From the IMG/VR virus record IMGVR_UViG_3300022413_000026, positions 1 to 35,686 of that record: a stretch of DNA of 35,686 nucleotides. One strand, given 5' to 3'. This DNA comes from a virus. Every line of letters begins with the position of its first letter. Positions within the stretch are counted from its first letter, which is position 1. The translations under genes were made by a program, and so were the position numbers. The notes under the pieces were generated by a model, which saw only the letters and a list, made by a program, of their open reading frames with translations, had not been told where the DNA came from and ran no database searches. Positions 1-35,686 of the stretch are shown here, in pieces.

Positions 1-66
1 CCAGCCAGTTCCCGTTCGCCGCTTTGACCCTTCGACCGTCGCCCTTTTCCGTCCATTTAAGCCCCC

Positions 67-256
67 TACCCGTACACCCGTACACTACCCGTACACTACC
101 CGTACACCTCAGCCCCGTACGCGGGAGGGTAAGGGGACCGTCAAGGTCCCTACCCGTACGCCCGTGTGTACACCCTTTAGGGTGAACGGGTGTACGGGTA
201 GAACTTAGTTGCCTTCCCACGCCAGAAACCTTCCCGACCCGGACGGTACCCGTACA
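67..256. repeat. 11-bp iteron cluster (TACCCGTACAC)
   Basis: The unit TACCCGTACAC occurs at 67-77, 86-96, 97-107 and 246-256. A shorter overlapping copy CCCGTACAC lies at 77-85, a one-base variant TACCCGTACGC at 151-161, and an inverted copy GTGTACGGGTA at 190-200. The copies from 67 to 107 are spaced about 11 bp, roughly one helical turn, so a bound protein would contact one face. The block is non-coding and sits just beyond the 3' end of the primase/helicase gene, with the last copy next to its stop codon. Iterons beside a replication gene suggest an origin or an initiator/repressor operator. The function is inferred; the repeats themselves are directly visible. Confidence 0.75.
134..201. 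repeat. Two adjacent hairpin-forming inverted repeats
   Basis: GGGACC (134-139) pairs with GGTCCC (145-150) around a 5-base loop. It is followed directly by a larger inverted repeat in which CTACCCGTAC (150-159) pairs with GTACGGGTAG (192-201), with an inner CACCCT/AGGGTG stem (171-176 with 179-184) and a small asymmetric bulge. Neither is followed by a T-run on either strand, so they do not look like intrinsic terminators. The larger arms contain iteron sequence, which fits an origin or operator structure. No open reading frame is supported in 1-259. Confidence 0.55.
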
Positions 257-259
257 CTT

Positions 260-2398
260 TCACGATGCCGGCGAGCGCACCGGGTGAAGGTACGTAGACC
301 GTCCTCCGTGTGACGCCTCGGCGGGCAAGGGCGTCTCCCTCAAGCACCCCGTGGAGAGCATGTGCGACACAGCCGACGCAACACGCCGAACCGACACACC
401 GCCACCCACCCGGCCGACCTGCTCACGAAGTGACGTCTTCGTGTGATACGCTCCCGTCTTCAACTCGCCGTCCAGGAACGCGAACACCGTGACAGCATCG
501 TCCAACGCCGCTTGCCTGCGCTCCGCCTCGCGGACCGCCTCGGCCTCGGCACTGGCTGGCGAATCGAAAACGTTGAACGTGAACGCCCCCGCTCCGGCAC
601 CACGGACCACCCACAACGGCTGGTCAGCATGGGCGCCATAGCTGAACTTGGCTATGTGCATCCGTAGCACCCGACCTTCCTCGATATCGTGCGGCAGCAC
701 ATCAGCCGGCGGTGCATACTTGGGATGGTCCGTCGTGTGCCGTGAGAACACCACTTGAGCGCGAGAGTTGTCGGCAAACGCCGTACCTCCACGTGACGCG
801 TACTGGTCTACGATGCCCTCACGGGCCACCACCTGGGACACGTGGTGGATCCAGCCGAAGGCAGCCCGGCGTCCGTCACGGCGCAGCTCAGAACCGATGC
901 GACGGCCTACAGCCATGAGCGCAGCTTCAGCATCATTAACCCGGCTCTCTCCAGGTCCGAAGAAAATAGCCGGGTCTGCCACAATCAACACCGGGCGGAT
1001 GTCTGCGTAGGCTTTGCACAGGTTGTCGACGTGCGGCGTGATGGTCAGGTTCGAGTTCCGGTCTCCCTCCACAAACCGCAGCAGCATGCCGGTCACGTCT
1101 TCCACGTAAACGCCGAGTGCTACCTGCTCACGTTCCACGTCGGTTAGCTCGAGCCCGTCACAAATCTCCCGTAGCCGATAACGCACCACCGCCAAGTCGT
1201 CCTCCGCCGTGAGAAACAGCACCGGCCCAGGATGTCGCACCGGCCTGCCGGCAACCCGGCGCCCTGTAACGATGTGCACCATTAGCCACAGCATGAGCGT
1301 TGTCTTTGCCAGGCCACCGGCTCCGACCCACCCGAACACGTCGCAGGGGATGAGCCCATCAATGAGTACCTCGGGCGGATGCGGCTTCTCGGCACCGAAC
1401 AAATCACGCCCCACCGGTTCCGGACCCTCGAACGTGTCGAGATGCACGCGCGGTATCCAATCGCCGACGTATTTAGCCCTCGCAGGCTCACTGTGTTGCG
1501 CCAGGTTCCACAACCAGTCCAGGGCAGGCCCGACCCGGCCTCTACGACGGTCTAACGCAACCTGACGCACCCCAGGGTGATGCCTCAACACCGCAAACAC
1601 ATCCACAGGCTCGAGCCCGAGGTCACCCGCCAGGGCGTTGGCTATGGACTGGACCACATCCGAACGGCGACCTTGAACAGGCGCCACCATGTTCTCCAGC
1701 AACGCACGGGCCTCGTCCGACAGCGACAGGTCATCCGTGTCCACCGGTGGAGGGTCACGGTCATCGGCGGGCGCCGTGTGCGAGCTAGCTCCCGAGGTAG
1801 CCCCGCACAGGTCCTCGAACGATTCGATAAGCAGCTGCTGTGCCGTGACCTTGTCTCGCCCTGGCAACGTGTGCCCGGTCACGGAGATATAGCCGCCGAC
1901 GTGAATGGCTCGCGTGTTGTTCTGTGCCTCCCTGTTCTGTCCAGCCACGCCGCGCGCAATCCAACGCAGACCACGTCCGGACGGTGAGACCTCGATGTAC
2001 GTGAACCCGTCAATGTCGTTCTGCGCTGCCGGGTCTATCTGCCCGTTCTCATCCAGGGAGTGGTCCACGTCGCCATAGACGAGTCCCTCGTCAGGGTCTA
2101 TCACATAGAACAGCAACGCGGGCTGTCGTCGCTCAAGCATGGCTCGAACCTCGGACAACGCATCGTCAAAGGACCACCAGTCGCCAGAGACGGAAGCCGA
2201 GGCAAACCCGCCCCCTGGACGAAGCGGTGTCTTGTTCAGTTTGTAGACGTCGCCGGTGATGACCCAGTGGCCACGCACCGGCACCCACCGTCGACGCTGC
2301 TTCAGTTCGGTAGGTATTCCGTCGACGTTGGGCGGTTCTGGTAGCGGCTCCGCCCCGCCGTTGTTGGCTAACATGGAGCATTGACGTATGTGGTACAT
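260..2398 (-). CDS. Primase-polymerase / RepA-like helicase (replicative primase-helicase)
   Basis: This is probably a two-domain replication protein that lays down primers and unwinds DNA. Residues about 30-190 resemble phage primase-polymerase domains: a DxD-like acidic pair at 110-112, an SPSGRGL motif at 138-144 and GYISVTG at 169-175. Residues about 345-560 form a RecA/RepA-type ATPase with a Walker A variant GAGGLAKTT at 359-367 and a hydrophobic strand ending in D (VLIVADPA) as Walker B. The invariant glycine before the lysine is alanine here. It is read divergently from the other replication genes. The ATG at 2398 has only a weak GAG upstream; an in-frame ATG at 2374 overlaps the stop of a short upstream ORF and is an alternative start. 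The domain call is by motif, and exact primase activity is inferred. Confidence 0.82.
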   Translation of the reverse strand: MYHIRQCSMLANNGGAEPLPEPPNVDGIPTELKQRRRWVPVRGHWVITGDVYKLNKTPLRPGGGFASASVSGDWWSFDDALSEVRAMLERRQPALLFYVIDPDEGLVYGDVDHSLDENGQIDPAAQNDIDGFTYIEVSPSGRGLRWIARGVAGQNREAQNNTRAIHVGGYISVTGHTLPGRDKVTAQQLLIESFEDLCGATSGASSHTAPADDRDPPPVDTDDLSLSDEARALLENMVAPVQGRRSDVVQSIANALAGDLGLEPVDVFAVLRHHPGVRQVALDRRRGRVGPALDWLWNLAQHSEPARAKYVGDWIPRVHLDTFEGPEPVGRDLFGAEKPHPPEVLIDGLIPCDVFGWVGAGGLAKTTLMLWLMVHIVTGRRVAGRPVRHPGPVLFLTAEDDLAVVRYRLREICDGLELTDVEREQVALGVYVEDVTGMLLRFVEGDRNSNLTITPHVDNLCKAYADIRPVLIVADPAIFFGPGESRVNDAEAALMAVGRRIGSELRRDGRRAAFGWIHHVSQVVAREGIVDQYASRGGTAFADNSRAQVVFSRHTTDHPKYAPPADVLPHDIEEGRVLRMHIAKFSYGAHADQPLWVVRGAGAGAFTFNVFDSPASAEAEAVREAERRQAALDDAVTVFAFLDGELKTGAYHTKTSLREQVGRVGGGVSVRRVASAVSHMLSTGCLRETPLPAEASHGGRSTYLHPVRSPAS

Positions 2399-2433
2399 TC
2401 CCGCTCGGTGGTACGTGCGCCTGTGTTGGTCAT
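2368..2433 (-). CDS. Possible 21-residue leader peptide overlapping the primase start
   Basis: An ATG at 2433 follows a strong Shine-Dalgarno (AGAAGGAG) by about 8 bases, the best ribosome site in the primase leader. It opens a 21-codon frame rich in Thr with two Cys, ending at TAG 2370-2368. That stop overlaps the in-frame primase ATG at 2374 by 7 bases. The arrangement suggests that ribosomes load on the short frame and couple into the primase. The peptide resembles nothing I recognise, and the call rests on signal position alone. Confidence 0.4.
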   Translation of the reverse strand: MTNTGARTTERECTTYVNAPC

Positions 2434-2461
2434 GCAGGCAGACTCCTTCTAGTGGTCCTTG

Positions 2462-2488
2462 AATCCCGGCTTCGGTCGGGATTTTTTT
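2462..2488 (+). terminator. Intrinsic terminator with TTCG tetraloop
   Basis: AATCCCGGC pairs with GTCGGGATT (one G-T pair) around a TTCG loop and is followed by seven T residues at 2482-2488. This is a strong rho-independent terminator for rightward transcription. No rightward gene lies upstream inside the window, so it either insulates the early promoter at 2542 from read-through or ends a transcript entering from across a circular junction. In the leftward transcript it only forms a hairpin in the primase leader. Confidence 0.75.
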
Positions 2489-2541
2489 GGGACTCGAAAG
2501 TACCCCCTTTCACAAGGACTCCACAACACCCATCCCCGAGC

Positions 2542-2571
2542 TTGTAACGGCGAACTAGCCACGTGTATAAG
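2542..2571 (+). promoter_or_regulatory. Early rightward sigma-70-like promoter P1
   Basis: TTGTAA (2542-2547) and TATAAG (2566-2571) are separated by 18 bases. The site lies just after the terminator and about 35 bases before the first rightward start codon. It shares the style of the two promoters at 5480 and 6854 but is less similar to them than they are to each other. Confidence 0.5.
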
Positions 2572-2604
2572 GGACTCCCTCTACTAACTAACGAGGGCCT
2601 GCAT

Positions 2605-2877
2605 GTGTCTGTACCTAATTTCTTGCGCCATCACCGTCCAGCCAAGGATGACGTGGTGTACTTCGACGACGTCATGGCCAACAGCAACAAGGCTAAGGTC
2701 TGGATTGCCGAACTACGGGCCGACGATCCGACAATCCGTTATGACCTGTTTGGCAAGGCGCTGCATTATGAAATACAACGGAACCGGCGGCGTTCAGTCA
2801 TAGACCAGCTGCGTGGTGCCTATAACCGAGCGCGTGGCCACGTCGAAGCCGAGCTGCTTGAAGAGCATATGTCGTGA
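2605..2877 (+). CDS. Hypothetical early protein, 90 aa
   Basis: First gene of the rightward early operon. I chose the GTG at 2605 because GAGGG lies 7 bases upstream at 2593-2597; the frame stays open back to 2563, but that stretch overlaps the predicted -10 box. The product is a charged protein with a helical C-terminal half rich in Arg and Glu and no recognisable domain. Its stop overlaps the next gene by 4 bases (GTGA), so the two are probably translationally coupled. Its position ahead of the Sak4-like ATPase suggests a small accessory role in early DNA metabolism, but no function can be assigned. Confidence 0.6.
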   Translation: MSVPNFLRHHRPAKDDVVYFDDVMANSNKAKVWIAELRADDPTIRYDLFGKALHYEIQRNRRRSVIDQLRGAYNRARGHVEAELLEEHMS

Positions 2878-3263
2878 GGGGCGCGCTAGACATCGTGCGT
2901 GACTACCTGGCTGCCGTAGAGCATCAACGTGAAGCCGAGGAAAGGCGACTCGAATACCTCTACGAGCTTGTGGATACGCTGCCGGGTAAGTCCGAGGGCA
3001 CGACCACCACAATGGTCACCGACGTCGTACAACCCGACGCCTACTCCGTGGCCATCACGCGAAAGTTCAACCGCACCATTGACGTGGGCGAAGTCGACAA
3101 GCTCCACAACATGATAGACATCGAGCGCTTCTTCAAAAAGAAGTATGAGCTCCGCGTCAGTGAATGGCGTAAAGCTGACGAGATGGAGACGCTTGCGTTG
3201 TCACGGGTTATCACCACCAGACAAGGACGGCCGTCTGTCCAAATTAAAAAGGTCGAAGAATGA
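2874..3263 (+). CDS. Hypothetical early protein, 129 aa
   Basis: It starts with GTG at 2874 overlapping the previous stop (GTGA) and ends in a 4-base overlap with the Sak4-like gene. The first 45 residues are strongly charged and likely helical or coiled-coil. The C-terminal part, with an FFKKKYEL segment and an RQGRPSVQIKK tail, is of the kind often found in small phage proteins encoded just upstream of single-strand annealing ATPases. I do not recognise a named domain. Tight coupling to the next gene suggests they work in the same process. Confidence 0.7.
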   Translation: MRGALDIVRDYLAAVEHQREAEERRLEYLYELVDTLPGKSEGTTTTMVTDVVQPDAYSVAITRKFNRTIDVGEVDKLHNMIDIERFFKKKYELRVSEWRKADEMETLALSRVITTRQGRPSVQIKKVEE

Positions 3264-3928
3264 AGCTGACCAACACACGTGACGTTCACGAACAAGGCAT
3301 CAAGGTTCTCGTCTATGGCAACGCGGGTACCGGCAAGACAACCCTCATCAAGACGTGCCCCGGCAAACAAATCATTCTCAGCGCCGAGGCTGGTCTGCTG
3401 TCCTTGGCGGGCGAAGACATCGACACCGTCAACATCGACAGCCTGGAGTCGTTGCACGAGGCGTACAGCTTCCTCAAGGACGGCGAACACGCGTACGAAT
3501 GGCTGTGCCTGGATTCCATCAGCGAGATTGCCGAGGTAGTACTACATCGAGAGATGCAGGCCACAAAAGACCCCCGCAAGGCGTACGGCGAACTACACCA
3601 AAAGGTCGGGCAGCTTTTACGGGCCTTTCGTGACATCCCCGAACGCAACGTCTATTTCTCAGCCAAGCAACAACGCTTCACCGACGACGCTGCCGGCACC
3701 GTGACGTACGGACCCGGCATGCCCGGACAAGCACTCGGGCAATCCATCCCTTACATATTCGATGAGGTGTTTTGCCTTCGAGTAGAGCGCGACTCGGAGG
3801 GCGACCTTCAGCGCACCCTTCAGACCGGACCCGATAACCGCTTCCAAGCCAAGGACCGGAGCGGCCGCCTGGATATGTTCGAGCCGGTCGACCTGACCCT
3901 TATCACCAACAAAATTCGAGGACAGTAA
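3260..3928 (+). CDS. Sak4-like P-loop ATPase (AAA_24), recombination/annealing protein
   Basis: A 222-residue RecA-core protein with Walker A GNAGTGKTTL at about residues 21-30 and a Walker B-like strand ending in LDS at about 83-86. Proteins of this size and motif set are the phage Sak4 family, RecA-like ATPases that act in single-strand annealing or in loading recombination proteins. The start is ATG at 3260, overlapping the previous stop by 4 bases. It is followed 3 bases later by a DUF669 gene and then a Cas4-like nuclease, a common phage arrangement for replication-linked recombination. Confidence 0.8.
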   Translation: MKLTNTRDVHEQGIKVLVYGNAGTGKTTLIKTCPGKQIILSAEAGLLSLAGEDIDTVNIDSLESLHEAYSFLKDGEHAYEWLCLDSISEIAEVVLHREMQATKDPRKAYGELHQKVGQLLRAFRDIPERNVYFSAKQQRFTDDAAGTVTYGPGMPGQALGQSIPYIFDEVFCLRVERDSEGDLQRTLQTGPDNRFQAKDRSGRLDMFEPVDLTLITNKIRGQ

Positions 3929-3931
3929 ACA

Positions 3932-4390
3932 ATGCCACAATTACCGTACGACAACACGCAGGTCAAAGAAGATGACTGGCGCCAAGTTCCACCGGGACAG
4001 TACCTCGCCCAGGTACGAGGGTCGGCAGAACATTCAAACGCCCACGGCACGGGAGCCTATATCCGTGTCCAGTTCAGAATCGTGGCTGGCCCTTACAAGG
4101 ATTCCATCATCGGAAACACCTACAACCATGTGCATGCAAACACCGAAGCCGAACGTATCGGCCGGCAGCAGCTGAAGGCATTAGGCGTGGTGTGCGGTGT
4201 GCCCAACATGCAGGCCACTGAAGAGATACACGGCAAGAACGTATCCATCAAGGTTGTAGCTAACGGGACGTACAGCGACATCGCTGCCGTGTGGAAACCG
4301 GAGGCGGTCGGACCTACGGCAAACCCCAACGGTTCCACGGACCAAGCCGATGCCGACACCGGTGGGACTCGGGCACCGTGGGATGCCTAA
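3932..4390 (+). CDS. DUF669 family protein (probable ssDNA-binding protein)
   Basis: A 152-residue protein whose N-terminal 110 residues follow the DUF669 pattern: PPGQYLAQV, then a mixed strand region with YIRVQF and an IGNTYNH segment. The Asp-rich C-terminal tail ends in APWDA, similar to the acidic partner-binding tails of single-strand DNA-binding proteins. DUF669 genes are typically beside Sak4-like ATPases, as here. Single-strand DNA binding is a family-level inference. The stop overlaps the next gene's ATG by 8 bases. Confidence 0.72.
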   Translation: MPQLPYDNTQVKEDDWRQVPPGQYLAQVRGSAEHSNAHGTGAYIRVQFRIVAGPYKDSIIGNTYNHVHANTEAERIGRQQLKALGVVCGVPNMQATEEIHGKNVSIKVVANGTYSDIAAVWKPEAVGPTANPNGSTDQADADTGGTRAPWDA

Positions 4391-5219
4391 AATTGGCGAG
4401 TCGTCCCACGGGACGCTAAACCAAATCGAGCTTGCCGTCCTGGCTCGAGCCAAACAGGAACAGCGCCCCCACCTCGGGGCGTCTGTTCTTGGATACCGGT
4501 GCGAACGCCGTGTCCAGTTCACGTTCCGATGGGCTTATCGGGAATCTTTCCCGGCGCGCATTCTTCGTCTCTTCAAACGTGGCGAACGCGAGGAAGCCGT
4601 GTTTGTGGACTTGTTACGCGACGCCCACATCCTCGTATGGGAGACCGACAGCGACGGTGAGCAGTTCGGCTTTAAGGACGGACACTTCGCCGGGTCCATC
4701 GATGGCTTCGCTGCCCGTCTGCCCGAGGCACCACAAACCGTACACCTGCTGGAGTTCAAGACCCACGGGGAGAAAAGTTTCAAGACCTTGACCAAGGCAC
4801 AGTCAATAGCCAAGTCACACCCGCAGCACTACGTACAAGTTCAGGTCTACATGCATGCGTTACACGTGACCAGAACGTTGTACCTGGCAGTCAACAAGAA
4901 CACCGACGCGCTATACATGGAACGTGTGCGACTGGACAAGGAATTCGCCACATACCAGAACGAACGCGCGCAGATGATTATTGCTGAGACCAGACTCATG
5001 CCGCCTATCTCAAGTGACCCGTCCTGGTATGAGTGCAAGATGTGCCCGTTCCATCCGGTGTGCCATGAAAACGTCCCGTTACAGGTCAGCTGCCGAACCT
5101 GTACACACGCACAGGCCCGCCGGGACGGGACGTGGTTCTGTAACAAGCATGAGAACCTGCTCACCATCGACCACCAACGCGAGGCCTGTAATGACCACGA
5201 GCCATTCGATAGAGATTGA
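4383..5219 (+). CDS. Cas4/RecB-like PD-(D/E)XK exonuclease with predicted Fe-S cluster
   Basis: The nuclease motifs are visible in order: GSIDG (the metal-binding Asp), LEFKTHG (the E-x-K pair) and a downstream HYVQVQVYMHAL helix typical of RecB-family motif Q-xxx-Y. A cysteine near the N-terminus (YRCERR) plus a C-terminal CKMCPFHPVC cluster match the four-cysteine Fe-S arrangement of Cas4 and AddB nucleases. A second Cys/His-rich tail follows (CRTCTHAQ, CNKHE, CNDHE), which could bind zinc and is less usual. The ATG at 4383 overlaps the previous stop; a further ATG at 4350 is possible. It likely resects DNA ends for the Sak4/DUF669 module. Confidence 0.78.
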   Translation: MPKIGESSHGTLNQIELAVLARAKQEQRPHLGASVLGYRCERRVQFTFRWAYRESFPARILRLFKRGEREEAVFVDLLRDAHILVWETDSDGEQFGFKDGHFAGSIDGFAARLPEAPQTVHLLEFKTHGEKSFKTLTKAQSIAKSHPQHYVQVQVYMHALHVTRTLYLAVNKNTDALYMERVRLDKEFATYQNERAQMIIAETRLMPPISSDPSWYECKMCPFHPVCHENVPLQVSCRTCTHAQARRDGTWFCNKHENLLTIDHQREACNDHEPFDRD

Positions 5220-5463
5220 CTTGGACGACGCGTTTCAAGCAGCCGTGACCCTGTCGCGTGTAGCCAAGTACCACCACGAGTTCGAGACCCTGGCAGCGGA
5301 CACCGCCAAGGCAGCCCGGTGGCTGGCTGACCAGCACCGCCGGTGCGAACTGTGTGAACACTACCTCGGCGGCGCCTGCCGCCAGGCTGGTGGGAGGACG
5401 GTCCCCGCCGAGGTCATCCCCAAGGGCTGCCCATCGTTCGAGTACCAGTACATCCCATTCTAG
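5191..5463 (+). CDS. Small Cys-containing early protein, 90 aa
   Basis: ATG at 5191 has GAGG about 6 bases upstream and lies inside the last 29 bases of the nuclease gene. The N-terminal half is acidic and helical. The C-terminal half carries CELC, GGAC and KGC in a C-x2-C-x6-C...C pattern that could hold one zinc ion. I recognise no named family. It ends the first early operon, immediately before the strong promoter at 5480. Confidence 0.65.
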   Translation: MTTSHSIEIDLDDAFQAAVTLSRVAKYHHEFETLAADTAKAARWLADQHRRCELCEHYLGGACRQAGGRTVPAEVIPKGCPSFEYQYIPF

Positions 5464-5479
5464 GCGGTGCAGAAAGTTG

Positions 5480-5508
5480 TTGACAGGTAAGCTGGTACCA
5501 AGTATAAA
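5480..5508 (+). promoter_or_regulatory. Strong sigma-70 promoter P2
   Basis: TTGACA (5480-5485) is a perfect -35 box and TATAAA (5503-5508) a near-perfect -10 box, with a 17-base spacer. The spacer and flanks (GCAGAAA upstream, ACCAAGTATA at the -10) are closely shared with the promoter at 6854. It drives the gene at 5544. Confidence 0.8.
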
Positions 5509-5543
5509 GGACGTCCCTACCACAACAGACGAGAGCTAAGACC

Positions 5544-6131
5544 ATGTTCACCGAACCTAACATGAACACCGACATCATCATCCTGGACACCGACACCCTG
5601 GCATCGTTTGGCAAGTGCGTCGACGTGGACACCGCCACCGCCACCGCCAACCGTATCGTGCCGCAGAATCACGGGTATGTCCTCTATGACGAGTTTGACC
5701 TGCTCACCAAGCTGTCCGCTAAGGAACAGCTGACCGTTTTCAACTCGATGCTGAACCTCAACGGCGCCGACGCCGTGAAGCCCAGAGAGAACCGCTTCAC
5801 GAGCAAGGCTGCCGGCGCCAGGGCCATCATGGAGGCGGCGGTGCTTCACACGCACACCCACAAGGTCGCCAAGAAGGCGCCCACCAAGGCGCCCACCACG
5901 GACACGCCGGAAGTGCCCAAGAACGAGGCACGGGACCGTGCGCATCGCTCCGGCAACTGCGCCCGCGTCTGGGCAATCTGTGACGAGTTGAACGAGTTGG
6001 GTGCAGCCGTGCGCAAGAACGTCATCGCGTGCGCCTCCGCCGAGGGTATCCCCAAGGCCACGTCAAGCACCCAGTTCCAGAAGTGGCGGCACCGCCCCCA
6101 TATACACGTGGCTAGGGACCAGGAAGACTAG
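5544..6131 (+). CDS. Hypothetical protein with C-terminal QF-x-W-R module
   Basis: A 195-residue protein expressed from its own strong promoter. The N-terminal ~95 residues contain a helical segment (YDEFDLLTKL, TVFNSMLNL, FTSKAAGARAI) resembling the small helical domain found at the start of several phage regulators. A low-complexity Lys/Thr/Pro linker follows at about 105-130. The last ~55 residues carry a module with CARVWAICDEL, a run ending in GIPKAT and then QFQKWR. The same module ends the next gene and appears in reduced form at the start of the third. Its helix-rich, Arg-ending form suggests nucleic-acid or protein binding. No enzymatic motif is visible. Confidence 0.7.
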   Translation: MFTEPNMNTDIIILDTDTLASFGKCVDVDTATATANRIVPQNHGYVLYDEFDLLTKLSAKEQLTVFNSMLNLNGADAVKPRENRFTSKAAGARAIMEAAVLHTHTHKVAKKAPTKAPTTDTPEVPKNEARDRAHRSGNCARVWAICDELNELGAAVRKNVIACASAEGIPKATSSTQFQKWRHRPHIHVARDQED

Positions 6132-6147
6132 ACAAGGGATGACCACG

Positions 6148-6165
6148 GGGCCAAGGACGGCCCAC
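6148..6165 (+). repeat. Intercistronic GGGCC hairpin element, copy 1
   Basis: GGGCC and GGCCC flank six bases and can pair. The same 18-base element recurs three times at 8053-8116. It lies between two genes, upstream of the GTG at 6192, and has no T-run, so it is more likely an RNA-processing or stability element than a terminator. Confidence 0.5.
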
Positions 6166-6191
6166 CTCCCTGGACCACACCGGAGCGACCC

Positions 6192-6842
6192 GTGCCCCCC
6201 TCGGATTCCTACCACGCTACCCTGATTCAGTCCGGTGCCTATAACGAGGCCAACGACTGCACCGTCATCGCCACCGCCGTCGTCACCGGCCTGGACTACG
6301 GCTCTGCCCATCAGCTGCTTGCCTCGTACGGCCGTCGGCCACGCTGCGGTCTCCCACCCGGTCACTACCACGCGGCCATTGCTGCGCTCGGGTTCACGGT
6401 CCAGCGCATACACCTGGACAGCTTACGTACGCCAGGCCAGGGCGGCTTCGGCCCGGTCAGCATCGAACGTGTCCTCCGCCGGTGGTGTCGGGGACGCAAG
6501 TTCTTCGTGTCGTTCCGGGGCCACGTCGCGGCGTTCGATGGCGAACGGTTAGCGGACTGGACCCGAGGTCGCCGCCACCACGTCCGTCACGTATACGAAG
6601 TCATCCCTCCGCTGGCCCCTACCGTCTCCGAGGCCCCTACCCGCCCCACTCCCACAGCCGCCCCGGCGAAATCCCGTCAGCGTGGAGCCTGTGCGTCCGT
6701 GTGGGCTGTTTGCGATGACCTCGCGACCTGGAACCACACCGTCACCTCGGCAATGGCCATCGGTGCGTGCCTGGACAAGGGCCTGAACAAGGCCACCGCT
6801 GCCAGGCAGTTCCAGCACTGGCGGAAGGCTCGAGGACACTAG
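6192..6842 (+). CDS. Papain-like cysteine peptidase-fold protein with C-terminal QF-x-W-R module
   Basis: Start is GTG at 6192 with GGAG about 7 bases upstream. The first ~135 residues match a phage papain-like pattern: NDCTVIATA (candidate catalytic Cys near residue 19), then a helical part and a late strand pair with GHVAAF (candidate His) and ADWTRGRR (candidate Asp). A Pro/Ala/Thr linker follows and then the module shared with the previous gene (CASVWAVCDDL, LNKATAARQF, WRK). Proteins with an NDC...GH...DW pattern are widespread in phages and generally uncharacterised. Early expression argues for acting on a host protein rather than for lysis. Peptidase activity is inferred from residue order only. 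Confidence 0.65.
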   Translation: MPPSDSYHATLIQSGAYNEANDCTVIATAVVTGLDYGSAHQLLASYGRRPRCGLPPGHYHAAIAALGFTVQRIHLDSLRTPGQGGFGPVSIERVLRRWCRGRKFFVSFRGHVAAFDGERLADWTRGRRHHVRHVYEVIPPLAPTVSEAPTRPTPTAAPAKSRQRGACASVWAVCDDLATWNHTVTSAMAIGACLDKGLNKATAARQFQHWRKARGH

Positions 6843-6853
6843 GCAGAAACCTG

Positions 6854-6882
6854 TAGACAAGTAACTAGGCACCAAGTATATT
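6854..6882 (+). promoter_or_regulatory. Sigma-70 promoter P3, near-duplicate of P2
   Basis: TAGACA (6854-6859) and TATATT (6877-6882) with a 17-base spacer. The stretch from GCAGAAA through ACCAAGTATA aligns with P2 at 5480, which points to duplication of a promoter or shared binding of a regulator. It drives the gene at 6920. Confidence 0.7.
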
Positions 6883-6919
6883 CGACCTACCTACACCGGT
6901 CCCTTGCCTGGAGGCCACT

Positions 6920-8059
6920 ATGAATACCTTTGACCGTATCATCAGCGACATGCGCTTCTGCCTTGATAACCCGGCCGAGTTCACCGGCCGCAATGGCTTC
7001 TCACTCACCAGCGCCATGCGCACCGTCGTCGCGCTCAACCCTGGCGTCGTCCGTGATGAGTTTGTCCAGGCACTCGGCGCGATGGGGTACAACACCGAGA
7101 CCGTGGCGCGCCAGTTCCGTGCGTCCCGCAAGCTTGACCAGGAGACAACGACCATGAGCACCAAGACCCACAGCGAAGACCTGTCCTTCTCCGACCTGGA
7201 AGACCCTGGCGAATGGACCAAGCAGACCCAGGTCCACGGCAAGGCCGTCGAGCCCATCAACGACGACATCGCCGCCATCACCCTGGGCACCGGCCAGAAC
7301 GAGGCCACCACGGCACGCTACGAAGAAAGCTGCCACAAGTGCCGGGGCTCCGGTCTCTTTCGTGGCTACTCCGGGCGCATCGTCGGTGACTGCTTCGCGT
7401 GCAAGGGCAAGGGCAAGCTCTACTACAAGACGTCGCCCGAGACCCGCCAGGCGCGCAAGGACTACAGTGCCAAACGCAAGGCCAAGAAGGCCACCGAGAA
7501 GGCTGCCGCCCTGGCCTCGTGGTCCGACGAACACGCCACCGAGGTGGCATACCTGAAGGCACGCGCCGGCCGTTGGAACTTCGCCGACTCCCTGCTTGAG
7601 AACCTCGGCAAGTTCGGCTCCCTCACGCCGGGGCAGCTTGCGGCCGTTCGCAAGTGCATGGACAAGGACGCCGAGAAGGCTGCCGCTGCCAAGGTTGCCC
7701 CGGACACCGGGCTCGACCTGTCCGGCGTCCCGTCCGGTTTGTACGCTGTCCCCGACGGCGAGACCCGGCTCAAGCTGCGCATCGCCCGTCCCCGGAAGCC
7801 GTCGAACTGGCACGGGTACATCTTCGTCAGCGACGGCGCCGAGTACGGCTCACGGACAAACTACGGGCGCCAGGCTCCGGGGCAGTCCTACTCGGGCAAG
7901 TGCATCGAACAGCTGCGCGCCGTTGCCACGGACCCCGCCGCCGCGATGGCCGCTTACGGTCACCTCACCGGCACGTGTGGCAAGTGCGGTCGCAAGCTCG
8001 AAGACGAGGAAAGCGTGGCACGCGGCATCGGTCCGGTCTGTGCCAAAAAGATGGGCTGA
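6920..8059 (+). CDS. Zinc-ribbon protein with DUF6011-like C-terminus
   Basis: A 379-residue protein with three visible parts. Residues 1-75 resemble the helical module of the two preceding genes, ending in ETVARQFRASRK. Residues about 135-170 hold two CxxCxGxG knuckles (CHKCRGSG and CFACKGKG), a DnaJ-type zinc finger, followed by a Lys/Ala-rich helix. The last ~110 residues end with CGKCGRKLEDEESVARGIG then PVC, the signature of the DUF6011 family found in many phages and actinobacteria. The role is unknown; zinc binding is well supported by the cysteine spacing. The DUF6011 name is a recall of the motif. ATG at 6920 follows GGAGG by about 6 bases. Confidence 0.75.
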   Translation: MNTFDRIISDMRFCLDNPAEFTGRNGFSLTSAMRTVVALNPGVVRDEFVQALGAMGYNTETVARQFRASRKLDQETTTMSTKTHSEDLSFSDLEDPGEWTKQTQVHGKAVEPINDDIAAITLGTGQNEATTARYEESCHKCRGSGLFRGYSGRIVGDCFACKGKGKLYYKTSPETRQARKDYSAKRKAKKATEKAAALASWSDEHATEVAYLKARAGRWNFADSLLENLGKFGSLTPGQLAAVRKCMDKDAEKAAAAKVAPDTGLDLSGVPSGLYAVPDGETRLKLRIARPRKPSNWHGYIFVSDGAEYGSRTNYGRQAPGQSYSGKCIEQLRAVATDPAAAMAAYGHLTGTCGKCGRKLEDEESVARGIGPVCAKKMG

Positions 8060-8121
8060 GGACGGCCCACTACCAGGGCCAGGGACGGCCCACTACCAGG
8101 GCCAGGGACGGCCCACCACTT
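8053..8121 (+). repeat. 23-bp tandem repeat forming GGGCC hairpins
   Basis: A 23-base unit beginning GACGGCCCACTACC is repeated at 8061-8083 and 8084-8106, with a partial third copy at 8107-8121. Each junction reads GGGC, six bases, then GGCCCAC, so three hairpins of the type also found at 6148 can form. They lie between the stop of the zinc-ribbon gene and the start of the gene at 8133. There is no T-run, which makes a processing or mRNA-stability role more likely than termination. Confidence 0.7.
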
Positions 8122-8132
8122 GAGGTTCCACT

Positions 8133-8537
8133 ATGGGATACGCAACAACGCTCGTAAGCACCAACGAACAAATCGACACGGTAGGCCGCATGCTTCGTCC
8201 GGGGCAACAAATCAACGTAGCCAAGTTGGCTGCGCAATTAGGTTGGACCAAGGACCGGCTCCACCCGGTTAAACGGGAGATGATGCGGCGCGGCTTCCTG
8301 ACCGAGGAACGTCGCGCACGTATGTCGGCAACGTTGACGTTCCACAACCCGCCACTGCCTGAGAGCGAACGCCAGATGCCTAAGATGCGACACACGGCGA
8401 AGGCCACCCCGGAGACGGGGGCTCGACCCTGGCAATGCCACACGGTCAAGACCTGGACCATCACGGGTGGCACGTTCACGGCTGAAGAACTCAAGAGCCT
8501 TGCCCGGTCTGTGCTGAAGCACTTGGATGAGCTCTAG
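8133..8537 (+). CDS. Small winged-helix-like protein
   Basis: A 134-residue protein with GAGG about 8 bases before its ATG. The segment at residues 27-65 (INVAKLAAQLGWTKDRL followed by a second helix and a strand) has the length and spacing of a winged helix-turn-helix. The C-terminal third is unlike anything I recognise. Its TAG is directly followed by the queE ATG with no gap, so it probably heads the deazaguanine operon. A regulatory role is an inference from the fold guess and position. Confidence 0.6.
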   Translation: MGYATTLVSTNEQIDTVGRMLRPGQQINVAKLAAQLGWTKDRLHPVKREMMRRGFLTEERRARMSATLTFHNPPLPESERQMPKMRHTAKATPETGARPWQCHTVKTWTITGGTFTAEELKSLARSVLKHLDEL

Positions 8538-9236
8538 ATGTTCGGCGACAACCCCATCCGCAAACAAGTAGACGATGACAAGCTCTGGGTCCAATCCATC
8601 TTCTACACGCTGCAAGGCGAGGGACCCTTTGCCGGTACGCCGGCTGTGTTCATACGCCTTGCCGGTTGTAACCTTCGCTGCTGGTGGTGTGACACGGAGT
8701 TCGAGTCCGGGTTCCAGGACCCGGACAACTATCAGGACGTGGCAACAATCGCCCGCCAGGCTCTCGACCTGTCCACACCCTGCGACCTTGTCGTACTCAC
8801 GGGTGGCGAACCACTGCGACAGAACGTTGGCCCGTTGATGGACAAGCTGTTGGATATGGGCTTCCGTGTCCAGGTTGAAACGGCTGGCACCGTCATGCCG
8901 GACGACGTCCCGCTGACGCACCCGAACCTGTACATCGTCTGCTCACCCAAGACCCCGAAGCTGCATAAACTCATGGTTCACGCGGCAGCATGGAAGTACA
9001 TCATCCGAGCCGACGACGTGGACGATGCGGACGGGTTGCCAATCGAGTCCACGCAAACCAGGGGCCTGGCAGTACCACCGGCACGTCCGACAAACAGCGC
9101 ACCCGTGTTCGTATCTCCGTGTGACGAATACGACCCGGCTGCTAATCAACGCAACCTGCAAGCTGCCGCACGAGCGTGCCTTGAATATGGATACCGACTC
9201 ACCACCCAACTACACAAAGGAATAGGGCTGCCATGA
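8538..9236 (+). CDS. queE: 7-carboxy-7-deazaguanine synthase QueE (radical SAM)
   Basis: QueE converts 6-carboxytetrahydropterin to 7-carboxy-7-deazaguanine, the third step to preQ0. The radical SAM cluster is complete at C44, C48 and C51 in CNLRCWWC, preceded by FYTLQGEGPFAG, the QueE hallmark. The SAM-binding GGEP lies at 89-92, and the C-terminal QLHKGIGLP is typical of the family. At 232 residues it has the usual length. It overlaps queD by 4 bases (ATGA). The operon context with queD, queC, folE and dpdA shows it serves DNA modification rather than tRNA queuosine. Confidence 0.95.
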   Translation: MFGDNPIRKQVDDDKLWVQSIFYTLQGEGPFAGTPAVFIRLAGCNLRCWWCDTEFESGFQDPDNYQDVATIARQALDLSTPCDLVVLTGGEPLRQNVGPLMDKLLDMGFRVQVETAGTVMPDDVPLTHPNLYIVCSPKTPKLHKLMVHAAAWKYIIRADDVDDADGLPIESTQTRGLAVPPARPTNSAPVFVSPCDEYDPAANQRNLQAAARACLEYGYRLTTQLHKGIGLP

Positions 9237-9661
9237 TATCAGTCACCAAACAATACCGCGCCGAGATTGGCCACCGTCTCATGAACTACGACGGCAAGTG
9301 TGCCCACCTCCACGGGCACAGTTATCTGTTCGAGGTCACAGTGGAGGCGTTGGACCTCGATGACCGGGGCATGGTGGTGGACTTCTCCGACCTGAAGAAA
9401 GCCATGCGGATTGTGCTCGAGCCGTACGACCATGCCCTGGTGCTACGTGACGACGACCACCTCGCACGGATGTTCGAGGACCTCCGTGCTACGAACGGTG
9501 AGTCTGCCCGCCTTCACTTGTGGGCGAACAACCCCACAGCCGAGAACATGGCATCGCGATTCGGCTCACTCATCGACAACATGCTTCCACGTGGTGTGCG
9601 TCTCACCCATATCCGCGTATGGGAAACCGCCACCAGTCACGCAGACTGGAGTCCGTCATGA
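9233..9661 (+). CDS. queD: 6-carboxytetrahydropterin synthase QueD
   Basis: QueD turns dihydroneopterin triphosphate into 6-carboxytetrahydropterin. The zinc ligands H14, H27 and H29 are visible (EIGHRL and CAHLHGHSY), the catalytic C23 lies in the same motif, DHALV supplies the second catalytic residue, and the PTAENMA segment matches the family's late glutamate motif. At 142 residues the length is slightly above average. It overlaps queE and queC by 4 bases each. Confidence 0.95.
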   Translation: MISVTKQYRAEIGHRLMNYDGKCAHLHGHSYLFEVTVEALDLDDRGMVVDFSDLKKAMRIVLEPYDHALVLRDDDHLARMFEDLRATNGESARLHLWANNPTAENMASRFGSLIDNMLPRGVRLTHIRVWETATSHADWSPS

Positions 9662-10323
9662 AAGTCGTCGTCAGTTACTCGGGCGGCATGGACAGCTACA
9701 CGCTGCTGCATGACGCCGTTCACCAGGGCCACGAGGTGTCCGCGTTGTCGTTCAACTATCGACAGCGCCACGTGGTCGAGCTCGAAAACTCCGTCACGGT
9801 TTGCGAGATGCTCGGCGTCCCGCATCAGCTGGTAGATATCGAGTTCCTCCACGAGCTCGCCAGTAACTCAGCCCTGACGCATGGCATGGACGTGCCCGAG
9901 GGACACTACACCGACGCCAGCATGCGGAAGACCGTGGTGCCCAATCGCAACATGGTGTTTACGTCCATCGCAATCGCACACGCGGTCAACCTGGAGATGG
10001 ACGAAGTGTGGCTCGGACAACATGCCGGCGACCACGCCGTGTACCCGGATTGCAGACCGGCCTTCGTGGCACTGATGGACGGCGTGGCGCAGATTGCGAA
10101 CTGGCACCCGGTTCGAGTTCGGGCACCGTATCAAGACCTGGACAAGACCGGCATTCTTACCCGTGGCCAGGCCATCGGCCTGGGACCGCACCACTACGCC
10201 GACACGTGGACGTGCTACCAGCCACAGGGCTACACGGCGTGCGGTAAGTGCGGCAGCTGTACCGAACGGCTGGAAGCGTTTGACGCTGTCGGCTGGGCCG
10301 ACCCACTGGAGTATGCACAGTGA
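9658..10323 (+). CDS. queC: 7-cyano-7-deazaguanine (preQ0) synthase QueC
   Basis: QueC uses ATP and ammonia to convert 7-carboxy-7-deazaguanine to preQ0. The PP-loop SGGMDS is at residues 8-13, and the C-terminal zinc site is C186, C195, C198 and C201 ([16 protein letters not shown]). At 221 residues it is of normal length and shows no added amidotransferase (Gat) domain of the kind some phages use to make preQ1-like or formamidine bases. The ATG at 9658 overlaps the queD stop (ATGA); the same frame opens further upstream but has no better start. Confidence 0.95.
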
Positions 10324-11219
10324 CTCACGAGACCTACTACGTACAGCACGGAGACCTCCAACGACGCGCGGCGGAGATTGCAACGCAGCTTACGCCTGGG
10401 GTTGCTTTGTACGGCATCCCTCGCGGCGGCATCCCCGCCATGTACGCTGTGATGGCAATGAAGGACCGGCGCGGCCCCTTTCGTATCACCAGCCACCCGC
10501 AAGATGCCGACGTCTTCATTGACGACATCATCGACAGCGGGGCAACCAGAGCCACGTTTGCACATCGGTTCCCCGGTGTCCCGTTCCATGCCTTGTACGA
10601 CAAAAGTGGAGCGGACAAGGACATGCGAGGCTTATGGCACGTCTTCCCCTGGGAGGACAGCGAAGAATTTTCAGCCGACGATATCTGCACACGCCTGCTC
10701 CAGTTCATCGGCGAAGACCCGACACGCGGCGGCCTCAAGGAAACACCGGCACGGTTCTTGAAAGCCTGGCGGCACTGGACCAAGGGCTACGGCGAAGACC
10801 CCGCCGAGGTGCTGAAGACCTTCGAGGACGGCGCCGCCAACTATGACGAGATGGTGGTGGAGAAGAACATCCCGGCATGGTCGACCTGTGAACACCATCT
10901 TGCTGCTGTTCGTGGTGTGGCTCACGTTGGCTACATTCCTAACGGCAAGATTGTGGGGCTCAGTAAGCTGAACAGGCTCGTTGACACGTTCGGCCGTCGG
11001 CTCCAGGTACAGGAACGATGGACGACACAGATTGCCGATGCCCTGGTCCAACACCTGAACCCGAAAGGTGTTGCCGTTGTCATCGAGGCCGAGCACATGT
11101 GTATGTCATCTCGGGGCGTGTGTCACCAGGACGCCACCACCATCACATCCGCGATGCGTGGTGCGTTGATGGACAAGCCCGAGGCTCGAGCGGAGTTCTT
11201 GAGACTAATCGGCAAATGA
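10320..11219 (+). CDS. folE: Phosphoribosyltransferase-GTP cyclohydrolase I (FolE) fusion
   Basis: Residues about 119-299 are a GTP cyclohydrolase [18 protein letters not shown] at 130-146, the zinc ligands C190 and H193 in CEHHL and C261 in MCMSSRGV, and the conserved [10 protein letters not shown] stretch. It makes dihydroneopterin triphosphate from GTP for QueD. Residues 1-110 are a short type I phosphoribosyltransferase-like domain with GIPRGG at 32-37 and the PRPP loop [13 protein letters not shown] at 65-77. GTP cyclohydrolase I normally has no such domain. Its starting GTG overlaps queC by 4 bases and its end overlaps dpdA by 4. Reading through both domains shows no frameshift, so this looks like a true fusion. 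What the first domain does is unknown. Confidence 0.9.
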
Positions 11220-12124
11220 AAACAGAAGGCGTAAAGGTTGGACGCTGCCAGCGTATCTACTTGGCATCAGTCTATGCGACTGGACGGTATTACGTTGAGC
11301 CGGTGGCAGACTACGCATACATCCTGGAGTCGTACCACTACATCGGCAACGCACCTAACAGGCAGGACCTGTTAAGAGAACACAGCTGCCGTATCTTCTT
11401 GGACTCCGGTGCGTTCTCCGCGTTTACCTTGGGCACGTCTGTAGATATTCAGGCATACGCACGGTTCATTGTAGAGAACAAGGACATTGTTGACGTGGCG
11501 TCCGTGTTGGACGGCATCGGCGATGCACAACTAACGCTAGACAATCAACACCGACTAGAGGACCTCGGTGCTACCGTGTTGCCGTGCTTTCATTTTGGCG
11601 AAGACACCAAGTACCTGGAACACTACCTCAACAACTATGACCACATCACAATCGGCGGGATGGTTCCAATAAGCAACAGCCAGTTGCGACCGTGGCTGGA
11701 CCACTTGTGGTCGACGTACTTGACCGACAGCGCCGGGTGGCCACTGGTCAAGGTGCACGGGTTCGGGCTGACCGCTATGGACCTCGTCCGGAGGTATCCG
11801 TGGTACTCCGTGGACTCGTCATCGTGGGTCCAATCCGGGGCATTCGGACACGTCGCGTTGATTACTGATGGCGGGATGATTAAGACCGTAACCGTGTCCG
11901 AGCAAAGTCCGAACGTGCACGATAGCAATCAGCATTACGACAACATGCCGCCATACGTTCAGGACTGCCTGCGCGAAGACATAGAACAGTATGGCTACGA
12001 CATCGACACGCTGCGTACAGATATCCGAGCACGCAAACAACACAACGCCAAGGTCTACGCAGCCCTTGGCACGCGCGAACTGTTTCCCTACACCACCACC
12101 ACCACCGGAGACTTGTTCCAATGA
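11216..12124 (+). CDS. dpdA: DpdA-like DNA guanine transglycosylase
   Basis: A 302-residue relative of tRNA-guanine transglycosylase, of the phage DpdA type that swaps guanine in DNA for a 7-deazaguanine base. Visible family motifs are [10 protein letters not shown] at 61-70 (a catalytic Asp candidate), a DGIGD segment, the IGGMVP turn, KVHGFG and a YSVDSSSW strand. The zinc-binding Cys cluster of true tRNA enzymes is not evident, which fits DpdA. The ATG at 11216 overlaps folE. The operon shows its substrate should be preQ0. The exact base and sequence context modified cannot be read from DNA alone. Confidence 0.85.
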
Positions 12125-12234
12125 GAAACCTATTTGACGACGAAACATTCAACGAGGTGGATTGCTGCATAGCGGCCATCTACATCATCGTTGGCGGTAC
12201 GTACATCGCGACCCTGTTGTGGTTCCTGTTGTGA
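12121..12234 (+). CDS. 37-residue single-pass membrane protein
   Basis: ATG at 12121 overlaps the dpdA stop (ATGA) and the stop at 12232 overlaps the clamp gene's GTG (GTGA). The first ~14 residues are acidic; residues about 15-37 (CCIAAIYIIVGGTYIATLLW onward) form one hydrophobic helix. The precise overlaps on both sides argue that it is translated. I recognise no family. Confidence 0.6.
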   Translation: MRNLFDDETFNEVDCCIAAIYIIVGGTYIATLLWFLL

Positions 12235-13175
12235 AGGCCGTACTCGACCGCGTGCGTGGAGCCGTAGCCAAGAAGAACCTGCTACCGATTCTGACTTCCT
12301 TCTGTGTTCAGGACGGCACCATCCAAGGCAGCAACGGCTTCGTCACCGTGGGCGCCTTGTGCCCGGAGCTAGACATAGACTTCGCTGTACAGGCAGACAA
12401 GTTCATCAAGGCTATTGATGCGTGCCCCGATGAGCCCACCCTCCGACTGCTGGACTCCGGGCAGCTGTCCATATCCTCGGGACGGTTCCGTGCTAGGCTG
12501 CCTACCAGACCGACGGCAGACTACCCCCAGGTCACGCGGCTATCTGGTCACGCTGACGTACCACAAGAACTCCGCCAGGCGCTGCAAGACATTCGTCCGT
12601 TCATTGGCACCGATGCCTTCCGGGCATGGAGCCACGGCGTCCTCGTGAAAGATGGCTACATGTGGGCTACTAATAACGTGGTCCTAGTGCGGCGCCCGTT
12701 TACCTACAACGGTCCCGCCGCCGTGTGGCCAGCCGCCCTGGTAGATGAGCTGCTACGTGTGAAGCAGACACCGGCCAGCTACGTCCACACAGCCACACAC
12801 GCCGAGTTCCTCTACACGGACGGCAGCTGGCTGGTTGGCAGCTTGATACACCCGGACTGGCCCGACGTCGAGAAGTTCTTCAACGACCCGTGGCCGCCAC
12901 TGGTGGGACCGGACCTGCCTGAGTTGCTGGAGGCCGTGGAGACCGTGGTGCCCTTCTGTCCGGACCTCCCAGTCGTACAGCTGTCCGAGACGGGCGTGGA
13001 GACCGAGGACGGGGAAACACACGCCTCCGTGAAGATATCCGGTCTCCGTCCAGCCAGGCTCCGTGTGGAACCCTTCCTGGACGTTCTCCGCGCCGCCGAG
13101 GTGGTGGACTTCGACGACACACCGTACCGGTGGCGGGGCAAGGGCATGGAAGGTGTGCTCGTGGGCATGCGATGA
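12231..13175 (+). CDS. DNA polymerase sliding clamp (DnaN-like)
   Basis: A 314-residue protein with the overall pattern of bacterial beta clamps: an early helix (LDRVRGAVAKKNLLPIL), short strands (DGTIQGSNGF), QADKFIKAID, and the LSISSGRFRARLP plus DYPQV region of the first repeat. Similar clamp-like proteins occur in some siphoviruses. Start is GTG at 12231, overlapping the small membrane gene, and the end overlaps the polymerase gene by 4 bases. It presumably tethers the adjacent polymerase. Similarity is moderate and read by eye, so a diverged clamp-like fold is the safe statement. Confidence 0.68.
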   Translation: MKAVLDRVRGAVAKKNLLPILTSFCVQDGTIQGSNGFVTVGALCPELDIDFAVQADKFIKAIDACPDEPTLRLLDSGQLSISSGRFRARLPTRPTADYPQVTRLSGHADVPQELRQALQDIRPFIGTDAFRAWSHGVLVKDGYMWATNNVVLVRRPFTYNGPAAVWPAALVDELLRVKQTPASYVHTATHAEFLYTDGSWLVGSLIHPDWPDVEKFFNDPWPPLVGPDLPELLEAVETVVPFCPDLPVVQLSETGVETEDGETHASVKISGLRPARLRVEPFLDVLRAAEVVDFDDTPYRWRGKGMEGVLVGMR

Positions 13176-15229
13176 AAGTCCGCTACGACAGCGACGGCCT
13201 ATGGTGGGATACACCACCGCCAGACCTCACCAGTCGCACGAGGACGCCTCGTAGCCTCGCACCTATACCCGAAAGCCCCTGGACCCCTTCTCGTGGCTTA
13301 CCGTCGCTGTCAGGAGTTCACAGGGTAGGGCTCGACGTGGAAACCTGGGACCCGGACCTACTGACGAAGGGCCCAGGCTGGGCGCGTGGGGTCGGCCACC
13401 TCGTGGGTATCTCCCTGGCGGTGGAAGACCGGTCCTGGTATCTCCCGTTCCGTCACACCGTGCAGCCCGAGCTAAACCTGGACCCGGACCACGTCTTGGC
13501 CTGGGCGCGAGATGAGCTGCCCAAGGTACCCCACATCATCGGGGCCAATCTGATGTACGACATCGGGTGGCTCTGGTTCGAGGGCGTACGGTTTCCTGTG
13601 ACGACACGATTCCACGACGTCCAGTTCGCTGAGCCACTTCTCAACGACGTCACCCGTGGGTACTCCCTGGACAAGCTGGCAGAGAAGTACCTGGACGAGA
13701 CGAAGGTCACGCACGATCTATACCGGTGGTGTGCCCGGTCCTACGGTGGCCAGCCCACCCCCGCCCAACGAGCCAACATCCACCGGGCGCCGCCGTCATT
13801 GGTCGGACCCTATGCCGAGGCCGATGCCTCGTTGCCCATGCGCATTCTCACTAAGCAGTATCCCGCGTTACAGGCACAGGGCCTCGCCGAGTTGTTCGAC
13901 ATAGAGTGCCGCTTGATTCCGTTGCTTATTCAAATGCGCTTGCGTGGTGTGCGTGTGGACGTGACCGGTGCTGAGCAGGTACGTGACCGGCTGCTTGAGA
14001 AGGGCCAAGCCCTACAGCATGAACTTGACCGGCACGCTGGCTTCGATGTGAACATGTACAACGCCGGCAACACACTGGCACGGTTGTTTGATGACGTCGG
14101 GATTCCTTACCCAAGAACGAACAAAGGCGCGCCCAGCTTCCGTGCTCCCTGGCTGAAGGCTCAACCCCACCCGGTGGCGCGACTGGTCAATGAACTGCGC
14201 CGTGTCGAAAAGATGCGCGTCACGTTCGTCGAAGGCTACGTGCTGGACTCACACATCAACGGACGGTTGTTCTGCCAGTTCCACCCACTACGTACCGACG
14301 ACAGTGGCGCCGTGTCCGGACGGTTCTCATCCAGCACACCGAACTTGCAGAACATCCCGGCTCGAGACCCGGAGTTCGGTCCGCTGATACGTGGCCTGTT
14401 CTTACCGGACGAGGGATACAACACGTGGCGCAAGCTGGACTATTCGCAAATTGAATACCGACTCTTTGCCCACTACAGCGGAGATGCCGACCTTGTCCGG
14501 GCTTACCAAGAACCGACGACGGACTTCCATGACGTAGCCGGTGCGATGCTCGGCGGCAGTCTGCCTCGCGCCGTCGTGAAGACGTTCAACTTCATGACGC
14601 TGTATGGCGGAGGACCGTACCGCCTGGCGGAGATGCTCAAGGAACTCATGAACACCACGGAGGCCACCAAGCTTCTGGACAGTCTGCCGGAGTTGGCGAA
14701 CACAGAAGACGAGACGTTGTACTTCCGGCTCGCGCTCACGGTGCAGCGTGTATACGCCGACCGGTTCCCGGCAGCACGACGCCTGGCGAGTAGTTCGATG
14801 CAGGAAGCTACACGCACCGGAGAGGTTCGTACCGTGCTCGGGCGCGTGAACCGGTTTCCATTGTTCGTGCCTCGCTACAGTCGTGTGTCAGCCACACCGT
14901 TACCACTGGACGCGGCGCGCCTGGCGTACGGTTCAAACCTGGAACGCGCAGGCACACACAAGGCGTTGAACCGTAGGCTACAAGGCTCAGCGGCAGACCT
15001 CATGAAGCTAGCCATGCTGCGGTGCTACGAAGCGGGGCTCTATGACCACCTCGGATTCCCGCATCTCACGGTGCACGATGAAACGGACCACAGTGACCCG
15101 GACCCCGGTGACCCGGCCTGGCGAGAGTTGGTGCACATCATGGAAAACAGTTTGCCACTTCGTGTTCCCGTCCGAGTCACACAAGCCGCAGGCCCGAACT
15201 GGGGCCACTTAAAGGAAGCAACACCATGA
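13172..15229 (+). CDS. Family A DNA polymerase with 3'-5' exonuclease
   Basis: The replicative polymerase, 685 residues. The proofreading domain has all three exonuclease motifs: D54/E56 in LDVETW, N126/D130 in GANLMYD, and Y214/D218 in YAEAD. The polymerase domain has motif A LDYSQIEYR (D423), motif B with R466, K470, F474 and Y478-G, and motif C VHDE at 634-637. Motif B carries Phe at the E. coli Pol I position 762 equivalent, the ancestral state, rather than the Tyr or Leu seen in some phages. No 5'-3' exonuclease domain is present. ATG at 13172 overlaps the clamp gene (ATGA). Confidence 0.95.
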   Translation: MKVRYDSDGLWWDTPPPDLTSRTRTPRSLAPIPESPWTPSRGLPSLSGVHRVGLDVETWDPDLLTKGPGWARGVGHLVGISLAVEDRSWYLPFRHTVQPELNLDPDHVLAWARDELPKVPHIIGANLMYDIGWLWFEGVRFPVTTRFHDVQFAEPLLNDVTRGYSLDKLAEKYLDETKVTHDLYRWCARSYGGQPTPAQRANIHRAPPSLVGPYAEADASLPMRILTKQYPALQAQGLAELFDIECRLIPLLIQMRLRGVRVDVTGAEQVRDRLLEKGQALQHELDRHAGFDVNMYNAGNTLARLFDDVGIPYPRTNKGAPSFRAPWLKAQPHPVARLVNELRRVEKMRVTFVEGYVLDSHINGRLFCQFHPLRTDDSGAVSGRFSSSTPNLQNIPARDPEFGPLIRGLFLPDEGYNTWRKLDYSQIEYRLFAHYSGDADLVRAYQEPTTDFHDVAGAMLGGSLPRAVVKTFNFMTLYGGGPYRLAEMLKELMNTTEATKLLDSLPELANTEDETLYFRLALTVQRVYADRFPAARRLASSSMQEATRTGEVRTVLGRVNRFPLFVPRYSRVSATPLPLDAARLAYGSNLERAGTHKALNRRLQGSAADLMKLAMLRCYEAGLYDHLGFPHLTVHDETDHSDPDPGDPAWRELVHIMENSLPLRVPVRVTQAAGPNWGHLKEATP

Positions 15230-15420
15230 CCACCCACGTGTCAGATATTCAGAACCTACTTGCCGACAGAACGCTATACAGCGAGGACCTTGCGGTGGTC
15301 GCTGTCATCAACAGCAGGGTTGTACCCGTGACGGAGTGCAAGGTTGATGTGATGTTCGGGCAGTTGGTTCTTTCCGTGGACTACGCCGACAACATGGAGA
15401 ACAACGACGATGATAGTTGA
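15226..15420 (+). CDS. Hypothetical protein, 64 aa
   Basis: ATG at 15226 overlaps the polymerase stop by 4 bases. A short acidic protein with one helix and a few strands (VAVINSRVVPVTECK), ending in a run of Asn and Asp. No family recognised. Its overlap places it at the end of the replication operon. Confidence 0.6.
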   Translation: MTTHVSDIQNLLADRTLYSEDLAVVAVINSRVVPVTECKVDVMFGQLVLSVDYADNMENNDDDS

Positions 15421-15655
15421 CTATGGCTACCGCGACCGCCAGCGCCTGATACATCCTGGCTGGTTGGACAAGCTGCCAACGCCCGACGTCATACAGCGAA
15501 GACTGCCACAAGCACGCTTCGAGGTATGCCGCTGCCTAGCCTACGGGTGGCCGCATGCCGCCAGGCTCACCACCCGGTGTGCACAGCGTCGAGACAAGGA
15601 CGGGTTCCCGCGATACCGAGGGCAAGAAGGGAAGGAACGATGCTCGCGCAGTTGA
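15410..15655 (+). CDS. Hypothetical basic protein, 81 aa
   Basis: ATG at 15410 has a GGAG about 10 bases upstream and overlaps the previous gene's end. The product is basic and Arg-rich with Cys pairs (CRCLAYGWPHAARL), without a recognisable motif. It overlaps the next start by 16 bases. The coding case is weaker than for its neighbours. Confidence 0.45.
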   Translation: MIVDYGYRDRQRLIHPGWLDKLPTPDVIQRRLPQARFEVCRCLAYGWPHAARLTTRCAQRRDKDGFPRYRGQEGKERCSRS

Positions 15656-15828
15656 TATTCACCGTGGTGCTTCTTGCGGACCCCACCAACACCCCGATCC
15701 TAATCCGTGGTCCTGTCGTACCGATAGAGACTTGCTTCAGCCAGCTGCAGGCATCGATTGGAATCTACTTGCCCGGAGCTAACAAGAAGTATGGGACCGG
15801 ACTACATTGCCTGCCCGTTCCTGAGTAG
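15640..15828 (+). CDS. Small exported or membrane protein, 62 aa
   Basis: A good ribosome site (GAAGGAA) precedes the ATG at 15640. The first ~13 residues (MLAQLIFTVVLLA) are hydrophobic with little positive charge before them, like a short signal peptide or anchor. The remainder has two Cys about 25 residues apart that could form a disulfide outside the cytoplasm. Similar small proteins are common in phages and have no known function. Confidence 0.55.
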   Translation: MLAQLIFTVVLLADPTNTPILIRGPVVPIETCFSQLQASIGIYLPGANKKYGTGLHCLPVPE

Positions 15829-15835
15829 GTTGCTG

Positions 15836-16066
15836 ATGAACGAACAGACGTACACACACGAAGACATCAACCGGGCAATGGACGAAGGCCGCGACGCTGA
15901 GCTTGCCCGCGTGGCTCCTCGCATCCTGGAACTGAAACGGGCACTGACGACGGCACTCGCCGAACGTGACGCAGCACTAGCACGTGCCGAGATGCTCCAA
16001 GCATCGTTGCGAGAGACCAAGGAACACCTCGACAGCCTCAAGGCATTGCTACGTCACAACAAGTAA
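15836..16066 (+). CDS. Coiled-coil protein, 76 aa
   Basis: The ATG at 15836 follows AGTAGG by about 6 bases; an ATG at 15791 in the same frame is an alternative. Residues about 20-72 are a continuous charged helix with heptad-like spacing (LKRALTTALAERDAALARAE), a predicted coiled coil. This is the last rightward gene, and its 3' end overlaps the convergent leftward gene by 18 bases. Confidence 0.6.
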   Translation: MNEQTYTHEDINRAMDEGRDAELARVAPRILELKRALTTALAERDAALARAEMLQASLRETKEHLDSLKALLRHNK

Positions 16067-16228
16067 CACGGTCAGCAACGTTCCGGTGACGATGGTCTGT
16101 ACCAGTGACAGCAGCATGTAGATACGAGCGATTCGCCACTGGTGCTCTGTGACGCGCTCGAGCCGGGCTAACGCAACCGAGACCACGCCCAGCACTCGGG
16201 ACAATGTCGTGCTTTTGCTTTCTGCCAC
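16049..16228 (-). CDS. Small membrane protein, 59 aa (lysis candidate)
   Basis: The frame starts with GTG at 16228, one base after the stop of the neighbouring gene. The N-terminal half is polar and basic. The last ~24 residues (IYMLLSLVQTIVTGTLLTVL onward) are one hydrophobic helix at the C-terminus. A small C-tail-anchored protein at the end of the late operon could be a holin-type or antiholin-type lysis protein, but nothing specific proves it. It overlaps the convergent coiled-coil gene by 18 bases. Confidence 0.5.
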   Translation of the reverse strand: MAESKSTTLSRVLGVVSVALARLERVTEHQWRIARIYMLLSLVQTIVTGTLLTVLLVVT

Positions 16229-16229
16229 A

Positions 16230-16550
16230 TCACTCGTCGTGCCACAGGCTTGACGGTGGGCGATAGCCTGGCTGTATCACGCGGACAGCTTCCTCCAGAG
16301 CCAGGATGCGGCGCCGTGTGGCAAACGGTGGCAGCTTGACGCGCATCTCCAGACGCAGCCTATCTAGCGCGTCCTTGCGACGTGCCTCGATGCGCATCTC
16401 CAGTGCCTTCGCCTGTTCTCCGAAGAAAGGGTCCGGCCTCACAATAGGCGGTGCCAGGACGGGAATGCTCCCACCACCCACGAGGCCCATAAGCAGGGCC
16501 AGTACAATGCTGCGCCAGTCTGTCACGCGCTTGCCGTTCGTGTCGTTCAT
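16230..16550 (-). CDS. N-terminally anchored membrane protein, 106 aa (holin/spanin-like)
   Basis: A short polar N-terminus, one transmembrane helix at about residues 13-33 (WRSIVLALLMGLVGGGSIPV), then a charged, mostly helical domain with Arg/Glu-rich stretches. This is the shape of an inner-membrane spanin or an atypical holin, and its place after the tail genes is where lysis cassettes are often found. It shows no enzymatic motif. The ATG at 16550 is preceded by TTAGGT about 10 bases upstream. Confidence 0.6.
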   Translation of the reverse strand: MNDTNGKRVTDWRSIVLALLMGLVGGGSIPVLAPPIVRPDPFFGEQAKALEMRIEARRKDALDRLRLEMRVKLPPFATRRRILALEEAVRVIQPGYRPPSSLWHDE

Positions 16551-16654
16551 GCGAACATACCTAACACATTCAGCACAGCCAGTGTGTAAAGAAGTGTGAG
16601 CTACTCCGGCACAACGGCAGGCGTAAAGGAACAGTCTTCGTCATTAAGCATGGC

Positions 16655-17824
16655 TTAGAAATTCGTGAACGTCGTTTGCCATGATTCCGTATCGGACCCC
16701 TCGCTGTTCGTGGCCTGAATGTCGAACGTCACGGTTTCCTCTACCACTGCGGTGTAGTCAACTTTGCCGGAGCTCCCGACGATCGTCGCCCCGGCCGGTG
16801 CCGAAACAAAAGACCACACCACGACGGGATCGCCCACGTCGAGCGACGGCGTGCGCGTGTAGGGCACGAACACGGTGCCGGCATCATCACCGAGCGCGTC
16901 GATCACCGGCGCCACAACGCCGCCGGTGTCAACAATCGTCAACGCTTGCAGATTGCCAGCCATCGCCGCCGAGGTGTCCTCCACGGCCGCAGTGAATAGA
17001 TTGCGGCGATCAATCTGCTTCAGGTTCGAGTCGTTCTTCAGGTAAGCGTTGTTGTCGTCGTCGACCGCGAGCCCCTCCCGGAATCCGATATCCGCGTCGA
17101 AGTCAGCCGACGGAACGGCAACAAGCGCGGCGGTGTACGCAGCATGATAGGGATAGGTTGTGCCGTCGCGACGCGTGACATAGAGATAGGTCAGGCCACG
17201 CGCGAGCTTGTCAGGCCGTTCTTCGCTGGTCGTAAAATTGCCGAGCGCCAGGCTATCGAGAACCGTCAGCGTTGCCGGGTTGATTTTATGCAGCGTGATA
17301 TCCCGCGTCGCGTCGCCCGGGTCGATACTGGTCAGCGCGAACAGACTGCCGGCGAGCGTCGTCAAGCCCAGCATATCCGTAAACACACCACCGGGCACCC
17401 CATCCTCTAATTGCAGCGAGTCCAGCAGGTCCCCATTGTTCGGATCACGCGCCTCAATCCATGTTTCCTTATTCAGGTTGATGCTCGTGCCAATGAACAC
17501 CCGCTCGCCGACGTAGGCGCACGCGCGCGTGATTCCGGTGATGTTCTTATCCCACAGCAGATTAGCGCCGGTGTCCCACGCGGTGAGATCGTTGCCCGCC
17601 GTGCATATGAAAAACGTGCCACTGGTAGACACCGCGTCAATGTCACCGGCCGCTGCCTTGCCCGTAGCAATCGGGCCGCGGCCGGTGTCGAGCGTATCGA
17701 GGTCAAACGTGTAGATGTTGCCGGCGTTGTCCATCGCCAGGAGCGAGCCCACGAAAAAGTCAGCAGGGAAACTGACGCCGACCCAGTTCCGGAACGGCCC
17801 CTCGTCGTAGATGACGGTACTCAT
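16655..17824 (-). CDS. Probable tail fiber/adhesin, beta-propeller-like with Ig-like C-terminus
   Basis: A 389-residue protein. Residues about 25-290 contain several strand-rich repeats with patterns like LLAMDNAGNIYTFD, FFICTAGNDLTAWD and VDDDNNAYLKN, typical of PQQ/WD-like propeller blades. The last ~85 residues (TPSLDVGDPVVVWSFVSAPA onward) look like an Ig/PKD-type domain. It is the last large gene of the tail cluster, where receptor-binding proteins often lie. Its DNA has six GATC sites in 1.17 kb, unlike most of the genome, which marks it as recently acquired. The ATG overlaps the previous stop (TAATG). No catalytic residues are seen. Confidence 0.65.
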   Translation of the reverse strand: MSTVIYDEGPFRNWVGVSFPADFFVGSLLAMDNAGNIYTFDLDTLDTGRGPIATGKAAAGDIDAVSTSGTFFICTAGNDLTAWDTGANLLWDKNITGITRACAYVGERVFIGTSINLNKETWIEARDPNNGDLLDSLQLEDGVPGGVFTDMLGLTTLAGSLFALTSIDPGDATRDITLHKINPATLTVLDSLALGNFTTSEERPDKLARGLTYLYVTRRDGTTYPYHAAYTAALVAVPSADFDADIGFREGLAVDDDNNAYLKNDSNLKQIDRRNLFTAAVEDTSAAMAGNLQALTIVDTGGVVAPVIDALGDDAGTVFVPYTRTPSLDVGDPVVVWSFVSAPAGATIVGSSGKVDYTAVVEETVTFDIQATNSEGSDTESWQTTFTNF

Positions 17825-19077
17825 TAGCCGATTGTTTCAGTGATACGGCCGCTGCGGTTGTCGTTGGTGATGGTGACGTAGTCATCAATGCGGCGCTGGC
17901 CGCCGTTGTAGTTCCACGTGGTGACCGTGCGCGCACGACCCGACTGGTGGAAGTCCACCACGGACCCGTCCGCTTGAGTCAACGTGCTAATCGTACCGGT
18001 GGTGTTACAAATGACCGTCCCACCGTTCACGGTCAACGACGTCACGGCCTGTGTGCCACGGACGGAGCACGTCCCGTTGTCGATAGTTATCGCCGGCATG
18101 GTAGCTGCCGCATCCAAGTCCACCGTGCCACCGCTTTGCTGCACCGTGGAATGGGTGACACCCTTGCCCAGGAACACGCGCGACACGTTGGTGTCATCGT
18201 CCACCACGAGGTCGCCGAAGGTCGCCGTCTCACCGGGGTTGCCCACACCCACGCCCGCACCGCCTCGCCCGTCCGTGACATACAGGTCCGCGTCCGCATC
18301 GTCGAACAACAGACACACAGCCGGGTGGGTCGTGTCCGCTGCCGCCGAGGCTGAGGCGGCGATGGTTGTGATGCTGGCAGCTACGGCCGTGTTGTGGATG
18401 TGTAGACGCCCGCTGCCTGTGATAACGGCTACCGTCGGGTCGTACTCCGCATCTACCGTTGTGATAGCAGCCTTGAGGTACTGCGATCTGTACTCGGGCT
18501 GTTCGCTTGAGACGGTGTCACCGTCGGCACTGGTAGCCACACCAGAGAACGACAGGCCAACACGGGCATCGCCGCGTAGGGATAGCCTGGTCCACAGTTC
18601 TGCCGGTGAGTCGCCGCTCCGGTCAATCTCCCAACACAGCCGCGCACCGGTTAGCGCAATGAATATGTTGTCGGCGTTACCAGGCACGGACCCTGTGCTC
18701 CAGTTGTCGGCGTTGTTCCAGTGGTACGGCCCAGTAGCCACGGCGTCGTCGGTAACGCTGCTGATAGTTCCAGAGCCACCGTTCACCGATGACGTGACCG
18801 TGAACGGGAACCCGGCCTCGTCCGCAGTCAACAGGACGTCCACCGCCGGGCTGCTGTCAGTCGATGCCGTCACGGGCGAGAAGTACGGTTGCGTGCTCGC
18901 GTTCCAAGCCGCCGCCAGGGCTGTCGCTGTAGCCGCCGCAGAGCCAGCAGCGATAGCGGTGATGCTGATGCCGTTGACCGTGAGCGAATACGTGGTGGCC
19001 GCATCGTAGGCACTGACCGTCACGCGCGATATCTGGACGATCGCCTTGGCCTTGCCGGTGTAATAGTTGTCTGCCAT
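17824..19077 (-). CDS. Tail protein with beta-helix-like C-terminal region
   Basis: A 417-residue late protein. The N-terminal ~90 residues (TYSLTVNGISITAIAAG and an Ala-rich helix) resemble domains seen in other phage tail proteins. From about residue 215 the sequence consists of short strands and turns with Gly, Thr and Asp (VTSLTVNGGTVICNTTGTI), as in a right-handed beta-helix. Such proteins are often minor tail or fibre components. It lies between the baseplate-region genes and the propeller-like gene. Confidence 0.55.
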   Translation of the reverse strand: MADNYYTGKAKAIVQISRVTVSAYDAATTYSLTVNGISITAIAAGSAAATATALAAAWNASTQPYFSPVTASTDSSPAVDVLLTADEAGFPFTVTSSVNGGSGTISSVTDDAVATGPYHWNNADNWSTGSVPGNADNIFIALTGARLCWEIDRSGDSPAELWTRLSLRGDARVGLSFSGVATSADGDTVSSEQPEYRSQYLKAAITTVDAEYDPTVAVITGSGRLHIHNTAVAASITTIAASASAAADTTHPAVCLLFDDADADLYVTDGRGGAGVGVGNPGETATFGDLVVDDDTNVSRVFLGKGVTHSTVQQSGGTVDLDAAATMPAITIDNGTCSVRGTQAVTSLTVNGGTVICNTTGTISTLTQADGSVVDFHQSGRARTVTTWNYNGGQRRIDDYVTITNDNRSGRITETIG

Positions 19078-19080
19078 TGC

Positions 19081-19476
19081 TTACTCGCTCGTGTTCGTGA
19101 ATTCAAGCGTGATGATGTGTCCTTCCAGGGACACAAGAAGCACCTCATCGATTCGCGCCACGTCGACCCACTGCGTGGCATCCTCCGGATTCTCGACCCG
19201 TACCGTGGAAGTCTTCCTCGACGCTTCGATAAACCGTTCAACTGAGAAGAAGTTATCGGCAGGTACCGGTACGTCCGTCTCCGTCCCCGTTTCACCAAGA
19301 GCTTGTTGCCGAACAATCTCATCAGTGACGGGAGAGCCGGCGCTACGTGGCGGACCGATGGCCAGCGTGTTCTTGTTGACCGCCCGGACTAGTTGCTTCA
19401 CATAACGCGAGCGTAGCAAGGTCGGCTCTGTGTCGCCGCTAATCTCCGCGATTAAGTTCTGTGTCAATGTCGTCAT
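19081..19476 (-). CDS. Hypothetical tail-region protein, 131 aa
   Basis: ATG at 19476 overlaps the previous stop (ATGA). A mixed helix/strand protein with no recognisable motif. It lies between the 278-residue minor tail protein and the beta-helix protein, so a structural or assembly role in the tail tip is likely. Confidence 0.6.
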   Translation of the reverse strand: MTTLTQNLIAEISGDTEPTLLRSRYVKQLVRAVNKNTLAIGPPRSAGSPVTDEIVRQQALGETGTETDVPVPADNFFSVERFIEASRKTSTVRVENPEDATQWVDVARIDEVLLVSLEGHIITLEFTNTSE

Positions 19477-20309
19477 GCTGGCAGCTCGAAGCCGAATGCG
19501 GACCGGAAGTTCACTGGCTTGTAAACGTTGAACAAGGCTATGCCGTTGCCGAGTGAGGCATCCTGACGGACCCATGAACTATTACGGATAGTCTCGGACC
19601 GGAACTGCCACGTGTCGATGCCTGGGATGCGTGGTGCCACGGCAAAGATGTATCGCCAGTCGTAGCCGCCGGACTGGTTCGTACTGGAGTCGATACCCAT
19701 ACACAGCCACTTGTGTGTACCGAGGCCGGACCACTTCGAGTCGTTGGTGGTACCAGCAACGTCGCGGGATATAACGTGCGACGGGCGATTCCTGGAACGG
19801 GTAACCGTCACCACCGATGTCGGCACATCAATTTGTGCTGGCTCGGCGTTGATGGATTCAACAAAGCGGCTCGTCGTTGGCGGCTCGAGCGAGTTGAACT
19901 GGAGCAGGAACTCCGGCCCCACGTACTTGAACGACATAATGTTGCCCTTCCAGTCGCGCAGCGTCTCGATGGTGACAGTGGAGGTGTTGACCTCGATGCC
20001 CTTGATACCTGAGTTCTCGGAACCCGGCACAGTCCCGGCCGTGTCGCCGCCATAATCCACGCTGATAGCAAACTGCAGCGGGTCCAGGCGTTCGTCATGG
20101 GCTACGTTGATGGACGAGACGGTGATGCTAGGGACCGCCGGATGAGGGTCACCGAACGAGGGCACACCGGATGCCGTCATCGCTCGATGCTGTGCGGTTA
20201 CCGGATTACCTCCGGGGCTCAACTCCACCACGAAGACACGTGTCGCAGACCAGCCATCGATATCACGACGCAGCGTGCCTTCAACGACATCCTTGATGAC
20301 CTGTGTCAT
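19473..20309 (-). CDS. Minor tail protein (distal tail region)
   Basis: A 278-residue strand-rich protein directly after the tape measure, overlapping it by 4 bases. The position is that of distal tail or baseplate-like hub proteins of siphoviruses. I see no enzyme motif and cannot assign a specific family. Similar products are annotated as minor tail proteins. Confidence 0.6.
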   Translation of the reverse strand: MTQVIKDVVEGTLRRDIDGWSATRVFVVELSPGGNPVTAQHRAMTASGVPSFGDPHPAVPSITVSSINVAHDERLDPLQFAISVDYGGDTAGTVPGSENSGIKGIEVNTSTVTIETLRDWKGNIMSFKYVGPEFLLQFNSLEPPTTSRFVESINAEPAQIDVPTSVVTVTRSRNRPSHVISRDVAGTTNDSKWSGLGTHKWLCMGIDSSTNQSGGYDWRYIFAVAPRIPGIDTWQFRSETIRNSSWVRQDASLGNGIALFNVYKPVNFRSAFGFELPA

Positions 20310-21643
20310 CCCTGTACCTTGATAATCATTGTGCCCGGTGGCAGCGCGGAGGGATTCGTTCCGAACCCGACGCCGCGCTTCAGTGTGTCATTAATTTGCC
20401 GCAGCTGGTTCACAGCCTCGGGGTTGCCGAGCGTTGTGACACCGCCATCGCTTGACCGTCGGATTGTACCGCCTCCCGGTGCACGGCCTGTCAAGTCGTC
20501 CATGACACCTTGCACACTTCGCCGAAGTTCGCGCCCCCATTCCAGAGCCCCGTCCATGAGCTCGCCGGCCGTGGCCTTGATGCGATCGGGTATATCGCCC
20601 AGCTGTTGTGTGGCGTCATCAAGTGCTTGCTCGAAGACGCCGCGCCCTGGTGTGCCAGCAATGTTGCCGCCGGAAAAGTTCTCCCTTACAGATGCCGCTA
20701 TCCCTCCAGCCATTGTCCCGATAGCACTTGTGACCTTCGATACATCAGAGCCAAACGTTTTGACGCCGGCTGCTTTCTCTTCGATAAACTTGAAGAAAGA
20801 ACGCAGAGTCTCGTCAGCCTTGTTTATCTCAGCCGCCAGGTCCCTGAACGCGTCCTGTATCTTCTGGATGTTCTTGGGGTCCTGTGTAAACCGTTCCAGC
20901 TTCTCAAGCATACGGTCAAGCGACGGCGTGACCGCCTTTGCCAGGCGAACAAACAACCCGGTAATGTTGTCGGTTAGCCGCTTGATTCGGTCCTCGACAC
21001 TTTCCGCCGGGTCAAGCTGCGCACGCGATACCTCGCGACCGGACCTGCGTACGCCATCGATAAAGCTGTCCAAGCCCTTCTCATTTATCAGGCGCAAGGT
21101 GTTGATGACCTTCACGCCCTCGGAGTCGAACAGCTTCATGGCACGAGACAAGTCCAAGCCGTCTTCCGATGCCTGGTCCATCGCCTTGGCTATGGCAACG
21201 AATTGTTCTTCTGGCTTCTGCTTTGCCAACAGCCGCGCGTTCAGTCCCAGGTCTTTCAGCGTGTCCTTAGCTTCACCCGTTCCCCGACTCGCTTCCTGTA
21301 CACGCCGCAGCATACGCTGCATAGCCATATCGAATACACGGACCTGGACCCCAGACTCCTGGGCTGCATCACGCAACGCAATCAGCGGCGTTGGTTCAAT
21401 CGACAGCTTGTCACTGGTCTTGGCAAGGTCGGACAGGCTCTTGATGGTCCGTGCCAAACCGAAGCCGACAGCGCCGGCGCCTATCGTGGCCAGTCCTGTG
21501 CCCAGCTTGGCTAACCGGGTACCCAGCCGCACAACGTCGGAACGGAACTTGCCGACTATCTGGCTAGCACCACGCAGCCCCCGCATCAGCCCTCGGGTGC
21601 TGGCTGTGATGCTAACCGACAATGACGCTACCGTGCGTGCCAT
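20306..21643 (-). CDS. Tail tape measure protein
   Basis: A 445-residue helical protein in the usual tape measure position, after the chaperone pair and before the distal tail genes. A hydrophobic Gly/Ala segment (LGTGLATIGAGAVGFGLA) lies near residues 47-64, followed by long charged helices (RMLRRVQEA, PEEQFVAIAKAMDQA). It is short for a tape measure protein, so by the usual rule of about 0.15 nm per residue the tail should be short, roughly 65 nm. Its ATG directly follows the chaperone stop. Confidence 0.82.
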   Translation of the reverse strand: MARTVASLSVSITASTRGLMRGLRGASQIVGKFRSDVVRLGTRLAKLGTGLATIGAGAVGFGLARTIKSLSDLAKTSDKLSIEPTPLIALRDAAQESGVQVRVFDMAMQRMLRRVQEASRGTGEAKDTLKDLGLNARLLAKQKPEEQFVAIAKAMDQASEDGLDLSRAMKLFDSEGVKVINTLRLINEKGLDSFIDGVRRSGREVSRAQLDPAESVEDRIKRLTDNITGLFVRLAKAVTPSLDRMLEKLERFTQDPKNIQKIQDAFRDLAAEINKADETLRSFFKFIEEKAAGVKTFGSDVSKVTSAIGTMAGGIAASVRENFSGGNIAGTPGRGVFEQALDDATQQLGDIPDRIKATAGELMDGALEWGRELRRSVQGVMDDLTGRAPGGGTIRRSSDGGVTTLGNPEAVNQLRQINDTLKRGVGFGTNPSALPPGTMIIKVQG

Positions 21644-21829
21644 CTACTTCTGCCCGTAAGCCGTGCGGAAGAACTCTAACGCTGACGAAGGATTCATCTG
21701 CCCCTTGTCACCGTCGTCGTTCCTTGCGCTTATGTATGCCTGCCAGTCCATCAGTACGTCCATTGGAAGGGACGCCAGCTTGTCGGTATCCGCCTCGCCC
21801 ACCATCGCGCCGAGGTGGTGCAAGAACAT
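21644..21829 (-). CDS. Tail assembly chaperone, shifted (T) segment
   Basis: This 61-residue frame is most likely made only as the C-terminal part of a frameshift fusion with the gene at 21847-22158. At GGGAAAC (21859-21853) a -1 slip leads in frame through LRGRPFR into this segment, giving a product of about 171 residues. An ATG at 21829 exists but has no ribosome site. The sequence is short and helical (FLHHLGAM, LMDWQAYISARND), as expected for the T part that binds the tape measure. Confidence 0.75.
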   Translation of the reverse strand: MFLHHLGAMVGEADTDKLASLPMDVLMDWQAYISARNDDGDKGQMNPSSALEFFRTAYGQK

Positions 21830-21846
21830 GCGGAACGGGCGCCCCC

Positions 21847-22158
21847 TTAACCGTTTCCCACCGAGTCCCCGAGTCCCGATACCTCCAGTGCCTTCTCGGC
21901 TACAACCTTGACCACGTCGAAGTCCACCTCGCGGCGAATCAGTTCGACGTCACTATCATCCCACAGCCGCGTGCCGTGTTGGTCGCACGCACAGTAGCAG
22001 CAGACTCGGGACAAGGCGTTCACGCCATCAAGTTCCTCGTCACGTTCCGTGCCTAGAAAGGTCTCAAGCTGTAGCCCAGTGAGCGGCCGCACGTGATACG
22101 TCTTGTCCTGGTGTGACAAAGACACCACGCGCCGCTCCAGGAAGGCGGCCTTGCTCAT
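21847..22158 (-). CDS. Tail assembly chaperone, G segment
   Basis: A 103-residue protein between the tail tube gene and the tape measure, the fixed position of gpG-type chaperones. It has an N-terminal strand region (KTYHVRPLTGLQLETFLG) and a C-terminal helix (VDFDVVKVVAEKAL), the usual fold order. Its last codons contain the slippery site GGGAAAC. The start overlaps the tail tube gene by 4 bases (ATGA). Confidence 0.78.
   Translation of the reverse strand: MSKAAFLERRVVSLSHQDKTYHVRPLTGLQLETFLGTERDEELDGVNALSRVCCYCACDQHGTRLWDDSDVELIRREVDFDVVKVVAEKALEVSGLGDSVGNG
21853..21859 (-). other. -1 ribosomal frameshift slippery site GGGAAAC
   Basis: On the leftward strand the G frame reads GTG GGA AAC GGT TAA. 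The heptamer G-GGA-AAC is a classical X-XXY-YYZ slippery site. A -1 shift there moves into the frame of the downstream T segment, which is open to 21644. The site lies 4 bases before the zero-frame stop codon. A GC-rich run (GGGGGCGCCCG) follows about 7 bases after the site and may fold. Confidence 0.85.
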
Positions 22159-22559
22159 GCGAACGCGGGCGCTGTGTCACCGTCCCAACGGATAGTGAGC
22201 TCGGCAGTGGTCTCGTCCTCATCACCACCCGAGGCGTCCACGCTGAACCCCTCCACAAAGCCTGTCCCGATGATGGTCGGGTTCGGGCTGTTGCCGTCGT
22301 TGAACGTGATCGTGATGGTCTCAGCGACGCCCATGACCGGCCGCACGCCATCGAACAAGACGGTCATGGACATCGTCTCGTAATTGATGAGAGTGCCTGG
22401 CTTGAACTGTCGCGCTCCCGTGGTAGCGAGGTTCGTCACGTCCTTTGCCGGCAACGTAGCACCGGCGAGCGGCGCGAACGTTAGTACCTCCGCCGTGTAC
22501 GTCTGCGTGCCGAAGCCAATCGTTGCACCTTGGGAACTGATAGTTGTAGGTAGTGCCAT
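22155..22559 (-). CDS. Major tail (tube) protein
   Basis: A 134-residue strand-rich protein between the tail terminator and the chaperone genes. The pattern (TISSQGATIGFG, ITITFNDG, ELTIRWDG) fits lambda gpV-like and SPP1-like tube subunits, which polymerise into the tail tube. A gap of about 60 bases separates it from the terminator gene, with a GGAG ribosome site upstream of its ATG. It should be the most abundant tail protein. Confidence 0.75.
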   Translation of the reverse strand: MALPTTISSQGATIGFGTQTYTAEVLTFAPLAGATLPAKDVTNLATTGARQFKPGTLINYETMSMTVLFDGVRPVMGVAETITITFNDGNSPNPTIIGTGFVEGFSVDASGGDEDETTAELTIRWDGDTAPAFA

Positions 22560-22619
22560 CGTTCAAATCTCCAGAAGCGGACCCGCTGCGACGGGCGTAT
22601 TGAGTAAAGAAGCCAAACG

Positions 22620-23042
22620 CTAGACAGCCGTGCCAGTCTCGCCGAACAGGAAAATGTAGTCTGCCGATATACGATACACACCAGGGTCACCGCCATCGCT
22701 CGGCGGCGTAAAGCCTACATCCTCGTCATCGAGATTGACACTGACAACATACTCCGCGCCCATCGTGGCGCCACGCCACCCGTCCAAGTTATCACGCAGA
22801 ACGTCGGCCACAGCCTGGGCGCCATCCGGTGTGGCAGCGTAGGCATCTAGCTGCATCCGTGCCCGGACCATACCGCTCGGGCGTGAGATGCCCGGCGAAC
22901 GCCTAGTGCTGACACGTGTCTGTATGACGTACGGCAGCACGGACCCTTGCGGAGCCTGGACAGGATAGATACGCGACGACACCAACGCCGTCACAGCCCC
23001 GATGCCTCCGAGGTATGTATAGATGGCGGTCTCGATACTCAT
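22620..23042 (-). CDS. Tail terminator / completion protein (DUF3168)
   Basis: A 140-residue protein with the DUF3168 profile: an N-terminal AIYTYLGGIGAVTALVSSRI helix-loop, PYVIQTRVST, then a helix carrying LDAYAATPDGAQAVADVLRD and a final strand YRISADYIFLF. DUF3168 proteins cap the tail tube and join it to the head. It lies between the gp10-like gene and the tube protein, its standard location. It overlaps the preceding gene by 4 bases. Confidence 0.85.
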   Translation of the reverse strand: MSIETAIYTYLGGIGAVTALVSSRIYPVQAPQGSVLPYVIQTRVSTRRSPGISRPSGMVRARMQLDAYAATPDGAQAVADVLRDNLDGWRGATMGAEYVVSVNLDDEDVGFTPPSDGGDPGVYRISADYIFLFGETGTAV

Positions 23043-23485
23043 CGCCCCGCCTTCTTTTCAATGGCCCTGCCAATGTCGCGACCGATGAGAAGCACCTCAA
23101 GGCTGCGGTGCTCATCCACGGCCGGCCGCATGTAGGGATAGGCCCGGACCTCACCGTGGCCATACTCCACCGCCGTCGGGTAGTAGTACTTATCAAACGG
23201 CCCGATGCCTAACGCTTCACGTTCCGGAAAGGCAATACCGAGACGGATAAAGCCTCGGCGCGAAGACCCACGGATAGACGTCTCTTGAAACGCCTGGCGT
23301 AGCCTTCCGGTTCGCACGTTTACCTTGTCATTAGACAGGTTCTCGACAACGTAGCCACGCACACGCTTGGCACTCTTGCGTAAGGCTGACCGGACAATAG
23401 TCCGCTGGACTCGAGCCTCTAGCCGCTTTAATTCCTTCTCCAGTTCCGGCACGCCCAGGACTTTGATATCTACGGCTAGCGTCAT
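23039..23485 (-). CDS. HK97 gp10-like neck/tail completion protein
   Basis: A 148-residue protein of the HK97 gp10 family: an N-terminal LEKELKRLEARVQRTIVRSALRKSA helix region (in part), the VRTGRLRQAF motif typical of the family, a strand region and YPYMRPAV before the C-terminal helix. It links the head connector to the tail. It overlaps both neighbours by 4 bases. Confidence 0.85.
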   Translation of the reverse strand: MTLAVDIKVLGVPELEKELKRLEARVQRTIVRSALRKSAKRVRGYVVENLSNDKVNVRTGRLRQAFQETSIRGSSRRGFIRLGIAFPEREALGIGPFDKYYYPTAVEYGHGEVRAYPYMRPAVDEHRSLEVLLIGRDIGRAIEKKAGR

Positions 23486-23817
23486 GTGTCTTGTTCCTTG
23501 ACCATGAGTTCGAGCAGCACGTTGCGATCGTTCGGGTTGATGGGTCCGCCCACTATGTTGAACACGCGGCTGTCACAGGCATCCACCACACGATAGCTGG
23601 AATCAACAGACGATTGATACCGGATAACGATACGATGCGTGGTCTGCCCTTGCACCTGGGCGTTCTCGAAGTACTCACGGCCACGCAAGGGCTCGATGGA
23701 ACCCCACACCGTGGCCGTTGTCGTCCACACATCCGTATAGCCACCGGACGCTGTGCGTGTTTGGTTTGTTTGCTGGAGATGCAAACGGCGCCGCAGTCTG
23801 CCTGCTCGAATCCTCAT
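23482..23817 (-). CDS. Head closure / head-tail joining protein
   Basis: A 111-residue strand-rich protein with the pattern of the SPP1 gp16/HK97 head-closure family: RRRLHLQQ, SGGYTDVWTT, then VWGSIEPLRGREYF and RIVIRYQ. It closes the portal exit after packaging and accepts the tail. Position and size fit. Confidence 0.85.
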   Translation of the reverse strand: MRIRAGRLRRRLHLQQTNQTRTASGGYTDVWTTTATVWGSIEPLRGREYFENAQVQGQTTHRIVIRYQSSVDSSYRVVDACDSRVFNIVGGPINPNDRNVLLELMVKEQDT

Positions 23818-24413
23818 GAAAGCTCGATGACCCGATACGGTGACAGCAACGCGTTCACACCCATAGGCAGCTCACTGACGATGGTACCGATGACGGTATG
23901 CTCTCGGTTCTCGTACCAGTTGCCAATAAGCAGCAGCATTGCCTGGCGTAGTGGAGCCGGCACGGCAGCTTGTAATCCGTACCCGGCAACGAACCGAATA
24001 GTCACGGCGTCGCGTATGTCACGGGTTCCAGGCCAAGACGAGTTATAGGCAAGGTCCACCCGAGGGCGCCACGTCTTGTCCGCGCTTAACGCATAGTTGC
24101 TCGCGTCGAACGTCTGCGTGTTGCCGTCCACATCCACGTAGCTAATCGAGGTAATGGACTGAATCGGAGGCAGTGGCAACCGGATGAAATCCACCACCGG
24201 GAACTCGTCTAGAAACAGGTCCCACGTGGCCGTTATCATCTGCCGCCCGAGATAACCGTCCCGCCCGTCCAGCACTTCCCGAGCTGCCGCAATAAGACCC
24301 TCGATGGCCGCGTCCTCGATGCCGTCGGTGCATTCGGACGCGCGGATGTGGTCTCGAGCCTCCACGAGGGACAGCGGCTCGACAGCTGGTGCAGTTACAA
24401 GCTCAAGTGACAT
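23814..24413 (-). CDS. Head-tail connector (gp6-like)
   Basis: A 199-residue protein of the gp6-like connector family, with an N-terminal helical domain (SLVEARDHIRA, IEGLIAAAREVLDGRDGYL), a strand-rich middle and a C-terminal PLRQAMLLLIGNWYENRE helix characteristic of the family. It forms the adaptor ring below the portal. It overlaps the neighbouring genes by 11 and 4 bases. Confidence 0.85.
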   Translation of the reverse strand: MSLELVTAPAVEPLSLVEARDHIRASECTDGIEDAAIEGLIAAAREVLDGRDGYLGRQMITATWDLFLDEFPVVDFIRLPLPPIQSITSISYVDVDGNTQTFDASNYALSADKTWRPRVDLAYNSSWPGTRDIRDAVTIRFVAGYGLQAAVPAPLRQAMLLLIGNWYENREHTVIGTIVSELPMGVNALLSPYRVIELS

Positions 24414-24705
24414 TAGACCGCCTCACCCATCGTTCGGAAGAAACCGCAGCCACTAAGGCGCCGCCGCCGGACCACTCGATGAAGTGGCGCCCTTCTTGGC
24501 TGTACGTGTAGTCGTAGTAGTAGACGCCTACACCGGAGTTGGTGACAAGCACGGGGCTGTCCGTGTTCACAGCCGTTACCGTGGCACCGTCCGGTGGGCG
24601 TACCTTGATTGTCACCGTCGTCGGGTCAGCCGCCGCCCCGTTGATATCGGTAAACGTCACCGTGAACCGTTCCCGGTCATCAATGTCGCGTGCAATGGTG
24701 GGCAT
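24403..24705 (-). CDS. Ig-like small structural protein
   Basis: A 100-residue strand-rich protein (ERFTVTFTDI, TVTIKVRPPDG, YYYDYTYSQEGRHF) that reads as one Ig-like or bacterial Ig-type domain. Such proteins decorate heads or accompany connectors. AGGAG lies 7 bases before the ATG at 24705. It separates the repeat protein from the connector genes. Confidence 0.65.
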   Translation of the reverse strand: MPTIARDIDDRERFTVTFTDINGAAADPTTVTIKVRPPDGATVTAVNTDSPVLVTNSGVGVYYYDYTYSQEGRHFIEWSGGGALVAAVSSERWVRRSNVT

Positions 24706-24713
24706 GGCTACTC

Positions 24714-26705
24714 CTAACTCATGACGGCGCCGCGAACGGCACAGGTTTCCACAGCGCCGCTTATGGTACCCGCGAAAGCGGCTTCGCCTGGCTGCAGCAA
24801 TCCGGGGTTAAACACCACCACGGGTGACGCCGTGTCCGTCTCCGTGGCGCCAGTGACGGCCACGGTGAGAGTACCGAGGCTGATAGTGACGGCGAAGGCG
24901 GTGTCCGTCTCGGTCGCGCCAGTGACAACGACGACGTCACCTTGACCCACCGTGACAGCGGAGGCCGTGTCCGTCTCCGTCGCCCCGGTGACAGCGACCG
25001 TGAGGGCACCAAGAGAGACCGTGACAGCCGAGGCGGTGTCCGTCTCGGTAACTCCACCGGCGGAGACGGTGAGCGTACCGAGGGAGACGGTGACAGCAGC
25101 AGCGGTGTCCGTCTCGGTGACGGCACCAACAGCAACGAACTGCCCGCCCTGGTCCACCGTGACCGCCGAGGCGGTGTCCGTCTCCGTGGCACCAGTGACG
25201 GCGACGGTGAGAGTACCAAGACCCACCGTGACGCTGGCTGCCGTGTCGGTCTCGGTAACGGCACCAACAGCAACGAACTGCCCGCCCTGGTCCACCGTGA
25301 CGCTGGCTGCGGTATCGGTCTCGGTCGCCCCGGTGACGGAGACGGTAAGAGCCCCGAGACCTACCGTGACAGCCGACGCCGTGTCCGTCTCGGTCGCGCC
25401 AGTGACGGCCACGGTGAGGGTACCGAGGGAGACGGTGGCGCCGAAGGCCGTGTCCGTCTCCGTGGCGCCAGTGACGGCCACGGTGAGAGTACCGAGACCT
25501 ACCGTGACAGCCGACGCGGTGTCCGTTTCGGTAACGGCGCCGACGGAGACCGTGAGCGTACCGAGGGAGACGGTGGCGCCGAAGGCGGTATCGGTCTCAC
25601 TCGCGCCAGTGACGGCGATGTTCTGCCCGCCCTGGTCCACCGTGACAGCCGACGCGGTGTCCGTCTCACTGGCGCCGGTGACGGCGACGGTGAGCGTGCC
25701 GAGGGAGACGGTGGCAGCGAAGGCCGTGTCCGTCTCGGTGGCTACACCGGGGACCACATCGAGAGTGCCGAGACTAACCGTGACAGCCGACGCAGTGTCC
25801 GTCTCGGTAACGGCGCCGACGGAGACGGTGAGCGTACCGAGGGAGACCGTGACAGCAGCAGCCGTGTCCGTTTCCGTGGCGCCGGTGACGGCTATTGACT
25901 GGCCACCGCCGGCCACAGGCAACGAGTAAAGCGGTGGCCGCACACCGTAAACAAAGCCGAAAGGATTATCCCTCAGATAAGCACTCTCGCGGGCGTCGAG
26001 CACCCGATCCGCCCACATGCCTACATAAGCGATCCCACCGTCCCAGGTTTTTTCCTGCGCAGCCCACGACGGCGCGGCGAGACCGATCGCCAGATCCGCC
26101 GTCGTGGTCGGGAATGTGGCAACGTCCGTTACCGAATCGGAAGTCTGATCAACGCCGTCGACGTAAATCGTGCCGGTGGTCCCGGATCTGGTGACGACGT
26201 AATCGCGCCATTCCTCCGCGAACTGGTTATCGGCATCGAACTGGTTGGCGTCGCCGTCAAACCGGCACACCACGCGATTAGCCGTCTCATAGACCGTATA
26301 CCCGCCGCCGCCACTGCCGGCGGTTGACTTGTCCAGGATGCGGATAAAATTCTCATTGTGTCCCGTCTCATCAAAATACGCCCGGAACGCCCATGTCGCA
26401 CTGGACAAGCCCGACAGGGACCAGGGGTCGCTCGCGGTGACGCTAGGCCAGTACCAGCCGCCGGTATCCACCGCGCCCGGCGACCAGTAAACAAAGGAAT
26501 CTGTGTGCTTGTGCCGTTTCGGCTGGTTCTGAACGACCCCGGCGCGCGCGAGCATCGACCGCCCGGTAACAGCGTCGATGCAGTAGTTACCACCGAACAA
26601 CCAGAAGCCAACCAGCCCTTCGGCCAGCGGATGCTGACGATCGACCGCGTACGGCCAGGCAGGCGCGAGGTTGGAATTATTGCTTCGCGTGCGAGAGGGG
26701 CGCAT
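24714..26705 (-). CDS. LamG-like protein with 16 tandem 23-residue repeats
   Basis: A 663-residue protein. Residues about 30-255 look like a concanavalin A/LamG fold (LVGFWLFGGNY near the start, GTIYVDGVDQ, a WDGGIAYVGMWADRVL end strand). From about residue 265 to 635 there are 16 imperfect copies of a ~23-residue unit around ETDTA. The unit alternates VTGATETDTA, VSLGTLTV and occasional DQGGQ variants. The protein ends with a short Cys-containing tail. LamG domains bind carbohydrate, so a surface-exposed decoration or adhesin role is likely. The LamG half has many GATC sites and the repeat half has none, so the gene may be a hybrid. Confidence 0.75.
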   Translation of the reverse strand: MRPSRTRSNNSNLAPAWPYAVDRQHPLAEGLVGFWLFGGNYCIDAVTGRSMLARAGVVQNQPKRHKHTDSFVYWSPGAVDTGGWYWPSVTASDPWSLSGLSSATWAFRAYFDETGHNENFIRILDKSTAGSGGGGYTVYETANRVVCRFDGDANQFDADNQFAEEWRDYVVTRSGTTGTIYVDGVDQTSDSVTDVATFPTTTADLAIGLAAPSWAAQEKTWDGGIAYVGMWADRVLDARESAYLRDNPFGFVYGVRPPLYSLPVAGGGQSIAVTGATETDTAAAVTVSLGTLTVSVGAVTETDTASAVTVSLGTLDVVPGVATETDTAFAATVSLGTLTVAVTGASETDTASAVTVDQGGQNIAVTGASETDTAFGATVSLGTLTVSVGAVTETDTASAVTVGLGTLTVAVTGATETDTAFGATVSLGTLTVAVTGATETDTASAVTVGLGALTVSVTGATETDTAASVTVDQGGQFVAVGAVTETDTAASVTVGLGTLTVAVTGATETDTASAVTVDQGGQFVAVGAVTETDTAAAVTVSLGTLTVSAGGVTETDTASAVTVSLGALTVAVTGATETDTASAVTVGQGDVVVVTGATETDTAFAVTISLGTLTVAVTGATETDTASPVVVFNPGLLQPGEAAFAGTISGAVETCAVRGAVMS
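24805..25905 (-). repeat. Tandem array of 16 ~69-bp units
   Basis: Sixteen tandem units encoding the ETDTA repeats of the LamG protein. They share long identical stretches, so copy number can change by slippage or recombination. They also create long meaningless open frames on the other strand. Confidence 0.85.
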
Positions 26706-26714
26706 CAGGCGCGC

Positions 26715-27221
26715 TCACACCGAATCCAACTCTATGCCGGTGTACTCCAGGTGATTGTTTGTCCCCGTGCCATGAAACGCCGCGCCTGTGTTGTTGTGGA
26801 TTACCACGCACCACTCGAGAGGCATCTGCCCGCTAAACGCCGCCGCGACCGAAAACGGACCAAACAATATATCGGTGTTGTCGTCGGTCGCGGCAGTATT
26901 CGCAATGCCCAGCAGGCGCAACTGACGATATCCATCGACATGGGTGCTGCCGGTGGTCCCCCATGTAATGTCCGCGTCCCCCGCGTCGACGCCAGCCGTG
27001 AAGTCAACGCCGTCCCATGAACCCGCCACGTAAATGTCGATCTGCCCCGCCGCGGCGAGGGTTCCCGCCTGAATCGATCCGCCCACCAGCGCATCGATAT
27101 AAAGGTTTACCTGATTATCCACCAGTGCGCTACTGCACCATGTGTCGTCGTTATTCCCATCCGCCGACGTGATCGCGATCGCGGTAGCAATCGCTTGGTA
27201 ACTGGTATTCAGTGTCGCCAT
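26715..27221 (-). CDS. Probable structural protein, 168 aa
   Basis: A strand-rich, Gly/Ala/Asp-rich protein (QIDIYVAGSWDG, YRQLRLLGIAN, GPFSVAAAF) of the type common between capsid and connector genes in phages. No named domain. It is in the segment with unusually many GATC sites. The ATG overlaps the previous stop (TGATG). Confidence 0.6.
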   Translation of the reverse strand: MATLNTSYQAIATAIAITSADGNNDDTWCSSALVDNQVNLYIDALVGGSIQAGTLAAAGQIDIYVAGSWDGVDFTAGVDAGDADITWGTTGSTHVDGYRQLRLLGIANTAATDDNTDILFGPFSVAAAFSGQMPLEWCVVIHNNTGAAFHGTGTNNHLEYTGIELDSV

Positions 27222-27670
27222 CAGCTATCCCTCGCCGCCGTCCAGTCCTCGCGGCTGATCACAGTTCCCTGACCGAAAAGCACCTCGGCACGCGATAACG
27301 CCACCGTTTGCGCGTCAAGTGCCGACACAGTAGTGGAATTAGGGATCAGGGCGAACAGTGCCCGGAATTGCGCCTTGTACTGCGCGATCTCAATCCCAGA
27401 GCCGAACACCTCGACCAGAGTATGAACATAGTTGGCAAGCCCGGGCGGTGCCTGCTGGGCGTCGAGGTCCTGCGGATCATACGCGTCCATCATCGACTCC
27501 ACGTCAAACAGCCGTCCGGCAGTATCACCGCCGACGTTTAATGCGGCGTCATTCAAGAGCTTCAATAGCGGTTGCGTCGGTCCCGACGCGTCATAGCCCA
27601 TAGCGATCGGATCAGTCGTCACCTCGGTCTGCAACGACAAGAGATCAGCCGGATCCCCGCGATCGAACAT
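27221..27670 (-). CDS. Probable phage structural protein, 149 aa
   Basis: The start (DRGDPADLLSLQTEVTTDP), the NVGGDTAGRLFDVESMM middle and the ALSRAEVLFGQGT end match a set of phage proteins of unknown function that I recall beside capsid genes. GGGAG lies about 7 bases before the ATG. It is the first gene of the segment with high GATC density. Confidence 0.65.
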   Translation of the reverse strand: MFDRGDPADLLSLQTEVTTDPIAMGYDASGPTQPLLKLLNDAALNVGGDTAGRLFDVESMMDAYDPQDLDAQQAPPGLANYVHTLVEVFGSGIEIAQYKAQFRALFALIPNSTTVSALDAQTVALSRAEVLFGQGTVISREDWTAARDS

Positions 27671-27697
27671 AAGAGACTCCCAGGCGCGAGGGGGCGC

Positions 27698-28162
27698 CTA
27701 TGCTGCGGTGAATACGTCCGCTCCGAACTGCGCTGTCACGTCGCTGCCGTTCGACGTCAGCACGAAGTCGTGGAACGTCAACGGAATCAGCGCCGCGTCC
27801 GCACTGGCGCCAGTGTCATCGTAGCAGACCACCATGCGTGTAATGCTCTCGCCGCCAGCCAGCGCCGTCCACGTGGTGTTCGGCAGCGTGTACGAATTGT
27901 CGTCCGCGCTGTCATCCGGCGCCGGTGTGGCCGCAAGGTCTACGTCAGTGAGGTCCTTGTCCACGTAGCTGCCATCCGTCGGCCGCGCAAGCGTCCCAGC
28001 CAACAACGCGGCGATGTCGTCGAACGCCTCGATGTCGTCATCGGCTTCCGTACCAGTGAAAAGAATCAGCGTAAGAACGCTGCCGGTTGGGTCGTTGGAC
28101 TTCACGCGATCGTAGTATTCTTTCGCGCGGCCTTTGGCAATGTTGCATACTCCGTCAGCCAT
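27698..28162 (-). CDS. Probable head decoration/structural protein, 154 aa
   Basis: Starts MADGVCNIAKGRAKEYYDRV and continues with SVLTLILFTG, a helix with an ALLAG segment, and strands ending in LIPLTFHDFVLTSNG. The pattern is typical of small structural proteins encoded downstream of HK97-type capsids. It overlaps the glycosyltransferase-like gene by 8 bases. GATC is again rare here, so it belongs to the resident genome. Confidence 0.6.
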   Translation of the reverse strand: MADGVCNIAKGRAKEYYDRVKSNDPTGSVLTLILFTGTEADDDIEAFDDIAALLAGTLARPTDGSYVDKDLTDVDLAATPAPDDSADDNSYTLPNTTWTALAGGESITRMVVCYDDTGASADAALIPLTFHDFVLTSNGSDVTAQFGADVFTAA

Positions 28163-28997
28163 AATTCATGCTCCTCAATTCGGTCCCGTTGCTTGTAGGC
28201 ATCGCGTGCCAGATGTTATCCCACGCTGCCCCACTTTCCACCTCGTTCTCCGTGAACTGAGACCACGCAAGGTCTGTGCACCAAGCGGCTCGGTCTGGGT
28301 ACTCAACCGGGAAGGCCACGTCATGAGTCGACACCGGCCACGCCATAGCACCCTCGTCCAGGGTAACAGTCGGCACACCGTAAAGAACAGCCTCAACGGC
28401 TGCCGTGGAATTGTGTGTCACAGCCATGCCCGCTCCAGACAAATCGCTCACCAGGGAATGTACACCGGCACGTTCGGCCTTGCCGGGGCAGAACGAACCC
28501 CGTGCCAAGGGATGAGGCCGAAACATCACCCGATGACCAAGGGCCACCAACTCCTCAACCAGCGCCTCAAGCCACAGGTTGTACGGGAGACGCAAGCCAG
28601 CTAGGGCGGCGTCCCCTACACACTGCCCCAGTACCAGCGTATAGCCCCCAGATACGCGCCAGGGCTTCACACAATGGCCCCAGTGACGTTCCCACCGTTC
28701 GCCCCTGTCCTGAGCCCTCGGATACGTTCCGTGGCGTCCCAGGCCATTCCAGCCACACGAGGCCCATTCCAGCCGGTTAGGTAGGTGCCCGGCCTCCATG
28801 ACCAGGACCGGTAGCCCGGCACGGCGTAGTTCAGCCCCAGCACGCCACCCCCAGCACACGGCAAAGTCACCCCCAGAGCCGGGCGCGCTTGTACGTAGTT
28901 CTACGTCTATGCCGTGCCGCTCGAGCCCGGCGGCCATCGCACCACACCAACGCTTGTGATGAGCCATACCCGGCGACATGACCACAGCGGCTCGCAT
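28155..28997 (-). CDS. Glycosyltransferase-like protein (GT-B/capsular polysaccharide type)
   Basis: A 280-residue protein with the C-terminal half of a GT-B-like sugar or phosphate-polymer transferase: VMFRPHP, then HNSTAAVEAVLYGVPTV with a following WPVS segment. This is the nucleotide-sugar binding pattern found in KpsC/CDP-glycerol type enzymes. It is an unusual gene within a structural operon, downstream of a methyltransferase and a DUF115-like gene, so it may glycosylate virion proteins or act on host surface. The ATG at 28997 shares its A with the previous stop (TGATG); GTG 29000 is an alternative. Confidence 0.62.
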   Translation of the reverse strand: MRAAVVMSPGMAHHKRWCGAMAAGLERHGIDVELRTSAPGSGGDFAVCWGWRAGAELRRAGLPVLVMEAGHLPNRLEWASCGWNGLGRHGTYPRAQDRGERWERHWGHCVKPWRVSGGYTLVLGQCVGDAALAGLRLPYNLWLEALVEELVALGHRVMFRPHPLARGSFCPGKAERAGVHSLVSDLSGAGMAVTHNSTAAVEAVLYGVPTVTLDEGAMAWPVSTHDVAFPVEYPDRAAWCTDLAWSQFTENEVESGAAWDNIWHAMPTSNGTELRSMNYG

Positions 28998-29569
28998 CAC
29001 ACATCCACCCGCCAGCCCTCGGACACATACTGACGCTGCTCACTGAGCCACGTAATCAAGGCCCCATCAAACCACCGGCGGAACATCCGGTCCCATTCGT
29101 CATACGCCCGAATGTTGATATGGAGGTCTTCGCCAGACGGCAGACGCGAGGGACGATTGTTCGCTGTCAGCACAACATGGCGCCGCGCGACGCGGTGTAA
29201 CTCACGGCACACAAGCTCATCATCTCCCGGTGGCAAATGTTCGATGACGTCAAACAGGCTAACGACGTCGAACGCATCATCCGGGAACGGCAAGTCATGG
29301 CCTTGGGCTTCGACCACGGTGCTGCCGTCAATGAGGTCCGCCACCACCTCCGTACCCTTGTAACTTGTGAAGCCAAGCTCGCGAGCATGTATCAGCATCT
29401 CACCCCGGCCGCACCCGACATCGAGATAGGTGCCCCGGCATGGAAGGTCGCGAAGGTCCTTGATGGCATCCACCATGCGACGGTCGCCCATTCTGTAGTT
29501 AGGCAGCTTGTACGCTACGTCGTACTTGGCCTGCTCGGCAGCTCGCACCGTGTCCATGATGGTTGTCAC
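28997..29569 (-). CDS. SAM-dependent methyltransferase
   Basis: A 190-residue class I methyltransferase: motif I YLDVGCGRGEML near residues 48-59, an acidic loop (GTEVV), and LPFPDDAFDVVSLFDVIEHL as motif II, the pattern of small-molecule/sugar methyltransferases. No DNA methyltransferase catalytic motif (DPPY/NPPY or PC) is seen, so this is unlikely to modify DNA. The GTG at 29569 has GAGGG 5 bases upstream and overlaps the previous stop (GTGA); an ATG at 29557 is an alternative. Confidence 0.8.
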   Translation of the reverse strand: MTTIMDTVRAAEQAKYDVAYKLPNYRMGDRRMVDAIKDLRDLPCRGTYLDVGCGRGEMLIHARELGFTSYKGTEVVADLIDGSTVVEAQGHDLPFPDDAFDVVSLFDVIEHLPPGDDELVCRELHRVARRHVVLTANNRPSRLPSGEDLHINIRAYDEWDRMFRRWFDGALITWLSEQRQYVSEGWRVDV

Positions 29570-30138
29570 AAGATGCCCTCTAGTTGGTGCTTGGGGAAAC
29601 AATGAAGCGCGCTGGTAGGCGTGCAGTTGATTACCTCCACGTCGGCGTCCGCGAGGTCTTCGACAGCACCCGCGAACGCCGCCACCCAGTTGTCGAAGTT
29701 ACGTTGCTGCGGATTGTTCAGCCCCTTGGGATGGTCACCGTGCCAATGGACGCGCCCCTCGGGCGAGGCCCCCATATCACAGCCCAACAACACAACACGG
29801 GAAGCACCCATCAGCATGACAAGGTTCAAAGCCTGAAACGTACTGTTGCAGCCCTGGTGTATGTACATCGGGTCAAAGGACAACCCCGGCCGGTCCCGGC
29901 TCTCGATGTGTTGCACACCGTTGCCGACATCATCCTGTGACACCTTGAGACCGGCAAACGTGGGACGTTCCACTTCCCACCACGTGGCGTCGCAGCCATA
30001 CAGAAGGTCAGCCCACGGGGCGAGCCGGTAGGTGGTGTTAATTACGGCCGTTCGCGCTTTGCCTTTGACGTACTCGACCTGCTCGCCGGTGAGCGACGGC
30101 CCGCTAGCGATGATTGCGACGGTTTCCCCTGGCCAGAT
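29566..30138 (-). CDS. DUF115/norphogenetic-like protein, start not resolved
   Basis: The frame reads IWPGETVAIIASGPSLTG at its start, then INTTYRLAPWADLLYGCDATWW, MYIHQGCNSTFQALNLVML and VVLLGCDMG. This is the pattern of the phage norphogenetic/DUF115-like family, whose members are often linked to surface glycosylation. The open frame runs back to 30249 without any ATG, GTG or TTG before the conserved region, and the next usable start (GTG at 29973) would delete ~55 conserved residues. The coordinates start at the first conserved codon (ATC 30138). A frameshift from the overlapping upstream gene, a non-standard start, or an indel are the choices. Confidence 0.7.
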   Translation of the reverse strand: MWPGETVAIIASGPSLTGEQVEYVKGKARTAVINTTYRLAPWADLLYGCDATWWEVERPTFAGLKVSQDDVGNGVQHIESRDRPGLSFDPMYIHQGCNSTFQALNLVMLMGASRVVLLGCDMGASPEGRVHWHGDHPKGLNNPQQRNFDNWVAAFAGAVEDLADADVEVINCTPTSALHCFPKHQLEGIL

Positions 30139-30344
30139 TCTCGGGACTGGAGGCCAGGGGCTGGCGAAGGGTCGACCTGGATTACCTTCTTCTCGATACG
30201 CGGGCCGACCTTGATAGCCAACTCGTTCAGCAGAAGGTCCTGTGCCAGGTCATCGCTCATATCTTCCGGAATCCGGTAGACGCCGGGGTACCAAATACGC
30301 CGCACGTCGCGGAACACAGAAAGCAATTCAATTCGATGCTTCAT
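30042..30344 (-). CDS. Small protein after the capsid gene, with C-terminal overlap
   Basis: A 100-residue frame starting at ATG 30344. The first ~60 residues (YPGVYRIPEDMSDDLAQDL, then LAIKVGPRIEKK) look like a genuine small phage protein of the type found near capsid genes. The last ~35 residues are Ser/Arg-rich and overlap the conserved start of the DUF115-like frame, so that tail may not be real or may reflect an indel. Its Shine-Dalgarno lies 36 bases away but is bridged by a hairpin. Confidence 0.5.
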   Translation of the reverse strand: MKHRIELLSVFRDVRRIWYPGVYRIPEDMSDDLAQDLLLNELAIKVGPRIEKKVIQVDPSPAPGLQSRESGQGKPSQSSLAGRRSPASRSSTSKAKRERP

Positions 30345-30388
30345 GCCGTACCGGGGCCAGCCCGTGAGCCGGCCCCGGTTCCTCCCTT
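30345..30388 (-). promoter_or_regulatory. Hairpin-bridged ribosome binding site
   Basis: On the leftward strand AAGGGAGG (30388-30381) is followed by A, then ACCGGGGCC (30379-30371), a 12-base loop and GGCCCCGGT (30358-30350), then ACGGC and ATG 30344. The perfect 9-bp stem reduces the distance from GGGAGG to ATG from 36 to about 6 bases when folded. A comparable arrangement is known for phage T4 gene 25. It could also serve as an mRNA stability element after the capsid gene. Confidence 0.6.
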
Positions 30389-30398
30389 CAGATTGTGA

Positions 30399-31697
30399 CT
30401 ACGCGATGGTGGTCTTGATCCACTTGATGGCGTCGTTGTTCAACACGGTGCCACCCTCGCGGCGGCGAATGTAGAACCGAACAAAGCCGACGTTGGTGAC
30501 GTTGTCGCGCGTGATACGCAGGCCTACCCGGTCTGCGAGCACGTAGCCCTTGCGGAAGTCACCGAACGCGATCGGGAGGTTGTTGGTCCCGATGTCGTCC
30601 AGCTGTTCCCAGGTGCGATGGTCGTACCCGAGCAACCGGTCAGGCTCACCACCGGCAAGCCCAGGCTGCCACAGGTACTGGTTCTGCGTGTCCTTGAGCT
30701 TGCGTACCGCCGCCGTGGTGTTTGAGTTCATCACGAACGTGCCGTTTGCCCGGTACATGCTGTTCAGCTTGTAGACAAGCGAGATGAGCGAATCGGCCTG
30801 GACCTCGGCCACCACCGGGGAGTCGTCCCCGAGGCTCGCAATGAACTCGTACACTGCGGCAGCACGTAGCGGAGAGTTGAAGTCCGCCACCTCCGTCGGT
30901 GCACTGTTGACCATGCCGGTGGGCTTGGACGTCCCGTCGCCACTGATGACCGCGCTGCCTTCCTGAAGTGCAAACTCCTGCGCCACTTCCTCGGCAAGCC
31001 ACTGTTCGACGTTGAAGAACACATCGTCCAGAGACCATTCCGACGCTTGCGGGTAAGCGTAGAGCTCGCCGAACGTCGGGGCTGCCTCGCGCAGCTGCGG
31101 TGTGTTCGTCTCCGACCGGGTACCGGCTTCACCGACCCACCCGGAACTGCCGCCGCGAATGTTCACCAGTTCCTTGTAGTCCGACGTCCCGACTGCGACC
31201 ACCTTGACCAAGTCACGCACCGGGGAGAACTTTTTCTCGAGCCGCGCAATCTCGGTGCCAATCTGTTCCGGCACCGCGAAGCCACCGGCTGCACCGGTAG
31301 CAATCGACACGGCTTTCATCTCGATGGCCTTGCGGCTCAAGTCTTGAAGCCGCTGCTCATCGTTCGGGCTCTGTCCCTTGTTCCGAATCCAGTTCTCGAA
31401 CGCGTCGTTGTACTCGTCCTTGAGCTTGTCCTCAGCCGTCTTGCCTGGGCTCTTGCTTCTGGACTCCAGCTCCTCGATGCGATCGCGCTGGTATTCCATC
31501 TCCGTGCCGAGTTCCATCTTCAGTTCGGCGAACTTCTTCAGGTCGACCTCGATACGGCCAAGCTTCTCGTTAAGCTCGCCCGCCTTGACCGTGTCACCCT
31601 TCTCGATAGCCTCGATGCGGGCATCGTTGGTGTTCTTGAACTCCTCGAACGCCGTTGCCTGGGCGTCAATCGATTCTGCAATTTTCTGCCAACTCAT
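30399..31697 (-). CDS. Major capsid protein (HK97 fold)
   Basis: A 432-residue HK97-type coat protein. The first ~120 residues are a charged helical scaffold-like delta domain (MSWQKIAESIDAQ, RIEELESRSKS). The capsid core begins near GGFAVPEQIGTEIARL and includes the ETNTP, GDGTSKPTGMV and GYDHRTWEQ segments seen in the family. The delta domain is presumably removed by the protease encoded next. ATG at 31697 follows GAGGTAA by about 8 bases; a longer in-frame start lies within the upstream intergenic gap and lacks a ribosome site. Confidence 0.92.
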   Translation of the reverse strand: MSWQKIAESIDAQATAFEEFKNTNDARIEAIEKGDTVKAGELNEKLGRIEVDLKKFAELKMELGTEMEYQRDRIEELESRSKSPGKTAEDKLKDEYNDAFENWIRNKGQSPNDEQRLQDLSRKAIEMKAVSIATGAAGGFAVPEQIGTEIARLEKKFSPVRDLVKVVAVGTSDYKELVNIRGGSSGWVGEAGTRSETNTPQLREAAPTFGELYAYPQASEWSLDDVFFNVEQWLAEEVAQEFALQEGSAVISGDGTSKPTGMVNSAPTEVADFNSPLRAAAVYEFIASLGDDSPVVAEVQADSLISLVYKLNSMYRANGTFVMNSNTTAAVRKLKDTQNQYLWQPGLAGGEPDRLLGYDHRTWEQLDDIGTNNLPIAFGDFRKGYVLADRVGLRITRDNVTNVGFVRFYIRRREGGTVLNNDAIKWIKTTIA

Positions 31698-31728
31698 TTG
31701 AGTTACCTCGGTTCTGTGATGTGCTGTA

Positions 31729-32448
31729 TTAGAGACGGAAGATTCCGGACACCATGACGTCAACATGACGTGACAGTGCATCCGCAACCGCCTTCATTTG
31801 CTCCTCATCGACAGCACCGGCATCCCGCAGGGAGTTGGGCGTCCCGCTCAACTCGTGGTCGATATCGTCTTCAGCGTCGGCAACAGCCGACACAATCTGC
31901 ATCGCTACTTTGCGACTGCATCCGGCGTCCCGCAAGATGCGTTCAAACTCGCGATGCGTGGGTATGTACTCTCCGTGCACGGAGAGCCGTGACTTAGCCG
32001 CTGTTACTTGTGCCAGCGGGTTCATTGCAAGGCTGACAATCGAGACCTCCCACAGGTCCAGGTCCTTCAACAGACGGTTGCCATCCTCATCGAAGTCGAT
32101 GTCATTGGCCTTGTAGCCAATGCTCATGCCTCGGACGGCCTTGTGCTGAAGCAGCGTCCGCATCTCGTTGCCAAGTGGCGTATCCACAAGCTCACCCTTG
32201 ACGAACAGGCCGTCATTTTCTTCGCGCATTTCTTTCCACACGCCGGGCACCTGTGCCGGGTTGTGCATCCAGAACATGGGCGGCAAGCTGCCGCTGGACT
32301 TGTGCTCGGCTAATGACCGTTTGAACGCGCCAGGCACGACGATGTCGCCGCCAAGGTCCACGTTGCGGAACACGGAACCGAGGCCGGAGAACTCACGCGA
32401 CGCCAAGTTCTTCACGTCCAGAGATATGCTGATGTGGTTTGTCTGCAT
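31729..32448 (-). CDS. Prohead protease (HK97 family, S78)
   Basis: A 239-residue serine protease of the HK97 prohead type. The catalytic His is in MFWMHNPAQVPGVW and the Ser in VRGMSIGY; DLWEVSIVSLAMNPLA is the conserved late strand. It cuts the capsid delta domain during maturation. The C-terminal ~70 residues are helical and charged and may guide it into the prohead. Gaps of 11 bases to the portal and 31 bases to the capsid gene are normal. Confidence 0.9.
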   Translation of the reverse strand: MQTNHISISLDVKNLASREFSGLGSVFRNVDLGGDIVVPGAFKRSLAEHKSSGSLPPMFWMHNPAQVPGVWKEMREENDGLFVKGELVDTPLGNEMRTLLQHKAVRGMSIGYKANDIDFDEDGNRLLKDLDLWEVSIVSLAMNPLAQVTAAKSRLSVHGEYIPTHREFERILRDAGCSRKVAMQIVSAVADAEDDIDHELSGTPNSLRDAGAVDEEQMKAVADALSRHVDVMVSGIFRL

Positions 32449-32459
32449 CGTAGTGTCTC

Positions 32460-33710
32460 TCAGTTCTCGGAGCCGTCGGAGCCGTCATCGTCCGAGGTTA
32501 AACCTTGCCCCGATGGGCCTTCCCGCCAGTACGTCTCGCCGCCGTCGTCGTCATCAATGGGGTTCATGTTCTCCGCCTCGCGCCATTCGTTCGGATTGAT
32601 GACCCCAGCCTCACGCTGAATCTTCAACCCTTCTTGCCGCGTCTTGAAGTCACCGCGCAAGGCACCGTCCAGGTTGAACCGTATCTTGATGCCCGCACGT
32701 CGGTCCTGTTCGGACAGCAGGTCACGTTCCATAGCTGCCTCGAACATCCTAACGTAGGGAAGGACCACCCCCAGGACAAACTCTATACTCTGCTGCTCGA
32801 CGTTGTTGAACGTGCCACGTTCCAGGTCACCGACCAAATGCGGCGGAACACCGAACGCGCCGGCAATCACCGTGCGCTGATACTTCCGTGTCTCAAGGAA
32901 CTGTGCCTTGTCATTCTCCACCGGGACGGAATCTTCAATCTTCATGCCCTTGGGAAGGACCAGAGAACGAAAGCGCCGGCTGCGTCCGAACTTCTCGTGG
33001 AAGTCCTCGGCAAACTGGTTGCGCTCGGCGTCACTGCGAAAGCCCGCGAAGCCATCGGCGAAGGCGAACACAATGCCAGGCATCGCACCGTTGCCAAACA
33101 GGGAACCGCCGAACCGTTCGGCAGCTATCTCTAACGCGATGGACTCACGGACGTCCGTTACCGGGGAATCCCCGGCGATGCCGTTGCGAGCCGGGCCACG
33201 CACGTGGTGTATCTCTTGCGGTGTCATATCCTGTGTAGCACCACCGGCTAGCTGCACACGATATAGCACGTTCAATTCATCGTCTTGTAACGGCTGCACG
33301 TGACCGGCGGGGATGGATTCGAGACGCCGCACCGGCCCAGTACCACCCTGTGCCATGAACGCGTAATGGTTACCGTGACGCAGCAGCCAGGACACGGCGT
33401 CGAGCCAATACGTGACCCGGTTCTGCCAGCTGTTCGGATTGTTGAGCAGGGCTTCGACAGGATGGTTCGGCTGCTTTTCTTTAACCGTCCGGCCATCCGA
33501 TGTACGCTGCCTGATTACATGCACCGGAAGCGTCGCAATGCGTCTGGAGACCGCCGTCACTACAGCATGAACGGTTGGCGACTCCATGCAGTTCTCGGGA
33601 GTCACCGCGATGCCGGACGTAGTCTCGTGAAGCGCAGCCAGCCGATTGATTATTTGGTCAATCGTCAGCGTGCGCGCCTTGCGACTAATCTCCAGGCCAA
33701 AGAAATTCAC
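32460..33710 (-). CDS. Portal protein (HK97 family)
   Basis: A 416-residue portal subunit forming the dodecameric DNA entry ring. Visible family features are the N-terminal VHAVVTAVSRRIATLPVHV, NHPVEALLNNPN, the HHVRGPARNGIAGDSPV middle, and FGVPPHLVGDLERGTFNNVEQQ near residue 300. The GTG at 33710 overlaps the large terminase stop (GTGA). The acidic C-terminal tail is usual. Confidence 0.92.
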   Translation of the reverse strand: MNFFGLEISRKARTLTIDQIINRLAALHETTSGIAVTPENCMESPTVHAVVTAVSRRIATLPVHVIRQRTSDGRTVKEKQPNHPVEALLNNPNSWQNRVTYWLDAVSWLLRHGNHYAFMAQGGTGPVRRLESIPAGHVQPLQDDELNVLYRVQLAGGATQDMTPQEIHHVRGPARNGIAGDSPVTDVRESIALEIAAERFGGSLFGNGAMPGIVFAFADGFAGFRSDAERNQFAEDFHEKFGRSRRFRSLVLPKGMKIEDSVPVENDKAQFLETRKYQRTVIAGAFGVPPHLVGDLERGTFNNVEQQSIEFVLGVVLPYVRMFEAAMERDLLSEQDRRAGIKIRFNLDGALRGDFKTRQEGLKIQREAGVINPNEWREAENMNPIDDDDGGETYWREGPSGQGLTSDDDGSDGSEN

Positions 33711-35227
33711 AGTGCTAATATCCTTTCTTCCACGTAGACCTCGGTCTGGTTCATATCGGCAGCTGCCAGGGACGCGGCCATTGCGAGCGAAACCATGCCG
33801 TCGATACGTCCGGTGGATTTCTTCTTGTCCAGCTTACGGTTGCCCGCCGCATCTCGGGTTATAACAGAATTCGCCGCACACATCGTCAGCACTGGGTGGG
33901 CACCGTGGCACACGCGACGGTCAAGTAGCACCGTCTCAAGCTCACGCAGCGCCGGACTCATGCTCTGGAACCCTTGGCCGAACTCCTCGAAGTGGTCATC
34001 AATGAAGCCCTCGGACAGCCCGGACTTCATGAGCCACGGCTTGAGGTGCCGAATGTTCCACCGGTCGAAGGCCACCCGGCGAAGGTTCGTTACTTCAAAT
34101 TGATGGGCGATGCTGGCAGCGACGAACTCGTACTGGATGGACCGCCCTGGCGTGGTCTCGATGTAGCCTTCCTCGACCCACTGGTCATACGGCACACGGT
34201 CACGTCGACCCCGTGCAGCCAGGCCTTCCTCGGGCAGCCAGAACGTCGGACGAACGTGTAAGTCGCCATCGATAACAGCGACCAACACAAACGCCGTCAA
34301 GTCACTGGCCTCGGACAAGTCCAACCCGGCATAGACCACAGCGGATGCCCAGTCCTCCGCCGGCTGCATGGCGTTCTCGCCCCAGATAGTTTGCGAGATG
34401 AACGGGTTACTAGCTTCGACGCGCTGGTTCAAAATGAGGTTTCTGTATTCGGCCTCCCTTGCCGGCATGCGCCGGGCATCGTCCGCCATCGATAGAACTT
34501 CCTCAGCGTTTTGAAAGTCCCCGAACGCCGGGTTTGCCTTGGCAATCGTGTCGGCCTCGAACGGGTCGTCATCCATTGGCGCCTCGTAGAGGCTGAGTAC
34601 CACCCGGTCATCGTGTCCGGCTTTGGCGTCGTCAATGAGAATGGACAACAAGTCGTTGTCATTCGGCGCCTGCGTGGAGATGACGAGGGACAGCGGACGG
34701 TCCTGGGCGCCGGTGGCGGTCTCCAGTGCTTCGTATAACTCCGAGCGCGGACCACGCACCTGCCCGAGCTCATCGTGGACGATGAACACAGGCGACAGGC
34801 CATGCGCCGTGGATGCCTCGGCGGACAGCGCCCGGTAGACCGTGCCCAGTTCATGACACACAAGCTGCTTAGCCGTGTCACGTACCGTGATGTGGTCGAC
34901 CAACGAATCAGACATCCGCACGGACTTCGCCGCCAGGCTAAACAAGACGGCAGCTTGGTCACGGGACTTGGCTGTGCTGTACAGCTGACTGTTCGCTCGA
35001 GCCTCGGGACCACACAAGTGGAGCAGCAACAGGAACGCTGACAAGGCCGTCTTCGCGTTCTTGCGGCCAAAGGACAGTATTGCGCGACGTGTTCCTGCCG
35101 GGTTGTCGTAGATGCGGCGGAGGTCTCGACGCTGCCACCCACGGAGCACCACACGCTTGCCGACGTCCGGCCCCTCCGGAATCCGGCAGTGCTCCTCTAT
35201 CCACGCGATGTTCCGGTCAGCCCTCAA
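33707..35227 (-). CDS. terL: Terminase large subunit
   Basis: A 506-residue DNA packaging motor with ATPase and nuclease domains. The Walker A-like SFGRKNAKTAL is near residues 52-62, Walker B is VFIVHDELG, and the nuclease Asp motif VVYAGLDLSEASD lies near residue 290 with the late STGRIDGMVSLAMA. The frame begins with TTG at 35227 overlapping the small subunit by 11 bases; no ATG or GTG start is nearby. The family points to HK97/phi-type packaging. Confidence 0.92.
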   Translation of the reverse strand: MRADRNIAWIEEHCRIPEGPDVGKRVVLRGWQRRDLRRIYDNPAGTRRAILSFGRKNAKTALSAFLLLLHLCGPEARANSQLYSTAKSRDQAAVLFSLAAKSVRMSDSLVDHITVRDTAKQLVCHELGTVYRALSAEASTAHGLSPVFIVHDELGQVRGPRSELYEALETATGAQDRPLSLVISTQAPNDNDLLSILIDDAKAGHDDRVVLSLYEAPMDDDPFEADTIAKANPAFGDFQNAEEVLSMADDARRMPAREAEYRNLILNQRVEASNPFISQTIWGENAMQPAEDWASAVVYAGLDLSEASDLTAFVLVAVIDGDLHVRPTFWLPEEGLAARGRRDRVPYDQWVEEGYIETTPGRSIQYEFVAASIAHQFEVTNLRRVAFDRWNIRHLKPWLMKSGLSEGFIDDHFEEFGQGFQSMSPALRELETVLLDRRVCHGAHPVLTMCAANSVITRDAAGNRKLDKKKSTGRIDGMVSLAMAASLAAADMNQTEVYVEERILAL

Positions 35228-35639
35228 GTTCCCACGGCTTCCGTGTTTGGACTGGTTTCTTCTTCGACTTGTCGTAGGTTGTGGACTGAGATAGGCGCAT
35301 CTTCACACTCAGCGTAGCCAAGGCCCTTGACTCACGTTCCTGCATCTTGAGCAGCTTGTCGTATTCGTGAATGTCAAACTCGTCCGATGTCTCGGCAGCC
35401 TGTATCAGACTCGCGACCCGGCGTGCCTGGACGATGTGCCGGCAGTAGGCTGCCAACAACGGGAGGGTCTCTACCTGGAACCAGTCGGCTGGCAACCGGT
35501 TGATGATAAGCAGCCATTCAGCTGCCTGCTCTTTCGTCAAATCAGCTGGCGGCTTGGCTCGTGGAGCACTTGCCATACCGCCGGCGTTGATGGCTGCTAT
35601 CTCAAGCGACGCGGCTGACCGTCTTCCTCGCTTGTTCAT
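35217..35639 (-). CDS. terS: Terminase small subunit
   Basis: A 140-residue helical protein with an N-terminal basic segment, a PADLTKEQAAEWLLIINRLP region and LLAAYCRHIVQARRVASLI, the pattern of P27-type small terminases that recognise the packaging site. Its ATG has CAGGA 8 bases upstream. It is the first gene of the late leftward operon, and its leader runs to the end of the window. Confidence 0.85.
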   Translation of the reverse strand: MNKRGRRSAASLEIAAINAGGMASAPRAKPPADLTKEQAAEWLLIINRLPADWFQVETLPLLAAYCRHIVQARRVASLIQAAETSDEFDIHEYDKLLKMQERESRALATLSVKMRLSQSTTYDKSKKKPVQTRKPWELEG

Positions 35640-35686
35640 AAATTAAATCCTGCCTAAGAATCAGGGCGTTTATAAAAGAAAAGGCA
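35640..35686 (-). other. AT-rich leader of the late operon
   Basis: The last 47 bases contain a TATAAA on the leftward strand at 35674-35669 and the ribosome site CAGGA for terS. The -35 region would lie outside the window, or at positions 1-12 if the ends join. A late promoter here is plausible but not proven. The strong AT bias contrasts with the rest of the window. Confidence 0.35.

Follow-up and report, generated by a model that had tools for sequence, protein, structure and literature searches.

A predicted helix-turn-helix-like module in neighbouring genes beside the 7-deazaguanine pathway of a phage

Genes of the locus

The window (the whole stretch of DNA analysed here, 35,686 nucleotides of IMG/VR record IMGVR_UViG_3300022413_000026) carries three adjacent genes on the plus strand, here called P1, P2 and P3. 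P1 (5544–6131) encodes 195 aa, arranged as an N-terminal part, a linker and a C-terminal module (residues 131–187; 5934–6104). P2 (6192–6842) starts with GTG and encodes 216 aa, made up of a papain-like domain (6192–6620) with the candidate residues Cys23, His111 and Asp122, and a C-terminal copy of the module (residues 158–216; 6663–6839). P3 (6920–8059) encodes 379 aa, in which what appears to be a diverged N-terminal copy (residues 31–76; 7010–7147) is fused to a zinc-ribbon/DUF6011 protein. The initial annotation had located all three genes correctly, and their reading frames and translations are as it described. The C-terminal half of P1 matches phrog_7864 (E = 7.7e-9), whilst P2 matches phrog_3754 over residues 15–137 and phrog_7864 over residues 144–215. 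Residues 90–379 of P3, with a DnaJ-like cysteine cluster, match phrog_4046 (1.6e-53) and residues 343–379 match DUF6011 (2.5e-15), the first ~85 residues of the protein being extra.

Upstream of P1, on the same strand, lies a block (3260–5219) comprising a Sak4 annealase (3260–3928, phrog_124), a DUF669 SSB-like protein (3932–4390, phrog_6015) and a Cas4-like exonuclease (4350–5219, phrog_1990), an order that relatives keep. Downstream of P3, the 7-deazaguanine pathway (8538–12124) is encoded in the order queE (8538–9236), queD (9233–9661), queC (9520–10323), folE (10320–11219) and dpdA, the last within an ORF at 11018–12124. It is followed by a sliding clamp (12162–13175) and by a polymerase-like ORF (13130–15229) matching the RTasPolA profile at 1.9e-11, all on the plus strand. 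A 7-deazaguanine phage is recognised by dpdA together with folE, queD, queE and queC; all five are present, and the window is, as judged by gene content, that of such a phage.

In nearly all relatives an SF2 helicase gene is situated between the exonuclease and the module genes. No homologue of it was found anywhere in the 35.7-kb record, where a gap (5219–5544) occupies this place, and the record may be incomplete. The position of the relatives' class C module gene is taken in the window by a 134-aa ORF (8133–8537), which has no significant match in Pfam or NCBIfam and gives an unexplained 13 bits (E = 0.0025) against a profile of the class B N-terminus. FolE (10320–11219) has an N-terminal extension of ~120 residues, of which residues 65–116 weakly match the phosphoribosyltransferase family phrog_8995; long FolE proteins are also seen in some relatives.

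Homology and predicted fold of the module

The C-termini of P1 and P2 are clearly homologous in sequence, the two segments (residues ~131–187 and ~158–216) being 42% identical in direct comparison (E = 1.8e-9). With a profile of 15 sequences from other phages, the window members having been left out, P2 (E = 1e-17) and P1 (E = 1.6e-15) ranked first and second among the 520 ORFs of the window. Against a profile of 118 external copies they scored 54–56 bits (55.8 for P1), the best unrelated ORF reaching 6.6 bits. The initial annotation had proposed that a module of ~50 residues is common to all three genes, and for P1 and P2 this holds against profiles that contain no window sequence.

The case for the N-terminus of P3 is weaker and is made through an intermediate homologue and controls. 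Against the 118-copy profile, residues 31–76 scored 9.6 bits (E about 0.02), which is weak alone but higher than any of 20,000 shuffled versions of this stretch, the best scoring 9.0 bits. A stand-alone protein of 82 aa from Stenotrophomonas phage ply2008005c acts as a bridge, matching P3 residues 7–79 (tblastn, E = 3e-5) and scoring 22 bits against an independent module profile. The pair formed by P3 and this protein aligned with the modules over ~37 columns in profile–profile comparison by hhalign (probability 94–95%, E about 1e-7), and scored 38.1 against templates from outside the window, the maximum of 300 column-shuffled templates being 14.3. P3 by itself ranked third of the 520 ORFs by profile–profile score (24.7, the next at 16.4).

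The QF-x-W-R type motif originally noted in all three proteins is found as QFQKWR in P1 and QFQHWR in P2, and reads QFRASR, with no Trp, in P3. The wider signature of Trp17, Thr48, Thr51, Gln52 and Trp56 is complete in P1; P2 has Arg at position 51, and P3 keeps Thr48 and Gln52 and lacks both tryptophans. Stenotrophomonas gp11 is without the Gln. Because P3 lacks both conserved tryptophans, the sharing of the module by three genes is only partly confirmed. It could be argued that P1 and P2 alone share it and that the likeness of P3 arose by chance, as the weak direct score, the two missing tryptophans and the short alignment might suggest. The failure of every shuffle, the existence of an intermediate homologue, decoys scoring far below and a helix spacing that recurs in the unaided fold prediction of P3 make such a coincidence improbable, and support the P3 N-terminus as a diverged copy.

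The module is about 55 residues long and helical, as had been anticipated. An AlphaFold2 model of the P2 copy based on 64 sequences places helices at residues 12–26, 32–41 and 46–60 of a 62-aa construct, with a core pLDDT of about 90. When the P3 N-terminus was folded without relatives, helices were predicted at residues 29–39, 45–54 and 59–75, which is the same helix–gap–helix–gap–helix spacing but at low confidence (pLDDT 68), and a structure search of the PDB with this model was uninformative. Thr48 and Gln52 are invariant in the 64 aligned copies (64/64), and Trp17, Arg32, Thr51 and Trp56 each occur in more than 90% of them; the mean net charge is +2.6 for helix 3 and −0.8 for helix 1.

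Foldseek searches of viral models returned the same family (TM about 0.7–0.8), with R7M, Iggy, PSTCR7 and JG054 as named members. The best neighbours of the module model in the PDB were mostly HTH, winged-HTH or homeodomain proteins (Zalpha, DeoR, Lrp/AsnC, MntR, engrailed, FadR and Fur), none of which was significant (best E 2.3, best Z 5.5), and a sequence search of the PDB with the module profile also gave nothing significant. The likeness to these folds (Zalpha 4kmf, DeoR 7bhy, Lrp-type proteins, engrailed) lies in the three-helix arrangement and the basic third helix. In contrast to them, the module has no significant sequence or structure score, no predicted wing, and an invariant T..TQ...W signature of its own. 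Three-helix bundles match many structures by chance, which weighs against an HTH reading; even so, the modelled domain is probably a compact, three-helix, HTH-like one, for which DNA binding is predicted.

Distribution of the module and its fusion partners

With a class C query the module was detected in 150 of 50,697 phage records, and two further module queries detected it in 34 and 40. Three types of module protein recur. Those of type A have a 'KSSA.RAAK' or other N-terminus, with zinc-ribbon-like cysteines in some, those of type B have a 'VLID..L' N-terminal domain, and those of type C have a K/A/E-rich tail and 'NGVTRPKAGTKTGRVWEIAD...ATAATQYGRWRKYHGL'. Scanning IMG/VR with that class C query yielded 24 loci, of which 22 lie inside the same helicase–queE gene block; searches of IMG/VR for relatives starting from P2 and from Stenotrophomonas gp11 found none. 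Nearly all loci that span both the helicase and queE have two or three module genes in a row between these two genes. As this is the normal arrangement in relatives, the sharing of the module by neighbours is a conserved trait of the phage group. The notion of a mobile domain, put forward in the initial annotation, is not supported as regards recent or haphazard spread within one phage; the window copies also form no clade of their own, in a weak tree of 63 columns that cannot place P1 and P2.

In whole-record searches each of 19 related deazaguanine phages showed 2–5 copies of the module; the five distant DpdA-bearing phages searched (Edwardsiella ZHS, Bipper, CRB2, Epa33 and phi38:2) showed none. 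The deazaguanine pathway is present in every phage record that was followed up among the module-search matches listed. Two IMG/VR loci have no pathway genes nearby. The first belongs to a 99-kb virus whose gene layout differs and in which folE, queC and queE, with a weak TGT-like match, are found elsewhere in the record; the second, a 26-kb record, has the module without folE, queC or dpdA. Within phages the module thus travels with the deazaguanine trait, yet not all such phages have it, and it also occurs outside them. Much of this association, which is not corrected for phylogeny, is accounted for by the gene block having been inherited from a common ancestor; the 99-kb virus is the one case of it outside the common block. 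In this virus (locus L044, record G001) the module occupies residues 530–583 of a 724-aa protein (3390–5561), the rest of which has no Pfam match.

The module also turns up in a few bacterial contigs that have no phage block. In Massilia (locus L048, 1059–1418) the gene of the module protein has that of a MobA/MobL relaxase nearby, which puts the domain on a possible mobilisable element as well. A DpdA profile gave two weak matches in module-holding bacterial genomes, and control genomes such as E. coli match it too. In mycobacteriophages and Cellulophaga phage phi38:2 (loci L053, L054 and L056), which are without the module, dpdA has as its neighbour a ParB-like gene, whose product is possibly another DNA-binding partner in lineages that lack the module.

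The joining of the module to otherwise different sequences, as the initial annotation described it, is borne out beyond the window, where its partners include the 'VLID..L' domain, the 'KSSA.RAAK' N-terminus, putative zinc-ribbon stretches, K/A/E-rich tails and the 724-aa protein. Residues 1–143 of P2 are papain-like (phrog_3754) and 34% identical to the protein of Acidovorax phage ACP17, and Cys23, His111 and Asp122 are invariant in five homologues, making this part a candidate enzyme domain in which Cys–His–Asp catalytic residues appear to be present. In a profile search of the PDB the best match to it was ComA peptidase (E = 0.81), which is not significant. The papain-like proteins of ACP17, Curvibacter P26059A and UAVern are stand-alone proteins of about 145 aa, and those of ACP17 and Curvibacter P26059A, unlike P2, have no module. 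The P3 homologue of a Rhizobium phage adjoins the module genes of that phage but lacks the N-terminal module. P2 and P3 are therefore fusions absent from the relatives examined, i.e., local variants. The N-terminal part of P1 is possibly a diverged 'VLID..L' domain, and its position and its collinearity with class B N-termini suggest that P1 corresponds to the conserved class B gene. It was not accepted as an established class B orthologue, as the score of its N-terminus is not significant (E = 0.2–1.4). The effectors of the initial annotation are putative: P2 alone among the three proteins carries a candidate enzyme domain.

Proposed role and relation to known systems

Each phage of the group keeps a small set of module paralogues that differ outside the module. 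The best explanation, held with about even confidence, is that the module, as an HTH-like domain, contacts DNA and would hold different proteins at the phage DNA or at a replication–modification complex. Helix 3, which is basic and carries the invariant Thr and Gln, would most likely contact the DNA, and the attached part, be it the papain-like enzyme of P2, the zinc-ribbon protein of P3 or the N-terminus of P1, would be brought to the phage DNA or to the replication–modification machinery. This recruitment may take place early in infection and might influence base modification. The absence of both tryptophans from P3 and of the Gln from Stenotrophomonas gp11 weakens this explanation.

The initial annotation suggested instead that the module directs its carriers to one partner, to be looked for in host lysate. 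A common ligand is consistent with Thr48 and Gln52 being invariant across paralogues, but with an HTH-like fold DNA is no less probable a ligand than a protein, and nothing points to a host protein. A protein partner is possible in the form of docking, whereby all copies would bind one phage (or host) protein, e.g., DpdA, the clamp or the helicase, and would thereby gather different proteins in a single complex. The adjacency of module genes to helicase, dpdA and clamp genes, and the occurrence of the module at either end of a protein, would agree with docking; given the HTH-like fold, the basic helix 3, bacterial copies outside this gene neighbourhood and the lack of any known partner, it is considered rather unlikely.

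Lower still is the likelihood that the paralogues serve separately as phage transcription or nucleoid proteins of an ordinary kind, with a DNA-binding domain shared through an old duplication and no joint function. The fold itself, the deep divergence of the classes and the K/A/E-rich tails of class C are what such regulators might show, and the annotation of several relatives reads 'transcriptional activator', with no test behind the name; the genes, however, stay adjacent in phages whose hosts range from Vibrio to Rhizobium, pointing to roles that are joint or coordinated.

A further, improbable reading is that the module reads 7-deazaguanine-modified DNA or guides DpdA to its sites. If it were a reader, the phages would mark their own DNA and one small domain would then bring several different enzymes only to marked DNA. 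A requirement of the module for modification was rejected in that form. Because the distant DpdA phages lack the module and the DNA of Rosebush is modified with dPreQ0 using a proposed minimal gene set (PMC6884629), base insertion can in general proceed without the module.

No name or model for the module exists in Pfam, NCBIfam or PADLOC, and no description of it was found in the literature searched. PHROG families 7864, 18634, 11298, 21588 and 17772, all of 'unknown function', contain the same C-terminal module, phrog_7864 covering the C-terminal half of P1 and the C-terminus of P2. These families are clusters of whole proteins; none treats the shared domain as a separate unit or includes the P2 and P3 fusions as such. 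What is new is a family of HTH-like domains linked to a phage trait already known: an unnamed domain that is, in 2–5 copies, a lineage signature of phages hiding their DNA with 7-deazaguanines, with its genes directly beside the modification operon. In genetically tractable coliphages such as CAjan and 9g, the module genes offer a concrete, unstudied set for asking what else the pathway needs, for instance what sets the modified fraction and sites, or how the phage deals with modified DNA. That both a papain-like enzyme and a zinc-ribbon protein are joined to the same domain could reveal what gets recruited.

Among the closest known systems is the block of modification genes for 7-deazaguanines (dPreQ0/dG+) in Queuovirinae, e.g., in CAjan and 9g (Hutinet 2019, PMC6884629). 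Both this block and the window have the gene order Sak4–SSB–exonuclease ... queE, folE, dpdA, clamp and polymerase. Unlike the CAjan/9g block, the window has no helicase between the exonuclease and P1 and no class C gene before queE, and carries the papain-like and zinc-ribbon fusions instead.

Follow-up and report, generated by a model that had tools for sequence, protein, structure and literature searches.

A GATC-rich block of putative surface-type genes in a GATC-avoiding phage genome as a probable recent import

Why should a phage genome that has been cleared of GATC almost throughout carry a short block crowded with this tetranucleotide? The IMG/VR virus record IMGVR_UViG_3300022413_000026 (35,686 bp, analysed over its full length and called the window here) represents most of the genome of a tailed, uncultured phage with an HK97-type head module. 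It contains 39 GATC sites, of which 20 lie in a block at positions 25981-27665, 6 in a single gene at 16655-17824 and 13 in the remainder. A first-pass annotation of the sequence had estimated about 20 sites in the block and about 13 outside both segments, had claimed a genome-wide depletion and had read the block as an import; both numbers proved exact, and the depletion is confirmed by null models. A second-order Markov model predicts 139.3 sites for the window (ratio 0.28), GATC being the most depleted of all 256 tetramers (CTCT is next, with 0.55). With the two segments left out, 13 sites stand against 116.0 expected (ratio 0.11). Furthermore, synonymous-codon models (correct frames, 1000 draws, with either a gene's own codons shuffled or resident codon usage applied) predict 107.5±7.9 or 114.7±9.4 sites, respectively, for the 40 other genes, which possess 12.

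For the block, the same codon models predict 11.4±2.2 (range 4-19) or 6.5±2.3 (range 1-14) sites versus the 20 present, and none of the Markov and codon models tried accounts for depletion and density together. A two-rate scan has its optimum at 26006-27661 (20 sites; 2lnLR 70.6, with 300 random placements peaking at 28.7), which agrees with the proposed extent (the LamG half of one gene and two further genes), the limits being approximate, as extension to 28108 is only 1.65 lnL units worse. In 231 tiles of 1656 bp drawn from 43 relatives, we counted 12.4±4.7 GATC sites per tile; 18 tiles had at least 20 sites, and none had 0 or 1. The block density is therefore normal for non-avoiding phages, and the anomaly is the remaining genome. 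Indeed, no GATC avoidance was found among 38 capsid relatives, and relatives of matching composition, which would have spoken against an import, appeared neither among these nor among the 231 tiles. Tape-measure relatives are mildly low (L093-L096, 0.59-0.73) or at 0.81-1.01 (L097-L099). As a separate observation, the block exceeds the shuffle of its own codons by more than L003, L005 and L016 do (ratio 1.2), an excess that is unexplained unless the donor was rich in GATC.

GATC is not the only missing palindrome. Outside the two segments, CCATGG, CCCGGG, CCGCGG and TTCGAA do not occur at all (expected 8.1, 13.2, 7.9 and 7.6, respectively), and among hexamers with an expectation of at least 7 a zero count was found for 4 of 30 palindromic sequences versus 1 of 1859 others. 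Together with the GATC count, these four zeros characterize the phage as site-avoiding. In 41 relatives these palindromes are not avoided (observed/expected: CCATGG 91/119, CCCGGG 108/143, CCGCGG 399/410, TTCGAA 130/114). The whole window contains two CCCGGG and two CCGCGG sites, each motif once per GATC-rich segment. As these palindromes missing from the remainder are present in the segments alone, they support the import of the block. For the depleted palindromes (selected over the whole window), 4 of the 7 leftover sites are located in the segments, which make up 8% of the window (p = 0.001), versus 39 of 469 sites of other palindromes. AGGCCT is likewise depleted, but none of its three sites falls inside the segments.

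Phages strongly depleted in palindromic type II sites, GATC included, have been described (Rusinov et al. 2018, PMC6286503), and the window shares this feature; in the window, the avoidance is interrupted by two segments, and DNA-modification genes are also present. According to the same source, five coliphages with a hydroxymethylase avoid 2.4% of sites, and four without the enzyme 55.8%. Restriction would presumably be the selecting force in our phage as well. It is possible, though rather unlikely, that mismatch repair (MutH/Dam) stands behind the GATC avoidance instead, with the block still being an import. This has a precedent in phiX174 and other coliphages, where the near-absence of GATC has been tied to mismatch repair (PMC5014478). 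The window resembles them in this respect, but it additionally lacks other palindromes, which may argue against MutH/Dam. In mycobacteriophages, tetranucleotide deviation has been used as a sign of transfer (PMC4841201), as a tetranucleotide break is used here; however, the GATC excess of the window is local, whereas subcluster B3 mycobacteriophages over-use GATC four times genome-wide (PMC4841201).

The block also differs from the rest in codon usage: AAC makes up 13 of 26 codons versus 289 of 330 (p = 1e-5), GCG 41 of 73 versus 279 of 1027 (p = 7e-7) and GAC 27 of 52 versus 523 of 684 (p = 2e-4), two of the background rows (9520-10323 and 11018-12124) taking in in-frame codons upstream of likely starts; Thr, His and Tyr codons show no significant difference. 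Since codons incapable of forming GATC differ too, codon usage supports an import. No single relative matches the codon usage of the block.

The genes of the block are all encoded on the minus strand. Gene 1 (27221..27670, 149 aa, putatively imported) contains 9 GATC sites versus 5.2 or 2.7 in the codon models; its structure model was unusable (pLDDT 39.7). Gene 2 (26715..27221, 168 aa, putatively imported) has 4 GATC sites and a GCG share of 19/24, and a beta-sandwich is predicted for its product (pLDDT 75.7). The best Foldseek match to PDB has an E of 2.2e-3, and the best VIA-align match is the plant-virus capsid protein 6s44 (Z 9.5 over 136 residues at 4.0 Å; the runner-up has 9.4), which we take to indicate a common beta-sandwich and no more; in BFVD, the best match is an uncharacterised phage protein (A0A6J5NIG3, E 1.8e-8). 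Gene 3 encodes a 663-aa protein, of which residues 1-269 (25899..26705), the probably imported half, match Laminin_G_3 of Pfam (E = 3.6e-8) and harbour 7 GATC sites versus 4.1 or 2.1 in the codon models (AAC 5/11, GCG 14/29). The other half (24714..25898; self-similarity at 24826-25895) consists of tandem repeats of ~23 residues and is probably resident. It has no GATC versus 1.0-1.4 expected, which is uninformative, its GCG share is 12/68 with repeat copies that are not independent, and a Pfam search at E<=0.1 gave no match. At E<=0.01, none of 50,697 phage records matched gene 1, gene 2 or the LamG half.

These genes occupy a slot bordered by a head-tail adaptor (23814..24413, minus strand; phrog_442, E = 6.9e-27; Phage_connect_1) and a probable glycosyltransferase gene (28155..29000, minus strand) with homologs that keep the same gene order in capsid relatives and a DUF6716 match below Pfam's cut-off (E = 0.005). 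Both genes flanking the block inside the slot are probably resident. The one before the adaptor (24403..24705, minus strand, 100 aa) has a homolog in the same position in L069 (blastp 1e-5; two PHROG families are common to both), and the other (27698..28162, minus strand, 154 aa; phrog_26662, E = 1.8e-25) has one in the capsid relative L058 (phmmer 2e-27). The latter gene contains 1 GATC versus 1.4-1.8 expected, which is uninformative, and its alignment found no match in PDB at E<=0.1. Of the five capsid relatives in which the slot could be placed, four (L054, L074, L075, L076) have it empty, and in L069 it is refilled with a different fibre-like gene set that includes Pfam Gp80 'Podophage GP4 fiber I'. 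Kinship of the first slot gene of L069 (9871-10311) with the 27698 gene was considered and rejected (profile E = 0.14, phmmer 0.083, different PHROGs).

Homologs of the block genes are found elsewhere. Genes 1, 2 and 3 occur in the same order in L012, L013 and L015, three otherwise unrelated contigs; L022 carries genes 2 and 3, and L014 gene 2. Gene 1 is weakly related to the genes that precede gene 2 in L012, L013 and L015 (profile E = 0.047, top match), and its presence in L022 is unsupported (profile E = 1.4). No LamG domain is found by Pfam in the third gene of L022, yet a profile of the other homologs matches it (8e-8). In L015, the remnant tail of a second gene 2 copy lies between gene 2 and the LamG gene (profile E = 9e-9). 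The homologs have few and weak PHROG matches, the best being phrog_22373 for the L015 LamG gene (3.7e-6); gene 2 of L014 matches phrog_4950 'tail fiber' with 0.23. When 32 window proteins (8538-35639) were compared with L012-L015 and L022, gene 2 was the sole match; the one exception, in L020 from L013's contig, was a DNA polymerase matching weakly. The search for donor phages proposed earlier thus yielded the gene triple but no donor sequence: the best protein identity is 66%, phages gave no DNA-level match to 12001-35686, and in viral_contigs the only DNA match is a twin contig. A host common to the window and L015 was also considered, as both lack GATC, CCATGG and CCGCGG, but the evidence is ambiguous; the overlap may be chance, because 12 of 50 palindromes are depleted in L015 and because CCATGG and CCGCGG are missing from the L012 contig too.

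The composition break in codons and palindromes, the gene triple in otherwise unrelated phages and the slot that is empty or refilled in relatives all uphold the earlier reading of an import. We therefore consider it likely, with good confidence, that the core of a surface-protein locus was recently exchanged, the donor having had no such restriction history, and that this accounts for the full pattern. The phage lineage would long have been selected against GATC and certain other restriction-type palindromes. Presumably after that, the surface-protein slot that separates the head genes from the head-tail adaptor would have exchanged its core, comprising genes 1 and 2 plus the LamG half of gene 3, by recombination for that of a non-avoiding phage; the genes on either side, and probably the repeat half of gene 3, would have been retained. 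The block would owe its GATC, CCCGGG and CCGCGG sites to the donor, their purge still pending. Phages exchange fibre and decoration genes, and the locus resembles such cases in that its surface-type genes are modular, lie close to the head-tail adaptor and include a lectin-type domain; in contrast, genes 1 and 2 match no family in PHROG or Pfam at E<=1. Mosaicism and site avoidance as such are already known; genes 1 and 2 could be assigned to no family described in these two databases. The product is presumably a carbohydrate-binding fibre or decoration, and as the affected genes resemble surface proteins, the exchange may bear on host choice. The locus would be a clean case of a phage's restriction history flagging its own recent recombination, a marker of recent import that needs no donor.

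It is improbable that the block is a resident one in which selection maintains the GATC sites, as a functional cluster or through protein constraint. Such selection could explain why GATC exceeds the shuffle of the block's own codons, but synonymous changes could remove most of the sites, codons unrelated to GATC differ in usage, CCCGGG and CCGCGG are present there too, and the homologous L015 genes (as well as the L015 contig) are free of GATC. Codon usage and a GATC density inside the range of relatives also disfavour a functional cluster.

The phage further possesses a 7-deazaguanine gene set (8538..12124, plus strand) with Pfam matches for radical SAM (QueE-like), PTPS (QueD-like), QueC and GTP cyclohydrolase I proteins and a DpdA-like transglycosylase (phrog_887, E = 3e-60), i.e., the genes for a predicted 7-deazaguanine (DpdA) DNA modification. 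Strong site avoidance and DNA-modification genes thus meet in one genome, which bears on the combination of two anti-restriction strategies. A link between this modification and the avoidance is very improbable: the phage carries the gene set and the DpdA phage R7M is lowish in GATC (0.65 and 0.81), but 11 DpdA phages (20-40 kb each) range from 0.65 to 1.10, which rules out DpdA as a general cause, and the GATC-free L015 contig has no match to QueC, DpdA or other pathway proteins of the window. PAJU2 and KpF5 bear 'no DpdA' in this survey as a label only. In a phrog_887 search of 8 records, neither these nor the control gave a match. It is also doubtful that the phage shifted from avoiding sites to masking them, GATC-rich imports now being tolerated owing to DpdA modification or to a change of host. 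If so, the two segments would date the switch, and avoidance fingerprints could record the acquisition of modules like a stratigraphy. However, the 7-deazaguanine genes have no GATC versus 10.7 or 12.6 in the codon models and hence shared the avoidance or derive from an avoiding source, which counts against such a switch.

An assembly chimera, in which a block of another phage was joined in silico, is hardly credible: the record is metagenomic and composition breaks at both block ends, but the twin contig (L001, possibly from related reads) has an identical arrangement, both joins included, and differs by 1 mismatch in 18,461 bp. In addition, the left join falls within the uninterrupted 663-aa frame of gene 3, and the genes all run in one direction.

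The gene at 16655..17824 (minus strand, 389 aa) is probably a second import of the kind proposed for the block; this segment, set apart earlier along with the block, is upheld as a parallel case, though more weakly. A homolog search found it in the twin contig alone. Its 6 GATC sites compare with 5.7±1.8 (own-codon shuffle) or 4.8±1.9 (resident usage), and their cluster at 16781-17587 is matched by 0.6% of 500 random placements. Besides one CCCGGG and one CCGCGG site, the gene shows AAC in 13/20 and GCG in 22/43 codons.

The first-pass annotation had counted by hand about 20 GATC sites in the block at 25981-27665 and about 13 outside this block and the gene at 16655-17824 (minus strand), and exact counting returns the same 20 and 13 (39 in total, including 6 in gene 16655-17824). 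The claimed depletion holds when other tetramers are tested: GATC has the lowest ratio of all 256 (39 vs. 139.3 expected for the whole window under a second-order Markov null), and without the two segments it is at 0.11 of expectation (13 vs. 116.0). Depletion and density both persist under a stricter null, in which each protein is kept and the synonymous codons are redrawn (two variants of the expectation). The 40 genes outside the segments contain 12 GATC (107.5 ± 7.9 or 114.7 ± 9.4 expected), with zero in 31 of them, whereas the three block genes contain 20 (11.4 ± 2.2 or 6.5 ± 2.3 expected); gene 16655-17824 has 6 (5.7 or 4.8 expected). A two-rate scan sets the block limits at 26006-27661 (2lnLR 70.6; maximum of 300 random placements, 28.7), which bears out the proposed extent, i.e., the LamG half of one gene and two further genes.

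The reading of the block as an import is backed by independent marks. Among codons unable to form GATC, AAC accounts for 13/26 in the block vs. 289/330 in the rest, and GCG for 41/73 vs. 279/1027; for Thr, His and Tyr, codon use in the block is not significantly different from the rest. Several capsid relatives (contigs found through the major capsid protein, n = 38) are closer to the block in codon usage than the resident genes are, and none agrees with it in all codons. Furthermore, CCATGG, CCCGGG, CCGCGG and TTCGAA do not occur in the depleted part (8.1, 13.2, 7.9 and 7.6 expected), and CCATGG and TTCGAA are missing from the whole window. Of the hexamers with an expectation of at least 7 outside the segments, 4 of 30 palindromes are absent vs. 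1 of 1859 others. The window has two CCCGGG and two CCGCGG, one of each per segment; those of gene 16655-17824 lie in the coding sequence of a 389-aa protein for which homologs were found only in the twin contig. As these motifs had initially been picked outside the segments, the choice was redone on the whole window (depletion cut-off p < 0.005). This gave five depleted palindromes, with 4 of their 7 leftover sites inside the two segments (8% of the sequence; p = 0.001), compared with 39 of 469 for other palindromic hexamers; the fifth palindrome, AGGCCT, has 3 sites, none of them in the segments.

Tiles of 1656 bp from 43 relatives contain 12.4 ± 4.7 GATC each, and 18 of 231 reach at least 20. 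The block density is therefore ordinary for a non-avoiding phage, and the depleted surrounding genome is the anomaly. In the 38 capsid relatives, of which many are short contigs, the ratio of GATC to expectation is 0.79-1.26, so that among the relatives compared the avoidance is peculiar to the lineage of the window. In the seven tape-measure relatives (L093-L099) the ratio is 0.59 to 1.01, and CCATGG, CCCGGG, CCGCGG and TTCGAA are not avoided in 41 relatives. Depleted palindromes are frequent in phages generally (11/49 in the L012 contig, 9/50 in Sulfitobacter phage M39).

Restriction fits best as the cause of the avoidance, since multiple palindromic sites that are unrelated to each other are missing together. 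Phages are reported to avoid type II sites (Rusinov et al., PMC6286503). Mismatch repair is a known alternative cause of GATC avoidance (PMC5014478), but it leaves the other missing sites unexplained. GATC avoidance is not a general trait of DpdA phages, with a GATC ratio of 0.65-1.10 in 20-40 kb of each of 11 such phages (picked among 40 listed of 232 matching records). The window itself has a 7-deazaguanine gene set on the plus strand, opposite to the structural genes (8538-12124; the names QueE, QueD and DpdA are our reading of family matches, and hence putative). These genes contain 0 GATC (10.7 or 12.6 expected under the synonymous-codon null) and therefore either took part in the avoidance or derive from a source that was itself avoiding. 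In the comparison of PMC6286503, five hydroxymethylase-bearing coliphages avoid 2.4% of the actual host sites vs. 55.8% for four without the enzyme; unlike these, the window has modification genes and avoidance together. DpdA protection at GATC is not assured, since DNA of the 7-deazaguanine phage MED16 resists MboI but its authors lean to adenine methylation as the cause (PMC8306585), and BamHI is stated to fail on phage 9g DNA (PMC5567051).

The order gene 1 (27221-27670; 149 aa), gene 2 (26715-27221; 168 aa) and LamG, all on the minus strand in the window, is also found in contigs L012, L013 and L015. Homologs were tested with every row in turn excluded from its own profile. Gene 2 is recovered in L012, L013, L014, L015, L022 and the window (E 1e-36 to 7e-74), the LamG half in L012, L013, L015, L022 and the window (2e-6 to 5e-17), and gene 1 in L012 (1e-6), L013 (5e-4), L015 (3e-8) and the window (0.047, top match); gene 1 in L022 is not supported (E = 1.4). 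L014 has gene 2 without gene 1 and the LamG gene. When 32 window proteins (8538-35639) were compared with the contigs of L012-L015 and L022, gene 2 was the sole match, except for a 24% DNA polymerase match in L020, which belongs to the contig of L013. The L015 contig (L015 and L017 cover 34,392 of the 34,421 bp of IMGVR_UViG_3300032212_000102; 47-48% GC) has 0 GATC vs. 120.5 expected. The gene triple that it carries is also GATC-free, and thus the cassette proteins do not require GATC.

Judged by its genes for terminase, portal, prohead protease, major head protein, head-tail adaptor, head closure and tape measure, the window is a tailed phage. For gene 2 a beta-sandwich is predicted (pLDDT 75.7). 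The third gene encodes a 663-aa protein with its LamG half in the block (25899-26705), the other half being tandem repeats of ~69 bp (23 codons; 24826-25895). Given the LamG domain and a location among head genes, the block product would act in the virion, as a lectin-like fibre or decoration. The head module also contains sialyltransferase-like, methyltransferase and glycosyltransferase-like genes (28155-29973); because of this location, and because the first of them is present in 16 of 38 capsid relatives, they may be a set for virion glycosylation.

That phages are mosaic, exchange surface genes and avoid sites is already known. Among the literature matches listed for phage GATC avoidance, mosaic imports, LamG fibres, 7-deazaguanine and restriction-site avoidance, none covers this phage or cassette in its title or the start of its abstract. 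Most likely, recombination within a surface locus introduced the LamG half together with genes 1 and 2, the source being a phage that does not avoid GATC, with one join near the LamG/repeat border and the other close to the gene 1 start. Both positions are approximations, because the repeat half and gene 27698 are expected to hold just 1-2 GATC anyway. The twin contig L001, a second contig record, has an identical arrangement (one mismatch in 18,461 bp).

Five genes lie in the window between the glycosyltransferase-like gene (28155-29000) and the head-tail adaptor gene (23814-24413). This slot was compared in the five capsid relatives with both ends located. It is empty in L054, L074, L075 and L076 (the last by match positions alone), and in L069 it has five genes, i.e., a small head or fibre protein (Pfam Gp80, phrog_240), two short genes, one of 544 aa and a homolog of window gene 24403 adjoining the adaptor. 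A homolog of window gene 27698 is carried by the capsid relative L058, and searching the capsid relatives with the three block-gene profiles gave no match. Since the two genes on either side of the block do have kin among the capsid relatives and the block genes do not, the pattern is that of a locus with constant flanks and an exchanged core. At 9965-10075 of L015, a 36-codon frame between gene 2 and the LamG gene overlaps the LamG start and ends in the terminal part of a second gene 2 copy (profile E = 9e-9), a trace of such an exchange. Surface-type genes are also located near the slot position in other relatives, LamG in L090 and, in L016 (a contig of a Burkholderiales MAG), a CotH-kinase protein between the capsid and adaptor genes (6910-9291; Pfam E = 1e-31).
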